Program-made: the position numbers and the translations under genes
Part shown: one piece after another, positions 1 to 64,000 of the stretch
Numbering within the stretch: position 1 is the first letter of the stretch
Layout: each line of letters starts with the position of its first letter
Assembly (NCBI GenBank): GCA_024279915.1
Contig: JAJRRB010000019.1
Span: 1-64,000, forward strand
Source: Deltaproteobacteria bacterium
Lineage (GTDB): Bacteria; Desulfobacterota; Desulfuromonadia; Desulfuromonadales; BM103
Direction: 5' to 3'
DNA length: 64,000 bases
The notes under the pieces: model-generated
What the model saw: only the letters and a program-made list of their open reading frames with translations
Told to the model about the DNA's origin: nothing
Databases searched by the model: none

Positions 1-90
1 CTCAATGAGAACTTCGAGCTCCTTGTTGCGCCTTTCCAGGGTTTTCAGTAGGTGAGCGTCAGCTGACAAATCAATCCCCTTGAACGTCAT
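1..90 (-). CDS. Possible N-terminus of an unidentified protein (partial)
   Basis: An open frame starts at the ATG read on the minus strand at 90 and runs off the left edge, giving 30 residues that begin MTFKGIDLSADAHLLKTLER. The end is charged and could be the start of a helix or coiled coil. No clear Shine-Dalgarno sequence precedes the ATG. It would be divergent from the V-type ATPase operon. The family cannot be recognised from so short a piece, and this may not be a gene. Confidence 0.35.
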   Translation of the reverse strand, partial: MTFKGIDLSADAHLLKTLERRNKELEVLIE

Positions 91-182
91 AAGTTCATAA
101 TGAACGTGCGCAATTTAACACGTTTTTCGCAACAGGTCACTAATTTCCATACATTCCGCTTCTCTGCAAAGCGTAACCACTC

Positions 183-191
183 TGATATAAT
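183..191 (+). promoter_or_regulatory. Extended -10 promoter element of the V-type ATPase operon
   Basis: A perfect extended -10 (TG-A-TATAAT, hexamer at 186-191) lies about 50 bases before the first ATPase gene. There is no good -35 hexamer at the usual distance, which is acceptable for an extended -10 promoter. Transcription would start near 198 and the leader would contain the direct repeat at 201-240. Confidence 0.5.
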
Positions 192-200
192 GAAAGCGTT

Positions 201-240
201 AACATCAACACATAGTTTTTAACATCAACAGATGGTTTGT
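201..240 (+). repeat. Tandem direct repeat (2 x 20 bp) in the leader of the ATPase operon
   Basis: Bases 201-220 and 221-240 are two adjoining 20-base units that both begin AACATCAACA and then share AT-GTTT. They match at 17 of 20 positions by eye. The array ends one base before the ATG at 242 and lies just downstream of the extended -10. It replaces the place where a ribosome binding site would be expected, so it could be an operator or a translation-control element. It could also be a chance slippage duplication. Confidence 0.55.
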
Positions 241-241
241 C

Positions 242-586
242 ATGACAGACGGATTGTTGAAAGACATCATTAAACTGGAAAAACGCATCCAGATTGAGGT
301 GGTCACTGAGCGGGCACGTGCTGACGAATGGCAACAACGTGAACTGGTCGCCATCGAGAGTTCTTTTGCTGTAGATCTGGATGCCGAAGAGGAATGCTGT
401 CGACAGACTCTGGCTGAGAAAAAGGCGGAGTTACAAAGTGAAGGCGCTGCTCTGGAAGCAACCTCTTCTGCATGGTGCCAGCGGCTGTCAATGCTGGATG
501 ATGCAACACTGTGCGACGTATTGAAACGACATCTGGCAGCTATTTTGCCAGGGGGTGACCATGATCATCCGCATGGACAAAGTTGA
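242..586 (+). CDS. V/A-type ATP synthase subunit G/H-like (peripheral stalk)
   Basis: A 114-residue, strongly charged and almost wholly helical protein with a coiled-coil pattern over residues 10-80, rich in Glu, Ala and Arg. It is the first gene of a nine-gene operon whose order (G-I-K-E-C-F-A-B-D) matches the Thermus-type V/A-ATPase operon, where the first gene encodes the small peripheral-stalk subunit that pairs with subunit E. Sequence alone is weak because G/H subunits diverge fast, so position carries the call. The C-terminus is His-rich (GDHDHPHGQS). The gene overlaps the start of atpI by about 26 bases. No clear Shine-Dalgarno sequence precedes the ATG. Confidence 0.65.
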   Translation: MTDGLLKDIIKLEKRIQIEVVTERARADEWQQRELVAIESSFAVDLDAEEECCRQTLAEKKAELQSEGAALEATSSAWCQRLSMLDDATLCDVLKRHLAAILPGGDHDHPHGQS

Positions 587-2447
587 AATTGTCGGCCCCA
601 AACAGGACCTGCTGACTACCCTTGATCTCCTGCACAACCGGGGCATCTTTCAACCCGACCCGCAGCTCCTGGAACGGGTCGAGCTGGCTGACGATGATCG
701 TCTGCAAACTCTCGTTCTCGATGAACATGACCTGCGCGAACGCAGTTTTTTTCAGGATCTTTACGAACGTGTTGCCGCCCTCCTGGAAATCCTCCCCGAA
801 AATATCGATGACATCTCGCCGTTGCAGCCACTGCCAGTTATGGATCTTCTGGATGAACTTGTCGATCAACATCTGGCAAGTGCACGTGAGCTTTCACGCA
901 TTCTTGCTGATTCTCGCAAGGAAGTTGATGATCTGCAGCGTGACTTGATTTTCTGGCAGGCACTGGGACCTTTGTTGGCCAACTTGCCACAAGATTCAAA
1001 CCTGGAGCTTCTGGGTATCACCATCCGCGATGGCCAGCAACTGCAGGCCCTCGAGGAGCTGCTGCAGGAGCGCACCCAGGGCCGCTGTCACATCAGCAGT
1101 GCGACGACCATAGATGGATCGTTGATCGGATTGATTGCCACTGACCGGGAGATCGCCGAAAGTCTGCATCAAGCCTTGACCGATGAACGGGTTCCCGAAA
1201 GGTCTTTACCCGAAGAGCTGGCCAACTTGCCGCTACCACAGCGCATCGCGGCTTTACATGAACACCTGAAGTCGAAAACAGCCAATTATCATAAATTCGA
1301 GACACAACTGTTGGAGATTTCCCGTCGCTGGAGACCGACTTATCATCGCGCCCTGAGTTGGTTGGAAGAACGTCTCACCCTATACCGCGCTACCGCCACC
1401 GCCTATACGACCCGCCTCTGCTTCATTATCCAGGGGTGGATGGAGCATGCCGAAGTGCTCAGGTTGCGCGCCGATCTCAACCAGGCTTTTGCAGGTCGGG
1501 TGGTGCTCGAACAACAGGCCATCATTGAGGAGGATCTCGATCAGGTGCCGGTCATGTTACGCAACCCCGGTTATTTTGCTCCTTTCGAAATCTTCTCGCG
1601 TCTGCTGCCTTTACCGAAATACTCCTCCTACGATCCAACACCACTGATCGGCCTTTTCTTTCCCCTCTTCTTCGGCATGATCCTCGGCGATATCGGTTAC
1701 GGCCTGATCCTGTTGGGCATTGCCCTTTTTCTTGCCAAGCGCTTTCCACCACAGCGATTACCCAGCGACATAGGCAAAGTGCTCGGCGTGGCGGCTCTCT
1801 ACACGCTCCTGTTTGGCTTTCTTTATGGCGAGTTCTTTGGTGACTTGGGAGAGGTCTGGCTGGGATTGCATCCCTTATGGTTCGACCGTGGCAAGGACAT
1901 TCTACCCATGACCGTCTTTGCCCTGACCGTCGGCGTTGTACATATTCTGCTCGGCATGACCCTCGGTGCCCTCTCTGATCTGCGCCGCCATCAACCACGC
2001 CAGGCACTGATCAAACTGGCCATGCTCATCGCCGTACTGCTGCTGGTCTTAGCCGTAGTCAGTTGGTTCTATCCGCAATCGTGGTTGAACACCGGGCCAT
2101 TATTGATCGGCGTTGGCATTCTCATGCCGATCCTGATTGTTGCCGAAGGGCTGCTCGCTCCCCTTGAGTTGCTTAAAACCATGGGCAATATCATCTCCTA
2201 CGTCCGGATCATGGCTATTGGCTTTTGCTCCGTGCTGCTGGCCGTAGTCGCCAACAAGCTGGGCGGCATGACCGGTGATGTCATGGTTGGAATTCTGGTT
2301 GCGGGGATTTTGCATGCGTTCAATCTGTTGCTGGGGATTTTTGCCCCCACTGTTCATTCTTTGCGTCTGCATTACGTGGAATTTTTCAGTAAGTTTCTTG
2401 ACCTGGGGGGGCGCCGTTTCGAACCTTGGCAAAAGCACCACCCTTAA
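561..2447 (+). CDS. atpI: V/A-type ATP synthase subunit I (membrane a-subunit homologue)
   Basis: The membrane stator of the rotary ATPase, forming the ion half-channels against the K ring. The first ~340 residues are a soluble helical/coiled-coil arm. From about residue 350 there are roughly seven or eight membrane segments, including FFPLFFGMILGDIGYGLILL. The segment NIISYVRIMAIGF carries the Arg expected to face the ring carboxylate. Length (628 residues) is normal for the family. The start is taken as ATG at 561, preceded by a GGGGG tract; a GTG at 555 in the same frame is an alternative adding two residues. It overlaps the preceding gene. Confidence 0.95.
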   Translation: MIIRMDKVEIVGPKQDLLTTLDLLHNRGIFQPDPQLLERVELADDDRLQTLVLDEHDLRERSFFQDLYERVAALLEILPENIDDISPLQPLPVMDLLDELVDQHLASARELSRILADSRKEVDDLQRDLIFWQALGPLLANLPQDSNLELLGITIRDGQQLQALEELLQERTQGRCHISSATTIDGSLIGLIATDREIAESLHQALTDERVPERSLPEELANLPLPQRIAALHEHLKSKTANYHKFETQLLEISRRWRPTYHRALSWLEERLTLYRATATAYTTRLCFIIQGWMEHAEVLRLRADLNQAFAGRVVLEQQAIIEEDLDQVPVMLRNPGYFAPFEIFSRLLPLPKYSSYDPTPLIGLFFPLFFGMILGDIGYGLILLGIALFLAKRFPPQRLPSDIGKVLGVAALYTLLFGFLYGEFFGDLGEVWLGLHPLWFDRGKDILPMTVFALTVGVVHILLGMTLGALSDLRRHQPRQALIKLAMLIAVLLLVLAVVSWFYPQSWLNTGPLLIGVGILMPILIVAEGLLAPLELLKTMGNIISYVRIMAIGFCSVLLAVVANKLGGMTGDVMVGILVAGILHAFNLLLGIFAPTVHSLRLHYVEFFSKFLDLGGRRFEPWQKHHP

Positions 2448-2529
2448 CACGTGCCGGGAGGCTGTTGGATTCAATTATGGTTTATTGGCAGCCGATTAAT
2501 TCTGACAAACTCCTGGAAGGAGAAGTCTC

Positions 2530-2745
2530 ATGGAAAAAGCTTTGATTGCATTAGCCGCCGCGCTGGCAATAGGACTGCCGGCTATCGCCACAGCCTGGGC
2601 CCAGTCACGCATTGGCGCTGCCGGAGCCGGAACTCTGGCAGAAAGACCGGAGTTGACAGGCATTATCATCATCCTGGTCGCCATTCCGGAAACTATGGTG
2701 ATTCTCGGTTTTGTCGTCGCCGCAATGATCTTGCTCATGCTGTAA
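2530..2745 (+). CDS. atpK: V/A-type ATP synthase subunit K (rotor ring c-subunit)
   Basis: A 71-residue double-spanning hairpin, the rotor ring proteolipid. TM1 covers about residues 4-24 and TM2 about 44-70. The ion-binding carboxylate is Glu54 in the motif AIPETMVILGFVV. The two-helix size resembles Thermus subunit L and F-type c rather than the four-helix Enterococcus-type K. The Gln of TM1 and the Tyr after the Glu that mark well-studied Na+-binding c-rings are not seen, so H+ coupling is more likely, though this is inference. A strong GGAAGGAG site lies 5-10 bases before the ATG. Confidence 0.93.
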   Translation: MEKALIALAAALAIGLPAIATAWAQSRIGAAGAGTLAERPELTGIIIILVAIPETMVILGFVVAAMILLML

Positions 2746-2786
2746 GGGCCTCAGACAATGGGGTCCTTTTGCGAGGGATTTAGATA

Positions 2787-3386
2787 ATGGGCGAGGCAGA
2801 GCTTAAAAAAGCCTTGCAGCGTGAAGGTGAGGCACAGATTCGCGACTTCTGGCAGCAGGCCGAGGCCGCAGTAGCTATACGACGCAAGGAGATCGAAGCC
2901 GAACGCCTGCAATTGCGTGCCGAGACTGACCGCCAATTGCAGGCGCAAGTTACCGTGATGCGCAACGATCTGCTCTTTGAAGCTCAGTCCAGAGCCATGG
3001 GATGTCGATTGCACACGGAAGCAGCGCTTGAGGAGCGCTTGCTGCTCATAGCTCGCCAGATCCTGCCAGAACTGGCAAGCGACGATCGTTCAGCTTTGTG
3101 GAAAGTACTTTGTGAAGAATTGCCGGAGGCTGACTGGACGACCCTCAGAGTTCATCCTGCAGACCACGAGCTGGCAGACCGCGATTTTCCAGCGGCCGAA
3201 ATTGAAGGAGACGAATCGCTCGGTGGTGGACTGATCGCAACCAGTGCTGATGGCATGATCCGTGTCGACAATTCATTAAGCTGTCGCTTACTGCGTGCCT
3301 GGCCCGACCTGCTACCGAAACTGTTGGGCGAACTTCGTAAATTGGTGAACAACGATGAAACTGCTCACACCGACAAGACCGGCTGA
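2787..3386 (+). CDS. atpE: V/A-type ATP synthase subunit E (peripheral stalk)
   Basis: A 199-residue peripheral-stalk subunit. Residues 1-75 are a long charged helix (EAELKKALQREGEAQIRDFW onwards) typical of the stalk coiled coil. The C-terminal half is a mixed alpha/beta domain that caps the A3B3 head, ending with the family-like stretch GGLIATSADGMIRVDNSLS. It partners the small stalk subunit at the head of the operon. The gene overlaps the next start by 32 bases, indicating translational coupling. Confidence 0.88.
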   Translation: MGEAELKKALQREGEAQIRDFWQQAEAAVAIRRKEIEAERLQLRAETDRQLQAQVTVMRNDLLFEAQSRAMGCRLHTEAALEERLLLIARQILPELASDDRSALWKVLCEELPEADWTTLRVHPADHELADRDFPAAEIEGDESLGGGLIATSADGMIRVDNSLSCRLLRAWPDLLPKLLGELRKLVNNDETAHTDKTG

Positions 3387-4254
3387 ACTGCCGACAGAAG
3401 CGCTCCTGGCACGTCTGCGCTGTCGTCGTGCGGCGATCCTTGAGGATCTCGACCATGTAGCTGCCGATTATGCGACAGAGACGCCCGCCACGGATGTTGC
3501 CTCTTGGGTTTATAAACGACTCAATAATCGTCTGCGCAAACGACTCGCACCGTTTCTCGGCCTGCTCGCCATGCGTAACCTGATCCTGGCCTTGCGCTAT
3601 ACCCTTGCGGGCGAAGCACCGCCTGCCACTCTGTTGAACAATTCTCTGCTTGCCGAACCTTTGCAACGTCTGGTCACAACAACAGAAGAGACAGAGACGA
3701 CCATCGCCCAGCTCGAAACTGCTCTCACCGGTGACTATCCGTTTGCCGTCGGGCTGACTGCGACTTATAGAAACCAGGGCCCGGGTGGTGTTGAACAGCA
3801 GCTTGCCGATGGTATCCTGCAACACGGCCTGGTAAGAACCCGCAACGACATTCTCAAAGGAGTGCTGCGTTACCTGGTTGATATGCGCAATTGTTTAATG
3901 ATTAACAAGCTCTGGCGCTGGCAAGTGAATCAGGCGCCACCGCTGGCAACTGGCGGTATGCTTACAACCACCAGCCTGCAACGCGTCTGGGCAGAACACG
4001 ACAGTGACCGTTTTACCAGACTGGTCTCCCGGCTGGCTGGAGAACCATTGACCTCCACAGAAGCCATCGGCATGGAACAGTCTCTGCTGAAAGGTTTAAG
4101 CCGATTACTAAGGCGGTCTGGCCGCGACCCTCTGGGGTTGACCGTGATTATAGAATATCTCTGGCTGGCTCAGCTTGCCATACACAATCAGCTGTTGCGA
4201 CAGACTCTTGCCCTCGATCGGGAGGAGCTGCTTGAGGAGGTTCTGCTGCCATGA
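3355..4254 (+). CDS. atpC: V/A-type ATP synthase subunit C (d-like rotor coupling)
   Basis: A 299-residue, mainly helical soluble protein in the position of subunit C (yeast V-ATPase d homologue), the funnel that sits on the membrane ring and receives the D/F axle. No catalytic motif is expected. Similarity is structural and the call rests on operon position plus the all-helical composition, including the internal repeat-like helices around LRKRLAPFLGLLAMRNLILA. The ATG at 3355 lies inside atpE and the stop overlaps atpF by four bases. Confidence 0.85.
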   Translation: MKLLTPTRPAELPTEALLARLRCRRAAILEDLDHVAADYATETPATDVASWVYKRLNNRLRKRLAPFLGLLAMRNLILALRYTLAGEAPPATLLNNSLLAEPLQRLVTTTEETETTIAQLETALTGDYPFAVGLTATYRNQGPGGVEQQLADGILQHGLVRTRNDILKGVLRYLVDMRNCLMINKLWRWQVNQAPPLATGGMLTTTSLQRVWAEHDSDRFTRLVSRLAGEPLTSTEAIGMEQSLLKGLSRLLRRSGRDPLGLTVIIEYLWLAQLAIHNQLLRQTLALDREELLEEVLLP

Positions 4255-4571
4255 AGGAGATCCTTTTTCTAACCATGGAAGACAGCGCCCCGGGTTTTGC
4301 CCTTACCGGCGTCCGTCAACAGATCCTGAACCGGGAAGAAGCCTGGACAATGATCCAACAGGCATGTGCCGATACTGAAGTGGGGGTGATTGCCGCCGAC
4401 ACCCGGCTGCTTGAAAAACTCGACCAAACCAGATTGCGCGAGTTAACCGACCGCTGGCCGGGGGTTCTGGTCACTCTGCCGGCGCCTGCCGGCAAGCGCA
4501 CTCCGCCGAGCGACGAATTACAGCGCCTGGTGCAAAGAGCGCTGGGTTATCACGTGAGGCTGCAACGATGA
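4251..4571 (+). CDS. atpF: V/A-type ATP synthase subunit F (central axle)
   Basis: A 106-residue protein with a Rossmann-like alternation (DSAPGFALTGV; EVGVIAADTRLLEKL; PGVLVTLPAP) as in V/A-ATPase subunit F, which binds subunit D at the base of the axle. It starts with ATG overlapping the atpC stop (ATGA) and ends overlapping the atpA start by four bases, so its translation is coupled on both sides. Confidence 0.88.
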   Translation: MKEILFLTMEDSAPGFALTGVRQQILNREEAWTMIQQACADTEVGVIAADTRLLEKLDQTRLRELTDRWPGVLVTLPAPAGKRTPPSDELQRLVQRALGYHVRLQR

Positions 4572-6205
4572 ACGGTAAAGTCACCAGCATAAGTGGCGCT
4601 ACTGTGTGCGTCGATCTTGCCGACCTGAAAGTCGGTGATCGGGTCTTTGTCGGCACCAACCGCCTGACTGGAGAAGTGGTGCGCCTCGATGGCACTATCG
4701 CCACGGTGCAGGTCTTTGAAGAGAACCGTGGCCTCGGTATCGGTGAACCGGTGATCTCTGCTCAGGGACCTTTGACGGTCCGGCTTGGTCCCGGTCTGCT
4801 CGGCGGTATTTTCGATGGTTTACAGCGTCCGCTGCCGCTACTGCAAAAAGAGAGTGGCGATTTCATCAGCAGCGGTCAGGATCCTTCTTCGATTGATTGC
4901 AGCCGAAGCTGGGATTTCAGTTCTGATTGCAAACCGGGCGATAGGTTGCGTCGTGGGGAGGCTTTCGGCAAGGTCAGGGAAGGTCATATCGATCATCTTT
5001 TGCTGGCCTCGCAAGATGGTATCCTGACACAACTACACACTGGAACTCTGCAACTCAAACAGCCCGCTGCCACCCTCAAAGGCAACCAGACTCTGTACGG
5101 CTGGCACCGCTGGCCGGTCCGTAAAGCACGCCCTTATCGAAGCAAACTGCCGCCAACCACACCACTGATCACCGGTCAGCGTTGCCTCGATTTTCTCTTC
5201 CCCATGCTCAAAGGTGGTGTCTCCATCGTGCCTGGTGGTTTCGGTACTGGCAAGACCGTGCTCGAACAGACCATTGCCAAGTTCGCCGATGTCGATGTGG
5301 TGGTCTATGTCGGTTGCGGCGAACGCGGCAACGAAATGGCCGGGCTGCTCGACGAATTTTCCGAGCTTGAAGATCCGCGCACCAACCGGCCGCTCATGGA
5401 ACGCACGATCATCGTTGCCAATACCTCCAACATGCCGGTGGCCGCCCGTGAATCATCGATCTTCACCGCTGTCTCCATGGCGGAATATTATCGGGATATG
5501 GGTCTTGACGTGCTTTTCCTCGCCGACAGCCTGTCACGCTGGGCCGAAGCCTTGCGCGAGATTTCCGCGGCCCTGGAAGAGATGCCCGGTGAAGATGGTT
5601 ATCCGACCTATCTAGGCTCCCGGCTCTCCGGCTTTATCGAGCGCGCCGGAGTGGTGGAAACCCTCTCCGGAGGGCAGGGCTCCTTGAGCATGATCCTGGC
5701 GGTTTCGCCACCGGGCGCCGATTTTGCCGAACCGGTCACCCAGGCCTGCCTGCGTGTCGCCGGTGCGCTCTATATGCTCGATACGGACCTGGCCCATCGT
5801 CGTCACTTCCCGGCGATCAACTGGACCCAGAGTTTCTCTCTCTATAGCGACACGGCCATGGCTCATTTCATTGAACAGCATGGCGAATGGGCGGCGCTGC
5901 AGGCCCGCTGCCGCGACATCCTGCAGCGCGAAGACGCCTTGCGTGAGGTCGCCGAAGTGGTCGGCATGGAGGGCTTACAGGATGCTGATCGTCTATTGAT
6001 GCGCACGGCCGAGAAGATTCGCCTCGATTTTCTCTGTCAGAACAGTTTCACCGATGATGCTTATTCCACGCCGCAGAACACCATTAAGCACATAGCCGCG
6101 CTGACGGCGGAACACGATCGGCTTACCGCCGCCCTGGATGATGGCGCCCTACTTGATGATCTGCTTGAAAAGAGTCGCAAGGAGGCCGGTGATGCGCCTC
6201 TCTGA
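4568..6205 (+). CDS. atpA: V/A-type ATP synthase catalytic subunit A
   Basis: Catalytic subunit of the A3B3 head; hydrolyses or makes ATP. The Walker A motif GGFGTGKT is at about residues 222-229, where the family usually has GPFGAGKT. The non-homologous region between the beta-barrel and the nucleotide domain is present but short, so the protein is 545 residues compared with 580-600 in many homologues. Walker B-like DVLFLADSLSRWAEALREI and the signature YLGSRLSGFIERAG are clear. Overlaps atpF by four bases and atpB by 14. Confidence 0.97.
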   Translation: MNGKVTSISGATVCVDLADLKVGDRVFVGTNRLTGEVVRLDGTIATVQVFEENRGLGIGEPVISAQGPLTVRLGPGLLGGIFDGLQRPLPLLQKESGDFISSGQDPSSIDCSRSWDFSSDCKPGDRLRRGEAFGKVREGHIDHLLLASQDGILTQLHTGTLQLKQPAATLKGNQTLYGWHRWPVRKARPYRSKLPPTTPLITGQRCLDFLFPMLKGGVSIVPGGFGTGKTVLEQTIAKFADVDVVVYVGCGERGNEMAGLLDEFSELEDPRTNRPLMERTIIVANTSNMPVAARESSIFTAVSMAEYYRDMGLDVLFLADSLSRWAEALREISAALEEMPGEDGYPTYLGSRLSGFIERAGVVETLSGGQGSLSMILAVSPPGADFAEPVTQACLRVAGALYMLDTDLAHRRHFPAINWTQSFSLYSDTAMAHFIEQHGEWAALQARCRDILQREDALREVAEVVGMEGLQDADRLLMRTAEKIRLDFLCQNSFTDDAYSTPQNTIKHIAALTAEHDRLTAALDDGALLDDLLEKSRKEAGDAPL

Positions 6206-7517
6206 ACATCAATATCGCTCGGTCAGTGCCATCCGCGGGCCTCTGCTCTTTCTCGAGCGGGTGTTTGCCGCCAGGCTTGGTGAACTGGTGCGGATTGAAT
6301 CGCCGGATGGACGGTCGTTGACCGGCGAGGTCCTCAAGATCTTCGGTGACCAGGTTCTGGTCCAGGTCTTCGGTGGCACCCAGGGGCTGGATACATGTAA
6401 AACGACGGTCAGCTTCAGTGATGCCGTGATGCGCGCGCCCCTCGGTGCAGGAGTCATGGGACGGGTCTTTGATGGTTCCTTCCGCCCGCGTGATGGTCTG
6501 CCCATGTTCATCCCGGAATTCCGTGTACCGGTGGTCGGCGCGCCGATCAACCCGGTGGCGCGCGCTCATCCTGAAGAATTTATCGAAACCGGTTTTTCGA
6601 CGATCGACGGTCTGAATACTCTGGTCAAAGGGCAAAAGCTGCCAATCTTTTCCTGTGCCGGTTTGCCAGCGCGCGAGATCACCGACCAACTTCTGCGTCA
6701 GGCCCGCCTCCCCGATGGCGGCCCTTTCGTGCTGGTTTTTGTCGCGCTTGGTCTGACCTATTTCGAGTACCAGTTCTATCGCCAGACTCTTGAACATATG
6801 CAGAGCCGCTTTGTCGCTTTCATTAACCTGGCTGACGACCCGGTGGTCGAACGTCTGCTGGCCCCAAGGCTGGCATTGACCGTCGCTGAGGATCTGGCCT
6901 TTCGTCAGGAGATGGACGTGCTGGTGGTTATCACCGACATGACCAACTATTGTGATGCCTTGCGCGAAATTTCCACCGCCCGTGAAGAGTTGCCCGGCCG
7001 ACGCGGTTACCCCGGCCACATGTATTCTGACCTGTCCTCCCTTTACGAGCGGGCCGGGCGTATCCACGGTCGCAAGGGCTCAGTCACCATGATTCCCACA
7101 GTCACCATGCCGGAAGATGATATCACCCACCCGATCCCCGATCTGACCGGTTACATCACCGAAGGCCAGCTGGTGCTCTCCCGCGAATTGCACCAGAAGG
7201 GCATTTATCCACCTATAGATGTCCTGCCGAGTCTCTCGCGTTTGATGCAGCACGGCATCGGTAAGGGTCAGACCCGCAAAGACCATCGTGATCTGGCCAA
7301 TCAGCTCTACCGAAGCTACGCCAAGGGTTGTGACCTGCGTCGTCTCGAAGCGGTGGTCGGCCGTGACGGCATGCTTGCCGACGATCGCCGAGTGCTCGAC
7401 TTTGCCGACCGCTTCGAGGCCGACTTTGTTCATCAGGGCAAAGAACGCCGTACTATCGACACCACCCTTGATACGGCGAAGAAACTTCTCGATGAGTTTC
7501 GGGAGGTGTCACGATGA
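6192..7517 (+). CDS. atpB: V/A-type ATP synthase regulatory subunit B
   Basis: The non-catalytic head subunit. There is no Walker A motif: the corresponding place reads IFSCAGLPAREI, typical of B subunits. The signature region SDLSSLYERAGRIHGRKGSV is intact. The start is set at the ATG at 6192 because GGAGG lies six bases upstream and the N-terminus MRLSEHQYRSVSAIRGPLLF aligns with the family; an upstream in-frame ATG at 6138 would add 18 residues inside atpA. The product is 441 residues. Confidence 0.96.
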   Translation: MRLSEHQYRSVSAIRGPLLFLERVFAARLGELVRIESPDGRSLTGEVLKIFGDQVLVQVFGGTQGLDTCKTTVSFSDAVMRAPLGAGVMGRVFDGSFRPRDGLPMFIPEFRVPVVGAPINPVARAHPEEFIETGFSTIDGLNTLVKGQKLPIFSCAGLPAREITDQLLRQARLPDGGPFVLVFVALGLTYFEYQFYRQTLEHMQSRFVAFINLADDPVVERLLAPRLALTVAEDLAFRQEMDVLVVITDMTNYCDALREISTAREELPGRRGYPGHMYSDLSSLYERAGRIHGRKGSVTMIPTVTMPEDDITHPIPDLTGYITEGQLVLSRELHQKGIYPPIDVLPSLSRLMQHGIGKGQTRKDHRDLANQLYRSYAKGCDLRRLEAVVGRDGMLADDRRVLDFADRFEADFVHQGKERRTIDTTLDTAKKLLDEFREVSR

Positions 7518-8212
7518 TTCAACCGACCCGTACCAATCTGCTGCTGCTCAAGGATCGCCTGCACTCTGTACTCAACTGCACCACTATCCTCAAGGGTCGG
7601 CGGCAGGCGTTGATCAAAGAGTTCCTCAAAATCACCAAGCCGCTGATGCAGTCCCGTGAGGAGGTCAGCAAAGCCTATGCACGAGCCATCGATGCTTTGC
7701 AGGTCAGCAAAGCTCGCGAAGGTCCAGCTGCGATCGATGCTCTGGCGATCATCAATCGCCGCAAGATTGCTGTGGAGGTGGCCGAAGGCAACCTGCTCGG
7801 TCTGCGCTTCCGCGACCTGATCATGCACGAAACGGTGGCACGTACTTTCGACGAACGCCCTTACGATAGCTTTGGCAGTTCCCTGTGGCTCGATGAAGCG
7901 ATCGAGGAATTTGAAGGAATTGTCGAGGAGATGTTGTCGCTGGCGAGTTTCGAGGGGAAGTTCCGGCGTCTCGCTGAAGAGTTGGTGCGCCTGACTCGGC
8001 GCATTCGCATTCTCGAAGAACGGATCGCACCGGAACTGCATGTGGATATTCATGCGATGGGTCACTATCTGGCAGAGCGGGAACGGGAGACTTATTTCAG
8101 GTTGAAGCGCTTTAAAGGGTATGCCGCCAAGAATGAAAAAGCTCCAGATCGCCAGAAAGAACCTGACGACCTGGAGCAGAAGAAAACAGCGCGATCAAAA
8201 ATTATGGGTTAA
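7514..8212 (+). CDS. atpD: V/A-type ATP synthase subunit D (central axle)
   Basis: A 232-residue axle subunit. Residues 1-70 (PTRTNLLLLKDRLHSVLNCT and following) and 150-210 form the antiparallel coiled coil that penetrates the A3B3 head. The Asn-Arg-Arg segment IINRRKIAVEV lies in the middle globular part. The tail (from residue ~205) is unusually rich in Lys, Glu and Asp. It is the last gene of the operon and overlaps atpB by four bases. No convincing terminator hairpin is visible in the 228-base gap to the convergent chemoreceptor gene. Confidence 0.92.
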   Translation: MIQPTRTNLLLLKDRLHSVLNCTTILKGRRQALIKEFLKITKPLMQSREEVSKAYARAIDALQVSKAREGPAAIDALAIINRRKIAVEVAEGNLLGLRFRDLIMHETVARTFDERPYDSFGSSLWLDEAIEEFEGIVEEMLSLASFEGKFRRLAEELVRLTRRIRILEERIAPELHVDIHAMGHYLAERERETYFRLKRFKGYAAKNEKAPDRQKEPDDLEQKKTARSKIMG

Positions 8213-8440
8213 AGATCAACCCGGTTGGCGAATAATCAGCGCGTTGCGTCAAGCCTTTTTCCTGGTGAAAAATACGCCTTGCACAGTTCTCAGCCAGAGG
8301 GCCGAAACAGAAATAGTTGAAATGTTCTTTTCTGAAAGCTGGTTGGTGCGCATAGGCTAAAAAAAACTCACACTGAGAAGATTCACTACAGACTTGCATG
8401 GCAGTTTATCCATAAAGAAAAAGTTGATCGTATTTGCCGA

Positions 8441-10210
8441 TTAAAACGATTCGAATTCCTGATCCAATTCATCAGACGCAACATATCGCCGGGTATGAGA
8501 GCCCTCATCGTTTTTGGCAGCAGTTACGTTCTGATTGTTTGAGTGAGGCAAGGAACGTTGTTTTTGTTGTACGTTACGCCCTTGATGATTGACGCCGACA
8601 TCAAAGAAACCGATCATGGCTTGCAGTTGTTCCGACTGGCTGTTTAATTCCTCCGCCGTTGAGGCCATTTCTTCCGAACTGGCAGCGTTCTGCTGAATAA
8701 CAGTATCAAGCTGCTGAATGCTTTTGGCAATCTGATCGGCACCAGCATCCTGCTCGCGACTGGAGGCACTGATCTCCTGGACCAATTCGGCTGTTTTCTT
8801 AATATTCGGCACCATCTTATCGAGTAACCTCCCGGCATTCTGGGTAACCGCAACGGAGCTGGAAGAGAGCTCATTGATTTCACCAGCGGCTTTCTGACTC
8901 CGTTCGGCCAACTTGCGAACTTCTGCGGCCACCACGGCAAAACCCTTGCCCTGCTCACCTGCACGAGCCGCCTCGATCGCTGCATTCAGTGCCAAGAGAT
9001 TAGTCTGGCGGGCAATTTCCTCAATAATCGTGATTTTTCCAGCAATGTCCCGCATCGCAATAACCGTTTCCGATACGGCCTGGCCGCCTTCTTCAGCATC
9101 GACGGCCGACTGGATCGCGATCTTTTCGGTCTGCTGGGCATTGTCGGCATTTTGGCGAATATTGGCGACCATTTCCTCAATACTGCTCGATGCCTCTTCT
9201 GCTGCGGCAGCCTGCTCAGACGCGCCTTGCGACATTTCTTCTGATGAAACACTCATGGCCTGACTGCCGGAAGACACATTGGTCACAGCCTGCTGTACAT
9301 TGTCGACGACATCACGCAACTTGCCGGACATGCCGTTCAAGGCGATCAGAAGTTCATCATGCTCTGAGCGCGGTTCAATGTTGACAGTCAAGTTACCCTC
9401 AGCAATATCCGTAGCTGCCCCGGAAACCACCTTCATCGAACCAACCATCTTTTCCATCGCCTGAAGCAGTTGACCCGTCTCGTCCTTGGAACGAATGTTT
9501 ATCGAGGCGCGCAGATCGCCGACAGCAAGCTGCTCAGCGACAGTAACTGCCATCGCCAAAGGCTTGGTGATGGTACGGGTGATCCAGTAGGCAAGTGCGC
9601 CAAGCAGCAGAATCACCAGGACAATTGCCACCCCGAATTTCATGGCGCTGGCGTTAAATTCAGCATCGACATCATCAACGTAAATCCCCGAGCCGACAAT
9701 CCAACCCCAAGGGGCAAACCCTTTGACGAAAGAAAGTTTGGGAGAGAGCTTTTCAGAATTGCCCTTCTGCCATGAGTAGGCAACAAAACCACTTTGACTG
9801 TTCTTAACAACTTTGGCCATCTCAACGAACAGATGGACACCGTTGGGGTCTGCAAAATCAACCAGCGGCTTGCCGTTCAGTTCCTTCTTGAACGGGTGCA
9901 TAACCATGCGTGGTTCCATGTCGTTGATCCAGAAATAGTTTTTGCCGTCATAACGCATGCCTTCAAGGGTTTTGAATGCAGCAGCCTTTGCCTCCTGCTC
10001 AGTCAACTCACCGGCCTGGTAGACATCGTAGTAGTTGCTGACGATTGAATGCGCGCTTTCGACCAGATTGCGCGTCTTGGCCTTGCGATCTTCCATCATG
10101 CTCGCCTTGTTCTGCAACAAGGTTACGACAGACAATAAGATTATCGTCGCAAGGCAGGTCATAACAAGTACTGTCAGCTTGTGATGAATTTTGAAGTTTT
10201 TGATGGACAT
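8441..10210 (-). CDS. Methyl-accepting chemotaxis protein with a single Cache domain
   Basis: A 589-residue chemoreceptor. TM1 is at residues ~10-32, a periplasmic single-Cache domain follows to ~190 ([20 protein letters not shown] and [20 protein letters not shown] are typical), then TM2, HAMP and a long signalling coiled coil. The hairpin tip [20 protein letters not shown] is intact. The last five residues, EFESF, fit the CheR-binding tail pattern of aromatic residues at the second and fifth positions. The ATG at 10210 has AAGGAG upstream. It is the last gene of the cheW-cheY-mcp group; no CheA, CheR or CheB lies in this window, so it must work with a core encoded elsewhere. Confidence 0.95.
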
Positions 10211-10269
10211 ATGTTGCTCCTTAGTTCTGTTGTTTTTCGTTCTATCTGAAAACTACTGTTGAATTTCTA

Positions 10270-10638
10270 TCAGGCCGGGCACACCATCTGAATAACGGAC
10301 AGCAGTTGCTCCGGACGAAAGGGCTTTGTGACCCATCCCGACGCCCCGGCTTTTTTCCCGGCGGTTTTCATCTCTTTTTGGGACTCAGAAGTCAGCATGA
10401 TGATCGGCATGAAGCGTTTGCCTGGTTGCTGGCGCACGCGTTTGATTAATTCGACGCCATTCATGTTGGGCATGTTGAGATCGGTTACCAACAGGTCGAT
10501 GTTTGTCTGTTCAAGCTTGTTGACAGCTTCTTCGCCATCGCTTGCCTCAACGACTTGGTAACCGGCTCCTGACAGGACCTCGTTGAGCACTTTGCGTACA
10601 GTTGATGAATCATCCACAGTCATAATTTTTTTCAACAT
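10270..10638 (-). CDS. CheY-like single-domain response regulator
   Basis: A 122-residue receiver with no output domain. The acidic pair Asp9-Asp10, phosphoacceptor Asp53 (LLVTDLNMP), the conserved Thr in IIMLTSES and Lys in VTKPF are all present. The Ser/Thr-rich DDSSTVRK after the acidic pair is typical of chemotaxis-associated CheY proteins. The start has GGAGAGCAGG upstream. It lies between cheW and the chemoreceptor and probably relays their signal, or adapts it. Confidence 0.93.
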   Translation of the reverse strand: MLKKIMTVDDSSTVRKVLNEVLSGAGYQVVEASDGEEAVNKLEQTNIDLLVTDLNMPNMNGVELIKRVRQQPGKRFMPIIMLTSESQKEMKTAGKKAGASGWVTKPFRPEQLLSVIQMVCPA

Positions 10639-10670
10639 TTACCTGCTCTCCAATACATTAAATAAGTTCG

Positions 10671-10687
10671 CACCCCTATATGGGGTG
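10671..10687. other. Small hairpin between cheW and cheY
   Basis: CACCCC (10671-10676) and GGGGTG (10682-10687) form a six-pair stem with a TATAT loop in the 70-base gap between cheW and cheY. There is no T-run after it on the minus strand, so it is more likely an RNA processing or stability element than a terminator. Confidence 0.3.
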
Positions 10688-10708
10688 GTAAGAATTCAAA
10701 GAATAATT

Positions 10709-11224
10709 TTAAGCTTCGAGCAACTCGCCGCTAGTCTCTGCATCCAGATCACTGACAGTCTGGAACTCTGTTATCTCTGCTTCATCAAACAAGCGGTTGA
10801 TGTCCAGCAGGACCATAAACTGTTCGTCAATCTTGCCCATGCCCTTGATGAACCGCGTGTTTATGTGCGTACCAAGCCTGGGTGCAGGCTCGATCATGTC
10901 ATTTGCCAACTCCAGAACTTCACGCACTTCATCAACTGGAATGCCGACGATATGCACCTCGCCGTCGATATCGACTTCCGCAACGATAACGTAATTAGTC
11001 TTATTTTCTTCTTCTTTGGCTGGTAACCTGAGTTTGAGGTGCAGATCAATGACCGGCACGACCTGCCCACGCAAATTGATCACACCCAGCATCTCTTCTG
11101 AGGCATGTGGGACTTTTGTCACAGTGACGTGATCAAGAATTTCACGCGCCTGGGTCACGGCAAGACCATATAAGTCCTGATTCAAGGTAAAGGTGACGTA
11201 TTGCTGGTTATGATTGTTTTGCAT
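10709..11224 (-). CDS. cheW: CheW-like chemotaxis coupling protein
   Basis: A 171-residue CheW scaffold that links receptors to CheA. Features seen are YVTFTLNQDLYGLAVTQARE at the start, the LGVINLRGQVVPVIDL core and GKMDEQF-like KGMGKIDEQFMVLLDINRLF near the end. The start is set at ATG 11224, which follows AAGGAAAG; an upstream in-frame start at 11287 would add 21 residues without a family match. Transcription probably begins at the sigma-54 promoter about 90 bases upstream. Confidence 0.93.
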   Translation of the reverse strand: MQNNHNQQYVTFTLNQDLYGLAVTQAREILDHVTVTKVPHASEEMLGVINLRGQVVPVIDLHLKLRLPAKEEENKTNYVIVAEVDIDGEVHIVGIPVDEVREVLELANDMIEPAPRLGTHINTRFIKGMGKIDEQFMVLLDINRLFDEAEITEFQTVSDLDAETSGELLEA

Positions 11225-11314
11225 GTTTCTTTCCTTGTTAAGTTGAACGGTAGTGACAGACAGAGCCTGCCGGGAATGACACCACAACAGAAGCTCACGG
11301 TGGCATTCCGTATA

Positions 11315-11332
11315 CTACAAATAGAGTGCCAA
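11315..11332 (-). promoter_or_regulatory. Likely sigma-54 promoter of cheW-cheY-mcp
   Basis: Read on the minus strand the sequence is T-TGGCAC-TCTAT-TTGT-AG. The GG and the -12 dinucleotide are separated by exactly 10 bases, as RpoN needs. The only departure from the TGGCAC-N5-TTGC consensus is T for the last C. It lies about 90 bases before the cheW start. A sigma-54 activator and kinase are encoded immediately upstream. Confidence 0.65.
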
Positions 11333-11398
11333 GTTTGCCGTTGACACAACCATGTGTTTTTACTGAACAAAATCATGGAGGGGGGAAACCGGAGGGGT

Positions 11399-11500
11399 GC
11401 AACTTTTCTCGCGCAGCACAGGCAGAATACGTATAAAGATTTTTAAAATCGGCACGTTGAATCGGAGCGCAACTTTTTTGCAGGCGAAACAATAGTTGCG
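11399..11500 (-). promoter_or_regulatory. Three GCAACT(T/A)TT motifs, candidate activator sites
   Basis: The element GCAACTTTT occurs on the plus strand at 11399-11407 and 11469-11477, each after a GGAG-containing stretch. A third, inverted copy (GCAACTATT on the minus strand) lies near 11491-11499. All are 70-180 bases upstream of the sigma-54 promoter, the usual range for enhancer sites. Assignment to the adjacent NtrC-type regulator is inference. Confidence 0.4.
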
Positions 11501-11564
11501 GGGGTCTACAGCAGAGAGCCTGAATGGCTCGGCAAGGACAACCCTAAGGAGGGGTGATAATTTT

Positions 11565-13001
11565 TCAGCTTTCGCGGCGCCCTTTAAGACGCTTGCCCAA
11601 TGCGGCCCGCGTCACACCCAGTAAGCGGGCAGCCTGGGTCTGGTTTCCATCGGTCCTGCGCAAAGCTTCGTCGGCAAGCAGGTTGGCCATCTCCTTGAGC
11701 GTTGGCAGAACATCAGGGAAGACGGGCTGCATACCAGCCAGCCCTGCGGGTGCCGAATTCCCCTGTCGAGACAATTCAGTGCGGGAACTATCGATCACCT
11801 CATGGAAGCTTGTCATCGAGAGAACACCATGCTGGTGACGCGTCACCGCATCGTAAACCATGGCGCGAAACTCACGTACATTCCCCGGAAACAGATAATT
11901 CTGCAGAAGGGCCAGGAGTTGATCCGGAACAGTCGGCGTCCTCTTCCCCAGTTGCTCCGCTGCCTCAGCAAGAAAATGCGCCAGCAGAAGGCCAAGATCC
12001 TCTCGACGTTCGCGCAGGGGCGGAATGTTGACCTGGTGGGTTTTCAGTCGATAGTAAAGGTCTCTGCGGAACCGACCATCCTCCATGCTGGCGGTCAAAT
12101 TCTGGTTGGTCGCAAAGACAAATCGTGTCTGGGCCTTTTTCGGCAGATCGCTGCCAAGCGGCAGATATTCGTTTTCTTGCAGCAACCGCAGTAGTTTGAC
12201 CTGTGATTCTGGGCTCAGATCACCGATTTCGTCAAGGAAAAGCACACCGTTTCGAGCCCGTTCGATCATGCCTGTACGACTCTCCCTGGCATCGGTGAAG
12301 GCTCCGCGCACATGGCCAAACAGGGTGTCAGAAAAAACCTGATCATCCAGTCCTGCAACATTGACTGCAACCCATGGTCCTTGCGACGTAGATAGCTGAT
12401 GGACGGCCCGGGCCACGCGCTCTTTGCCGACACCACTCTCGCCAGTGATCAGAACCGGCTCAGGGCTTTGGGCGATCGCTTCGAGATAGCGAAAGACCGT
12501 CATCATTTTCGAACTGCGAGTGATAATATCTGCAAACAGTTCAGGATGACGCAAGCTATCGGAAAACAGGCTCTCTTTAAGTTTCAAGTTCTCGATCGAC
12601 AGGGAGTGCAGTGCCATGGCATGACGGACGCCACTCAGCAAGCGATCCTCGTCCACCGTTTTTACAAAATAATCAAAGGCACCGTGTTTGATGCAACGAA
12701 CGGCGATATCAATCTCGTTGCGCCCGCTGAGCATCAACACGGGGGTCTCCGGATACTGCGCCTTTATCTGCTGCAGCAATGCCTCACCTGAGAGGTGCGG
12801 CATGGTTACATCGAGCAGGATGAGACTGGCGGGCTCTTGCTCCAACAGTGCCATTACCTGTCGACTGTCCTGGCAGCTTCTGATATTAACCAAACCAAGC
12901 GAGCGCTCTAAAAAGAGGCTCACGCTTTTTAGCCAGGAAGCTTCATCATCAACGATCAGAACCGGCTGTTCAGGAAGTATCTGACTTATGGCAGCGCCCA
13001 T
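11565..13001 (-). CDS. NtrC-family sigma-54-dependent response regulator
   Basis: A 478-residue three-domain regulator. Receiver residues 13-130 have Asp18-Asp19 and phosphoacceptor Asp64 (LILLDVTMP). The AAA+ domain has Walker A GESGVGKE, the sigma-54 contact loop GHVRGAFTDA and Walker B-like GVLFLDEIGDL. The Fis-type helix-turn-helix is at the end (NQTQAARLLGVTRAALGKRL). It starts two bases after the upstream kinase gene ends, so the two form a pair. The nearby sigma-54 promoter at 11315-11332 is the obvious local target. Confidence 0.95.
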   Translation of the reverse strand: MGAAISQILPEQPVLIVDDEASWLKSVSLFLERSLGLVNIRSCQDSRQVMALLEQEPASLILLDVTMPHLSGEALLQQIKAQYPETPVLMLSGRNEIDIAVRCIKHGAFDYFVKTVDEDRLLSGVRHAMALHSLSIENLKLKESLFSDSLRHPELFADIITRSSKMMTVFRYLEAIAQSPEPVLITGESGVGKERVARAVHQLSTSQGPWVAVNVAGLDDQVFSDTLFGHVRGAFTDARESRTGMIERARNGVLFLDEIGDLSPESQVKLLRLLQENEYLPLGSDLPKKAQTRFVFATNQNLTASMEDGRFRRDLYYRLKTHQVNIPPLRERREDLGLLLAHFLAEAAEQLGKRTPTVPDQLLALLQNYLFPGNVREFRAMVYDAVTRHQHGVLSMTSFHEVIDSSRTELSRQGNSAPAGLAGMQPVFPDVLPTLKEMANLLADEALRRTDGNQTQAARLLGVTRAALGKRLKGRRES

Positions 13002-13002
13002 C

Positions 13003-14928
13003 TTATCGCTCCGCGGAAATAGCAGGCAAATGCACGGTTACTGTCGTACCGTAGCCTGGTGTGGATTCAAAATGGATGTGTCCCGCATGCTCTTCAATAA
13101 TCCGTGTGGAGATAGATAGTCCGAGACCGGTTCCGCCACTTTCGCGCTTGGTCGTGAAAAAAGGGTCAGAGATCTGATTTATTATTTTTTCCTCGATGCC
13201 ACGCCCTTCATCCCAGACCTTCAAGCAGACCTTTTGCTTGTCAGCATCGTAATAGATAGCAACAACCAGGCTTTCTGAGCGGTCTTGGAGGGCCTGACAG
13301 GCGTTAGAGAGCAAATTGACCAGAACTTGCTCCAGTTGCCGGACATTGCCCAATACTTTTGGCAGGCTGTCTTCATACTCTACGGCAACAGAATCCGTGG
13401 CCTTATCGATGGCCAGGCGCATGATCCGTAGCGTGTTGCACACGACCTCATTCAGATCTACAGGCTCGAAAGTATCCTGCGGAGCAGGCCGGGAGAAATC
13501 TTTCAGGTCTTCAACAATCTGCTTGATACGATAACCACTCTCCATGGTTTCCGTAAGAATCCCCGGCAATTCATCAAGAGCTTTTTGATAAGCAAGCCCT
13601 CCCAGGCGTATCGGGCCAGGATCTGTCACCTTTTCTTTGAGAAGCAGCTTGAGATCGTTCACAACATCTTTTACCAGAGAGGCATTCATCAGGATCAGAC
13701 CGGTCGGATTGTTGATTTCATGCGCAACTCCGGCGGCCAGTTCACCCAGAGCAGCCAGGCGTGCAGAACGACTCGCTTCTTCGCGAAGACGCAAACGCTC
13801 CGTGATGTTAAAGGCCAGAGTCATCACCTTGCTGACCTGCCCATTCTCAGAGAAAATCGGGTACGCCTTGACAACCCAGGTTTCTCCATTGCTTAGCTTT
13901 TCAACTCGTTCAACCTGCTCTGCTCGCGACAGCCCTTGATGGATGGGACATTTTGCTTGCTCATGTTCTATCCGACAAAGCTCTCGGCAAGTTTTACCGA
14001 TGACTTTGTCATGACTTTTTTGCAGGTATTTTTCAGCGTTTCTATTTGCCCATATCACTTCACCTTTATCGGACCAAATGATCAGGGCATCTGGTATCGC
14101 CTCGAGGATCGTCTGTCGCTCCAGAGAGAGTTCCCGATGCCTGCGTTCCTCATTACGTAAATCCTGTACGGCAGATTTAATAAAAGTTATATCTCGGCCA
14201 ATGGAAAGGATTCTTGCTTCACCTTCAATGGCTATCTGCTTTGCAGACACCAGGAACCATTTGAGCTGCCCATCCCGAGTCCGGATGCTCATTTCAAAGT
14301 TCTGTACCTTGCCGTGCTGATCTATTTTAGCGAGGAATTCACCACGTTGTTCCTGATCCTCCCATAAACCGACATCAACCGTAGATTTGCCGATGACTTC
14401 TTTGCGGGAATAACCGGACATCACTTCGAAAACAGAATTGACATCATAGATACAGCCGTTACTGTCCGAGACGACTATGCTGTCAGGGATTGTGTCGAAA
14501 ATATCTTTGAACTTCTTTTCACTCTCCCGTAAAGCATCAATGGCCCGGGTGTGTGAGGTGACGTTCTTGTAAGTGAGAAGCAGGCACTGTTCCGAGACGA
14601 GCTCCAGCTCCCTTGCTGACAACATGACATTTACTCGCTGTCCATCCCTGCGGACAATGACTGTTTCAAAGTTATCGATAGCCTCTTCATTGCCGAGCTT
14701 CTTAACAATCTGTTCTCTGTCTGGGAAATTATGCCAGAAATTCAGCTCGAAAGAGGTTTTGCTAACAATCTCCTCGCGATTATAGCCGAGCATCTCAGTG
14801 AAACCATTGTTGACATCAATAAACAAGCCATCGTGAAGACGACTTATGCTCATACCGTCAGGGGCCTTATGGAATATTGTCCGATAATGAGGATCTGTGA
14901 GTTTCATAAGCATCCGGGTACGTTTCAT
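13003..14928 (-). CDS. Soluble PAS-sensor histidine kinase
   Basis: A 641-residue kinase with no membrane segment, so a cytoplasmic sensor. Three PAS domains lie at about residues 12-125, 137-255 and 270-380. The H-box is GELAAGVAHEINNP and the HATPase domain ends with DEGRGIEEKIINQISDPFFT and GGTGLGLSIS. The third PAS has a Cys cluster (CRELCRIEHEQAKC, near residues 310-325), a possible redox or metal ligand. It is the partner of the adjacent sigma-54 activator. Confidence 0.93.
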   Translation of the reverse strand: MKRTRMLMKLTDPHYRTIFHKAPDGMSISRLHDGLFIDVNNGFTEMLGYNREEIVSKTSFELNFWHNFPDREQIVKKLGNEEAIDNFETVIVRRDGQRVNVMLSARELELVSEQCLLLTYKNVTSHTRAIDALRESEKKFKDIFDTIPDSIVVSDSNGCIYDVNSVFEVMSGYSRKEVIGKSTVDVGLWEDQEQRGEFLAKIDQHGKVQNFEMSIRTRDGQLKWFLVSAKQIAIEGEARILSIGRDITFIKSAVQDLRNEERRHRELSLERQTILEAIPDALIIWSDKGEVIWANRNAEKYLQKSHDKVIGKTCRELCRIEHEQAKCPIHQGLSRAEQVERVEKLSNGETWVVKAYPIFSENGQVSKVMTLAFNITERLRLREEASRSARLAALGELAAGVAHEINNPTGLILMNASLVKDVVNDLKLLLKEKVTDPGPIRLGGLAYQKALDELPGILTETMESGYRIKQIVEDLKDFSRPAPQDTFEPVDLNEVVCNTLRIMRLAIDKATDSVAVEYEDSLPKVLGNVRQLEQVLVNLLSNACQALQDRSESLVVAIYYDADKQKVCLKVWDEGRGIEEKIINQISDPFFTTKRESGGTGLGLSISTRIIEEHAGHIHFESTPGYGTTVTVHLPAISAER

Positions 14929-14973
14929 ACCAGAAAGGGTTTTCTTAAATCAGTACAGCAAAAGTACGCTCTT

Positions 14974-16221
14974 TTACAATCCTTCTTCTGTCCTCTCTGA
15001 CCACTTCCGCCACAACTCCTCATAAGGGATAGCACGAAAATCAAGGCTCAACCGTTCCTGCGCAGCAGTCAATTCAAACCCCTGCTCAAGCACTGCTTCC
15101 TCGATAGCTGGCATGTGCATCGCTCCCCACGGAATAATAATGGTGTCATAACGAGCCAGAGTCCGCAGCATACTGTCTATCACCACCTCATTGCGCTTGT
15201 CGAGGATGTCGAACATGACCCCGGCAATGCTCTCCTCGGTCATGTTCTCATTCACCCAGAGATTGTACTCAGAGAGCCTCTCAATCAACGGTTTGTTACC
15301 GAACAGGGTGCGACCGAGTTCATTGAGAAACTCAACTGTCTGCGGATCGAATTGGTTGAGATCGATATCCGCCCGGACAATATCCGGTTTGCCTGGGTCG
15401 CTGTTGCCCCGATTCAATTCACCGAGATCATCCAGTTCGATCAAGTTGCCGTCAATGAACATCTTCTCCTGCGATGTCAGACCAATGATCTCAGCCAGCT
15501 TGCCGTAGTTGAACTGAGTCTCCAGCAACCTGTCCTGGTCAGTTACCCCCTCGGCCAGGATAATCGTGCCTTTGCTCGACATCGAACGGGCAAGATCTTG
15601 GTAGTAGTCTTCTTTGCCGATGTGCATCATTCCAGCCAGGCGAATAATTTTTTCGTCGAGATGATAGCTGCGCTCGCTCATATAAATGCCGATCGGGCTG
15701 AGGCGTAAAAATCCTGCGGTCTGCTCTTCAAAGTAATAGCTGGCTGTTGCCATGCCGGTGTAGATCACTGCGAAAGGGAGTAACAAAAGGTTGATGGCAG
15801 TAAAGACCAGAGTGTTGCGCAAGCCGAACATCGGTCTCTGGAAGAGTTCCCGGGTCAACAGGTTCTGACCACCCAAGCCGCGCAACAGAACAATTGCCAT
15901 CCCACCGAGCAGGAGCTGGTTGCTGGCCGCCAGCAAGCCAAGCGACTCACGTTCGATGATTCCTGAAAGTGGCCACATCGCCAAGGCGCTCCAGGAGACA
16001 TAAAGAGTTAGTGGCAGGAACACCCGTTTGGGCAGACGCCGGTCGATCCCTAAACAGGCAAAGATCACCATGGAGAGAGTGATTACCAGGCAAGCTACGA
16101 AGTAACGCACCTCAGAAAAGATCGGTAGGGATACGGAAGATGCTATGAGCAGCTCATCTGTCAGCGAGAGACTGGCATCAACCAGGAAGAGGATGATATA
16201 GATATTGGCGAAACGACGCAT
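14974..16221 (-). CDS. Membrane protein with a C-terminal TraB/GumN (TIKI)-like domain
   Basis: A 415-residue protein with two parts. Residues 1-~190 hold about five hydrophobic segments. The remainder looks like a TraB/PrgY/GumN/TIKI-type domain: an early His in LAGMMHIGKEDYY, an acidic TIILAEGVTDQ, and a late WGAMHMPAIEEAVLEQGF, matching the paired GxxH motifs and the Glu of that superfamily. TIKI members are metalloproteases. Proteolysis is not shown for this protein and the domain call is by motif only. It is in the same direction as the kinase but 45 bases upstream. Confidence 0.6.
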   Translation of the reverse strand: MRRFANIYIILFLVDASLSLTDELLIASSVSLPIFSEVRYFVACLVITLSMVIFACLGIDRRLPKRVFLPLTLYVSWSALAMWPLSGIIERESLGLLAASNQLLLGGMAIVLLRGLGGQNLLTRELFQRPMFGLRNTLVFTAINLLLLPFAVIYTGMATASYYFEEQTAGFLRLSPIGIYMSERSYHLDEKIIRLAGMMHIGKEDYYQDLARSMSSKGTIILAEGVTDQDRLLETQFNYGKLAEIIGLTSQEKMFIDGNLIELDDLGELNRGNSDPGKPDIVRADIDLNQFDPQTVEFLNELGRTLFGNKPLIERLSEYNLWVNENMTEESIAGVMFDILDKRNEVVIDSMLRTLARYDTIIIPWGAMHMPAIEEAVLEQGFELTAAQERLSLDFRAIPYEELWRKWSERTEEGL

Positions 16222-16389
16222 GAATGATTCTTACATATATTGCTATTAACTGCTACATTTCAACTCTGGAATATTTGCAAAGATATGCAGAGGCGGTTCT
16301 CGTTGACAGCCTACGTGTTTGTCTTGTGTTTGTTCGCCAGCTCTTGGTTCTTCGATAGACTGTTAGCCCGTCAGAAGGAGTTGCGCCCG

Positions 16390-16971
16390 ATGACTTCGTT
16401 AAACGCTCTATTGGCAGAGGTTCGCGCCTGCACCCTCTGCGCGGCGCATCTGCCGCATGGGGTGCGGCCTGTTTTACAGATACACTCGCAGGCTCGGGTG
16501 CTGATTGCAGGTCAAACGCCAGGTAGAAAAGTTCATGAATCAGGCGTGCCTTTTGATGATGCCAGCGGAGATCGTTTACGTGCATGGATGGGAGTGACGC
16601 GCGAAGTCTTTTACGACTCGAAGCAGATAGCTATTCTGCCAATGGGTTTCTGTTTTCCTGGCACCGGCAAATCCGGTGACCTGCGGCCACGGCCTGAATG
16701 TGCGCCGGCATGGCGTGATCAGCTTCTCAGTCACTTGCACCATCTTGACGTTACGCTGGTTGTTGGGCAGTATGCGCAGGCGTATCACATCAACGAGAAA
16801 CGATCGACGCTTACCGAAACGGTTCGGGACTGGCGATCCTGTTGGCCCACAATGATCCCGCTTCCGCACCCAAGCCCGCGCAATAATATCTGGCTTAGTC
16901 GTAATCCATGGTTTGAGAAGGAGCTGCTCCCCATGCTGCGGCGGCGAGTCTCTGAAGTACTTGAAACCTAA
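16390..16971 (+). CDS. Uracil-DNA glycosylase superfamily protein
   Basis: A 193-residue member of the UDG superfamily. The N-terminus has CTLCAAHLPHGVRPV, followed by the first active-site motif (VLIAGQTPGRKVHESGVPFD) and the second motif LPHPSPRNN near residue 160. The start is set at ATG 16390 because AAGGAG lies nine bases upstream and the family begins here; a longer frame from 16240 adds an unrelated stretch. The substrate is not certain, since some members act on other small molecules or lesions. Confidence 0.8.
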   Translation: MTSLNALLAEVRACTLCAAHLPHGVRPVLQIHSQARVLIAGQTPGRKVHESGVPFDDASGDRLRAWMGVTREVFYDSKQIAILPMGFCFPGTGKSGDLRPRPECAPAWRDQLLSHLHHLDVTLVVGQYAQAYHINEKRSTLTETVRDWRSCWPTMIPLPHPSPRNNIWLSRNPWFEKELLPMLRRRVSEVLET

Positions 16972-17038
16972 CTCTTTTCAATAGAAGGCTGCCAGTGTTT
17001 CAGAATCAGGTCGTTATACATCAAAGGAACTCATTAAA

Positions 17039-17416
17039 GTGACAAAGCCAAAAACATCTTTAAATAACCTGCTTTGGGGGCCGATCGAGTCGCTGGAGGT
17101 TGCTCAAAAGGCGCGTTTACCATCCCTCTGCTTAACGCTTTGTGGTGCTGGCGTTTGGGGCATGATTGCGGTGAATGGCTTGTTCTCCCCCAGTCTTTAC
17201 GGCTATTGGTCTGTTCTCTATGTGGTGGTTCTGTCGCTGGTTGCCTGGGGACTTTACAAAATGAGAAAAGAGGCCGCTATCGTTGCCCTGGTGGTTGCCT
17301 TACTTGGTTTACTTTCTGGTGGAGGATATCTCAAGCTTGGCGCGGATCTGATCATGTTGCTGGCTGCTGTTGCAGCGATAAGAGGCACGCTTGCCTATTC
17401 TCTACTGAACCGGTAG
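17039..17416 (+). CDS. Small integral membrane protein, unknown function
   Basis: A 125-residue protein with four likely membrane segments (about residues 25-45, 52-70, 76-95 and 100-120) and a short soluble N-terminus. It starts with GTG, supported by AAAGGAAC about ten bases upstream. No family is recognised. It stands alone between the glycosylase and the convergent darP. Confidence 0.6.
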   Translation: MTKPKTSLNNLLWGPIESLEVAQKARLPSLCLTLCGAGVWGMIAVNGLFSPSLYGYWSVLYVVVLSLVAWGLYKMRKEAAIVALVVALLGLLSGGGYLKLGADLIMLLAAVAAIRGTLAYSLLNR

Positions 17417-17481
17417 AGCTGGAGACTTCAGGAACAGCTGATCACTCTCACAAGCTAACAGCTGGGCATGTTGCTTGATCC

Positions 17482-18003
17482 TTACTCCGTCTCCAACGCT
17501 TCCTCTGCTTTACGCAGCCGCCGGAAAATCTCCCGGGCGGCTTTTTTGTCGCTGTAGTCGTGCACTGAACCGGCCAGTCTGGTCAGTTTATTGACGTCGA
17601 GGTGCGGGTAGGTGGTATGGATTTCCGCCAAGGTTGCCTCGAAGGTTGTTGCGACACAGAGTCGATCACGCAAATCCTCGAGGTGATGGAAGGCCAGAGA
17701 TTCCTTGCGTTGACTGACCGCTTGCCCATCAATGGCGACTTCGATGGCCTCCCGCTGTTCGTCATTGCCACGGAGTATGCCAGCCAGATGTTTGATCTGG
17801 CGTTTGCGCGAACTGCCACCGCGAGTGTTACGGGCGAGTTCGATCTCCTTGGCCAGCTCAGGACTCTTCGGTAATTTGGCGAGTTCCGCATCGGAAAGCT
17901 CTGTCAGCTGTTGGGCCAACTGTTACACGGCTTTGGCTGCGCGTTTTTTGATACTACGGCCGCGTCCCAAAGAGCGGTGTTCTGTTTCTTCATAATCTTG
18001 CAT
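17482..18003 (-). pseudogene. darP: darP/yjgA (DUF615 ribosome-associated protein) with in-frame TAA at codon 27
   Basis: The 173-residue frame matches DUF615/YjgA (DarP), a factor in late 50S assembly: SPELAKEIELARNTRGGSSR, KRQIKHLAGILRGND, FHHLEDLRDRL and AAREIFRRLRK line up with E. coli YjgA. The natural start is the ATG at 18003, which overlaps the dtd stop as TAATG. Codons 1-26 encode [20 protein letters not shown] and RAAKAV; codon 27 (17923-17925) is TAA; the frame then stays open to the end. A TTG at 17919 could restart translation and give 145 residues, lacking only the basic N-terminus. Confidence 0.75.
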
Positions 18004-18452
18004 TAAAATTGCTTTCTGCTGTCGAGCATTATAGTGACCGGGCCGTCATTGACCAGAGCCACCTGCATGTTGGCTCTGAAGACTCCGGTGGCGACGGTGA
18101 TGCCTCGGCTGCGCAGGGCATCGACATATTCCTGATAAAGAGTGTCAGCGAGTTCTGGTGGAGCAGCATCGGTAAAGCCCGGACGCCGCCCTTTGCGGCA
18201 GTCGCCGAGCAGGGTGAACTGAGAGACCACCAGGATGCTACCGTCGATATCTTCGACCGAGCGGTTCATTTTGCCGTCATTGTCTTCAAATATACGTAAT
18301 CCGGCAGTTTTGTCGACGAGATAAGCAGCATCCTTTGAACTGTCTCCCTGCGCCACGCCAAGCAGCACCATGAGCCCCTGGTCGATAGCACCGACCGTCT
18401 CTTGCGCAACGACCACAGAGGCTTGGCTGACTCTCTGAATGATCGTTCTCAT
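18003..18452 (-). CDS. dtd: D-aminoacyl-tRNA deacylase
   Basis: A 149-residue DTD that removes D-amino acids from mischarged tRNA. The [20 protein letters not shown] motif and the [11 protein letters not shown] Gly-Pro motif at the end are both present, and length is standard. It overlaps nfo by four bases upstream and darP by the TAATG junction downstream, so all three are translated from one message. Confidence 0.97.
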
Positions 18453-19306
18453 GCTGCGGCCCCTTCCGCCAACTCCTGTAACAGCGCCAGGTTGACACGA
18501 TCCATTTCGTTCTGATCACCCTTTGGGGTTTCCAGAACCATGGGAGTATTAACGAAACGCTGGTCCTGCATCAGGCAGGCAAAGCCGGTGCGGCTAATGG
18601 TCCCCTGGCCGATATGGGCGTGACGGTCAACCTTACTGCCACATGCTTTCAGGCTATCGTTGAGATGAAAGGCCTTGATCTGCTCAAGGCCGACCAGTCG
18701 GTCAAATTCGGCCATAGTCTGCGCGTAGCCCTCCTCGCTGGAAAGGTTGTAACCGGCAGCGTGGGCGTGGCAGGTATCGAAGCAGACACCAAAGCGTTTT
18801 TCGTCAAAGCCCTCCAGCAAGGCGGCCAGGTGGGCAAAGTCACCACCAAAATAACTCCCCTGACCGGCGGTATTCTCCAGAAGCAGACGGACCTCCGCTG
18901 GGGTTTCCGGCAGGATTTCGCGGAAAGCTTGCCGGATCCGCTCCAGGCCGACGTCAACGCCAGTGCCTAAATGTGCGCCGGGATGCATGACCAGGTCAGT
19001 GATACCGAGTTGGGCACAGCGTATCAGTTCATCGCGCAGGGCGACTTTAGATTTTTCCCAGACGTCATTTTTCGGTGAAGCCAGGTTGATCAGATAAGCA
19101 TCGTGAGCCATGACAGGCTCGATCCCGCTCTCCTGCCAAGCCTGACGAAAGGCTGTGGCTTCTGCGTCTGTAATCGGTTTAACCTGCCAACGATTGGCGT
19201 TCTTGGTGAAGATCTGCAAGGCCGTGCAGCCACTTTCGATGCCACGCGCAAAGGCATTGTCAAGTCCACCGGCAACAGAGACATGTGCTCCGAGTAAACG
19301 TTTCAT
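18449..19306 (-). CDS. nfo: Endonuclease IV (AP endonuclease)
   Basis: A 285-residue TIM-barrel AP endonuclease with the expected zinc-ligand motifs: [44 protein letters not shown] and [17 protein letters not shown]. It cuts 5' of abasic sites in base excision repair. It overlaps the HAD gene and dtd by four bases each. Grouping with a uracil-DNA glycosylase-family gene a few kilobases away is noted, but that gene is on the other strand. Confidence 0.97.
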
Positions 19307-19941
19307 GAGGCCTTTTCCCAGAAATGCAAGCCAGCGTGAACTTGCCGTGCATTGTCGAGATGGACATCAACGAAGTCGGGTGTCTGGCCATCACCGACCA
19401 GAATAGTGCCCATACCAAGTTTTTTGGCGGTGTGCAGGTTGTCACGCGAATCTTCGATCATGATGCAGCGCTCAGGAGTTGCGCCCAACTCGGCCAGGAC
19501 TGCGTGGTAGGGCTCTGGATACGGTTTGGGCTGGTAAGCGGCGACGCGGATATCATAGACTTTTTCAAACATATCCTCGATGCCAAGTGCCGCAAGAACC
19601 CTACTGGCATGGCAGGTTGAACCGTTGGTGAAAACGGCCTTGCGTTGCGGCAGATTGGTCAGGGTCTCGCGCAGGATTAGATCGGGGGAGAGTCTGGAGG
19701 TTACGTCGATATCATGGACGTAAAGCAGGTAGTCTTCCGGATCGACTTCATGATGACGGATCAACCCTTGTAGCGTGACGCCGTACAGGCTCCAGTACTT
19801 ACGACGTAAAGCGTCAACCTCTGGTGCCGGAATGCCGGCAATCTCGATCATGTAACGGTTAATGCGAACATCGATAAGGTTGAAAAGCTGCTTTTCTGCA
19901 GGATAGAGGGTGTTGTCGAGGTCGAATATAAGAACGTCCAT
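19303..19941 (-). CDS. HAD-family hydrolase, pyrimidine 5'-nucleotidase type
   Basis: A 212-residue HAD phosphatase. Motif I is FDLDNTLYPAEKQLF, motif II is AVFTNGSTCHA, motif III/IV is CIMIEDSRDNLHTAKKLGM. The motif I context FDLDNTLYP and the helical cap (VDALRRKYWSLYGVTLQGL) are characteristic of the SDT1/PhoG-like pyrimidine 5'-nucleotidase subgroup. Substrate is inferred from subgroup only. Confidence 0.85.
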   Translation of the reverse strand: MDVLIFDLDNTLYPAEKQLFNLIDVRINRYMIEIAGIPAPEVDALRRKYWSLYGVTLQGLIRHHEVDPEDYLLYVHDIDVTSRLSPDLILRETLTNLPQRKAVFTNGSTCHASRVLAALGIEDMFEKVYDIRVAAYQPKPYPEPYHAVLAELGATPERCIMIEDSRDNLHTAKKLGMGTILVGDGQTPDFVDVHLDNARQVHAGLHFWEKAS

Positions 19942-19974
19942 ACTAATTAGATTGCCTAGATTAAGGTTTCAAAT

Positions 19975-20020
19975 TGAAACTTCTTTGCGCCTTCGCGTCT
20001 TGAGTGAGCACAGCGAACGG
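19975..20020. repeat. Possible fragment of a dispersed intergenic repeat
   Basis: The gap between the HAD gene and dapF holds TTCTTTGCGCCTTCGCG followed by a TCTTGAGTGAG segment. This resembles a GCG-rich tag seen between genes in many bacterial genomes. It is recalled rather than searched, so confidence is low. Confidence 0.2.
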
Positions 20021-20054
20021 GCGTTAAAATTCGTGGTTTCTGTAAACAATTATC

Positions 20055-20894
20055 TTACCGAGGAATATATTCGCCACTAAAAACTTCCACTGCCGGACCG
20101 GTCATAAAGACGGAGTTTTTGCCATCCCATTCCATTTCCAGATCACCGCCAGTCAGGTGGTTGAGCAGTTTACCCTTGGTGCGACCGGTCAGTACACCGG
20201 CCACAGTGACGGCTGAAGAGCCGGTGCCACAGGCCAGCGTTTCACCGGCGCCACGCTCCCAGGTGCGTTGGCGGACTTCGTTCGGTGAGATGATTTCGAC
20301 AAACTCGACGTTAATGCGCTGCGGAAAGAGTTCGTGATTTTCTATCGCGTAGCCGTAGCGTTTCACCGGAAAGTTGGCGACATCATCGACATAGATAACA
20401 CAGTGCGGGTTGCCCATGGAGACGCAGGTGATCTGGAAGGTGCGGTCGAGAACCTCCAGTTCCATGTTGATGACCTGTTCATGGGCGACTCCGACCATCG
20501 GCAGATCACCGCGTGTCAGTCGCGGTGGGCCCATGTTGACCTTGACCTTGTCGATATGTTCCCGCTCGTTGGGGTACATCGTCAGCGGCAGGACGCCGGC
20601 CCCGGTTTCGATGCTGATATCGGTGCGATCCACCAGGCCGTGGTCGAAAGCATATGTGGCGACGCAACGAACGCCGTTGCCGCACATCTCGGCTTCGCTA
20701 CCGTCGGCGTTGAACATGCGCATTTTCACGTCGGCTTTTTTCGATGGCTCGATCAGGATCATGCCATCGCCACCAACCCCAAAATTACGGTCGCTGATCT
20801 CTCTCGCCAGACCCTTCGGATCCTTGACGGTCTGCCGGAAACAGTCGATATAGACGTAGTCATTTCCGGCGCCGTGCATCTTGACGAATTTCAT
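20055..20894 (-). CDS. dapF: Diaminopimelate epimerase
   Basis: A 279-residue epimerase converting LL- to meso-diaminopimelate for lysine and peptidoglycan. Both catalytic Cys motifs are present, EMCGNGVRCVA and LACGTGSSAVTVAG. The start is taken as ATG 20894, giving the family N-terminus MKFVKMHGAGNDYVYID with GAGGACC just upstream; an in-frame start at 20906 adds four residues. It is transcribed alone. Confidence 0.97.
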   Translation of the reverse strand: MKFVKMHGAGNDYVYIDCFRQTVKDPKGLAREISDRNFGVGGDGMILIEPSKKADVKMRMFNADGSEAEMCGNGVRCVATYAFDHGLVDRTDISIETGAGVLPLTMYPNEREHIDKVKVNMGPPRLTRGDLPMVGVAHEQVINMELEVLDRTFQITCVSMGNPHCVIYVDDVANFPVKRYGYAIENHELFPQRINVEFVEIISPNEVRQRTWERGAGETLACGTGSSAVTVAGVLTGRTKGKLLNHLTGGDLEMEWDGKNSVFMTGPAVEVFSGEYIPR

Positions 20895-21027
20895 AGTGGT
20901 CCTCACCGATGATGTTGCAGCATTGAAGAATCATTATAAGGGTAAAGGTTTTCTGCCACAACCGTCCATTGCTGATCTTCTTTGTTCTGCTATGCTTATG
21001 ATTAAAATAAAGGTGAAGGAGAAATCG

Positions 21028-21423
21028 ATGCCACATCTTCAGTTTGAACTTAATTTCACTCCAGAGCGTGAAACAAAAGCCTCTTTCGCCGATGCCGTAC
21101 GCGATCATTTTGCAACCATTATGAGTACCGGTACAGATCATATTGGTATTACCTATCGTTGCTACCACCCTGATGACCTGGTTTTTGGTCGTGCTGGCGA
21201 TGATGGCCAGATTGCGTTTCTCAACGCCGATATCCGGATGGGCCGTACCGCCGATCAGAAGCGTCGCCTGGCATTGGCGATTATGCATGAGATCGGTACA
21301 CGATGGGGCTTGCCGAAGGAGCACATCTACATTATATATACGGAGCACGATGGCCCGGACTTCCAGTTGAGCGACCGGGTACTGCCATCGTGGCAGATAG
21401 GTGAGGATCCTTTAAACGACTAG
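21028..21423 (+). CDS. Tautomerase-superfamily protein
   Basis: A 131-residue protein starting Met-Pro, giving the N-terminal Pro that is the catalytic base of the tautomerase/MIF superfamily after Met removal. The pattern of beta strand, helix (ERETKASFADAVRDHFATIM), strand and second helix (TADQKRRLALAIMHEIGTRW) is that of the fold. AAGGAGA lies eight bases upstream of the ATG at 21028, while a longer frame from 20881 lacks a site. Substrate unknown. Confidence 0.7.
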   Translation: MPHLQFELNFTPERETKASFADAVRDHFATIMSTGTDHIGITYRCYHPDDLVFGRAGDDGQIAFLNADIRMGRTADQKRRLALAIMHEIGTRWGLPKEHIYIIYTEHDGPDFQLSDRVLPSWQIGEDPLND

Positions 21424-21434
21424 GGACTGTCCCT
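21422..21434. repeat. Short palindrome AGGGAC-T-GTCCCT
   Basis: A perfect 13-base palindrome that overlaps the stop codon of the tautomerase gene. Related palindromes with the GGGACTG core occur at 37919-37948 and 42372-42400. Confidence 0.45.
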
Positions 21435-21460
21435 ATTACTTGCAGCAAGGAGAAACTTTT

Positions 21461-21697
21461 ATGGCGTTCAATCTGAAAACCCGTCTCTGGCAAACGGGCT
21501 CTCTCGACTGGTGGGCCATTCTCGATAATGAGGATGTTTACTTGGGAAGCCGTGAATTTCCCCTGCCTCCGGACGAAGGGGATGAATGGCATGTCAAAAA
21601 AACCGGCGATATGTTCAAGATTATAGACGGTGAGATCTGCAAGGTCGGCAACAAGCCGTATATGGGTGAAGAATGGCTGAAGTCGTCCCTGAAATAG
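21461..21697 (+). CDS. Small protein of unknown function
   Basis: A 78-residue acidic protein rich in Trp (five residues), beginning MAFNLKTRLWQTGSLDWWAI. It resembles no family known to me. AAGGAGAAAC lies about ten bases upstream of the ATG at 21461. Its end overlaps the start of the metallo-beta-lactamase gene by 25 bases, so they are likely co-transcribed. Confidence 0.65.
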   Translation: MAFNLKTRLWQTGSLDWWAILDNEDVYLGSREFPLPPDEGDEWHVKKTGDMFKIIDGEICKVGNKPYMGEEWLKSSLK

Positions 21698-22296
21698 TCC
21701 AGATACCGGTTGCCGGTGCCGACAATTTTTCCTACCTGGTGATCTGTCCACAAAGTGGCAGGGCGCTCGGCATTGATCCCGGTATGTCGCCGGAGAGCCT
21801 GTTGAGTGTCGTCCGCAGTCGCAAACTTACTTTGGATGTCTTGGCCAACACCCATGGTCATCACGATCATATTGCTGGCAATGGTGAGGTTCTCAAAATA
21901 ACTGGAGCGAAGCTGGCAGCGAATCCGCTTGATGTCCCGGAGGCAGAGATTGCTCTGAGCGAAGGAAGTCAGTTACAGATTGGTGAAATTACGATCAATG
22001 TTCTGCATACGCCTGGGCATACGCCAGGCTCTCTGGTCTTTAATCCACCGGGTGTGCTGATCACTGGCGATACACTTTTTGTAACGCGCTGTGGACGAGC
22101 CGATTTCCCCGGTAGTGACCCAGAGGCCATGTACCACAGCCTGCTACGTTTGGCCACCTTCCCGCCTGAGACGAAAGTTTTCCCCGGGCACGACTATGGG
22201 CCCAAACCACACTCCACAATAGGGTTTGAGCGAGAGCACAACGAGTATATGAAATGTCCTGATCTGGCGAGTTTTATCAAGCTTAGAATGGGGTAA
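21673..22296 (+). CDS. Metallo-beta-lactamase-fold hydrolase, glyoxalase II-like
   Basis: A 207-residue hydrolase with the metal-binding NTHGHHDHIAG motif (about residue 56), the second His in LHTPGHTPGSLVF and Asp/His ligands in LITGDTLFV and VFPGHDYGP. This is the glyoxalase II/persulfide dioxygenase-like subgroup that handles thioesters or glutathione-like thiols. The exact substrate cannot be read from the sequence. Confidence 0.88.
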   Translation: MAEVVPEIVQIPVAGADNFSYLVICPQSGRALGIDPGMSPESLLSVVRSRKLTLDVLANTHGHHDHIAGNGEVLKITGAKLAANPLDVPEAEIALSEGSQLQIGEITINVLHTPGHTPGSLVFNPPGVLITGDTLFVTRCGRADFPGSDPEAMYHSLLRLATFPPETKVFPGHDYGPKPHSTIGFEREHNEYMKCPDLASFIKLRMG

Positions 22297-22338
22297 ATAG
22301 AGGGACGCGGTACGCAGGACGAGAAAACCTTGAATCAA

Positions 22339-22370
22339 ACGAGGACAGAGTAAATCTGTCCTCGTGTTTT
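22339..22370. terminator. Bidirectional terminator hairpin
   Basis: CGAGGACAGA (22340-22349) pairs with TCTGTCCTCG (22355-22364) around a GTAAA loop. GTTTTG follows on the plus strand and a TTTG stretch follows on the minus strand. It sits between the convergent hydrolase and tolC-like genes. Confidence 0.75.
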
Positions 22371-22374
22371 GTAA

Positions 22375-23691
22375 CTATTTCTGAAGTGTCGGCCCGCGTT
22401 CTAGAACCCGTTCGATCACCGCCGCTGAGAGATACAGATCATATTGCGCCGTGACCTGTTCGTTGCGAGCTCGGGTCAGAAATTCCTGAGCGTCTAGCAG
22501 GTCTACGGTGCTGGCTACGTTTGCCTTGTAGCGGTTTTCGTTGACGCGATAGTTCTCTTCGGCCTGAAGCTCTGCGGTTTTGGCAGTGTCCAGGTTCCTC
22601 TCTGAGACGCGGAAGGCTTCGAGGGCGGTTTGCAGCTGCAAGGTCAACTGGTCTTCAGTGGCTTTGACCTCTTCTTGCCGGGCGAGAATCTCATGCTTGC
22701 GGCTGGCCAGTTCGTAGCGGGTATCGAAACCGCTGAAGAGGGTCCAGGAGGCTTGCAGCATTGTTCTGGATTCGCGGTAATAGTTGCTGTCGCTGGACTC
22801 TGGAATGCTGTTATTGCCAGACCGGTCATAGCTCAGGGTCAGGTCAAGGTCTGGCATGAGGTCGCCTTGAACCGCTTTGCGTCCGGCTTGCTGTGCAGTT
22901 AGATTGCTGCGCAAAAATTTTAGTTCGCTACGCTTTGCAAACATCTCCCGGCTGAGTTTCTCCACTGTATCCAGGGGTGCTGGCTGCAGGGTGAAGTCGG
23001 AAATTTTCTCTTCAATTCCAAGTGGTCGACCCAGGGTGCGTGCCAGAGTATGGCGGGCGACTGCAAAGCGGCCTTCGGCCAGCGACAAGGCTTGTCTGGC
23101 CGTTGCTACCTCAACCTCCACTCGCAGCAGATCGTTGCGGGCGAGCAAGCCCTGTTCCAGGCGTAGTTGCGTGTCGTGACGCTGCCGTTCGAGCAGTTAC
23201 ACGCTCTTGGTTTCTGTCTCTACTGTGCGTTTGGCACGTAATATTTCGATATACGCTCTATTGACATCCAGAACTATGTCGGCGATGACACTGCGGCGTT
23301 GATATTTGGCTGCAGAAGCCAATTCCCGGGCTTCGTGCAAGCGGAACCAGTCGCTACCGCCATTAAAGAGGTTATAACGAATGTTACCCGAGGTGCTGCT
23401 CTGGGCTCCACTGGCAAATGACAGAGAGCTGCTGCCAGTGCTCAGAGCGCTACTGCTGAAGTTTGAGTCGCGATCAGAATCCCAGTAATTGTAGTTGATA
23501 TCCAGACTCGGCCAGAAGGGTGAATGAGCCTTGGCTGTACGCGACTCGGCAGCGGCGGCAAGAGCGGCGGCCTGAGCAATCTGCGGGTTGTGTTCCAGGG
23601 CATTGCTCACAGCCTGGTCAATGGTGAGCGCCTGGACCGGGTTACCGGTCAGAGTCAGTAATGCCAGCCCGAGGATCAGCAGTGTTCTCAT
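22375..23691 (-). pseudogene. TolC-like outer-membrane efflux protein with in-frame TAA
   Basis: A 438-codon outer-membrane factor. The signal peptide is MRTLLILGLALLTLTGNPVQA. The first half ends with YIEILRAKRTVETETKSV, then TAA at 23197-23199, and the same frame goes on LLERQRHDTQLRLEQGLLAR with the normal second half (LLDAQEFLTRARNEQVTAQY). There is no frameshift, so one codon (probably Glu, Gln or Lys) has become TAA. It is the last gene of the tetR-MFP-RND operon and overlaps the RND start by four bases. Without readthrough this pump lacks its own exit duct. Confidence 0.85.
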
Positions 23692-26600
23692 GATATGCCC
23701 TCCTTACCGGGCTTGCGCTTTTCGAGACGAATAACAAAGATCAAAATGGCCGGAATGACGAAAATGGTAAAGATGGTTGAGACCGCCAGTCCGCCAAGCA
23801 GGACGCTGCCCAGCCCCTGGTACATCTCCGCTCCGGCGCCGGGAATCAGCACCAGCGGCAGCATGCCGCAGATACTGGTAATCGCGCTCATATAGATTGG
23901 TCGCAGACGGCTGCGGGTCGATTCGAGAACCGCTTCGCGATAATCCATACCGTTATGATGAAAGTTGTTCAGCGACTGGTGGACAATCAGAATAGCGTTG
24001 TTGACCACGACGCCAACCAGGATGACAAAGCCGAGCATGGTCAGGATATCCAGTGCCTGACCCGGCATCCCGATCATGGCCAGGTAGACATTGAGCAGGC
24101 GCAATCCGAGGAAGCCACCGGCACTGGCCAGAGGTACAGTGAGCATGATGATCATCGGGTAGATGAAGTTGCCGAACATCGAAGCCATCAGCAGGTATGC
24201 GATCACTGCTGCCAACACAAAATTCCATTGCAGAACCTTGGCAGTTTCCACCAGTTTGTCGGCAGCACCACCGAGGCTAACATCAAGCCCCTCAAGCAGC
24301 CCCGCGCTACGCAGAGGCGGTATGATGTCGTCCTGAATGGTTTCCATCGCCACTTGCAGCGGCATCTCCGATGGCGGAGTGACTTGTAGAGTGACCGTTC
24401 GTTTGCGTTCCAGGTGACGAATCTGGTCCATACCAGTGGTCTGTTCCATGCGGGCCAGATTGAAGATTGGCACGATCTTGCCCTGCGGTGTGGCCAGCGG
24501 CGCGTTGTAGAGTTGCTCGGGAGTCAAAATGTCACTCTCGGCGGTTTTAACCACCAGGTCGATCTTCTTTTTCCCCTCGGCCTTGAAATCGCCGCCCACG
24601 GCGCCGTCCATCAATACATCCAGAGCCACACCAAAATCCCGGGCCGTGAGCCCATTAGCTTTGAGACGGTCACGGTCAGGTATGAAACGAACTTCCGGAT
24701 AGGTCAGCTCGATAGAGGGAACCGGTCGCACCTGGGCGCCGGGAATGCTTTGCCGGAGTTTACCGAAGATGGCTCCCGCGGCTGCAACAATCTGATTGAG
24801 ATCATCGCCGCTGACATCCACTTCGACACTGCGGCCCCGACCAAGACTGCTCTGGAAGACTCCGGGTTGCAGACTGACACCGTACATGCCGGGGATCGAG
24901 TAGATCATACGGTTTAACAGGGGCAGTAACTCGCGGGCTCGGTCCCACTCTTCGGCAATCGCGCCGACGATCATGAAGCCTTCGCGGCCGACGTAAAACA
25001 TGTTCCTGATGGCGGGCAGGCCGTCTTTCTGCTGGCCGATATGGGGTCCGGCCATCTCGAAAAAGGTTTCGCCGATTTCTGTACGCTCTTCAATTGACAA
25101 TCCAGGTGGCGGTACCAGAATACTCAGTGCAAAATTGCGGTTGCCCTGGGGTAGATATTCCTTCTTCGGCATGAGTAGAACGACGCAAGCCATTGCCAGG
25201 CTGATCAGCAGGGTCACGGTGGCCAGACGTGTCATCCAGTCGCGGGTTGCCAAGTGCACCAGACTCATCAGGCCATTGGAAAGATGATGACCAACTTTTT
25301 CCAGATTTTGCAGCGCTTTGGGTGGCTTCTTGGCGGCAGAGGATAGCAGCCGATTGGCGAACATCGGGATCACCGAAACCGAGACCAGCAGGCTCAAAGA
25401 GACGGCGGCGACGACAGCAATGGCGATATCACGGAAGAGCTGACCAGCCTCTTCCTGGATGAAAACCACCGGTAAAAAGACCGCCAGGGTGGTAATGGTG
25501 GAGGCGAAGATGGCTCCCCAGACTTCCTTGGTGCCGTCCAGGGAGGCATGGTATGCATCCTTGCCCATCTTGCGATGACGGTCGATGTTCTCAATGACAA
25601 CGATGGCGTTATCGACCAGCATGCCGACCGAGAAGGCAATCCCCGCCATACTGACCACGTTGAGGTTGCGACCCATCAGGTCGAGCAGGATAAAGGTGCC
25701 GACAATGCTGATTGGAATCGACAGGCCGACCACCAGAGTGGAGCGTATCGAACGCAAAAAAATCAACAGCACCGCTGCAGCCAGCAGTCCGCCGAAGATG
25801 ATGTTCTGCTTGATCAGGTTGATGGCACTGCGGATGTAGAAACGTTGATCATAAACCCATTCCAGGTGCAGACCCTTCTCATGCAGTTGGTCTTCGTTGA
25901 GCCAGTTGACGGTTTCTTCAAGCTGGTCCGTCATCGCAAGGATATTGATGCCAGCTTCGGGTCTCGCACCCAGAGCGATACCATGGTCGCCATTTTGCAG
26001 GACGATAGCTTCTTGCTTGGCAAAACCTGCATGTACCTCGGCAACATCGCCGATGGTGATGCGACGTTCACCGCTTGATTGCAGGACCACATCGCTGATG
26101 TCCTGCGGGGTTTTGAACTCGGCCGTGGTACGAATGCGGTAGTTGCGACGGCCAACGGCCATGGTGCCGGCAGAAACGTTAATGTTTTCAGTTTGCAGGG
26201 TGTTGATCAGGCTTGCAGTTGTCAGATGGTAGGCGGCCAGTCGTTCTGGATTGATCACGACTTGCATCTCAGCTTCAGTGCCGCCACCGACAAAAAGATC
26301 AGCCACTCCACGTACGCGCTCCAGATGTTGACGTACCTCGTCCTCGAAATAGGTCAGATAGGTCTCCACAGGGCGCGGGTTGCCGTCGCGGGTCTTGAAT
26401 ATAATCCAGACCACCGGCGAGGCCGATGCGCCTGAAGCGGTCACCACCGGCTTGTCGACGGTCGATGGATAAGAGGGAACCTCGTTGAGCTTATTGGAGA
26501 CCCGCAGCAGGACATCGTCGACATTGGTGCCGACTTTGAACTTCAGCGTGATCGACCCCTGACTGTTGCGCGAGGTGCTCTCCATCTCCACCAGATTGGG

Positions 26601-26822
26601 CAGCCCCTTGAGCGTGTTCTCCTGCTCTTCAATAATCTCCCGTTCGATTTCATAGGGGGTGGCGCCGCGCCAGGTGGTGGTGACGGTGATCTCAGGTTCA
26701 ACCACCGATGGACTGAGCTGGTAAGGGATACGATTCAGACTAATCAAGCCGAACATGACCAGCATGATAATGATGGACAGGATCGTGACCGGTCGTTTTA
26801 TGGAGACTTGGATCAGGTCCAT
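23688..26822 (-). CDS. RND-family efflux permease (HAE1 type)
   Basis: A 1044-residue proton-driven multidrug transporter with 12 membrane segments and two large periplasmic loops. The N-terminus MDLIQVSIKRPVTILSIIIM is typical. The TM4 proton-relay motif reads GMLVDNAIVVIENIDRHR, with Asp-Asn in place of the AcrB Asp-Asp pair, as in many HAE1 pumps that are not AcrB-like. The gene follows its membrane-fusion partner after six bases and precedes the broken tolC-like gene. Confidence 0.95.
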   Translation of the reverse strand: MDLIQVSIKRPVTILSIIIMLVMFGLISLNRIPYQLSPSVVEPEITVTTTWRGATPYEIEREIIEEQENTLKGLPNLVEMESTSRNSQGSITLKFKVGTNVDDVLLRVSNKLNEVPSYPSTVDKPVVTASGASASPVVWIIFKTRDGNPRPVETYLTYFEDEVRQHLERVRGVADLFVGGGTEAEMQVVINPERLAAYHLTTASLINTLQTENINVSAGTMAVGRRNYRIRTTAEFKTPQDISDVVLQSSGERRITIGDVAEVHAGFAKQEAIVLQNGDHGIALGARPEAGINILAMTDQLEETVNWLNEDQLHEKGLHLEWVYDQRFYIRSAINLIKQNIIFGGLLAAAVLLIFLRSIRSTLVVGLSIPISIVGTFILLDLMGRNLNVVSMAGIAFSVGMLVDNAIVVIENIDRHRKMGKDAYHASLDGTKEVWGAIFASTITTLAVFLPVVFIQEEAGQLFRDIAIAVVAAVSLSLLVSVSVIPMFANRLLSSAAKKPPKALQNLEKVGHHLSNGLMSLVHLATRDWMTRLATVTLLISLAMACVVLLMPKKEYLPQGNRNFALSILVPPPGLSIEERTEIGETFFEMAGPHIGQQKDGLPAIRNMFYVGREGFMIVGAIAEEWDRARELLPLLNRMIYSIPGMYGVSLQPGVFQSSLGRGRSVEVDVSGDDLNQIVAAAGAIFGKLRQSIPGAQVRPVPSIELTYPEVRFIPDRDRLKANGLTARDFGVALDVLMDGAVGGDFKAEGKKKIDLVVKTAESDILTPEQLYNAPLATPQGKIVPIFNLARMEQTTGMDQIRHLERKRTVTLQVTPPSEMPLQVAMETIQDDIIPPLRSAGLLEGLDVSLGGAADKLVETAKVLQWNFVLAAVIAYLLMASMFGNFIYPMIIMLTVPLASAGGFLGLRLLNVYLAMIGMPGQALDILTMLGFVILVGVVVNNAILIVHQSLNNFHHNGMDYREAVLESTRSRLRPIYMSAITSICGMLPLVLIPGAGAEMYQGLGSVLLGGLAVSTIFTIFVIPAILIFVIRLEKRKPGKEGIS

Positions 26823-26828
26823 TTATCT

Positions 26829-27896
26829 CTACTCCGTGCGGACGGACTGGCCGTCGCGAATGCGTTCATTGCCCTTGACAATCACCTTCTGACTGGTGTC
26901 GATCTCGCTACTTTTGATACCGACCTGGGTGCCCGTATGGCCGGTGATTTCAACAGTAATCATGTGGGCCTGGCCGCTGTTATGAATAAAGATGACATCC
27001 TGACCGGCGATGTTAAGGACAGCATCTCGTGGCACCAGCAGACTCTCACTGGCTGCTGCGACCGGCAAAGAGATTTGCGCTTGCATGCCTTCGATCAACA
27101 TCGCATTCCTCGCTAGCTTGAACTTGGCTACGAAGGTGCGAGTGATGATGTCGCCGCGTGGAATTATGGTGGTGAAGTGGCCTGTCACCTCTTGCTCGGC
27201 TACGACCATAGTAACTTCCTGGCCGGGAGTGAGGTGAGGAATGACTCTGGCCGGGATATTGACCCGTGCTTCCAGGTTATGGTTATCGGCAAGGGTTGCG
27301 ACAATTCCTCCTTCCTTGACCCATTCTCCGGCTTCGACCAAAGTTTCGATGATCACGCCGTCAAATGGGGCGCGAACGGTTTTTTTCTTCTGCTCCAGAA
27401 GCAGGCGGTCCAGGCGTGCCATGAGAACTATCGATTGTTTCTGCAGACGATTGACCTTGGTGCCGTAGCTCTCGAACTCAGAGGTTGAAATCGAGTTCTG
27501 CTGGTGCAGGGCTTCAATCCTTTTGTAGTCTCTTTCTGCCTGCCCCAGTTCGACCAGGTTCTGTTCATAGACCGCTCTTGTTCCGGCTATTTCCGTGACC
27601 ATCAACTCGTCGTCAAGGCGTACCAGGCGATCTCCTCTTTTGGCCGACTGGCCGTCATCGCTATAGACCTGGCGGACGATGCCATCAACCTCAGCGGCAA
27701 CTTCTGCCGTGCGTGAAAAGTAGACCGTGCCGACGAACGTTGCTGTCGGTTCAGCTGTGCCGTTGACTATTTCTGTGGTGGTGACCAGCATGGGTGGCGG
27801 GCCGCCTGCTGGCTTTTTTTTCTCTTCAGCTACGGCGTTGCCACCTAACAGTGCCAGGCTCAGTGCTGTCAGGACGATACAAGTTGCATTACGCAT
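26829..27896 (-). CDS. RND efflux membrane-fusion (periplasmic adaptor) protein
   Basis: A 355-residue adaptor with signal peptide (CIVLTALSLALLGGNAVAEE), lipoyl half-motifs around EVDGIVRQVYSDDGQSAKRG and RAPFDGVIIETLVEAGEWV, and a helical hairpin between them. The start is set at ATG 27896, preceded by GGGAG; a longer frame to 27956 runs into the regulator. The start overlaps the tetR stop by eight bases, so expression is coupled to the repressor gene. Confidence 0.93.
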   Translation of the reverse strand: MRNATCIVLTALSLALLGGNAVAEEKKKPAGGPPPMLVTTTEIVNGTAEPTATFVGTVYFSRTAEVAAEVDGIVRQVYSDDGQSAKRGDRLVRLDDELMVTEIAGTRAVYEQNLVELGQAERDYKRIEALHQQNSISTSEFESYGTKVNRLQKQSIVLMARLDRLLLEQKKKTVRAPFDGVIIETLVEAGEWVKEGGIVATLADNHNLEARVNIPARVIPHLTPGQEVTMVVAEQEVTGHFTTIIPRGDIITRTFVAKFKLARNAMLIEGMQAQISLPVAAASESLLVPRDAVLNIAGQDVIFIHNSGQAHMITVEITGHTGTQVGIKSSEIDTSQKVIVKGNERIRDGQSVRTE

Positions 27897-28533
27897 GGTG
27901 ATTACTCCCGATTCCGCGCAGGGAAAATTGCGTGATATGGTGGACGGTGTCTTCAATGAATGTTTGGTTTTGGTCTGGGTTGCGAATGTTTCTTAAAGCC
28001 TCTCGGGCCCGGATGAAATGAAGAACCTGTCCCGTTATGCTGCTTACACAGAAAGAAACGTGCTCTTCATTAAGTTCTGGACAGGCATTCAGAATAGTTT
28101 CCTGGAAAGCCTGGTGAATCGGTTTGACCAGTCGGGCTGTCACCAGATCGCTCGCGACCGCATCAGGGCCCATTTCACGGTAGATTGTTTGTAGCAGGCG
28201 ATCGCTATCCCGAGAGATGAGAAATGAATCAAAGTAACCGCGAATGTATGTTGTTAGAATCTGCTCTAGGTCGGCTGATGGTTGCTGTTCGTCAAGCTCT
28301 TTCAGCATGGTTAGCTTTTCACGTACGATCTCATCCAGGCGTTGTCCGAGAATCTCTCTGTAAAGATTTGTTTTGCCATTGAAGTGGTAGTTGACGGCGG
28401 CCACATTGGTGCCGGTGGCGGCGGTAATCTGGCGAATGCTGACGCTTTCAAAGCCATGAGCGAGAAAAAGTGCCTCGGCACATTCAAGGAGTGCGGCTCT
28501 GGTGTCTTTAGGTTGTTCGCTGTGAGTTCTCAT
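27889..28533 (-). CDS. TetR-family repressor of the adjacent efflux operon
   Basis: A 214-residue regulator with the N-terminal helix-turn-helix SIRQITAATGTNVAAVNYHF at about residues 40-60. The C-terminal part resembles the CecR/DUF1956 group. It is the first gene of tetR-MFP-RND-tolC. A 29-base palindrome at 28533-28561 overlaps its start codon. No ribosome binding site is visible, so the message may be leaderless or the true start may be slightly downstream. Confidence 0.93.
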   Translation of the reverse strand: MRTHSEQPKDTRAALLECAEALFLAHGFESVSIRQITAATGTNVAAVNYHFNGKTNLYREILGQRLDEIVREKLTMLKELDEQQPSADLEQILTTYIRGYFDSFLISRDSDRLLQTIYREMGPDAVASDLVTARLVKPIHQAFQETILNACPELNEEHVSFCVSSITGQVLHFIRAREALRNIRNPDQNQTFIEDTVHHITQFSLRGIGSNHHA

Positions 28534-28561
28534 TCAAGCAGTGTTTTAAACATTGTTTGAA
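28533..28561. promoter_or_regulatory. Imperfect palindrome, likely TetR operator
   Basis: Half-sites TTCAAGCAGTGTTT and AAACATTGTTTGAA flank one central T. They match as inverted repeats at all but two or three positions. The element begins at the first base of the tetR ATG, so bound repressor would block transcription or initiation of its own operon. The size (29 bases) suits a TetR dimer or pair of dimers. Confidence 0.7.
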
Positions 28562-28621
28562 TCTTTGTCAAGGATGTTATCTCTATTTTTCTCGCTAGTC
28601 TTTGGTCGACATCAGCGATTC

Positions 28622-28663
28622 AAAAAAAACGCCTCGCCATTCCCTTGCTGGGATTGACGAGGC
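28622..28663 (-). terminator. Rho-independent terminator after prmA-rsmE-zinc-ribbon
   Basis: On the minus strand a GCCTCG...CGAGGC stem (28631-28663) continues inward through a TCCC/GGGA pair and is followed by eight T (28622-28629). It is the strongest intrinsic terminator in the window. Confidence 0.9.
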
Positions 28664-28695
28664 AGTAGATGTATTCATGCTTGATTCAGGCCTCT

Positions 28696-29115
28696 TTAGA
28701 AAGCAAACTCCGGACCCTTCTTTGGTTTGTCATCAGAGTCATCCTCGTTCTTTGTAGCCGGAGTATCGGCCGGTATGGTTTCGCTGTCAGCACCAAAAGG
28801 CTGGTCAATGTTGACAGATTGATTGTCGCCGCCGAGTGAGATTCCCTCTGTAGCTTCCCCATTTAGGTTCTCTTCTTGTGGATCTTTTTCCTCGTCGAGA
28901 AAGTCGAAGCCGAAGTCGACAGAGCCATCAGCGGATGGTTGCTCTTCCTCATCGCTTTCCTCTACGACCGGTGCCGGTTCTGTTGCAGCGGGTTGACCGG
29001 GGGAAAAGAAACCTCGTAAATTGAATTTCTCCTTGTGTTCGACCAGATCCTGACCGCACTTCTTGCAGTTGTCCAGATGGTCAAAGCTGTGATATTTGCA
29101 TTTTGGACACTTCAT
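28696..29115 (-). CDS. Zinc-ribbon protein with acidic tail
   Basis: A 139-residue protein. The first 25 residues hold two CxxC pairs (CPKCKYHSFDHLDNCKKCGQ), a zinc ribbon. The rest is a disordered, very acidic tail rich in Asp, Glu and Pro with repeats such as EESDEEEQ. It overlaps rsmE by four bases. Function unknown; it is common beside rRNA-processing genes in related genomes as far as I recall. Confidence 0.75.
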   Translation of the reverse strand: MKCPKCKYHSFDHLDNCKKCGQDLVEHKEKFNLRGFFSPGQPAATEPAPVVEESDEEEQPSADGSVDFGFDFLDEEKDPQEENLNGEATEGISLGGDNQSVNIDQPFGADSETIPADTPATKNEDDSDDKPKKGPEFAF

Positions 29116-29894
29116 ATCTCCTCCTCGGGCTGATTTGTATTGTTATTGACAGGAGGGTACTGCCAATCGCCGTAAAGATACTGCAAGATGGGGGTCGCTG
29201 CCAAGCCTGCTGTTTCAGTACGCAAAATTCGTGGGCCAAGATGCACGGCCTGAAACCTCGATGCTGTTATGATCTCGATTTCTGCAGCAGAAAAGCCACC
29301 TTCCGGACCGACGAGCAACGTGACTCCAGTGGGAGACTCTTTCGGCAGAGCTTCTGCAAGTGCAACCGAACCAGCTTCCCAGAGAACTAGTTTGAGATTG
29401 CTGGAAGGTTCATCAAGTACCGTTGCCAGCTTCTGGAGGGGTTTAACTTGCGGCAGGAAGCAGCGACGGCTCTGGCGTGCCGCTTCATTGACGATACGCT
29501 GCCAGCGCAGTGCGCGTTTACTCAATCGTGCTACTTTCAGATTTGGAATGGCATATTCCGTCTCAAGCGGCTGGAAAGAGCTGACTCCGAGTTCCGTTCC
29601 TTTCTGCAGGACCAAATCAAACTTGTCGCCTTTCGGTAATGCCTGTAACAGGCTGATCGGCAGGGTCCGATTGGTTTCCTGCCAGCGACGTATCACCCGA
29701 CTCGTTGCTTGTTTTGATTGCAGTTGCTCAAGCTCCACTTGACAACATTGGCCGAGGCCGTCAAGGAGTAGAAGGATCGCTCCCGATTTGATTCGCAGAA
29801 CGTTGCGCAAGTGGTGATAAGGTTCGCCGGTAATTACAACTTGGTCACCTTGCAGGCTCTCTGCAGGGACAAAAAAGCGTAGAGGGTCACTCAT
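29112..29894 (-). CDS. rsmE: 16S rRNA (uracil1498-N3)-methyltransferase
   Basis: A 260-residue SPOUT methyltransferase. The knotted SAM-binding part shows VTLLVGPEGGFSAAEIEI and LGPRILRTETAGLA. The start is set at ATG 29894, which gives the N-terminus MSDPLRFFVPAESLQG and overlaps the prmA stop by eight bases; an in-frame start at 29927 would lie inside prmA. Confidence 0.95.
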   Translation of the reverse strand: MSDPLRFFVPAESLQGDQVVITGEPYHHLRNVLRIKSGAILLLLDGLGQCCQVELEQLQSKQATSRVIRRWQETNRTLPISLLQALPKGDKFDLVLQKGTELGVSSFQPLETEYAIPNLKVARLSKRALRWQRIVNEAARQSRRCFLPQVKPLQKLATVLDEPSSNLKLVLWEAGSVALAEALPKESPTGVTLLVGPEGGFSAAEIEIITASRFQAVHLGPRILRTETAGLAATPILQYLYGDWQYPPVNNNTNQPEEEI

Positions 29895-30807
29895 AACATT
29901 GGTAGACGATACAGGTCCACTCGTCACGGTGGCTTGTTGAGAGAAGTTCCAATGGAAAATCAGCGAAGCCAGTGATAACTTGCTGCTCCTGCTCGATCAG
30001 AATCCCGGAGAGAACCAGACGGCCTTTTGGTGCGAGGTGTTCCACAAGTTGGTCTGCCAGACGAATGTTCTCGGCGGCCAGAATATTGGCCAGCACCAGA
30101 TCATATTGTCCCGAAATTTTGTCGAGCGGGTCATCAGTGATTGATATCTGTTTAGTGAGCTGGTTCTGCCGAATATTCGCCCTGGCAACTTGACAGGCTG
30201 CACTGTCGATATCACAGGCAATCACTTCTGTTGCGCCGAGCGCAGCACCAGCCATGGCCAGAATCCCGGAGCCGGTACCGACGTCCAAGATACTTTGTGG
30301 TGGGGAGATACTCTCGAAATGATCAGACAGTGCCTCCAGACAGAGACCAGTGGTGGCGTGGGTGCCGGTACCGAAGGCTTGCCCTGGATCAAGAGTGAGT
30401 ACTGCTTCATTGCCTGTTGTTGGCCAGTCGACCCACGAAGGGTGGATGACGAGTCGGTTACCGACTCTGAAGGGCGGAAAGTGTTGCTGCCAGTCGCTCG
30501 CCCAGTCGTGGTCAGCCAGTTGCCTATAATCCAGACGTGTTTCAGCTAACTCCGGATAGAGACCAGCCAGCGTTGATAAAGCTTGCTGTACGCTATCGCA
30601 GAGCATTTCCACGTTTTCCGGGTAAATGAAATAGGCACGCAGGACCGGGTCATTGCCGAGTGAGTCAGGTTCTGGAACGACAAAAGTGTCTAAAGCTTTT
30701 TCCGCTGCAGTGATTCCGGTACAGCCAATCTCCATGAGGGCTTGAGAAACCAGGTCAACGGCCTGGTCCGGGATCGCCAGGCGCATTTCGAGCCATTTAT
30801 TAGTCAT
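29887..30807 (-). CDS. prmA: Ribosomal protein L11 methyltransferase
   Basis: A 306-residue SAM-dependent enzyme. The family-specific DPGQAFGTGTHATTGLCLEA precedes the SAM motif LDVGTGSGILAMAGA, and LVLANILAAE is the catalytic-side motif. Length is standard. It is the first gene of the prmA-rsmE-zinc-ribbon group, with no gene on the same strand upstream for 250 bases. Confidence 0.95.
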   Translation of the reverse strand: MTNKWLEMRLAIPDQAVDLVSQALMEIGCTGITAAEKALDTFVVPEPDSLGNDPVLRAYFIYPENVEMLCDSVQQALSTLAGLYPELAETRLDYRQLADHDWASDWQQHFPPFRVGNRLVIHPSWVDWPTTGNEAVLTLDPGQAFGTGTHATTGLCLEALSDHFESISPPQSILDVGTGSGILAMAGAALGATEVIACDIDSAACQVARANIRQNQLTKQISITDDPLDKISGQYDLVLANILAAENIRLADQLVEHLAPKGRLVLSGILIEQEQQVITGFADFPLELLSTSHRDEWTCIVYQCYE

Positions 30808-30851
30808 GAGAAATGTTTAGCGAAGATTATAGGGTATTGCAATAGAAAATC

Positions 30852-30881
30852 TTGACCTGTTCAGGTGGACTCTGAAATAAT
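30852..30881 (+). promoter_or_regulatory. Candidate promoter for ppsR
   Basis: TTGACC (30852-30857), an 18-base spacer and AATAAT (30876-30881) form a reasonable sigma-70 promoter 178 bases before ppsR. The rest of the gap between prmA and ppsR shows no other structure. Confidence 0.35.
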
Positions 30882-31058
30882 GACGTATAGTCTAATGAGA
30901 GCAGGGCTTTAAATGTGACAAAATACCATGTATGGCTTGCGATGAATCTCCGGAAGTTACTGATTTTTCTTTACAAGAGCAGTAAATCCGGTTCGTTTGG
31001 TGTTTGCCTTTTCATTAGAGTCTGTTAGACTTTCCCGGTGTTTTCATGAGGATGTGTA

Positions 31059-31865
31059 ATGTCCACTGCTCAGGTAATTTATCTGCTTTCTGATGCAACC
31101 GGTGAAACTGCCGAAAAAATGGTCCTGGCAGCCTTGACTCAGTTCCGTGATAAACCGGTGCGGATGACGCGCATTAACAATGTTCGTACTAAAAATCAGG
31201 TTTATGAAGCTCTGGATGAAGCACTGAGTAATCATGGTCTTGTCGTCTACACCATTGTTAATCGAGAGCTTGCTCAATTAGTTCACGATGAGTGCGATGG
31301 TCTGGGGCTGACCAGTATTGATTTACTGACGCCTCTGCTTCTGAAGGTAGCTCACTATCTAGGTCGTTCGCCGAAAGAAACACCCGGACTGTTGCACGGA
31401 GTTGACGAGGCTTATTTTCGTCGGGTTGAGGCGATCGAGTTTACTGTTAAGCATGACGACGGTCAGGAACCACGCAACCGTTGCTTAGCCGATATCGTTC
31501 TGGTTGGAATATCACGAACCAGCAAAACACCGCTTTCCATCTACCTGGCGCATAGAGGCGGGAAAGTTGCTAATGTGCCTCTGGTTAGCGGGATCGATTT
31601 GCCGACACAGCTTTTTGACGTCGATCCCAAGAAAATCGCAGCACTTGTTATTGATCCGCAGAGGTTGGTTGAAGTTCGCGCAGCGCGTTTACGTAACCTG
31701 GGGCAGGACCCCAGAGCCGCTTATGCTGATTATGAAGAGATTGAAGAGGAACTGAAAGCCGCCAAGAAGATTTTTAGGCGACAACCATGGGTGGTTATTG
31801 ACGTCTCCAGTAAAGCCGTTGAGGAGACCGCCAATGAAGTTTTGGTTGGCTTGGGGCTAAAATGA
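31059..31865 (+). CDS. ppsR: Phosphoenolpyruvate synthase/PPDK regulatory protein (DUF299)
   Basis: A 268-residue bifunctional kinase/pyrophosphorylase of the DUF299 family, which switches PEP synthase or pyruvate phosphate dikinase on and off. The start [20 protein letters not shown] and the P-loop-like [18 protein letters not shown] (as [15 protein letters not shown]) are diagnostic. In a lactate or acetate user, this would control flux from pyruvate to PEP. The partner enzyme is not in this window. Confidence 0.93.
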
Positions 31866-31939
31866 GTTGTTGTCGCTTTGTCGAATATGGGATTTGTTAA
31901 CAATCGAAGTAGTATACAGAAAATAAAGGAGAACTAATC

Positions 31940-32611
31940 ATGCGCATTCTTGTAGTGGAAGACGAGAAAAAAGTAGCAAACTTTATCCAACGAGGTCTGG
32001 AAGGCGAAGGCTTCACTGTTGATGTTGCCTACGATGGCGAGTCGGGTGTCGAGCTTGGCTCAAAAAACAATTACGACCTGATTCTCATGGACATCATGCT
32101 GCCGAAGATGGATGGCCTGGAGGCTATCAAAGCCTTGCGAGAAAAGGATGTGGAGTCTCCGGTCCTCTGTCTGACCGCCAAAGATACGATTGAGGATATA
32201 GTGGCTGGCCTTGATTCGGGCAGTGATGACTATCTGACCAAGCCGTTTGCTTTCGCCGAGCTGCTGGCTCGTGTACGCGCCCTGGCTCGTCGTGGTACCC
32301 ATGAGCGTGGTGCGGAAATAACCTATGCGGATTTACGCCTTGATCCTGTGGCACATAAAGTATGGCGCGGTGATGATGAAATCGATCTGACTGCCAAAGA
32401 ATATGCCCTGCTGGAATTCTTTATGCGTAACCCGGAGACCACTCTGACGCGAACCATGATCGCCGAGCATGTTTGGGATTACACCTTTGATTCGTTTACC
32501 AATATCATCGATGTTTACGTTAACTATCTGCGTAAAAAGGTCGACCGCGACTTCTCCAAGAAGTTGATTCATACCGTTCGCGGTATTGGTTACGTTCTCA
32601 AAGAGGAGTAG
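31940..32611 (+). CDS. OmpR-family response regulator
   Basis: A 223-residue regulator with an intact receiver (Glu7-Asp8, phosphoacceptor Asp51 in LILMDIMLPKMDG, Lys in LTKPFAF) and a C-terminal winged helix (TIAEHVWDYTFDSFTNIIDV). It resembles the CusR/CopR group. AAAGGAGAAC precedes the ATG. It is followed after five bases by its kinase and then by a DegP protease gene, suggesting an envelope or metal stress role. Confidence 0.93.
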   Translation: MRILVVEDEKKVANFIQRGLEGEGFTVDVAYDGESGVELGSKNNYDLILMDIMLPKMDGLEAIKALREKDVESPVLCLTAKDTIEDIVAGLDSGSDDYLTKPFAFAELLARVRALARRGTHERGAEITYADLRLDPVAHKVWRGDDEIDLTAKEYALLEFFMRNPETTLTRTMIAEHVWDYTFDSFTNIIDVYVNYLRKKVDRDFSKKLIHTVRGIGYVLKEE

Positions 32612-32616
32612 CAGGC

Positions 32617-34077
32617 TTGGCCGTTTCACCACTACGGTCGATCAGGGTCCGCCTGACTTTTTGGTACGCTATGACACTGGCTGTCATCCTGGCAGTCAGT
32701 GCTCTTTTCTCGTACCATTATTTTTCCCACAACCTGCGCGAGCAGGTGGATCGTCAGATCAGGGAAATTGCCAGAACTCTCGATCAACACCGTGCCGATC
32801 TTATTCAGGACAGCAGTACAGAACTGGATTGCAAGGGCCTGCAAAACCTGACCCACAGTAATAACTGGGGGGCCTTCGTGTCGTTGCGCGATGACAGCCT
32901 GCAACAGGTCTGTTCCACGGATAATCTGCAGGAGCGTGAGCTTACTTTCGGTCCGGTTGCGCGTCAGCAAGTGCGTTGGTTGCATGAACATCTGGAGACT
33001 ATTGAACAGGTCGATGGCGGACGTTTGCGATTGCTCTCCTATCCTCTTGTGGAGAATGGTCGCCTGCTGGGTGTTGCCCAGGTTGGCCAGGAACTCGGTC
33101 CTCTGCAACAGACCATTGAGGAATTGCGCCTGATTTACCTGGTGGTTGGTCCCTTTGCCATCTTTTGGTTGTGTCTTGGCTGCTGGCTTTTGGCTGAACG
33201 CACTATTGCACCGATCATCGAAGTCACCGAAGCTGCCCAGGGGATTACAGCAGACAACCTCTCTCGCCGCCTGCCTTTAGGTAACCATCAGGATGAACTC
33301 GCACAAATGGTGAATTGCCTGAATCAGATGCTTGATCGTCTGGACAAGTCTTTCCGCCGTGTCCGGCAATTCTCTGGTGATGCTTCCCATGAGCTGCGTA
33401 CGCCACTCACCATTCTGCGCGGTGAAACTGAAGTCCCCCTGCGTTGGGCCAAAACTCCGGAAGAATTCCGTGACATGCTGAGTTCCAACATGGAAGAAAT
33501 CGACCGCATGGAACGGATTATTGAGAGCCTGCTGACACTGGCCAAAAGCGAGGTCGGTGAACTGACACTGGAAATCAAGGAGCTAAGCCTGAGCGATCTG
33601 GTGCAGGAGATTTACCTGCAAAGCAGTCTCTTGTGTGAGACGAAAAATATCGAGATTCAACTGCTTCTCGAGGTTGACGAAGAAATCCGTATCCGTGGTG
33701 ATGACCTGCGCTTGCGCCAGATGTTCCTCAATGTGATTTCCAATGGCATTAAGTACACGCCGGAAAATAGCCATATGAACATCACTCTGGCAATGGAGGA
33801 TGGTTTTGCGCGTGTCGATATTAATGACTCAGGCATAGGTATTCCTGCCGAACATCTCGCCCATGTCTTTGATCGTTTTTACCGGGTCGATAAAGCACGC
33901 AACCGCATGGATGGTGGTACCGGCCTTGGTCTGGCGATCGTCAAGTGGATTGCCGAGGCTCATGGTGGCGGCATTACGGTGACCTCTAAAGTCAACAAAG
34001 GTAGCTCCTTCTCGGTGCGTTTGCCAATTGAGGGCCCGGAAGAGGGCAAACACCCCAAAACGACGATTCTTGAATAG
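32617..34077 (+). CDS. Membrane sensor histidine kinase (CusS-like)
   Basis: A 486-residue kinase. TM1 is about residues 12-35, a periplasmic sensor of ~130 residues follows, then TM2 (YLVVGPFAIFWLCLGCWLLA), HAMP, H-box FSGDASHELRTPLTILRGE and HATPase ending DGGTGLGLAIVKWI. The start is TTG at 32617, eight bases after GGAG of the regulator stop region; another start a few codons downstream cannot be excluded. It pairs with the preceding OmpR-type regulator. Confidence 0.92.
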   Translation: MAVSPLRSIRVRLTFWYAMTLAVILAVSALFSYHYFSHNLREQVDRQIREIARTLDQHRADLIQDSSTELDCKGLQNLTHSNNWGAFVSLRDDSLQQVCSTDNLQERELTFGPVARQQVRWLHEHLETIEQVDGGRLRLLSYPLVENGRLLGVAQVGQELGPLQQTIEELRLIYLVVGPFAIFWLCLGCWLLAERTIAPIIEVTEAAQGITADNLSRRLPLGNHQDELAQMVNCLNQMLDRLDKSFRRVRQFSGDASHELRTPLTILRGETEVPLRWAKTPEEFRDMLSSNMEEIDRMERIIESLLTLAKSEVGELTLEIKELSLSDLVQEIYLQSSLLCETKNIEIQLLLEVDEEIRIRGDDLRLRQMFLNVISNGIKYTPENSHMNITLAMEDGFARVDINDSGIGIPAEHLAHVFDRFYRVDKARNRMDGGTGLGLAIVKWIAEAHGGGITVTSKVNKGSSFSVRLPIEGPEEGKHPKTTILE

Positions 34078-34122
34078 TTCCCAAAACGTACATATCAACA
34101 GTCGATTATTGCGCGCTGACGA

Positions 34123-34163
34123 TTGACAGTCGGTCCAACGGTTATTACAGTGTTTATAATAAC
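34123..34163 (+). promoter_or_regulatory. Promoter and inverted repeat before degP
   Basis: TTGACA (34123-34128), a 17-base spacer and TACAGT (34146-34151) form a likely promoter. GTTATTA (34141-34147) and TAATAAC (34157-34163) make a perfect seven-base inverted repeat around the -10 and start point. It could be bound by the upstream OmpR-type regulator. Confidence 0.45.
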
Positions 34164-34179
34164 CCCATTGGAGGAAACT

Positions 34180-35574
34180 ATGAGCAAGTTGTCGCGTCTT
34201 AATCTCCCGTTGCTGGTTTCGTTGCTGGTTTGTTACTGGGTCGTTCCCGCTGGAGCCCAACCCCCGGATTTTGTCTCTCTGGCTGAACAACTGAAACCCT
34301 CGGTTGTTAACATCAGCACTGCCAGAACGGTAAAACCCCGCCCACCGTTCTACCGGGCACCCAGAAATCCTGGCGGCGGCGACCTTTTCGAAGAATTCTT
34401 CGACCGTTTTTTTAACGAAAGACCACAATCTTCTCGCAAGCAACGTTCACTCGGTTCTGGTTTTATTATCTCCGAAGATGGCTACATATTGACCAATGAT
34501 CATGTGGTTGATGGTGCCGACGAAATCACGGTCAAGCTCTCCGATGGTCGAGAGTTTGAAGGTGAGGTGCGTGGTCTTGATCCCAAGCTTGACCTGGCGC
34601 TGATCAAAATTGATGCTGGAGAAAGTTTGCCAGTGGCCATTCTTGGCGAGAGCGATAACATCAAAGTCGGCGAGTGGGTCATGGCGATTGGCAACCCTTT
34701 TGGCCTGGAGCAGACCGTGACAGTAGGGATAGTTTCCGCCAAGGGGCGGGTGATCGGTGCTGGCCCCTATGATGATTTTATCCAGACGGATGCATCCATT
34801 AATCCTGGTAACTCCGGCGGTCCCCTCTTTAATGTTCAGGGCGAGGGTATTGGTATCAATGCGGCAATTGTTGCTGGCGGTCAGGGCATTGGATTTGCAA
34901 TTCCGGTCAATATGGCCAAACAGATTCTCCCCCAGTTGCGTGATGAAGGACATGTCACCCGTGGCTGGCTGGGGGTGGTCATACAGACGCTGAGTAAAGA
35001 ATTAGCTGATTCCTTTGGCCTCGAAAAGACCCATGGAGCCCTGATCAACGAGGTTGTTCAAGACTCCCCAGCCGATAAGGCCGGCCTGCAGCGTGGAGAC
35101 GTTCTTCTGGTTTATGATGGTGAGCCGATTGAGGAACTTAACGATTTGCCGCGCTTGGTGGCGATGACTCCTGTCGATAAACTCGTCAAAATTAGAATTT
35201 TCCGTGATGGCAAGGAGCGCGAGGTCAAGGTCACAATTGGCAAAATGGATGAAGGCGAACAGGAAATCGCCGCCATTGGCAAAAAAGGTGGCGGAGTTCT
35301 CGGTCTCTCGGCCAGCAATGTGACGCCTGAATTGGCGGAACGTTTTGCTCTCGATGGGACCAAGGGCATCCTGATTACCAGGATTGCCGCCGATGGTCCA
35401 GCCGCCGAAGCCAACCTGCGTATTGGTGACCTGATCATTGAGGCCGATGGAAAAGCAGTCAAATCAGTTAAGGGCTTTGAGGAAATTGTCGACAAGATGC
35501 TAGCCAACAAAGTTTTACGCTTGTTGATCCAACGCAAATCGACCCTGCTCTATACGACTGTGACGCTTCAATAG
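34180..35574 (+). CDS. DegP/HtrA-type periplasmic serine protease
   Basis: A 464-residue protease-chaperone. A signal peptide (PLLVSLLVCYWVVPAGAQ) is followed by the catalytic triad: His in YILTNDHVVDGADE, Asp in DPKLDLALIKI, Ser in INPGNSGGPLFN. Two PDZ domains follow (RGWLGVVIQTLSKELADSFG; GGGVLGLSASNVTPELAERF). The start is set at ATG 34180 because GGAGG lies six bases upstream. It degrades or refolds envelope proteins. Confidence 0.95.
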   Translation: MSKLSRLNLPLLVSLLVCYWVVPAGAQPPDFVSLAEQLKPSVVNISTARTVKPRPPFYRAPRNPGGGDLFEEFFDRFFNERPQSSRKQRSLGSGFIISEDGYILTNDHVVDGADEITVKLSDGREFEGEVRGLDPKLDLALIKIDAGESLPVAILGESDNIKVGEWVMAIGNPFGLEQTVTVGIVSAKGRVIGAGPYDDFIQTDASINPGNSGGPLFNVQGEGIGINAAIVAGGQGIGFAIPVNMAKQILPQLRDEGHVTRGWLGVVIQTLSKELADSFGLEKTHGALINEVVQDSPADKAGLQRGDVLLVYDGEPIEELNDLPRLVAMTPVDKLVKIRIFRDGKEREVKVTIGKMDEGEQEIAAIGKKGGGVLGLSASNVTPELAERFALDGTKGILITRIAADGPAAEANLRIGDLIIEADGKAVKSVKGFEEIVDKMLANKVLRLLIQRKSTLLYTTVTLQ

Positions 35575-35597
35575 CGGTAATGTTTAAATAAACCAAG

Positions 35598-35680
35598 AGA
35601 CAGCTCTCTGTTAAGCTTAAAAAACAGGGAGAGCCTCCTACGTGGCACTGTGCGTTTGCACAGTGCTACAATAATTTTTC
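35598..35680 (+). terminator. Two hairpins after degP, the second terminator-like
   Basis: A first stem pairs GCTCTCTGTT (from 35608) with AACAGGGAGAGC across a short A/T loop. A second stem GCACTGTGC (35645-35653) pairs perfectly with GCACAGTGC (35658-35666) around GTTT and is followed by TACAATAATTTTTC. The T-run is ten bases late, so termination efficiency is uncertain. Confidence 0.55.
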
Positions 35681-35697
35681 TGTGGTAATTTCCATAT

Positions 35698-37119
35698 ATG
35701 CGACTCGCTTTAAAACACCAGATAATAATGGCACCTGCTGCAGTGCTTTGCCTGATGACCCTGCTGCTTTGCTTCCTGCAGTTCACCTATTGGGACATGT
35801 CAGTCAAACGTCAGCAGGCCAAGAATCTCAAAACGGCTTTTATTGCCCTGGCAGAAGCCGACATGGCGGCGCAACGCATGCAAGGCGTTGTTGGTTTCCT
35901 GGCCAAGGCAACAGAACCTGACCCCCGGGCTCTGGAACAGATGGCAAATCTGCATCGTCATCTTGAGGTCGCGGTTGATCGCTTACGGGAGTCTGGCCTG
36001 CTGGGTGTGTCACCCATGAGCCTGTTACAGCAAAGCGTTACCGATCTGAATCCTGAGCTGGGCCTTCAATTGGAACGCTTTGACGTAACGCTGAATCTGT
36101 TGCAACCCCACATTAAGAAACAGCTTGGCGAATTGAACCAACGCCGCGATAATTTGAGTAATGTGCACCGCGAAGATATCGACGCCCTGGTTGCCCAGAC
36201 GACCTTTGTGACGATTATTGTCCTTGGCGTCGCCATTTTGGTAGGGATTCTCCTTTCTCTTGCCTTTGCCCGACATATCCTGCGCCGTATCAAAGTGCTC
36301 TCTGACGGTGCCGCTCGCATTACAGCGGGTGATTTTACTCCCCCCCCGGCTCCAGAAAAGGTTCGTGACGAACTCGATGGTTTAGCTGTTTCCATCAACC
36401 GCATGACCGAGCAGTTGATTCGGGTGGTGGCTGCCGAGAAACTCCTCGAAGGTGCTGAGGAGGAGCGTCGACGTATCGCTATGGACATCCATGACCAGAC
36501 CCTGGCCGATTTGTCAGCTGTTCGCAGGGGGCTGGAAAAGTTACAAGTGGATGCTCCCTGTGGTGAAGCGGCTGCGGCAATTGAGGCTGACCTCCAGCGC
36601 GCAATGACCAATCTGCGGGTGGTGATGGATAACCTTCATCCGCAGACACTCGATATCCTTGGCCTGTCTGCAGCCATCGAGTCCTTTCTGGAAAAGGGTT
36701 GTGAATCGCCAGGCTCTCCCGCATTTCATTTCCTGGCTAATGACGATGCTGCCGAGCTCAAATTGCCACGTTTGACTGAAGTGACCGTCTATCGGATTGT
36801 AGTGGAAGCCATCAATAATGTGTTACAGCACGCCCATGCCAGCCAATTGGAAGTTGGTTCGGCGTTGCGTGGCGAGGCTCTGGTGGTTGCCGTTGAAGAT
36901 AATGGGCGAGGTTTCGACCATGCCCCGCAACTGCCAACAACATCGGGCGGCAGAGGTTTACACAATATACAAGAGCGGGCCCGGGCGATTGGAGCTCAGG
37001 CCCGTTGGCGTCATTCGCGTTTTTCTTCGGGAACACGTTTCGAACTGGTGTTGCCACTTGGCAGCTTGTCGGACATCAATGAGTTGGCTGCAAACCCCGA
37101 CAATCAGACAAGCGACTAA
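35698..37119 (+). CDS. NarX-type sensor histidine kinase
   Basis: A 473-residue kinase with TM1 (APAAVLCLMTLLLCFLQFTY), a ~140-residue sensor, TM2 (TFVTIIVLGVAILVGILLSL), HAMP, a HisKA_3 box EERRRIAMDIHDQTLADLS and an HATPase domain with VEDNGRGFDHAPQ and GGRGLHNIQERARAIG. The partner is the LuxR-type regulator that begins 22 bases later. Confidence 0.92.
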   Translation: MRLALKHQIIMAPAAVLCLMTLLLCFLQFTYWDMSVKRQQAKNLKTAFIALAEADMAAQRMQGVVGFLAKATEPDPRALEQMANLHRHLEVAVDRLRESGLLGVSPMSLLQQSVTDLNPELGLQLERFDVTLNLLQPHIKKQLGELNQRRDNLSNVHREDIDALVAQTTFVTIIVLGVAILVGILLSLAFARHILRRIKVLSDGAARITAGDFTPPPAPEKVRDELDGLAVSINRMTEQLIRVVAAEKLLEGAEEERRRIAMDIHDQTLADLSAVRRGLEKLQVDAPCGEAAAAIEADLQRAMTNLRVVMDNLHPQTLDILGLSAAIESFLEKGCESPGSPAFHFLANDDAAELKLPRLTEVTVYRIVVEAINNVLQHAHASQLEVGSALRGEALVVAVEDNGRGFDHAPQLPTTSGGRGLHNIQERARAIGAQARWRHSRFSSGTRFELVLPLGSLSDINELAANPDNQTSD

Positions 37120-37141
37120 AGTAAAATAAGGAGAGAGCTTC

Positions 37142-37888
37142 ATGGCAAAGTATGCCCTGGTTATAGCCGAAGATAATCCCAAAGATTTCGAATTTCTCAA
37201 GCAGATGGTCGACGACTGGGAGCATGATTGTGTGGTTGAGCATGCACCGAATGGTCTGGTGGCATTTGAGCTGGCGCAGGATTATGATGAGCCTCTGATT
37301 ATCAGTGATATTCAGATGCCGCAGATGAATGGTGTCGAGTTTGCCAAAGCACTTTGGGAGCGCAAACCTAAAGCGCGGATCGTCTTCTGGAGCCAGTTCA
37401 AGGATGAGATGTATGTGCGCACCCTGGCCAAGATCGTCCCGCCTGAAACGGTCTATGGTTATGTCCTTAAATCGAGTCCGCGAGAGAAAATCTCGGCGGC
37501 CATGGCCACGGTTCTTTTTGATGACCAGTGCTGGATCGATCCAGAAGTTCGCAAAGTGCAGGGACGTACCGGCCACAGTCAGACGGCTCTCTCCGATATC
37601 GAGTACGAGGCCCTGATTGATATATCTCTCGGTTTGACTGACAATCTTATCGCCCAACGCCGCTATCTTTCCCGGCGCGGTGTGCAAAGCCGGCTCAACT
37701 CCCTCTATGGCAAGCTGAGTCTCGACCAGGAGCAGTTTCAGAGCGACAAGGTTGGCGATGCCTTTAACCTGCGCAACCGTGCCATCTCTGTCGCTCTGCG
37801 CCGTGGCCTGATCAATGCCTTCGAACTTGAACACGAAGAAGAGTATCTGCAGGGTTGGTTGAAGCGTTACAAGCAGGGGATGGGATAG
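37142..37888 (+). CDS. NarL/LuxR-type response regulator
   Basis: A 248-residue regulator. The receiver has Glu-Asp (IAEDNPKD), phosphoacceptor Asp in LIISDIQMPQMNG and Lys in YVLKSSP. The C-terminal region LSDIEYEALIDISLGLTDNL followed by a VQSRLNSLYGKL-type recognition helix is a divergent LuxR helix-turn-helix. AAGGAGAGAG precedes the ATG. It is paired with the preceding kinase; the signal is unknown. Confidence 0.9.
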   Translation: MAKYALVIAEDNPKDFEFLKQMVDDWEHDCVVEHAPNGLVAFELAQDYDEPLIISDIQMPQMNGVEFAKALWERKPKARIVFWSQFKDEMYVRTLAKIVPPETVYGYVLKSSPREKISAAMATVLFDDQCWIDPEVRKVQGRTGHSQTALSDIEYEALIDISLGLTDNLIAQRRYLSRRGVQSRLNSLYGKLSLDQEQFQSDKVGDAFNLRNRAISVALRRGLINAFELEHEEEYLQGWLKRYKQGMG

Positions 37889-37918
37889 CTGTAGGGCTAT
37901 GGGCTGCAAGGACAGTAC

Positions 37919-37950
37919 AGGGACTGTCCTCGAACGGGGGCTGTCCCTCT
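37919..37950 (+). terminator. GGGACTG palindrome with T-run
   Basis: AGGGACTGTCC (from 37919) pairs with GGGGCTGTCCCT (ending 37948) and CTTTT follows, so it may terminate the two-component operon. It belongs with the GGGACTG palindromes at 21422 and 42372. Confidence 0.5.
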
Positions 37951-37962
37951 TTTGTTGTGGCT

Positions 37963-38010
37963 TTGCCGTTGTATTAGCCCTGTTGTTATGTTAAAAAATT
38001 GGTCATACCA
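37963..38010 (+). promoter_or_regulatory. lldR promoter with TGGT-CAT-ACCA operator
   Basis: TTGCCG (37963-37968), a 17-base spacer and TTATGT (37986-37991) are followed by a perfect TGGTCATACCA (38000-38010), the TGGT-N3-ACCA site of FadR-subfamily GntR repressors. The site is between the start point and the ATG at 38032, so the gene is probably autorepressed. Confidence 0.75.
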
Positions 38011-38031
38011 TATAGCGAGTGGAGAAAAGGC

Positions 38032-38760
38032 ATGACCATTGTTCTTAAGCCGATCCGGCCGAAAAAAATATCTGAAGAGATTGTCGATCAAATCAAGCAA
38101 CTGATTTCCAAAGGGGAGCTCAAACCGGGTGATCGTATCCCCTCGGAGCGAGATTTGGCGACCATGCTGGGAGTCAGCCGACCTTCTGTCCGTGAAGCCA
38201 TCATGGTGCTTGAAGCGATGGGTTTTCTTGATTCACGACAGGGGGGAGGCACTTTTGTCAGGGCTCTGACAGAAGGCAGCATCATGGATCCTCTTGCCAA
38301 GTTGGTGGAGAAAAAGGATCCAGAACTGTTGCGGGCTTTGGCTGAAGTGCGTATGGGGCTGGAAAGCTGGTCTGCGTATCTTGCTGCACAGCGGGCTAAT
38401 GCAGAGGACCTGGCGAATTTGCGGCGACTTTATGCCATTATGGAAAAGCAGGCTGCCAAGGGGGGGTGGAAACCGGAGGTTGATACGGAATTTCACTACG
38501 CGATCACCGCGGCAAGTCACAATAGCCTGCAGATGCATGTGCTCGACTCCATCCACTCTTTGTTTAATGCCACCATCCAGGTTGCCTTGATGGAGTTCTA
38601 TCAACAGCAGGGCCATATCCAGCGGCTGCTGACCCATCATCGTGAGATTATGGAAGCTATTGCTGACCGACAGCCGGAACTGGCCCGACAAAAGATGATG
38701 GAACATCTATCCATGGTTGAGGAGAAGATGGCACAGCTTCTTAGTGAGAATAGTGAGTAG
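38032..38760 (+). CDS. lldR: LldR-like GntR-family regulator (FadR subgroup)
   Basis: A 242-residue regulator. The winged helix is at residues ~15-75 (DRIPSERDLATMLGVSRPSV) and an FCD ligand domain follows, with metal-site residues in EVDTEFHYAITAASHN and LLTHHREIMEAI. GGAGAAAAGG precedes ATG 38032; an upstream in-frame start at 37999 would begin before the operator and is rejected. It lies beside two lactate-oxidation operons that carry the same operator, so lactate is the likely effector. Confidence 0.9.
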   Translation: MTIVLKPIRPKKISEEIVDQIKQLISKGELKPGDRIPSERDLATMLGVSRPSVREAIMVLEAMGFLDSRQGGGTFVRALTEGSIMDPLAKLVEKKDPELLRALAEVRMGLESWSAYLAAQRANAEDLANLRRLYAIMEKQAAKGGWKPEVDTEFHYAITAASHNSLQMHVLDSIHSLFNATIQVALMEFYQQQGHIQRLLTHHREIMEAIADRQPELARQKMMEHLSMVEEKMAQLLSENSE

Positions 38761-38798
38761 TAAGTAGCACGGGACGAGACAACCAAAAAGATAATGAT

Positions 38799-38827
38799 AA
38801 ACGGGGTCAGAATTTCTGACCCCGTTT
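38799..38827. terminator. Bidirectional terminator, perfect 14-bp stem
   Basis: AAACGGGGTCAGAA (38799-38812) and TTCTGACCCCGTTT (38814-38827) are perfect inverted repeats around one T. It separates convergent lldR and glcF and has T-rich sequence on both sides (TTTCCTT; TTTATCATT). Confidence 0.75.
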
Positions 38828-38877
38828 CCTTATGCATGCAGATTTAAGTCTTTGCAATTCTCGCCATGCGCTGCTTT

Positions 38878-40179
38878 TCAGCCGGGCGTTGCCATTCCCA
38901 GAAGTTCCGTAATATGCACAACCTCCTGTGGTAGACCTGCCTGCTTGAGGCCCCAGGCCAGTTGCAGGTGGCAGCCCGGATTGGCTGTGACCAATAGCTC
39001 GGCACCTGTGGCCTGAACATTTTCAAGTTTGCGGTCGAGGATCTGCTGGCTCTCATCGGTGTACTTGAGGCTGAAAGTCGCGGCACTGCCGCAGCACCAG
39101 CTGGCTTCATTCAGCTCGCGGTAATCAATCCCCGGAATTGCCTTGATAAGGTCGCGTGGCTGCCTGGAAACTCCCTGGGCGTGACAGAGGTGGCACGGCT
39201 CGTGGTAGGTGACTGTTTTCTCGATCGGTTTGAGTCCCTCGGTACGTAGGCCCTGCTCAGCGAGAAACTCGCTGATATCTTTGATCTTGCTCCGGAATAT
39301 GGTCAGTCGCTCTTGGTCACCGGATTCCTCAAGCAACTCTTCGTAATCTTTGAGCGCGGCACCGCAACCGGCACAGTCAGTGACAATTGCGTTGACATCG
39401 AGGGCCATGAAGAGGTCTAGGTTGTGTTGAGCCAGGCTGCGAGTGGTGCTGCGGTCGCCTTCGTTGAGATGCGGTGCGCCACAACATTTCTGTTCTTTAG
39501 GCGTGAGCACCTCAAAACCCTGGTGAGTCAGCACCTTAACAGTCTGCCGCGAGACTTCAGGGTACATCAGGGTCATGATACAGCCGAGAAAAAAGGCCAC
39601 TCGGCCGCGCTGTTCGCCGACTGCCGGAACGACATCCGGCAACTGTGGACGAAGAGGCGGATGCAGTGCAGGGATCATTCCTTCAGCTTTATCAACCCAC
39701 TCCGGGCCCAGTTTAAGAATGTGCGAGTGGCGAACCAACCACTGGATACCGAGTTTCTGATAAAGCCTGGCCGGTAGCATCGAGGTTTCGAGCAAACCGG
39801 GTGATGGCAGCATACGTTGCAGGATGAATTCACGGAACTTACGTACTGCTCCGGTGAGAGGAAAAGCCTCATGGGCCTGATTGCGACAAGCTTCCATCAC
39901 CTGGCCGGCGTGGACACCTGAAGGGCAGGCCGTCGAGCAGGCTCGACAGTCGAGACAGAAATAGGCTTCTTCTTTCAGAGCAGCAGTGAAGTCAAGCTGT
40001 TCATCTGCAACCGCCTTGGCCAGCGCCACCCTGCCACGTGGCGAAGAGCGTTCCCTGCCGGTCAGGACGTAGGTTGGGCAAGACGGCAGGCAGAATCCAC
40101 AGCGCATGCACTGCAGCATGCCTTCGTAGTTTGGCTCGTCAGCAAGGGGGAATTTCCCGAGACACTGTTTCTCAGTCAC
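38878..40179 (-). CDS. glcF: GlcF-like iron-sulfur subunit of D-lactate/glycolate oxidase
   Basis: A 433-residue Fe-S protein. Two 4Fe-4S motifs lie near the start (QCMRCGFCLPSCPTY; FCLDCRACSTACPSGVHAG) and two CCG domains follow (QKCCGAPHLNEGD with CAGCGAAL; PCHLCHAQGVSRQPRD with SWCCGSAATFS). It passes electrons from the FAD subunit to the quinone pool or another carrier. It overlaps glcD by eight bases. D-lactate versus glycolate cannot be told from sequence; the LldR-type operator favours lactate. Confidence 0.92.
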   Translation of the reverse strand: MTEKQCLGKFPLADEPNYEGMLQCMRCGFCLPSCPTYVLTGRERSSPRGRVALAKAVADEQLDFTAALKEEAYFCLDCRACSTACPSGVHAGQVMEACRNQAHEAFPLTGAVRKFREFILQRMLPSPGLLETSMLPARLYQKLGIQWLVRHSHILKLGPEWVDKAEGMIPALHPPLRPQLPDVVPAVGEQRGRVAFFLGCIMTLMYPEVSRQTVKVLTHQGFEVLTPKEQKCCGAPHLNEGDRSTTRSLAQHNLDLFMALDVNAIVTDCAGCGAALKDYEELLEESGDQERLTIFRSKIKDISEFLAEQGLRTEGLKPIEKTVTYHEPCHLCHAQGVSRQPRDLIKAIPGIDYRELNEASWCCGSAATFSLKYTDESQQILDRKLENVQATGAELLVTANPGCHLQLAWGLKQAGLPQEVVHITELLGMATPG

Positions 40180-41572
40180 GGCTGCCCTCCGTCGCGTCGT
40201 TGAAGATCTTGCCAGGGTTAAGTAAACCTCCAGGGTCGAAACTATGCTTGATGCGGCGCATGATGTTCACACCACCGACGCCGATCTGTTTTTCCAGATA
40301 ATCCCTCTTGGCCAGGCCAATGCCATGTTCGCCAGAGACAGTGCCGCCCCAGGCCAGAACCTTTTCGTAGAGTTCATGGTAAAAGGCGTGGGCACGTTCC
40401 ATCTCGTCTCGATTGCGTTCATCACAGAGGACGGTCGGATGTAGGTTGCCGTCACCGGCATGGCCAAAGGTGCCGACCTTGAGATTGAACTTCTCGCCAA
40501 GGCGTTCAATTTCGTCGAAAGTATCAGCCAGCCGACTGCGCGGCACGGTCGCATCTTCAAGCAGGGTGGTTGGCGAAACCCGCGCCAGTGCCGAGAGGGC
40601 CGTGCGACGGGCCGCTGCCAGCTGCGCAGCGTGATCAGCGTCGGCGGCTTCATGGACCTCGGCGGCTCCTACTTTATGCAAAACAGCTTTAACGCCGTCT
40701 GCTTCTTCGGCACCAACTGCGGGATGGCCGTCCACTTCAATCAGCAAGAGGGCTGCCATCTCGCATGGCAGGCCGATATTAGCGTAATCCTCCACACATT
40801 TGATGGTTGCGTTGTCCATGATTTCCAGGGTCGAGGGAATGATCTTGGCGGCGATGATGCTGGCAACCGCTTCCCCGGCGGTACGGATGTCCTTAAAGTA
40901 AGCTAGCAGGGTGCGCTTGGCTTGCGGAGGTGGAACCAGTTTGAAGGTCGCCTCAGTGATGATGCCCAGCGTTCCCTCGCTGCCGACCAGCAGATCTTTG
41001 AGGGCGTAACCGGCCACATCCTTAACGCTTTTACCTCCGGTCGTAAACGGCATCCCATCGCCGAGTACGCCGCTAAGAGCCATGACGTAATCTCTGGTGA
41101 CACCGTACTTGAGGCCACGCAGGCCACCGGCGTCCTCGGCAATGTTGCCACCGAGAGTGGAAATCTTCTGTGAACCGGGGTCGGGTGGATAAAAGAGCCC
41201 TTTGGCCGAGGCTGCATTGAAAAAGTCCAGGGTAATTACGCCTGCCTGGACGGTGCCTGTCAGGTTTTCTTCGTCAATTTCGAGGATTTTATTGAGTCGC
41301 GTCAAACAGAGAACCATGCCGCCGTTGACGGCAATGCTACCGCCTGACAATCCCGTCCCTGAGCCGCGTGGTACAATTGGCAGGCCTTCTTCTCGAGCAA
41401 ATTTGACGAGATCAATCACTTGCTCAGAAGTTGTCGGGAAGACTACGACGTCTGGCAAATGCTGAATCTCCGGGGTTGCATCGTAGCTGAAGGTCAGCAA
41501 ATCCTCTTTTTCGTGCAGGACGTTGGTTGCCCCCAGAAGTTCCGTCAGCTTGTCTAGTGTGGCTTTTGTCAT
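40172..41572 (-). CDS. glcD: GlcD/D-lactate dehydrogenase-like FAD subunit
   Basis: A 466-residue FAD_binding_4 oxidoreductase. PRGSGTGLSGGSIAVNGG is the FAD-binding motif, STLGGNIAEDAGGLRGLKYG follows, and the C-terminal GTFGHAGDGNLHP and SGEHGIGLAKRDYL are the catalytic-side motifs. It is the first gene of the minus-strand operon and its promoter carries a TGGT-N3-ACCA operator. Confidence 0.93.
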   Translation of the reverse strand: MTKATLDKLTELLGATNVLHEKEDLLTFSYDATPEIQHLPDVVVFPTTSEQVIDLVKFAREEGLPIVPRGSGTGLSGGSIAVNGGMVLCLTRLNKILEIDEENLTGTVQAGVITLDFFNAASAKGLFYPPDPGSQKISTLGGNIAEDAGGLRGLKYGVTRDYVMALSGVLGDGMPFTTGGKSVKDVAGYALKDLLVGSEGTLGIITEATFKLVPPPQAKRTLLAYFKDIRTAGEAVASIIAAKIIPSTLEIMDNATIKCVEDYANIGLPCEMAALLLIEVDGHPAVGAEEADGVKAVLHKVGAAEVHEAADADHAAQLAAARRTALSALARVSPTTLLEDATVPRSRLADTFDEIERLGEKFNLKVGTFGHAGDGNLHPTVLCDERNRDEMERAHAFYHELYEKVLAWGGTVSGEHGIGLAKRDYLEKQIGVGGVNIMRRIKHSFDPGGLLNPGKIFNDATEGSRD

Positions 41573-41596
41573 TATCCTGTCCCTTTCTTATTGAAC

Positions 41597-41647
41597 TGGT
41601 ATGACCAATATCTTTATCAGGCTAATCAATGAGACCTGATGTGTCAA
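41597..41647 (-). promoter_or_regulatory. glcD promoter with TGGT-ATG-ACCA operator
   Basis: On the minus strand TTGACA (41642-41647) and TAGCCT (41619-41624) are separated by 17 bases. A perfect TGGT-N3-ACCA site lies at 41597-41607, about 12 bases after the -10, as at the other two promoters. The -35 is a perfect consensus. Confidence 0.75.
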
Positions 41648-41751
41648 GTCCGTAGCCTTCACTTCTTTTGGAAATTAATGGTGACTACTTAGACTATTGC
41701 TGGGTTATAAAACATTTGGAGGGTTTTGTAAAACATGGTTATAGTTTATTG

Positions 41752-41793
41752 TTGACGTTGTAATATGTCTGCGTTAGGATTGGTAAGACCAAT
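41752..41793 (+). promoter_or_regulatory. lutC promoter with TGGT-AAG-ACCA operator
   Basis: TTGACG (41752-41757), a 17-base spacer and TAGGAT (41775-41780) lead directly into TGGTAAGACCA (41781-41791), which extends to ATTGGT-AAG-ACCAAT. The operator abuts the -10, covering the start point. This is the third LldR-type site. Confidence 0.8.
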
Positions 41794-41808
41794 TACAGGA
41801 GTGGCTGG

Positions 41809-42369
41809 ATGACTAATAGATTTGTCGAACAATTCACAAAAGCAGCACAAAATGTTGGTGCAGAGGTTCATTTGCTACACGAGCAGAAGGCTCTTCTCGC
41901 TTATCTTGGTGAGCGGATCGATGGCAGTCTGTTGCTATCACCCTGTCCGAGTCTTGAACGCGCCGAGATTCCCGCAGCTCTCAAGGCTGCTGGCCTTGAT
42001 GTCATAGACAGTAACTTTCGTGAACGAGGGGCTGCTGCTGTGGCAGGACTCTCTGGTGCCAATTTTGGCATTGCTGCAACAGGTACCGTGGTTCTTGAAA
42101 GTACCGCAGAGGCTGTGCGTATAGCGACAACTTTGCCTGAGAAACATTTTGTCCTTCTTGACCCACAAAAGATTCTTGAGACCGCTGATCATGCTGTCCC
42201 TCTGCTTAATGATTTCCATCAACAGTTACCACAAGCCTACCTGGCCTATATTACCGGGCCAAGTCGTACCGCTGATATCGAACGTGTCTTGACTATCGGT
42301 GTACATGGGCCTGCCGAACTGCACATCCTTCTGCTGGAAGGCTTGTCTGATGATCTGATGGAACGATGA
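41809..42369 (+). CDS. lutC: L-lactate utilization protein LutC
   Basis: A 186-residue LUD-domain protein of LutC type, required with LutA and LutB for L-lactate oxidation. The regions GAAAVAGLSGANFGIAATGT and ITGPSRTADIERVLTIGVHG are typical. AGGAG precedes the ATG. It is the first gene of the plus-strand operon under the LldR-type operator. Confidence 0.93.
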   Translation: MTNRFVEQFTKAAQNVGAEVHLLHEQKALLAYLGERIDGSLLLSPCPSLERAEIPAALKAAGLDVIDSNFRERGAAAVAGLSGANFGIAATGTVVLESTAEAVRIATTLPEKHFVLLDPQKILETADHAVPLLNDFHQQLPQAYLAYITGPSRTADIERVLTIGVHGPAELHILLLEGLSDDLMER

Positions 42370-42371
42370 CA

Positions 42372-42400
42372 GGGGACTGGCTCCGCAGGTGCCTGTCCCC
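42372..42400. repeat. GGGGACTGGC...GCCTGTCCCC palindrome
   Basis: GGGGACTGGC (42372-42381) and GCCTGTCCCC (42391-42400) match as inverted repeats at nine of ten positions around a nine-base loop. It lies just after the lutC stop. It shares the GGGACTG core with the elements at 21422 and 37919, so it may be a copy of a dispersed palindromic repeat. Confidence 0.55.
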
Positions 42401-42448
42401 AAGCCACTTTCATTATATTCCCCCCTTTCACCCTTAACGGTTGTCACA

Positions 42449-44596
42449 ATGAATAAACAAGAACGCAGTCGTCATTATCAGGATCGGGTCCGCAAGGCGA
42501 TAGCGAAGCCCAGCCTGCAGGACACCCTGCATCGTTTTGCCGACGCATACGTCGTTGCTCGCGAGGCGGCCTTTGCCGGCCATGATTTCGAAGCTTTGCG
42601 TAGGGCTATTGGTGAGATGAAGGACCAGGTTCGGGATAATCTGTCACGCTACCAGGCAGAATTTACTGCCAATGCCGAGGCGGCGGGAGCGACGGTTTTT
42701 GTTGCTAAAGATGCTGCTGCTGCTAATGCCTATATCTGTAACCTCGCCAAAGATCGGGGTGTCAAAAAAGTCGTCAAAAGCAAGAGCATGGCGAGTGAAG
42801 AGATTCATCTGAGTCGTGCGCTGAATGAAGCGGGTGTCGAAACGCTGGAAACGGATCTGGGCGAATGGATCCTGCAGTTGTCAGGTGAAAGACCAAGCCA
42901 CATGGTGATGCCGGCGATTCACATGCTCAAGGAGGAGGTTGCCGAACTCTTCAGTGAAGTGACCGGTAAAGAGGAGCCAGCCGAGATTCCTCATCTGGTC
43001 CGTCTTGCCCGTGAACAGTTGCGTCAGGGCTACCTTGATGCCGATATGGGAATTACCGGGGCCAACGTCGCGATTGCCGAAACCGGGGGGATCGCTCTGG
43101 TTACCAACGAGGGCAACGCCCGCCTGACGACCACCCTGCCGAAAATTCATGTGGCCCTGGTTGGCCTGGAAAAGCTGGTGCCGACTATTGAGGATGCCAA
43201 TCGGGTCATCAACGTGCTGCCGAAGAATGCCACCGGTCAGCTGATCACTTCCTACATCACCTGGATTCGTGGTGCAGTCCCCTGTGCTGATGAGAGCAAG
43301 GAGTTGCACATTGTCCTGCTCGATAATGGTCGCACTGCTCTGGCAGAATCGCCACATTGTCGGGATGCTCTTCGATGCATTAAATGCGGTGCATGTGCCA
43401 ACGTCTGTCCGGTTTACCAGACGGTCGGTGGCCATGTCTTTGGTCACATCTACATCAGCGCGATCGGCGTTATTCTGACTGCCTTTTTCCACGGTCTGGA
43501 CAATGCTTCTGAACTGGTCCGTGCCTGCATCGGTTGCCGCGCCTGTGTCGCTGTTTGCCCGAGCAATATTGATCTTGAGAGTATCATCCTGCATCTGCGC
43601 GAAGTGCTCGGCGAAGAAGAAGGTGTCGGTGTCGGCAAATCTTTGGTGTTCAAGAAGGTGATGCGTAATCGCAAGCTTTTCCACGGCATGTTGCGTGCAG
43701 CCAGTCTGTTGCAGAAACCGCTCACCCGCGGCGAGCGTACGATTCGTCATCTGCCACTCTTCTTCTCCAGCCTCACTGATTGGCGAACTTTGCCGGCAAT
43801 TGCCGATAAGCCCTTGCGTGACCTGTGGAAAGGTCTCCCGCAGAAAGTTGAGAAACCACGCTATCGTGTCGCTTTTTTTGCCGGTTGCCTGAACGATTTT
43901 GTCTATCCTGAGATAGGAATCGATCTGGTCAAGGTACTGAATCACCTCGATGTGGAAGTGACTTTGCCGCTGGAGCAGAGCTGCTGTGGCGTACCGGCTC
44001 TTTATTCCGGGGACCGGGAGACTGCTGTCGCTATGGCTGAGCAGAACCTCGATGCCCTGCTGCACGATGATCCTGATTACGTCATCACCTCCTGCCCGAC
44101 CTGTACCATGTCCTTGCAACGCGACTTTGTCGATCTGCTCAAAGACAACCCGGTGTGGGCTGAGAAAGCCCAGAGGCTGGCCGAAATCACCATTGATGTC
44201 GCTTGTTTTATCGCCGACAAGCTCGACGGTGCCGCTGATCTGGTCAAGAAAGCTGGTGCGGAGAAAGTCACTTACCATGATTCCTGTCATCTGAAACGTG
44301 GAGCTGGCGTCTGGCAGCAGCCAAGACAGCTCTTGACAGCGTCAGGCAATGACTTGGTCGAAATGGCTCACAGTGACCGTTGTTGTGGCTTTGGTGGCTC
44401 CTATTCTTTTACCAGTCATCCTGATATTGCTAAACAGATTCTGGGTGACAAGGTTGAGGATATTACTGCCAGTGGGGCAAGTTGCGTTGCTATGGATTGT
44501 CCGGGATGTTTGATGCAGATCCGTGGCGGATTGGAAAAACAGGAGATTGCAGTGCGGGCCAAGCACACGATAGAACTGTTGGCGGAGAAGTTGTAG
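42449..44596 (+). CDS. LutB-LutA fusion, L-lactate dehydrogenase Fe-S subunit
   Basis: A 715-residue protein that joins LutB and LutA, which are separate in Bacillus. The N-terminal LUD domain (GVKKVVKSKSMASEEIHLSR; MGITGANVAIAETGGIALVT) is followed by two 4Fe-4S motifs (CIKCGACANVCPVY; CIGCRACVAVCPSN). The last ~250 residues are a LutA-like pair of CCG domains (QSCCGVPALYSGD; CPTCTMSLQRD; RCCGFGGSYSF; CPGCLMQIRGG). The start is ATG 42449, where the protein fits LutB. No strong ribosome site is visible, so it may depend on lutC translation. Confidence 0.9.
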   Translation: MNKQERSRHYQDRVRKAIAKPSLQDTLHRFADAYVVAREAAFAGHDFEALRRAIGEMKDQVRDNLSRYQAEFTANAEAAGATVFVAKDAAAANAYICNLAKDRGVKKVVKSKSMASEEIHLSRALNEAGVETLETDLGEWILQLSGERPSHMVMPAIHMLKEEVAELFSEVTGKEEPAEIPHLVRLAREQLRQGYLDADMGITGANVAIAETGGIALVTNEGNARLTTTLPKIHVALVGLEKLVPTIEDANRVINVLPKNATGQLITSYITWIRGAVPCADESKELHIVLLDNGRTALAESPHCRDALRCIKCGACANVCPVYQTVGGHVFGHIYISAIGVILTAFFHGLDNASELVRACIGCRACVAVCPSNIDLESIILHLREVLGEEEGVGVGKSLVFKKVMRNRKLFHGMLRAASLLQKPLTRGERTIRHLPLFFSSLTDWRTLPAIADKPLRDLWKGLPQKVEKPRYRVAFFAGCLNDFVYPEIGIDLVKVLNHLDVEVTLPLEQSCCGVPALYSGDRETAVAMAEQNLDALLHDDPDYVITSCPTCTMSLQRDFVDLLKDNPVWAEKAQRLAEITIDVACFIADKLDGAADLVKKAGAEKVTYHDSCHLKRGAGVWQQPRQLLTASGNDLVEMAHSDRCCGFGGSYSFTSHPDIAKQILGDKVEDITASGASCVAMDCPGCLMQIRGGLEKQEIAVRAKHTIELLAEKL

Positions 44597-44601
44597 CGGA
44601 G

Positions 44602-44623
44602 CCACTTCCCGAGCGGGAAGTGG
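44602..44623. terminator. Hairpin between convergent lutAB and DUF302 genes
   Basis: CCACTTCCC (44602-44610) and GGGAAGTGG (44615-44623) form a perfect nine-pair stem with GAGC loop. Neither side has a T-run, so it may be a rho-assisted stop or a transcript end stabiliser. Confidence 0.5.
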
Positions 44624-44632
44624 CCCTGGAAA

Positions 44633-45037
44633 TCATTGGTTCAACTCCTCGATGATCTCTTCCATGAGGCACTTGACGTTAATCGAGGTTTCGATAGCAA
44701 CCGGGCTTGAGATCATGTCCATGATTCTGGCCGGATCCTTGATCATGACTTTACAACCACCGGAATGAAGTTCATAGATGACGATATTACAAGGCATGAG
44801 CAGGCCGATGTTAGGGTCGGCCTTGAACAGCTGGCTTGCAAACTCCGGGTTGCAAGCACCGATAATAATGTAGCGTCCAAATTTATCATGATCAGCATCA
44901 CCCACGATCTCATGCAGGTTGAGCCGTGTATAAATCTGAAAGCCCTTCTCTTCCAATAGCTGTTGTACTTTTGCTATAGCTTCTTCAAATCCGAAGCCGA
45001 CATCACAGCCGAATCCGTAATTACAGTCAACTGACAT
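44633..45037 (-). CDS. DUF302-family protein
   Basis: A 134-residue protein of DUF302 type. The core GFEEAIAKVQQLLEEKGFQI, GACNPEFASQLFKADPNIGL and LLMPCNIVIYE is diagnostic. The start is set at ATG 45037, preceded by GGAGG; a longer frame to 45130 is rejected. The protein begins with a Cys-bearing stretch (MSVDCNYGFGCDVGFG) not usual for the family. Function is unknown. Confidence 0.85.
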   Translation of the reverse strand: MSVDCNYGFGCDVGFGFEEAIAKVQQLLEEKGFQIYTRLNLHEIVGDADHDKFGRYIIIGACNPEFASQLFKADPNIGLLMPCNIVIYELHSGGCKVMIKDPARIMDMISSPVAIETSINVKCLMEEIIEELNQ

Positions 45038-45212
45038 AGAACCTCCATTTATCGTTGGGCCGGTGGTATTAAACTCTGCGAACATTATCGCGCATTTTTT
45101 ACCAATCGGCCAACTAAATTCTTTACTCAACCTTGTCCGTCTACCCTTGGTGATACATACTGACTATGGCACAATCAGAATAGACGATTAAACGACACCA
45201 AAGGACGCACAA

Positions 45213-46328
45213 ATGCCAAATCTGCAAGACAACCTCAGCCGTGCCATTGTCGAATTGCCCGCCAGTGCCTTAAAACGCATGCTCAAGCTGGTACGTCTGC
45301 TCGATCGCTTGAGCCGTCATCCCGCATATCGCGCGCAGGTTTACGCGCAAGTCCCTGAAGTTGCTGGTTGTGACCCAGTCCATGATGCCGTTATGATGTG
45401 CTACGATTTTCACCTTGTTGGGGATGTCCCGCGGTTGATCGAAGTCAACACCAATGCTGGCGGTGGCTTGCTTGCCTATTTAGCGCATGAACCGTCATTA
45501 CCAATCGAGCCAGCGTCTCTCAAGGAAAGTCTCAAAAAACGTCTACTGCTAACCTTTGCAGAAGAGATTTGCCAGTTTTCAGGTGGTAGTAAATCCAAAC
45601 CGGAAAGGATTGTGATTCTTGATGAGAATCCGACCCAACAGTTCCTCTACCCGGAGATGTGTGCCTTTGCCGACCTTTTCAATGTCTGGGGGGTGCCCAC
45701 TGAAATTGTCGATCCGCAGCAGCTTGAAGCCTCAGCCGAAGGAGTTTGGTTCAAAGGTCAACCTGTCGATCTGGTCTACAATCGTCATTGTGATTTTTAC
45801 TTGGAAAGTGAGAACATGGCTGGGTTACGAGCAGCTTATCTGGCGGGTAATGTCTGCCTGACACCCAATCCACATAGTTACGGGCTGCTCGCTGACAAAC
45901 GCAGGCTGGTGCTCTGGACAGATCCGGTAAAAAGGGCAAACTTCTCACTTACTACTGACGAACAGGCTCTTCTCGACCAAACGATCCCTGTTTCTTCTCT
46001 TCTCGCTGATCTCGACCTGCAGCAGCTTTGGTCGGTCAGAAAACAACGTGTATTCAAACCGGTCGATAGCTTTGGCAGCAAAGGTGTTTTGCTTGGTACA
46101 AAGATCAGCCGTACACGGTTTGATCAACTACCCGTTGAGTCAACTCTTGTTCAGGAGCTGGTTCCACCCTCCCTCACCGAGGTTCCCGGTACAGATCCGA
46201 TGAAGACCGATCTACGCCTCTATGCTTATCGTGATCGGCCGCTTGGTGTCACCGCCCGCCTTTATCGTGGTCAAGTAACCAACCTGCGTACGCCGGGTGG
46301 CGGCTTTGCCCCAGTCAAGGTGGTTTGA
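45213..46328 (+). CDS. Circularly permuted ATP-grasp-like protein, unknown substrate
   Basis: A 371-residue protein with the marks of an ATP-grasp ligase: an acidic pocket (LIEVNTNAGGGLLAYLA), a Lys in VFKPVDSFGSKGVLLG for ATP binding and a metal Asp in MKTDLRLYAYRDR. The order places the Asn/Glu pocket before the Lys, as in circularly permuted ATP-grasp proteins. It may join two small molecules or a peptide. No biosynthetic partner lies next to it. Confidence 0.6.
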   Translation: MPNLQDNLSRAIVELPASALKRMLKLVRLLDRLSRHPAYRAQVYAQVPEVAGCDPVHDAVMMCYDFHLVGDVPRLIEVNTNAGGGLLAYLAHEPSLPIEPASLKESLKKRLLLTFAEEICQFSGGSKSKPERIVILDENPTQQFLYPEMCAFADLFNVWGVPTEIVDPQQLEASAEGVWFKGQPVDLVYNRHCDFYLESENMAGLRAAYLAGNVCLTPNPHSYGLLADKRRLVLWTDPVKRANFSLTTDEQALLDQTIPVSSLLADLDLQQLWSVRKQRVFKPVDSFGSKGVLLGTKISRTRFDQLPVESTLVQELVPPSLTEVPGTDPMKTDLRLYAYRDRPLGVTARLYRGQVTNLRTPGGGFAPVKVV

Positions 46329-46462
46329 TACCCAATTCTTCCCATAGAAATTTGACCATTTCACTTAACTAATTGCTGTCTTTAATAAGAAATAAGTTGA
46401 CCTCCCTTCTGGGCATGATTAATATATCCTAACTAGAGGATGTAAATGTGTGGAGGGGAATA

Positions 46463-47128
46463 ATGATTTTTAATCTTGATTGCAGTACAGGATTTCGTCC
46501 AAAGTTGCTTTTGTCGCTTTCGGGGTTTGGTCTGTTCAGCCTGCTACTCTGCAGTTATACTATCGGTTCCAGTTACCTGTCGGTTTCAGGTTACGGTGAT
46601 TGGGGAGTTCCCGGTCAAGAGTTGGTGGTCTGGCTCTGCCTGCTCGGTATGGTGATCATGGCCATTTCCCTGCTGGGGCTCTTTCCCAGTAAGCTCAGAT
46701 GCGCCTCAATGGCAGTTTTCATCGGTTCCGGAATGATGGTTACCTTAAGCGTGATTTCTCTAAAATCAGCAGATACTATACGTATGCAGGGTTTTGAGAG
46801 ACTCACCCATGAAGCCGCTCCCCTTGTCGAAGCCATTAATGCCTACAATAAAGAATTCGGGCATCCCCCGGAAAACCTTGAAGGACTGCATGTGAACTAC
46901 CCGCAGGGATATACAGTCAAGGGAGATGAACTGCCTGATTTCGAATATTTACCCGGCGATCTGGCGAAGGACCGTTATCATGGCAACCCCTGGGTCCTGA
47001 TGCTGGAGACGCCAACGGGGCCCTTGCGTTGGGATCAATTCCTCTATTACCCGCTACAGAACTATCCTTCCTTAAGCCGTGGTGGCTGGGTCGAAAAGAT
47101 CGGGGCGTGGGCGTATGTTCACGAATAA
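46463..47128 (+). CDS. Integral membrane protein of unknown function
   Basis: A 221-residue protein with about three membrane segments in the first 110 residues (LLLSLSGFGLFSLLLCSY, VVWLCLLGMVIMAISLLGLF, SMAVFIGSGMMVTLSVISL) and a soluble C-terminal part (HEAAPLVEAINAYNKEFGHP) resembling the middle of pilin-type or processing-associated domains. The ATG at 46463 follows GGAGGGG. No family recognised. Confidence 0.6.
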   Translation: MIFNLDCSTGFRPKLLLSLSGFGLFSLLLCSYTIGSSYLSVSGYGDWGVPGQELVVWLCLLGMVIMAISLLGLFPSKLRCASMAVFIGSGMMVTLSVISLKSADTIRMQGFERLTHEAAPLVEAINAYNKEFGHPPENLEGLHVNYPQGYTVKGDELPDFEYLPGDLAKDRYHGNPWVLMLETPTGPLRWDQFLYYPLQNYPSLSRGGWVEKIGAWAYVHE

Positions 47129-47178
47129 GCCTCGTGAACATAGCTGTCAGAAGTAAGCTTGAAGCCATAAGGAAAAGT

Positions 47179-47216
47179 AAAACGGAGCCGATTAATGTCG
47201 TGGCTCCGTTTTTTCT
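47179..47216. terminator. Strong intrinsic terminator
   Basis: AACGGAGCC (47181-47189) pairs with GGCTCCGTT (47202-47210) and TTTTTT follows on the plus strand. The minus strand also has a T-rich side (TTTTACTTTTCC), so it may serve the convergent 47255 gene too. Confidence 0.88.
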
Positions 47217-47254
47217 TTAATGATATTTAACGTTGTTCTCAGGTCTTACAGCTG

Positions 47255-49249
47255 TTACCTGAACATCCGTTTAAAAAGGCCCTTCTTCTGTTGATCCTGC
47301 TGTTCCTTCAGGCTTCGCAGCCCTTTGCGAGCCATCGTTTGACGAGCATCCAGTTTCAAAGCTTTGTTAAATTCAGCTTCAGCCATCGATTCCTGGCCTG
47401 CTTCGAAAAGCATCCAGCCTTTGTAGGCAAAAGCAAGGGAAGTACGTTCCATGGTGATCGATTTATTAATCATCTGCTTGGCTTTGTTCAGCATGGCCTG
47501 GCTGGCTGAGTATTTGGGGTTGCGGTAGATCGCCCAAGCCAGGTTGGCGAGGTAGTCACCGTTGTTGGAATCGGCATTAACCGCGTCCTGCAAGGACTTC
47601 TCAGCGTTATCCCATTCCTCCATCTCCAGGAACACCTTGCCAGATTCTGCCTGTACCTGGGCCTGGAAGCGGTCATCACCCTTGTGGCCAAGGCCGATCT
47701 TGTCTGCACCGTACATTTCGTCATAACGCTCTTTTTTGACGACATCGGTCAGAGTGTCATACGCTGTGGCGACTTTCGAGAGAATCTCCTCAACCAGAAC
47801 GGCATCTTCGCCACCAAGTTGCATGAGGACTTCCGGGCCGAATTTGCGGGTGATAGCAAAGTAGCGTTCTTTGAGTCGCTCAATGGAGAATTTGGCTGGT
47901 TTGATGCCGAACACCTCATAGTGATTTTTGTCCTCAAGGCTTTTGGCGATCAGGCGCACCTCCTGAGAGAGGTCATCTGTCTGGGCTGGCTTAACTCCGG
48001 CCGGCATTGACTGGCCACTGGAACTTTCTGATGCAGCAGCTGTCGCAGAGCCTTCAGCATCAACTTCACTGTCGTCAACCAGATCGGTGAAGCTCTCAAA
48101 AGTTTCCTCGATGACAACTTCAACTTCTTCTTCAACGGCATTAAAGAGGGCTCGCAGTGGCAGGTTGCCAGGGTCAGCCGATGGGGTTGCCACTGCAGCG
48201 AAGCGTGCCATGTTCAGGCCGGTCAGGGTCAGGAGCAGTGGCCCGGGATCAAAATCATCGTCAAGCAATGTGCCTAGCTTGCATTGACCATCTATCTTCT
48301 GGACAAAATGTTTTTCAGCTTCGTTAAGACGCAGGAAATTGATGTGCCGATAGTAGTTGCTGTCGAGCAGGATGAACTTGTCCTTGAAGGTTTGCAGCAG
48401 CTGTGTACCAGTTTTCCCCGCGTGTTTATGAAACCCTTCATAAAAAAGCTGTGGCACATTTAGTGTGATCAGCTGCAGCGACTCGGGTGCCGGTATTGCT
48501 TTCCAATGAGCGAGGGCAGGCCCACTGCCGAAAGCGCAAAGCAGTTCCTGGTTGAGATAGTCCATTTCGGCTTGCAGAAGATCGTTGTATTGCAGGCAAC
48601 CGATCTGCACCAGGCTGTCATGGCGATAGGTAGCCGTGGTTGTGAAGTAGTTATATTCGTCAAGAGTAATCTGACCGCGATTGCAGAGAAAATCACCAAA
48701 GTCACGACTCTTGAAACCGGGGCGCAACGCAACCGGGGCACCATTAATAAATGTCAATAAGCGTACAGTGTCGGGATACTTCAAAGTCAGGAGCCCGGAA
48801 AAACGCTTTAAAAAAGCGGTGCGCAGCTGTTGTGCAAAAGGACGGGCTTCACCAGCTGAGACTGCGGGTGTCGAGGTTGTCGGACTGAATGTCTGGTGAA
48901 TTGCAGACATAAGCACGGAAGCCTTCAGAGGTTTTTCCAGGTAATGGCGAATGCCGAGAGCTTTGGCGGCAGTCTGAAACTTTTCGCCTTTATAGAAACC
49001 GGTCAGAACAATGACTGGCAGTTTACTGGTGCGTGGGCTTTGCCGCAACTTTTTGATCAGCTCAATGCCGTGCAGGCCAGTCAGCTTGAGTTCGAGTAAC
49101 AACAGGTCTGGCGGTTCGGCAGCAATCGCTCGCAGAGCGGTAATGCCGTCGCTCGCGTGTTGGACATTGAAGCCCTGTTGCTTGAGCCGCTCGATTATTG
49201 CTGTCGCCAGTTGTTGATTTGCTTCAGTCAGCAGGATGCGTTTTGCCAT
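47255..49249 (-). CDS. Response-regulator, J-domain-like and TPR multidomain protein
   Basis: A 664-residue protein. Residues 1-125 are a receiver whose acceptor position reads LLLLELKLTGLHG, with Glu in place of the usual Asp. A central part (~140-390) resembles DUF4388-type regions. Residues ~455-530 are J-domain-like (YEVFGIKPAKFSIERLKERY; AYDTLTDVVKKERYDEMYG), but the HPD tripeptide is replaced by the KFGPE region. The tail has TPR helices (GDYLANLAWAIYRNPKYSAS). This arrangement is seen in deltaproteobacterial regulators; the role is unknown. Confidence 0.75.
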   Translation of the reverse strand: MAKRILLTEANQQLATAIIERLKQQGFNVQHASDGITALRAIAAEPPDLLLLELKLTGLHGIELIKKLRQSPRTSKLPVIVLTGFYKGEKFQTAAKALGIRHYLEKPLKASVLMSAIHQTFSPTTSTPAVSAGEARPFAQQLRTAFLKRFSGLLTLKYPDTVRLLTFINGAPVALRPGFKSRDFGDFLCNRGQITLDEYNYFTTTATYRHDSLVQIGCLQYNDLLQAEMDYLNQELLCAFGSGPALAHWKAIPAPESLQLITLNVPQLFYEGFHKHAGKTGTQLLQTFKDKFILLDSNYYRHINFLRLNEAEKHFVQKIDGQCKLGTLLDDDFDPGPLLLTLTGLNMARFAAVATPSADPGNLPLRALFNAVEEEVEVVIEETFESFTDLVDDSEVDAEGSATAAASESSSGQSMPAGVKPAQTDDLSQEVRLIAKSLEDKNHYEVFGIKPAKFSIERLKERYFAITRKFGPEVLMQLGGEDAVLVEEILSKVATAYDTLTDVVKKERYDEMYGADKIGLGHKGDDRFQAQVQAESGKVFLEMEEWDNAEKSLQDAVNADSNNGDYLANLAWAIYRNPKYSASQAMLNKAKQMINKSITMERTSLAFAYKGWMLFEAGQESMAEAEFNKALKLDARQTMARKGLRSLKEQQDQQKKGLFKRMFR

Positions 49250-49275
49250 GCCTGTTGCCTTCCTCTTTAGACGAT

Positions 49276-50280
49276 TCAGCGACGAAGTTGATAACGCCGC
49301 ACCGCCCGGTTGTGATCTTTCAGGTTTGTACTGAACTTGTGAGTGCCGTCACCTCGCGCTACAAAATAGAGGTCTTTGCTTACTGCAGGGTTAGCCGTCG
49401 CATGGAGTGCGAATTGTCCCGGACTGGCAATTGGGCCGAGGGGCAGACCCCTCTTCCTGTAGGTATTGTAAGGAGTCGGCGTTTCAAGATGTTTACGGGT
49501 CAGGTTGCCGTCAAAATCAGTAATACCATAAATTACGGTCGGATCCGCCTGCAAAGCGATGCCGCGCTTCAGGCGGTTGTTGAAAACCGCTGAGATCAGG
49601 GGCATTTCCATAACATTCCCAGCTTCTTTCTGAATGATTGATGCCAGGGTGATCAGTTGGTGAGTGTTGAGATTGAGAGCTGCGGCACTTTTGAGTAATT
49701 CAGGAGTTAAGTGCGCGCGCAGCTGCGCGACCATGGCATGTAACTGCTGGCGTGGTGTTGTCGAAGAAGTGTAGGTATAGGTCTCCGGGAAGAGATAGCC
49801 TTCCAGAGAGGTTGCGTCAATCTTCAGATCGCTCAAGAATTCAACATCGTTGTATAGCAAGAGGAACTCTTGGGCAGAACCGATGCCGGTTTTCTCCAGA
49901 CGGGCTGTAATCTCCTGCAGATTAAAGCCCTCGGGGATCGTGACTTGGAACTTGCGGATATCGCCAGCAACCAGGCGCGCGAGGATGTCATCCGGTTTGG
50001 TTGAGGTTTTGAAGAGGTATTCACCGGCGTGTATCTGTGCTGTGGCTTTGCGCCAGCGGGCCAGAAGTGTGAAGCGCTTGGCGTCACTGATTATGCCAGC
50101 TTGCTGGAGCTGATTGGCTATCCGTACGAAGGAACTGCCGGATTTAATCTCAACCACTTGTGGCTCTGTCGGAGCAATCGCCGTGGCGACAAAATTTTGC
50201 AGCCAGAGGCCAATGCACAACAGGGAAATGCTGATCATGGCAAAGAGAATCAGAGCTAGTTTCCTGGGGTGCAAAGTCAT
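49276..50280 (-). CDS. mltG: Endolytic peptidoglycan transglycosylase
   Basis: A 334-residue inner-membrane lytic transglycosylase. One TM at residues ~10-30, then a LysM-like region (VRIANQLQQAGIISDAKRF) and the YceG domain with the catalytic Glu in TLASIIQKEAGNVMEMPLI and NNRLKRGIALQADPTVIYGI. It terminates nascent glycan strands. It is followed by plsY in the same direction. Confidence 0.95.
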   Translation of the reverse strand: MTLHPRKLALILFAMISISLLCIGLWLQNFVATAIAPTEPQVVEIKSGSSFVRIANQLQQAGIISDAKRFTLLARWRKATAQIHAGEYLFKTSTKPDDILARLVAGDIRKFQVTIPEGFNLQEITARLEKTGIGSAQEFLLLYNDVEFLSDLKIDATSLEGYLFPETYTYTSSTTPRQQLHAMVAQLRAHLTPELLKSAAALNLNTHQLITLASIIQKEAGNVMEMPLISAVFNNRLKRGIALQADPTVIYGITDFDGNLTRKHLETPTPYNTYRKRGLPLGPIASPGQFALHATANPAVSKDLYFVARGDGTHKFSTNLKDHNRAVRRYQLRR

Positions 50281-50386
50281 TAAAATGCGTGCTCCAAAAA
50301 ATCGTCGGTGAAAGGTCAGGTTATTGTTGGAGGGTCCTCAGGAAAAGTCAAGAGAGGCGCCAGTCGATCCATTTTGGAAAGGTTTG

Positions 50387-50983
50387 TCACACTTTAAAAC
50401 GGTTTTCTGTGCCATCCAGAAGGCGACGAATATTGGTTCGGTGCCGCCAGGTCACCAGCGTGGCAATAAAGAGGGCTGTCAGGAAAATCGGCTGGGGGTA
50501 GTTCAGCATCAGGATCAACAACGGTGCTGACATGGCTGCCAGTATCGAACCGAGGGAAACGTAACGGGTTATGGCAACTGCGATGATAAAAATAATAACC
50601 GCGCCGAGCACTGCTTTTGGCGAGAGGATCAGGAAGACACCGAGGGCTATGGCAATGCCCTTACCGCCTTTGAATTTAAGGTAGATTGGATAGCAGTGAC
50701 CGATGATGGCAATACAACAGGCGACACCGAGCTGGGTCGGGGTTGGTGACATCCAGCTCCTGAAAGCCAGCAGCGGTAAAAACCCCTTTAGAATATCGCC
50801 GACGAGGGTTAGGACACCGGCCAACTTACCCGCCACTCGGTAAACGTTTGTTGCTCCTATATTGCCGCTACCTGCCTGGCGGACATCTTCGCTGCCCATC
50901 AGACGCGAGAGAACGACGCCGGTTGGAATGGCAGCGATCAGGTAAATGATGAACAGAATAACCATAAAGGCCAGTGTGTTCAT
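50387..50983 (-). CDS. plsY: Acyl-phosphate glycerol-3-phosphate acyltransferase
   Basis: A 198-residue membrane acyltransferase of phospholipid synthesis. Motif 1 is AGSGNIGATNVYR, motif 2 is LKFKGGKGIAIALG, motif 3-like HCYPIYLKF lies before it. The start is set at ATG 50983, giving the family N-terminus MNTLAFMVILFIIYLIAAIP; a TTG at 51028 would add 15 residues. Confidence 0.95.
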   Translation of the reverse strand: MNTLAFMVILFIIYLIAAIPTGVVLSRLMGSEDVRQAGSGNIGATNVYRVAGKLAGVLTLVGDILKGFLPLLAFRSWMSPTPTQLGVACCIAIIGHCYPIYLKFKGGKGIAIALGVFLILSPKAVLGAVIIFIIAVAITRYVSLGSILAAMSAPLLILMLNYPQPIFLTALFIATLVTWRHRTNIRRLLDGTENRFKV

Positions 50984-51254
50984 TTTGATCTCAAAAAGAC
51001 AAAAAGTAACCCCGATGGGGCTATGCAATGATTAGAGTCAGTACAAAGTTTCTAGCATGGCAGGTCGAAAATCACAAGAGCATTCCCTATGAAACGGGGC
51101 TATGCCAGGTCAGGTTAAACCTGTAAAGAGGGCTCACACTTAAGTTGCTTCTGAGTGGAGGTCCTGCTGTTTTGTTTATATGTGTGAAATTGACGATACT
51201 GCTGTTATAGTCATAACTCTCGTTGTCTCTACCCTATTTTCCCAGGAGCCTGCC

Positions 51255-52148
51255 ATGAAAAAAGCTTTTCAACGATCCTCTCTCCTTCTAATTGCGATTC
51301 TTTTTGCAGCCATGAGCATTTCTGGTGTTGCTGCAGCTGACGAGACCCTGAATGATGCAGGCCTCTGGGCAGATGTTTCCGAAGATATCGATAACGCTCC
51401 AGGTTATGAAAACTATAAAGATAGCAAACGTAACTGGACTCTCAGTCTTGGCGTGGCCGGTGGTCTTTCGCCTGATTATGAGGGCTCAAACGATTACGAG
51501 ACGGGTTTTGGCCCTAATCTTGCGGGTACCTGGAAGGGCATCCTCTTCTTCAAAGGCAAGACCTTGGGTGCCAATGTTATCAATGAGAAAAACTTCAAAG
51601 TGGGTCCCATTCTGGCGTGGGCATCAGGACGTGATGATGATGACAACGATAAGCTGGAGGGTTTGGGTGATGTTGACAGCAGCATTGAAGCCGGTGGATT
51701 TGTTTCTTACCGGAATAAACCTTATCGTTTCAGGATGGAGGTCCGCCAGGATGTTAACTCTGGTCATGAGGGCGCTCTTGTCGAGATGAGCGCTGGCACA
51801 AGCCTGCCATTTACAAAGCCATTGGTCTTTGCCGCGATCAGCACAACCCTGGCGAGTGACGACTACATGGAGAGCTTCTTCGGCGTCAATTCGAAGCAGT
51901 CGATGAACTCCGGGCTGAAGAAATACAAAGCAGAAGCCGGATTCAAGGATGTCAAAATCTTTGTAACGGCTGGCTACCCGATTACCAACCGCTGGCGCAT
52001 CGGTGGCAAGATTGAATACAAAAGATTGGTAGGTGATGCGGCGGACCGTCCCATTGTTGATGACGAGAATCAATTCCTTGCCGGGTTCGGTCTCTCGTAC
52101 CACTTCGGCTCCAAGTATCTCCCAGAAGAACTTCAAGAACTTCAATAG
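51255..52148 (+). CDS. MipA/OmpV-family outer-membrane protein
   Basis: A 297-residue beta-barrel with a signal peptide (LLLIAILFAAMSISGVAAAD). The mature protein starts with an acidic stretch and the family-like GVAGGLSPDYEGSNDYETGF, and ends in a strand with a C-terminal LSYHFGSKYL. AGGAG precedes ATG 51255; an upstream frame from 51180 is rejected. MipA proteins scaffold murein hydrolases or act as porins. Confidence 0.85.
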   Translation: MKKAFQRSSLLLIAILFAAMSISGVAAADETLNDAGLWADVSEDIDNAPGYENYKDSKRNWTLSLGVAGGLSPDYEGSNDYETGFGPNLAGTWKGILFFKGKTLGANVINEKNFKVGPILAWASGRDDDDNDKLEGLGDVDSSIEAGGFVSYRNKPYRFRMEVRQDVNSGHEGALVEMSAGTSLPFTKPLVFAAISTTLASDDYMESFFGVNSKQSMNSGLKKYKAEAGFKDVKIFVTAGYPITNRWRIGGKIEYKRLVGDAADRPIVDDENQFLAGFGLSYHFGSKYLPEELQELQ

Positions 52149-52185
52149 ACCTCTATCTAAGGGGAACGGACAGAAAAAATCTGCA

Positions 52186-52224
52186 TATTCAGCCCCATTC
52201 CCTATCTGGTCGTGGGGCTGAATA
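52186..52224. terminator. Hairpin between convergent mipA and DUF411 genes
   Basis: TATTCAGCCCCA (52186-52197) and TGGGGCTGAATA (52213-52224) are perfect 12-base inverted repeats. No T-run follows, so it may act in both directions with help from rho. Confidence 0.55.
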
Positions 52225-52250
52225 CGCAAAGCAACATGAGCAGAGCTGTT

Positions 52251-52718
52251 TCACTTCGGATAGGTGGCAAAAACCCTGGTCCTGCCCAACTTGTCAAAAG
52301 AAATCACTTTGTAAGGTTCTGATGCACCGTTCGGCATTTCCATGCCTGGCGATCCAACTGGCATTCCTGGCACACTTAACCCAACGATCTCTGGTTTTTC
52401 ATTGAGCATGCGCATGACTTCTTCGCTGGGCACATGGCCTTCTACTACGTAGCCATCAACGATGGCTGTATGGCAAGACTGAAGGTAAACTGGAATTTTA
52501 TATTGGGCTTTAATCTCAGAGACCTTGCTGGTGTTCTCTGCTTTGATGATTAAACCGGCCTCTTCCAGATGTTTGATCCAGCCGCCGCAGCAGCCTCAGC
52601 CAGGCGACTTGTAGACTTTGACTATCGTTGGCCTGATCTGGTCTTCTGCCAATGGTTGTGTCGCAAGAGACACGACCAAACCTACCGACATAAAAGTTGT
52701 TAAAAAAAGTCTGAACAT
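52251..52718 (-). CDS. DUF411 periplasmic protein, probable selenoprotein (TGA at 52596-52598)
   Basis: Reading through an in-frame TGA gives a complete 155-residue DUF411 protein: signal peptide (FLTTFMSVGLVVSLATQPLA), KVYKSPG-U-GCCGGWIKHLE, then SCHTAIVDGYVVEGHVPSEE and VGLSVPGMPVGSPGMEM, all family features. The TGA falls on the first Cys of the usual CGCC motif, giving UGCC. The start ATG at 52718 follows GAGGGAAC. A GC-rich stem is possible just 3' of the TGA but was not folded by computer. The family is thought to bind metals or act in redox. A point mutation of TGC to TGA is the alternative. Confidence 0.75.
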
Positions 52719-53227
52719 GAGTTCCCTCTCTCTTAGCTCGTTGCAAAATACTACTCTTGGTAAATTAATTTTCGTGATTTAGAACTGTCTGCTTGGGCAA
52801 AACATCCAGCATACGAGACACTATTTCCTGGCAGTTTACGCGAAAGACGTGGTTAAAGGCAAAACTCTCTAGAGTTAAAGGTTAAAATATCAACACACCG
52901 CGCCGTTGGATGATCGATAACGGGATGACCGCCAGCAATTTTTGTCGCAGATGTTTTGTCGAATCCACGGATATTGCCCGAGCCTCAACTGCTCTTGTTA
53001 AGAGAAATTGATTACGGTCTGTTGGCGACATTTCTGTTTGGGGCGGATTCTCCTTAAGTGGACGATAAGCGCTTGATATCCCATGTTTATAGGGTAATCT
53101 TGTCTACAGTAAACTTGGATCTTCATCTCAAGATGAAATCATGTAGGCAAGCCCAGAAATCAAACTCTCCATCACACTCTCATTTGTGTGTCCGAGCCTT
53201 ACTTTTTCAGTCAACAGGTGAGCAAAC
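52719..53227. other. 509-bp AT-richer intergenic region with a possible 49-aa ORF
   Basis: No gene is clear. A minus-strand ORF from 53031 to 52882 would encode 49 residues (MSPTDRNQFLLTRAVEARAI and onward, basic, ending LIF); it resembles nothing known. A 14-base inverted repeat AACTCT-CT-AGAGTT is at 52863-52876. The last 170 bases should contain the promoter of the second RND operon, but no strong hexamers were found. Confidence 0.35.
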
Positions 53228-54418
53228 ATGTCTAGGGTTAATTTATGCAAAAGCATTCTGACCTGGGTGGGCTGTCTGGCCATCGTCTCTATTCTAGCCA
53301 GTTGTGGCGAACCCGAAGAAGCACCCAAAACGCCACCTGTGATACCTGCCACGGTGATAACCATTGAGCCGCAGGACACTCCGGTCGCCTTCGAATTTGT
53401 CGGCCAGGCAGAAAGCTCCCGGCAGGTTGAGATCAGGGCGCGGGTCGACGGCTTCCTCGACAAACAGACTTATCAGGATGGCGCCCTGGTTCAGGCGAAG
53501 CAAGTTCTGTTCGAACTCGACAAAAAGCCCCTTCAAGCGACTCTGCAACAGGCTCAGGGCGAACTCGCCCTGTACCGGGCCCGCCTGACAACCGCCACGG
53601 CCAATCTGGGCAGAATCAGACCGTTGGCTGAGCAGGATGCAGTCAGCAAAAAGGATCTGGATGATGCCGTCGGCAGAGAGAGCGAGGCTCAGGCTTCCGT
53701 ACTCGCCGCCGAGGGTGCGGTACGCGAAGCGGAGCTTAAACTGAGCTATGCTACGATTTTCACTCCGGTCACCGGGCTTGCCAGCAAGGCGGACAAACAG
53801 GAGGGCAGTTATATCCCCACCGGTCAGAACAGCTTGCTCACCTATGTCGCCCAACTCGACCCGATCTGGGTCAACTTCAGCGTCTCGGAAAACCAGCTGC
53901 TGAGTGGTCGGCAACAAGAGGCTGTCGGACTATTAGTCATGCCTGCAGAAGAAAAATTTGTTGTCGAGGTGGTTTTTGCTGATGGCTCGACGCACCCTTA
54001 CAAAGGGCATGTCAACTTTGCGGAGCCTTCAGTCGATCCGGAGACCGGTACCCTGCTGATCCGTGCCGAACTTGCCAACCCGGAAGCGAGTATGCGCCCA
54101 GGCCAGTTTGTCCGGGTTCGCTTGTATGGCGCAAGCCGTCCCAACGCGATTCTCGTACCGCAAACCGCAGTCCTGCAGGGAGCCAAGGGACACTTTGTCT
54201 GGGTCCTGAACAAAGAAAGTAAGGCCGAGGTTCGGGCCATTGAGACCGGATCCTGGCACGGTAACGACTGGTTTATTGTCAGTGGTTTGACAGCAGGGGA
54301 CCTGGTGGTGGTCGACAATCTGCTGAAAATGTCGCAGGGCGTATCAGTCAAAAACACCCCACAGAAAGATCAACAGAAGCAGACGGCAATAGAAAAACCT
54401 GCCGAAAAACCGGAATAG
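53228..54418 (+). CDS. RND efflux membrane-fusion lipoprotein
   Basis: A 396-residue AcrA-type adaptor. The lipobox LASC places the lipid on Cys26. The lipoyl region (EIRARVDGFLDKQTYQDGAL), the helical hairpin (~residues 100-165) and the beta-barrel follow, with YIPTGQNSLLTYVAQLDPIWVNF typical of the AcrA group. The tail is Lys/Glu-rich. First gene of the second efflux operon; the RND gene starts 12 bases later. Confidence 0.95.
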   Translation: MSRVNLCKSILTWVGCLAIVSILASCGEPEEAPKTPPVIPATVITIEPQDTPVAFEFVGQAESSRQVEIRARVDGFLDKQTYQDGALVQAKQVLFELDKKPLQATLQQAQGELALYRARLTTATANLGRIRPLAEQDAVSKKDLDDAVGRESEAQASVLAAEGAVREAELKLSYATIFTPVTGLASKADKQEGSYIPTGQNSLLTYVAQLDPIWVNFSVSENQLLSGRQQEAVGLLVMPAEEKFVVEVVFADGSTHPYKGHVNFAEPSVDPETGTLLIRAELANPEASMRPGQFVRVRLYGASRPNAILVPQTAVLQGAKGHFVWVLNKESKAEVRAIETGSWHGNDWFIVSGLTAGDLVVVDNLLKMSQGVSVKNTPQKDQQKQTAIEKPAEKPE

Positions 54419-54430
54419 ATCGAGGTTCTT

Positions 54431-57400
54431 ATGCTTTCACACTTTTTTATCGATCGTCCGATTTTCTCCGCAGTCATCTCGATCGTCATTATGATCGCTG
54501 GTGGAGTGGCTCTGTACGGCCTGCCGATCGCCCAGTATCCGGAGATTACTCCACCACAGATTCAGGTCTCGGCGACATATCCAGGTGCCAGCGCCGAAGT
54601 TGTGTCGCAGAATGTCGCTTCGCCAATTGAGCAGCAGGTTAATGGTGCCGACGACATGATCTACATGTACTCAACCAGCTCATCCACCGGCAACATGACA
54701 CTCAATATCTTCTTCGATATCGGTCGCGAACCCGACTTGGCCCAGGTCGATGTACAGAATCGGGTCAATCTGGCCCTACCGCAGCTGCCGCAGGCGGTCT
54801 CGGCCCAGGGGGTGCAGATCAAAAAAGTCTCGGCCACTTTCCTGATGGTGCTGGCCGTCTATTCTCCCGATGAGCGCTTCGATTCGACCTATGTCGCCAA
54901 CTACACCAATCTCTATGTCCTCGATGCCATCAAGCGTATCCCAGGGGCTAACCAGGCAGCGATCCTGGGGACCCCGGATTATGCCATGCGGCTCTGGATC
55001 AAGCCGGATCGCATGGCCCAGCTCGGCATTACCACCCGTGACATAGTCAGTGCGGTGCAGGCACAAAACGAGCAGTTCGCCGTCGGTCGTATTGGTCAGC
55101 CTCCCAACGATGACAAAGTCATGATGACCTTCCCGGTGACCACCAAGGGCCGATTGACCACTCCGGAGGAATTCGAGAACATCATCCTGCGCACTTCCTC
55201 CAGGGGCGCCGCAATCGTCAGACTGAAAGACGTCGGCAGTGCCGAACTTGGTGCCAAGGACTACTCTGTACGCACCCGCTACAACGGCAAGACCGCGACC
55301 CTGATCGCAGTCTACCAGCAGCCTGGTGCAAATGCCCTGCAAGTCAGTGAAGATGTCATTAGCACGCTGGCCGAACTCGGTGAAAGTTTCCCCGACGGCA
55401 TGGCGTATGGCATTGCTCTCGACACCACTGATTTTGTGCGTGCTTCCATAAAAGAGGTCATCACTTCCTTCTTCATGGCCTGCGGTCTGGTCATCCTGGT
55501 GGTGCTGGTTTTTCTCGGCAATTTGCGCTCAACCCTGATCCCGATCATGGCAGTACCGGTTTCAATCATCGGTACTTTTGTCGGTATGCAGATGTTTGGC
55601 TTTTCGATCAACATGCTGACCCTGTTCGGCCTGGTTCTGGCGATTGGTATCGTCGTTGATGATGCCATCGTCGTTATGGAAAATGTCGAACGCAATATGG
55701 ATGAGTTCGGTCTGTCGCCAAATGCCGCGGCCAAAAGAGCGATGGACGAGGTCACCGGCCCGGTTGTTGCCACGACCCTGGTGGTGCTTGCGGTCTTTGT
55801 CCCGGTCGCTTTCCTGGGTGGCATTACCGGCGAGCTTTATAAACAGTTTGCCATCACCATTTCCATCTCGGTCTTCTTCTCCAGCATTGTTGCCTTGACC
55901 CTGTCACCGGCTATGAGCGCCCTGATCATGAAACCAGGCATGCAGAAAAAAGGCTTTTTTGTCTGGTTCGACAAGCTTTTTGACAAAGCTACCGACGCTT
56001 ATATCTTCGGTGTCCGTCTGGCAATCAAGCGCGTCCTGATTTCATCCGTTTTCTTTATCGCCATCCTCGCTTGTATCTTGGGGTTGTTCCGCATCGTGCC
56101 GGGCAGCTTTGCCCCATCAGAAGACATGGGCTACTTGTACGGTTTGTACGTTCTTCCAGACGGGGCCAGCCTTGATCGCACCAGCGATGTCGGCGCGCAG
56201 GCCGGACAGATCCTCATGGACCACCCGGCGGTCAAGGATGTCGCGACCTTTGACGGCTATAGCCTGCTCGACAGCCAGCTCAAGAGCAACGCCGGTCTCC
56301 TTTTCGTCTCATTTAAAGATTTTTCCGAACGCAGTGAGGAGGAGCTCCAGGCTCCTGCCGTTATTGCCAAGACCGGTGCCCAGATGATGGGAATTCGCGA
56401 AGGTTTTGCCATGCCGATCAATCCGCCGCCGATCCCCGGCCTGGGAACCACTGGCGGCTTCGAATTCTGGATTCAGAGTCAGGGTGATGGCACAATTCAA
56501 CAGCTTGATGCAATCGTCAGGGATTTTATTGCCAAGGCTAAAGACAGAACGGAGCTGGGTGGCTTGAGTTCTACGATCAACGCTTCCTCCCAGCAGTTAC
56601 TGGTGGAGCTTGATCGGGAGAAAGCTGAGGTTATGGGGGTTCCGGTGGAGGACGTCTATGACGCTCTGCAAACCCTGTTCGGATCGCTCTATGTGAGCCA
56701 GTTCAATCGCTACAGCCGTCTCTGGTAGGTCATTGTCCAGGCCGAAGCCCAATACCGTACTCGCCCGGAAGATATTGAAAAGGTCTATGTCCGCAACCGT
56801 AGCGGCGTGATGGTACCGCTCTCATCAGTCGTAAGCATGAAATACGTGCCTGGGCCAGATCTGGTCACCCGTTTCAATAACTTTCCGGCAGCAAAAGTCA
56901 CCGGTGGTCCTGCGCCAGGGTTCAGTTCGGGCCAGGCATTGAGTGCTATGGAAGAGTTGGCCAAAGAGGTGCTTCCCGCCGGTTACAGTTTTACCTGGTC
57001 AGGCCAGGCCTACGAGGAGAAAAAATCAGGCAGTGCGTCATTCTTGGTCTTTGTCTTCGGTATGATCCTGGTCTTCCTGATTCTGGCCGCCCAATATGAA
57101 TCCTGGTCGCTGCCGATTGCTATCATGATGGCCATCCCTTTCGCTCTGTTTGGGGCACTGATCGCGATCTGGCTACGTGGCATCGAAAACGAGGTCTATT
57201 TTCAGATCGCCATGGTCACCCTGATTGCGCTGGCCGCCAAAAACGCGATCCTGATTGTCGAATTTGCGGCGATCAAACGTGAAGAAGGACTCTCGGTTTA
57301 CGATGCTGCGGTAGAAGCTGCCCGTCTGCGTCTACGGCCAATCTGCATGACCGCATTTGCGTCGATTCTGGGAACCGTACCGCTTGCGATTGCCAGCGGT

Positions 57401-57625
57401 GCTTCGGCTAATAGCCGACACTCCATCGGCACCGGTTTTATTGGCGGAATGACTGGAGCCACGCTGATTGCGGTCTTTCTGATCCCGCTCTTCTACTGGA
57501 TGCTGCAGAGCATGAGTGATAAGTATTTTGGCGGCAAGCAGCAACCGCCACCGGACAGCCTCAAGCAGCCTTCAACAGAGCAACCTGCAACAGCAATTAA
57601 GACCGGGGAGGCGCACGATGAATAG
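54431..57625 (+). pseudogene. AcrB-type RND permease with in-frame TAG
   Basis: A 1064-codon AcrB-like transporter. The N-terminus is SHFFIDRPIFSAVISIVIMI, the TM4 proton-relay reads LAIGIVVDDAIVVMENVERN with the Asp-Asp pair, and the C-terminal half has TLIALAAKNAILIVEFAAIK. At 56726-56728 the frame has TAG, preceded by SQFNRYSRLW and followed at once by VIVQAEAQYRTRPEDIEKVY. In AcrB-type pumps the corresponding residue is Gln, so CAG to TAG fits exactly. The upstream ORF is 765 residues, the remainder is about 300. Both parts keep normal coding sequence, so the change is recent or the codon is suppressed. Confidence 0.85.
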
Positions 57626-59075
57626 CTTAAGCCGCCCCATTATAGGATTGTTTACCGTTCTTCTTGTCACTGGCTGCATGATCGGCCCGGACTACGAACG
57701 ACCGCCAGTGGACAACCCTGCTGCTTGGCGCATTGACGTAACAGAATCGCAGGATTTAAGTAACTCCGCGTGGTGGGGGCAGTTTGACGATCAGGTCCTC
57801 AATGAACTGATTGAAGAAGCGCTCAAGAGCAACAAGGACCTTTTGATTGCCACGGCCCGCCTTGATGAGTTCCTCGGCCGCTACGGGGTGGCCCGTGCTG
57901 ACCTTTTCCCGCAAGTTGGCGCTGACGGTTCCGCCGCTCGCGATCGGGTCAGCGAGAGTCTCTCTCCGATTGGTCCAAGCATCGATAATCCAGACAATAT
58001 TTACCAGGCATTTTTGACTGCAACCTGGGAGGTCGATCTCTGGGGTCGATTGCGACGTGCCACTGAAGCCGCCCAGGCAGAGCTGTTGAGCACCGCAGAG
58101 GCTCGGCAGATTGTGATCCAAACCCTGGTTTCGTCAGTCGCCCTGGGCTATATCGACTTGCTCAGCCTCGACCGGCAATTGGAAATCTCAACGGAGACAG
58201 TCGAGACCCGCAAAGAGTCACTGGAGATTTTCAGCAAACGTTACCTCGCTGGTGTTATCTCGAAGCTTGAACTGAGTCAGGTGAAATCTGAATACTATTT
58301 AGCTCTTGGTCGAGTGCCGGAACTGGGACGAGCCATTGGTCAACGTGAAAACGCCTTGAGTGTTCTGCTAGGTCGTAACCCCGCGCCGATCAAGCGTGGC
58401 GGAACCATTGTAGAGCTGAAACTGCCGACTGCTCCGGCTGGGCTGCCTTCCGATTTGCTAAACCGGCGACCTGACCTTCGCCAGGCCGAACAAGAGCTGA
58501 TTGCGGCTAACGCCCGTATCGGCGTTGCCAGAGCTGCCTACTTTCCAACTGTCTCATTGACCGGGTTTCTCGGTACCAGCAGCCGGGATATGTCCGACCT
58601 GTTCGGAGGTAATTCCAAGGCGTGGAATTACACAGGGAATGTCACTGTACCAATCTTTACCGCCGGGCGGATCAAGGGTCAGATCAAAGCTGCGGAAGCG
58701 CTTCAACAGCAGGCTCTGGTCAGTTACCAGCAAGCCATTCAGAACGCCTTCCGTGAGGTGAACGACGCACTGATTGATCAGGATCGGACGCGGGAAACTC
58801 TCTACGCGCAGGGGCAGCAGGTCGTGGCTCTGAAAGACTACTCCCATCTGGCGCGACTCAGGTACGACGAAGGTTACTCCAGTTATCTGGAAGTCCTTGA
58901 TGCCGAACGTAGCCTGTTTAATGTCGATCTTGCCTACACGCAAACTCGCGCAGATCTGTTCAGCGCTATGGTCGGGCTGTACAAGGTTATGGGAGGAGGG
59001 TGGATTGACCTGGCTGATGAAGTCACCTCTCAGGAACAGAACGAAGCAGAGGAGACTGCACCTACAGGTCAATAA
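57618..59075 (+). CDS. NodT-type outer-membrane efflux lipoprotein
   Basis: A 485-residue TolC-type outer-membrane factor with lipobox LVTGC (Cys20) followed by MIGPDYERPP. Two repeats carry the helical signature (LNRRPDLRQAEQELIAANAR; LRYDEGYSSYLEVLDAERSL). The start is set at ATG 57618, which overlaps the RND stop by eight bases; an upstream frame from 57516 is rejected. It completes the second tripartite pump. Confidence 0.95.
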   Translation: MNSLSRPIIGLFTVLLVTGCMIGPDYERPPVDNPAAWRIDVTESQDLSNSAWWGQFDDQVLNELIEEALKSNKDLLIATARLDEFLGRYGVARADLFPQVGADGSAARDRVSESLSPIGPSIDNPDNIYQAFLTATWEVDLWGRLRRATEAAQAELLSTAEARQIVIQTLVSSVALGYIDLLSLDRQLEISTETVETRKESLEIFSKRYLAGVISKLELSQVKSEYYLALGRVPELGRAIGQRENALSVLLGRNPAPIKRGGTIVELKLPTAPAGLPSDLLNRRPDLRQAEQELIAANARIGVARAAYFPTVSLTGFLGTSSRDMSDLFGGNSKAWNYTGNVTVPIFTAGRIKGQIKAAEALQQQALVSYQQAIQNAFREVNDALIDQDRTRETLYAQGQQVVALKDYSHLARLRYDEGYSSYLEVLDAERSLFNVDLAYTQTRADLFSAMVGLYKVMGGGWIDLADEVTSQEQNEAEETAPTGQ

Positions 59076-59216
59076 CTTATGATAACTCTGTTCCTATGGG
59101 AGCGGATTCAGTCGTGGAAGAGGATCCAGGGCGATGGTCTCGTATCTCAGTGCTTTTACGCTGTGTCAGGAGCGTGACACGGACACACTGGAACCTTGGT
59201 CTCTGAGGGTTGAACG

Positions 59217-59561
59217 CTATTCAGGGGCCTTCACTAACTCGGAATCGAAATCATTAGCTTCCTTCTCCTCATAGCCAACTGAACATTGGAAACTTGACGG
59301 CACAGTGCGGGCCGTGGTCAGGCTAACTTCCAGGCGATCTTTACTCCAGTCTCGACGAAACAGATCCTCATAGAGACCTGGGTTTTCGTGAATGGCTGTA
59401 AACATCTCGTGCAAGGTCTTGTCGAGGTGTTGTGCTAAGATTTCGGCCCAATTCTCAACGTCAATTCTGGCGACAATATTCTTGCGTAAGCTGATTCTGC
59501 AATAACCCTGCTTGGCGAGAGCCTCACCAATGATAACCATTCTTTTCTTAGCCACCGACAT
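59217..59561 (-). CDS. Conserved-looking protein of unknown function
   Basis: A 114-residue soluble protein beginning MSVAKKRMVIIGEALAKQGY, with AAGAAAGG before the ATG. It has no signal peptide or membrane segment. It lies 60 bases downstream of the dsbC-like gene in the cytochrome c maturation cluster, so it may be co-transcribed. No family recognised. Confidence 0.6.
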   Translation of the reverse strand: MSVAKKRMVIIGEALAKQGYCRISLRKNIVARIDVENWAEILAQHLDKTLHEMFTAIHENPGLYEDLFRRDWSKDRLEVSLTTARTVPSSFQCSVGYEEKEANDFDSELVKAPE

Positions 59562-59621
59562 ATACCTTTCTTGTTTTGTATGTTGAGCCCTGCTCTGTTG
59601 CGACCGCCAATGACGATGAAA

Positions 59622-60413
59622 CTATTGTTTCACTGTGTTTTCAGCAACCTTGGCCTGATCGATCAGATTGAGTAGAGCTTCAAGAGATTTGTAGCCGGGT
59701 GCAATCTGCCCGTTGGGAAGTATCAACGTCGGGGTGCTACGAATATCCAATGATCTGGCGATTTCCATGTTCTGTTCAATGGTATTCGTTTCACAATCGG
59801 TCGCTGGGATAGGTTCACCTGCAAAAGCGGCCTCCAACTGTTCCATGGATTTGTTGCACGCGATTGTTTTGGAGATTTCTTTCGAGCTTTGCTTGATCGG
59901 CATCAACTTGATCTGAAACAGGAGGTCAGGACGTTTTGCCACTGCTTGCAGCAGCACTGCATGCAGTTTCTTGCAATACGAACAGTGGGGATCGGTAAAG
60001 ACAATGATCTTTTTTTCTGCGTCAGGGTTACCGAGTAACAGGTCATCATCGGTCGGGATGCTTGCCAAATCGACTGGGTTGAGCTGACGGTATCGTGCTT
60101 CCGTGAGATTTTTGCGATCGTTCAGGCGGATGACGTTGCCGCTAATCAGGTATGACTTGGAGAAATCCAGGTAAACGGGCAGGATTTTGTCCTGAATCTT
60201 CATGCCAATTCGCCAGAGACCGGGAACTTCGGCAAAATCAGTCGAGACAACTTCCCCCTGCAGACCCTTGAAAAGCTCTTTCGCTTCATTCGTGCTCAAA
60301 GAGTGACAATCAGCACAACTGCCGGCGCCACAGCCTTCCTCTGCAGACGTAAAGGCAATTGCAGGTGAACAGGTTACAAATAGCGTGAGTATTAGAACAG
60401 CACAAAAACGCAT
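59622..60413 (-). CDS. DsbC/DsbG-like thiol:disulfide interchange protein with CxxCH motif
   Basis: A 263-residue periplasmic protein. A signal peptide (FCAVLILTLFVTCSPAIA) is followed by CGAGSCADCHSLSTNEA, whose CADCH (residues 33-37) fits a single c-type heme site. The DsbC dimerisation region follows, then the thioredoxin fold with active site DPHCSYCKKLH and the cis-Pro loop RSTPTLILPNGQ. In this cluster it may reduce or isomerise apocytochrome thiols. Whether heme is attached is not known. Confidence 0.85.
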   Translation of the reverse strand: MRFCAVLILTLFVTCSPAIAFTSAEEGCGAGSCADCHSLSTNEAKELFKGLQGEVVSTDFAEVPGLWRIGMKIQDKILPVYLDFSKSYLISGNVIRLNDRKNLTEARYRQLNPVDLASIPTDDDLLLGNPDAEKKIIVFTDPHCSYCKKLHAVLLQAVAKRPDLLFQIKLMPIKQSSKEISKTIACNKSMEQLEAAFAGEPIPATDCETNTIEQNMEIARSLDIRSTPTLILPNGQIAPGYKSLEALLNLIDQAKVAENTVKQ

Positions 60414-60485
60414 TTCATTCTCCTTGATGTTTGATTCAGATAATTTCCGACCAGAAGGCTACAGCAACCATCTCATTGAAGAAAA

Positions 60486-61268
60486 TCAGGCTATGTCAGG
60501 ATGATCCCCACGAGTTCGCTTTCTGTAGAAAGAAAAGAGTGTCAATATCACTCCACAGCCCATGGCAATCCCTCCAGCGAGTGCGAGGTTCGCGCCGGGA
60601 TCATAGTCTATGGTGAGGATGCTGTAGGGCAGGTAGCGACCACCACGCATGGTTTGTCCATAAGACGCAGGAATGATGACCAACCCGTTCCAGGTCAGAG
60701 GGTGGTTGGTCCGCGCCTGAACTCTCTTTATGACCTGATTACCCTTATACAAAGCGAGGGTGTTGAGCATGTCGATCGGTCGGCCAGATTTGTTGAGGAC
60801 CGTCTCGAAAGCTTCTAGTTTCAGAGAGACCCCCTGTTGTGGTAGCTGTTTAATTTGACCAACCAGAAAAGGATTATTTTCGCTGCGAAAGCCCGCCTGA
60901 CTGCCCCAAAGGTAAGCTCCCAGGATCAAAACAAAGCCGATATGAATCAGATATTCACCACACTTACGCCAGCGGGCACGGAAATGACAGGCCCAATCGG
61001 TAAAGCAGCAAAGAGTATTAACCCCCAGTAAAACAACCAGACCCCCCGCCATTGGAATCCACCAGGTCATGGCAAGGTCATGGACAGCAACTTTCTCAAT
61101 CCAGAGACCAAGCGGCATGCTGTCAATCCCGGCAAAAGTCTTCGGGTTGAACGGTATCAGCAGAGAGCCGCCGATAGTTATCAAGGTGATAGCAGAAGCC
61201 AACACGATGGTAAGCTTCAGTGAACAGAACAGTTTCCAGATTTTGCTATCGAGTATAGTTTTCAACAT
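60486..61268 (-). CDS. ResB/Ccs1-like cytochrome c biogenesis protein (short)
   Basis: A 260-residue membrane protein resembling ResB. The start SLKLTIVLASAITLITIGGS is the family signature and about four membrane segments are present. The large periplasmic domain is reduced compared with ~450-residue ResB proteins. It lies 15 bases after the CcsA-like gene, so the two would form a System II-like heme lyase. Confidence 0.8.
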   Translation of the reverse strand: MLKTILDSKIWKLFCSLKLTIVLASAITLITIGGSLLIPFNPKTFAGIDSMPLGLWIEKVAVHDLAMTWWIPMAGGLVVLLGVNTLCCFTDWACHFRARWRKCGEYLIHIGFVLILGAYLWGSQAGFRSENNPFLVGQIKQLPQQGVSLKLEAFETVLNKSGRPIDMLNTLALYKGNQVIKRVQARTNHPLTWNGLVIIPASYGQTMRGGRYLPYSILTIDYDPGANLALAGGIAMGCGVILTLFSFYRKRTRGDHPDIA

Positions 61269-61283
61269 CGTTGTATCTCCTGC

Positions 61284-62084
61284 TTACTCGAGGGGGTGGT
61301 TACTGCTCATCAGCAGTCCAATGCCGAGGTAGGTAAACAAAACCACCCCGAAACCGGCAATGGATAGCAGCGCATAACCTGAGCCCTGCCAGCGACGAAT
61401 GAACTTAGCGTGACACATCCCGGCATAAAAAATCCACACCAGCGCCGACCAGACCCCTTTGATGTTCCAGGAGAAATAATATCCCCAGGCGACATAGGCC
61501 CAGATACTGCCGAAGATCATACAGAGGGTGAAGAGGCTGAAACCGAGAAAGACCGCTTCTTAATTGAGTTTGCGTAACAGCAGCAAATCCGGTAACAAAC
61601 CTGTCTGTAAACGTTTTTGCACCAGGTACAAAACGCCCATGGAAAAGGCCATGGCGAAACACGCGTAACCAACAAATGAGAAGGCGACGTGCAAGGTAAA
61701 CAGGGGCGTATCCAAAGCCGGAATCAGCGGTGGAAGAGCCGGGTCACGCGGCAATGCGCTGCCAAGCAGAAGCAGGTTGCAGAACATCACGAAGAGCCCT
61801 GCTGCATGAATCCGGTAGCGCAACTCAAAGTACAGGTAGGTCGCTGCCAGGGCCCAACTGAAAAAGAACTGGGTTGCAAATAAATTGGTCACCGGCAGGT
61901 AGCCGGCACTTACCCAGCGCCACACAAAGAGGATGCTTTGCAGTATAAAACCGGCAAGAACCAGAGCAAAGGCGCCACGCCAAACCCAAGGACGACGAAC
62001 CAACGAATGGGTCAGGTACATTAAAACCGCCAGCAGGTAGGCACCAAAGGCACCGTACAGCAGCGGTGTTTGGGGGATAATCAT
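61284..62084 (-). pseudogene. CcsA/ResC-like heme-handling protein with in-frame TAA and altered WWD motif
   Basis: A 266-codon CcsA-type membrane protein. The first part has the conserved His in LHVAFSFVGYACFAMAFS and ends LLLLRKLN, then TAA at 61560-61562, then EAVFLGFSLFTLCMIFGSIW in the same frame. CcsA proteins usually have LNY here, so Tyr to stop is the likely change. The tryptophan-rich heme motif, normally WGSYWSWDPKETW, reads WGYYFSWNIKGVW, losing the Asp and the Pro-Lys-Glu-Thr. The last His (SSNHPLE) remains. It is either a decaying gene or a specialised divergent paralogue. Confidence 0.75.
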
Positions 62085-62117
62085 GAGAGAGGTCCTTTCC
62101 GACCGCTGGTGTGAAGG

Positions 62118-62669
62118 TTAGTTATGCCCATTTTCCATATGATCGATCATAGTTCTGCCCCTGTCTGCTGCGGCGCCAACGGCGTCGATCTCAAGATATC
62201 TCATCCATGCCTCTTTTGCTTTTGCTTTCTCTTGAAGATCGAAAGAATAGACGATGCCCATATTGAGTAACGACTGCGGATGTCTGGGGTCAATTTTGTT
62301 CGCTTTACTGAAATTCTCAATAGCTTCATTGAACCAACCGACGCGCCTGAACATAATACCCTGATCAGTCAGAACGTCGGGATCATTTCCATCAATTGCC
62401 AAAGCCTTGTCGTAGGATTCTATGGCTTCCATGGGCTGGTTCGCATCAAAGTACTTGTTTCCCAGTTGAATCCAGGCATTGTGATTTTCCGGTTCTTTCT
62501 CGAGGACCTCTTGCAATATTTGAATCTCCTGCTGATAATTCACGGCAGGTGCTTGAGCGATGTGGTTGACAGCTTTTTCTTTTCGAGATGGCTTGCTGGC
62601 AACGATTGTCCCCACTACCATTCCCACCACCAGAGTCACAACAACAAGTAAAACAGTTTCTTTTTTCAT
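62118..62669 (-). CDS. Membrane-anchored TPR protein
   Basis: A 183-residue protein with one N-terminal membrane anchor (VLLVVVTLVVGMVVGTIVAS) and three TPR units (NHNAWIQLGNKYFDANQPME; DPDVLTDQGIMFRRVGWFNE; HPQSLLNMGIVYSFDLQEKA). It resembles CcmI/NrfG-type chaperones of apocytochrome c. It lies 33 bases upstream of the CcsA-like gene and follows another such protein. Confidence 0.82.
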   Translation of the reverse strand: MKKETVLLVVVTLVVGMVVGTIVASKPSRKEKAVNHIAQAPAVNYQQEIQILQEVLEKEPENHNAWIQLGNKYFDANQPMEAIESYDKALAIDGNDPDVLTDQGIMFRRVGWFNEAIENFSKANKIDPRHPQSLLNMGIVYSFDLQEKAKAKEAWMRYLEIDAVGAAADRGRTMIDHMENGHN

Positions 62670-62797
62670 CAGGTTTCCTTCTTCACAATAGTTACCAATT
62701 GTAGTTCGGTTAAGCTTGGCTGATGCTTAACAAGCCGAGCTTAAGGTCTCTTTCGACATACGAAGCCGGGGTTGTTAATGAATCTGTTCGTTATTGG

Positions 62798-63388
62798 TCA
62801 GTTGGCAGAAGAAGCATCGTTGCCCTTTTTCATAATGCGCTTGATTCTGGCGACTTCCTGCTCGGCTTTAGTCGCCAGTTGCGGCTCCGGGCTACCGGCC
62901 AGAAAGGTCTGCAGTAACTCCAGCGCCTTGGGGTACTCCTTCTTGTGCTGGCTGTAGATCAATGCCATGTTCAGCAGTGAACTGCTGTGTTTTGAATCGT
63001 TATTATAGGCCAGCTGGTAGCTGTTTATGGCCTCATCATAGCGGGCGATCTGCTGATAAATACTACCCAGGTCATTCAGGACATGAGTGTTGTTCGGCTC
63101 AACCTTTACCGCCTGCAAGAAAATCTGATAAGCATCCCGAACGTTATTTGAATTCAGGTAGATGTCACCGAGGGCAATCATAGTATTGATATCCTTCGGG
63201 TTTTTCACAAGTGCGGCCCGATACTGACTGACCTGCTGTTGCAAATCGGCCTGACCGTGATCTTTGTCCTCGGGTTTATCCGCTCCGCCTGTGACCAGGG
63301 CATATCCGGTCATCAGCAAGATAGACACCAGTATTCCCCAGAAAAATCCCCGAGCGACGCCTTCTCGACGTGTTTTTGTGACTTCCAC
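62798..63388 (-). CDS. Membrane-anchored TPR protein, second copy
   Basis: A 196-residue protein organised like its downstream neighbour: N-terminal anchor (GFFWGILVSILLMTGYALVT), then TPR units (INTMIALGDIYLNSNNVRDA; NTHVLNDLGSIYQQIARYDE; HSSSLLNMALIYSQHKKEYP). The start is GTG at 63388, preceded by GGAGGACTGACT, overlapping nothing but only two bases after the ccmD stop. It may gather apocytochrome c for heme attachment. Confidence 0.82.
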   Translation of the reverse strand: MEVTKTRREGVARGFFWGILVSILLMTGYALVTGGADKPEDKDHGQADLQQQVSQYRAALVKNPKDINTMIALGDIYLNSNNVRDAYQIFLQAVKVEPNNTHVLNDLGSIYQQIARYDEAINSYQLAYNNDSKHSSSLLNMALIYSQHKKEYPKALELLQTFLAGSPEPQLATKAEQEVARIKRIMKKGNDASSAN

Positions 63389-63390
63389 AG

Positions 63391-63534
63391 TCAGTCCTCC
63401 TCAGCTTTGAAGCGTTTGTGCAAAATATCGATGCGCAGTGACAGCTTCCGTTGCTGATGCGCCAGAGTGGCGACGTAGCCGCTCAATCCGATCCAGATAG
63501 CCATATACGCGATTATCAGAAATGTGTCTTTCAT
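63391..63534 (-). CDS. ccmD: CcmD-like small membrane protein
   Basis: A 47-residue ORF, start ATG 63534, with one membrane segment (MKDTFLIIAYMAIWIGLSGY) and a basic cytoplasmic tail (HQQRKLSLRIDILHKRFKAE). Size, topology and position right after ccmC match CcmD, which holds CcmC and CcmE together in heme export. Its stop lies two bases before the next TPR gene. It is too short for standard ORF calling. Confidence 0.75.
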   Translation of the reverse strand: MKDTFLIIAYMAIWIGLSGYVATLAHQQRKLSLRIDILHKRFKAEED

Positions 63535-63550
63535 CGTTTTGTCCGTCCCT

Positions 63551-64000
63551 TTAGCGTTTTTGGTTGATTAAATCATTCACTTCGGCCTCCTGCAGTTGCA
63601 GACTGACGCGGAATTTATAAAGTCCGACCCAGAAGGCCAGCATAGCGGCCATACAAACCAACAGAGTCATAAGCATCGAGAATTCCAATCCGATCGAGTC
63701 GGCACGGATCACCGTGGGATGAATGCTGCGCCAGAGGCGGGCCGACAGAAAAACAATCGGCACATCGATAAAGCCAACGATTGCCAACACCGCAGAATAG
63801 GTTGCGCGTTTGCCCTCATCATCAACTGCTGAACGTAGAATCAGGCAGGAAGCAAAAATAAACCACAGGATAAGGGAGGTTGTCAGGCGTGGATCCCAGG
63901 TCCAGTAGGTGTTCCAGATCGGCTTGCCCCACAATGAACCAGTGATCAGCACCAGGGTGGTCAACACCACGCCGATTTCAACGCTGGACGCCAGTCGCGC
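63551..64000 (-). CDS. ccmC: CcmC heme exporter subunit (partial, runs off the window)
   Basis: The last 149 residues of a CcmC-type protein; the start is beyond 64000. The heme-binding WWD motif is YWTWDPRLTTSLILW and a conserved His is in WRSIHPTVI. About five membrane segments are visible. CcmC passes heme to CcmE in System I cytochrome c maturation. It precedes ccmD by 16 bases. Confidence 0.92.
   Translation of the reverse strand, partial: ARLASSVEIGVVLTTLVLITGSLWGKPIWNTYWTWDPRLTTSLILWFIFASCLILRSAVDDEGKRATYSAVLAIVGFIDVPIVFLSARLWRSIHPTVIRADSIGLEFSMLMTLLVCMAAMLAFWVGLYKFRVSLQLQEAEVNDLINQKR

Follow-up and report, generated by a model that had tools for sequence, protein, structure and literature searches.

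The DUF411 gene described here, in which an in-frame TGA stands in place of a conserved cysteine codon, very probably encodes a real, conserved and authentic selenoprotein, whose family is missing from the catalogue of 119 prokaryotic selenoprotein families. That the UGA is read as selenocysteine (Sec, U) in a CopG-type protein is held with high confidence, in the absence of any protein or selenium data. The gene is located in the window, by which is meant the whole stretch of 64,000 nucleotides that was analysed. The original prediction of a probable selenoprotein is supported; it had given neither the strand, nor the identity with CopG, nor the breadth of the Sec form. The gene possesses the following features.

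52251 to 52718, minus strand: DUF411/CopG-type gene, 155 amino acids with TGA read as U (Pfam PF04214; fold match to CopG 6WJE/6WIS).
52724 to 52728, minus strand: GAGGG, ribosome-binding-like, 5' of the ATG (from the sequence).
52647 to 52718, minus strand: signal-peptide-like N-terminus, residues 1-24, MFRLFLTTFMSVGLVVSLATQPLA (judged by eye, without a prediction program).
52596 to 52598, minus strand: in-frame TGA, residue 41, first position of the UGCC (CGCC) motif (from translation; the same codon in 9 of 9 genes from 98 related genomes).
52587 to 52598, minus strand: U-G-C-C motif, residues 41-44 (from translation; U/C41, G42, C43 and C44 invariant in a 42-row alignment of TGA forms).
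52470 to 52475, minus strand: Cys82-His83, conserved CHT motif (invariant in the 42-row alignment).
52341 to 52364, minus strand: GMP..GSPGM segment with Met119 (52364-52362) and Met126 (52343-52341), candidate metal ligands (both invariant in the 42 rows).

Translation runs from the ATG at 52718-52716 to a TGA stop at 52253-52251 and gives the product MFRLFL...VYKSPG-U-GCCGGW...TYPK with only one internal TGA. The Pfam DUF411 model (PF04214) matches residues 79-126 with an E-value of 1.1e-26 and 92.7 bits against a cut-off of 27, and NCBIfam models gave no match to the protein up to an E-value of 1. A search of the whole source genome returned this gene as its single DUF411 match. Translation and homologues bear out the earlier claim that the TGA lies at the first Cys of CGCC with DUF411 family sequence on both sides, and the signal peptide claimed with it is found as a signal-peptide-like N-terminus, from which export of the protein is inferred.

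Conservation of the TGA was observed in other genomes and across phyla. Three whole-genome searches did not use TGA as a criterion; the source genome and the two centre genomes, which are chosen carriers, are counted in them. Among 98 related whole genomes, a protein query identified nine DUF411 genes (49-99% identity, the window's own included), each with one TGA in the context PG-U-[GS]CC. The second search covered 297 genomes of the phylum to which an acidobacterial carrier (G102) belongs and gave 31 matches, including a single partial one of low strength; 12 genes contained one TGA while 18 contained no stop. These 12 include the centre genome and six genomes already present in the pattern scan described below. 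The third covered 274 genomes from the class of a betaproteobacterial carrier (G133) and gave 73 matches, 72 without a stop and one, the centre genome itself, with a TGA. Altogether, the 22 interrupted genes (9 + 12 + 1), nine of which come from the window's order, each contain a single TGA, with neither TAA nor TAG, indicating that the TGA is not a chance mutation, as had been argued from its position alone. Cysteine occupies the site in all uninterrupted genes that were read, namely those of 18 of 18 genomes in the G102 sample and 29 of 72 in the G133 sample (47 distinct sequences). Among 297 genomes from the window's own phylum, the window's gene was the sole match at an E-value of 0.001.

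A pattern scan for the motif with TGA yielded at least 115 loci, of which at least 76 are DUF411 (74 confirmed by motif, L055 and L125 by eye). Because the pattern demanded a TGA, the evidence from these loci lies not in the codon but in the family sequence that flanks it on either side. Among the matches listed, 70 of the 74 motif-confirmed loci remain open as far as a stop codon, the other 4 being truncated at a sequence end, and 39 loci proved not to be DUF411, 14 of these in Achromobacter. The available sequence ends within L055, and L174, which contains N, was missed by the motif filter and is a TGA form when read directly. Five loci (L047, L078, L091, L130 and L131) repeat relatives from the 98-genome search and are counted once among the 82 distinct TGA forms listed. 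Homologues with TGA at the same Cys, which the original prediction had proposed to look for, thus exist both in related genomes and in other phyla: among the matches listed, the TGA form is distributed amongst more than 80 bacterial species and about ten phylum-level groups. Carriers are labelled Acidobacteriota, Gemmatimonadota, Rokubacteria, Methylomirabilota, Tectomicrobia, Chloroflexota, Deltaproteobacteria, Desulfuromonadales, SAR324, Beta- and Gammaproteobacteria, and Acidimicrobiia; since most are metagenome assemblies, these labels may err.

Several individual loci deviate from the common pattern. In L016 (genome G008) Ser replaces Gly, giving U-S-C-C. L125, labelled Anaerolineales, possesses the TGA motif and soon loses its frame, and may be a decaying copy or an assembly error; both the total of 76 and the selB tally below include it. 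L064, L081, L089 and L123 begin, as judged by eye, with twin-arginine-like signals, so that Tat export in the folded state is possible for some members. DUF411 matches were also encountered in two phage records and in 3453 plasmid records (any form, TGA not considered), the latter annotated, among the matches listed, as DUF411, hypothetical or metal-binding protein, or not at all.

The sequence 3' of the TGA is under purifying selection. In this part the window's gene differs from its nearest relative (L013) by 9 synonymous and 12 nonsynonymous changes (pS 0.13, pN 0.047) and from the next two with pS of 0.37 and 0.49 and pN of 0.10 and 0.11; pS exceeded pN in 10 of 10 pairs. Next to no credence can therefore be given to a pseudogene or sequencing error, in which the TGA would be a nonsense mutation or miscall and the gene either dead or normally furnished with Cys. 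Another in-frame stop (TAG) in the nearby RND pump gene does point to some damage or error in the assembly, but the low pN against pS is at odds with a dead gene, as is the length of 109-124 amino acids after the motif in 78 of the 82 distinct TGA forms listed (the other four being cut by an end). The recurrence of the same TGA in all nine genes of the related genomes and in tens of species from other phyla makes a sequencing error very unlikely, and not one of the 22 interrupted genes carries a TAA, a TAG or a second TGA.

The machinery needed for a Sec reading was found in the source genome, which is 98% complete in 99 contigs. A tRNA-Sec gene on contig C8 scored 70.9 bits, in agreement with ARAGORN, and is adjoined by yedF; a second tRNA-Sec match of 48.2 bits was rejected as tRNA-Trp (ARAGORN). 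The genes selA, selB and selD stand in a row on contig C17, so that selA, selB, selC and selD, which had been named as a check, are all present. The selD frame (L205:10528-11595, C17) itself contains one TGA, just before AAKMAPGPL, at the Sec/Cys position of SelD, and this provides a second Sec codon, of a known kind, in the source genome.

Across genomes with the TGA form, selB exceeded the cut-off in 68 of 81 (43/50, 20/26 and 5/5 in the three sets) and was below it or absent in 13, seven of them labelled Acidobacteriota. Five of the seven selB-lacking genomes of the 50-genome set possess a tRNA-Sec of at least 51.8 bits; the other two, G116 and G125, have no selB over the cut-off and no tRNA-Sec at an E-value of 1e-7. 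Among the six selB-lacking genomes of the 26-genome set, G737 carries, at the end of one contig, a partial selB that stays under the cut-off, and G744, apparently the same genome as G059, has neither selB over the cut-off nor a tRNA-Sec match. Of eight related TGA-form genomes, six contain a tRNA-Sec of at least 69 bits, and no convincing one was detected in G008 (a Trp-like match only) or G059. In Gammaproteobacteria (GTDB sense, betaproteobacteria included), selB was identified in 6 of 7 TGA-form genomes versus 6 of 72 with the uninterrupted form (Fisher p 2e-5), the two groups having been sampled in different ways. In the Acidobacteriota sample it was present in 12 of 12 TGA-form genomes, 12 of 18 Cys-form genomes and 16 of 20 genomes picked from the sample as lacking DUF411 (TGA versus Cys, p 0.057); as selB is common in the last two groups, the test is weak in that phylum.

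The incomplete distribution of selB leaves some room for UGA being reassigned or misread here, as Trp, as Cys or by near-cognate readthrough, and not as Sec. Such a reading is considered very improbable, however, as TGA terminates 27 of the 62 stop-to-stop frames of at least 200 codons in the window, and the DUF411 gene itself, and is thus a stop in this organism; the site corresponds in 47 distinct uninterrupted homologues to a Cys, always the same one; and Sec machinery accompanies the TGA form in Gammaproteobacteria. Sec insertion at the UGA is accordingly the preferred inference. UGA-Sec decoding competes in general with termination, and a variant of the Sec reading is conceivable in which the codon serves as a regulatory stop, yielding Sec only if selenium is available and ending translation if it is not, with the level of readthrough as the signal. 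Beyond this general competition nothing specific speaks for the variant, and the terminated product would be a 40-amino-acid peptide with a signal peptide but without any conserved Cys, His or Met; it is regarded as improbable.

A SECIS hairpin after the TGA had also been proposed as a check on Sec insertion, and one candidate was located.

52565 to 52581, minus strand: candidate SECIS hairpin CUGGAU-CAAAC-AUCUGG, loop 20 nt after the UGA (register covarying in 57 TGA forms; own fold not significant).

Bacterial SECIS elements have 16-37 nt between UGA and loop and a G in the first two loop positions. The family was analysed with 57 of the 82 distinct TGA forms and 44 of the 47 Cys forms, after removal of sequences under 66 nt in length and of those at least 85% identical across 66 nt. 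A first register, chosen by eye, showed little excess pairing and was abandoned; the register reported was picked from the same data by a scan of all registers. In the 57 TGA forms this one register stands out, with a combined z of 5.8 against 3.3 for the runner-up; its signal comes mainly from codon positions 5.3-11.1 (z 5.0), 5.2-11.2 (4.6) and 7.1-9.3 (3.4), and it places the loop 20-21 nt after the UGA. It was the best in 17 of 20 random halves, with a median rank of 1 in the other halves, and is absent from the Cys forms, where it lies outside the top five. With the structure fixed, 78.4% of cells in the TGA forms are paired, a value not reached in any of 500 shuffles, and slid versions attain at most 53.4%; 21 double-changed cells were counted versus 9.3 expected, and the covariation score was 0.203 versus 0.132, a slide of -2 coming close with 0.187. 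Two of the five measures, pair count and pair types, were not above shuffles (417/500 and 57/500 as high). The Cys forms under the same fixed structure show 64.9% paired and no excess, 369 of 500 shuffles being as high. All of these statistics are inflated by the relatedness of the sequences.

Other measures are less distinctive. A loop G occurs in 41 of 57 TGA forms, and also in 26 of 44 Cys forms. Relative to synonymous-codon shuffles, folding energies over 45, 54 and 63 nt gave mean z values of -0.71, -0.51 and -0.47 in 77 TGA forms and of -0.92, -0.91 and -0.34 in 16 Cys forms, similar values, so that folding energy does not separate the two. Mean hairpin energies of -9.45 against -5.08 kcal/mol are uncorrected for G+C and are not counted as proof. 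RNAalifold returned only 2 pairs for the family, the register is broken in L015 to L020 from the window's order, and Rfam gave no match in 52200-52900 with E-values up to 1. The window's own hairpin has a 6-bp stem and a loop, CAAAC, without G in its first two positions, its fold energy is not significant, and a longer stretch after the UGA folds otherwise. The proposed hairpin is therefore upheld only in part: a SECIS-like element of the TGA-form family is well supported by covariation, but that the short stem in the window's own gene is such an element is not proven, and any role of the hairpin remains inferred.

A phylogenetic tree was constructed from 126 rows (79 TGA, 47 Cys) and 124 columns. 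It is poorly resolved, with 57 of 123 inner branches open. Parsimony requires at least 14 changes of form, of which 3 are forced by well-supported branches, suggesting that several switches between Cys and Sec are likely, in a number that is not known. TGA forms from Chloroflexota join the window's clade with an SH-aLRT support of 95, a grouping that suggests that the Sec form has passed from one phylum to another. L166, from an acidobacterial genome (G603), has the Cys form, sits on a long branch within a clade of TGA forms and may represent a reversion from Sec to Cys.

As to the identity of the protein, a PDB sequence search up to an E-value of 1 gave 6WIS/6WJE, labelled CopG, as sole match (8.8e-32). 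An AlphaFold model, with Cys modelled for Sec, has a pLDDT of 92 and matches CopG 6WJE/6WIS with an E-value of 1.8e-16, a TM-score of 0.94 to the target and 40-41% identity over 126-127 columns; the next fold matches are of thioredoxin type and weak (E 0.006 and up). The protein as modelled thus has the thioredoxin-like CopG fold. The accessible part of PMC7558416 describes CopG as a thioredoxin-like protein with a copper cluster whose ligands come from a CxCC motif and two Met, and links it to copA, cusCBA and multicopper oxidase genes; in the accessible part of PMC6444534, a DUF411 protein of Pseudomonas aeruginosa is among the copper-responsive proteins. In the 42-row alignment, made from 41 of the 70 uncut pattern genes and the window, the invariant residues are U41, G42, C43, C44, W47, C82, H83, M119 and M126. 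Accordingly, none of the presumed cluster-binding positions is lost, the first ligand having Se in place of S, and M119 and M126 are inferred from sequence comparison to correspond to the ligand Met of CopG.

The neighbourhood of the gene is less informative.

51180 to 52148, plus strand: MipA family protein, convergent with the DUF411 gene (Pfam MipA 4.4e-51; not claimed as part of the system).
53228 to 56728, plus strand: RND efflux pump genes, a membrane-fusion protein and an AcrB-type pump ending at TAG, divergent (Pfam; not claimed as part of the system).

The fusion protein matches HlyD_D23 (CusB or HlyD; 4.4e-17), with CusB_dom_1 below its cut-off, and its metal cannot be told; the pump matches ACR_tran (9.1e-224). 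The pump gene (54431-57625) is split by one in-frame TAG at 56726-56728, this one stop agreeing with the earlier remark that the four other in-frame stops of the window are TAA or TAG, and a second open frame with pump-like sequence follows from 56807; whether this is a pseudogene or an assembly error is not decided. In L030, a PCYCGC-motif protein (PF13798) is encoded 3' of a TGA-form DUF411 gene, and PF13798 figures in the table of selenoprotein families in the accessible part of PMC13188914.

A copper role for the protein is considered probable, with appreciable doubt remaining. The selenoprotein might instead be no copper protein at all but a general exported thiol-disulfide oxidoreductase of the thioredoxin-like superfamily, which is thought unlikely without being dismissed. 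Thioredoxin-type folds do come next, weakly, among the fold matches; a thioredoxin-like gene follows the DUF411 gene in L035; no clear copper gene adjoins the window's gene; and clustering of 384 ORFs, from a crude ORF caller, revealed no neighbourhood common to the family, the largest clusters covering 7 loci. CopG is, however, far closer in both fold and sequence, the third Cys, C82-H83 and both Met do not vary in the 42-row alignment, and an E1-E2 ATPase with a His-rich start adjoins the DUF411 gene in L054.

For the Sec-containing CopG-type protein, the following mechanism is considered the most likely. tRNA-Sec and SelB would insert Sec at the UGA, replacing the first Cys of CGCC, and the protein would be exported and then fold, like CopG, into a thioredoxin-like domain in which a copper cluster is held by the CxCC motif together with two Met. 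The selenol, being more reactive than a thiol, would act as both redox nucleophile and copper ligand, and the protein, as part of copper handling in the periplasm under low oxygen, would cycle either electrons or Cu(I)/Cu(II). The proposal of a selenol nucleophile and ligand is drawn from the retention of the cluster ligands and from the first CxCC position being, by inference from the family, the place of the nucleophilic Cys in thioredoxin-like folds; copper binding by the Sec form and its redox role are both inferred. A more specific idea, offered only tentatively and with more doubt than belief, is that Sec is a ligand of a multinuclear copper cluster, with Se bridging Cu in the CopG cluster as a Se-tuned redox centre, switched with Cys several times and used in many phyla for handling copper at low oxygen.

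Selenoprotein genes are often cut short or missed by ordinary annotation. Earlier doubt that DUF411 was a listed selenoprotein family proved justified, as DUF411/PF04214 is absent from the table of 119 prokaryotic families in the accessible part of the May 2026 review (PMC13188914). A full-text literature search did not find DUF411, PF04214 or CopG tied to a selenoprotein; COG3019 and selenocysteine co-occur in one paper, on Tat export (PMC3305326), and DUF411 goes unmentioned in the available parts of PMC9312934, PMC12013277 and PMC2398784 that deal with DUF or new families. According to the accessible part of PMC13188914, Deng et al. 2026 reported further selenoprotein candidates in groundwater MAGs. 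A prior mention there is not excluded, and several TGA-form carriers come from groundwater. If the Sec reading is true, a selenoprotein family present in more than 80 sampled species of about ten phylum-level groups would be added to the table of 119. Sec usually replaces catalytic redox cysteines, and its position here thus singles out, in CopG, the first cysteine of CxCC as the reactive residue. This is relevant to how CopG acts on copper, a question that is still open. The protein may also provide a natural selenium ligand of a copper cluster, a possibility that is directly testable.

The listed thioredoxin-type selenoproteins have Cys homologues. Like the window's protein, the UxxC/UGC selenoproteins listed in the accessible part of PMC13188914 (thioredoxin, DsbG-like and the UGC-containing TlpA family) carry Sec in a Cys-type redox motif within a thioredoxin-type domain, but they belong to different families, the window's protein being distinguished by U-G-C-C together with a distant CHT cysteine. 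The same part of that source lists Sec in metal-handling proteins, namely a CopZ-family 2Fe-2S protein, a mercuric transport protein and the SO_0444 Cu/Zn efflux transporter, whose domain families are others and none of which is DUF411. CopG (6WIS/6WJE; DUF411, PF04214) has Cys where the window's protein has Sec, and is known for a tetranuclear copper cluster and for copper resistance, neither of which has been demonstrated for the window's protein, whose copper binding in the Sec form is only inferred; yet the two share the same family, the same fold, the same motif and the same pattern of Cys and Met.
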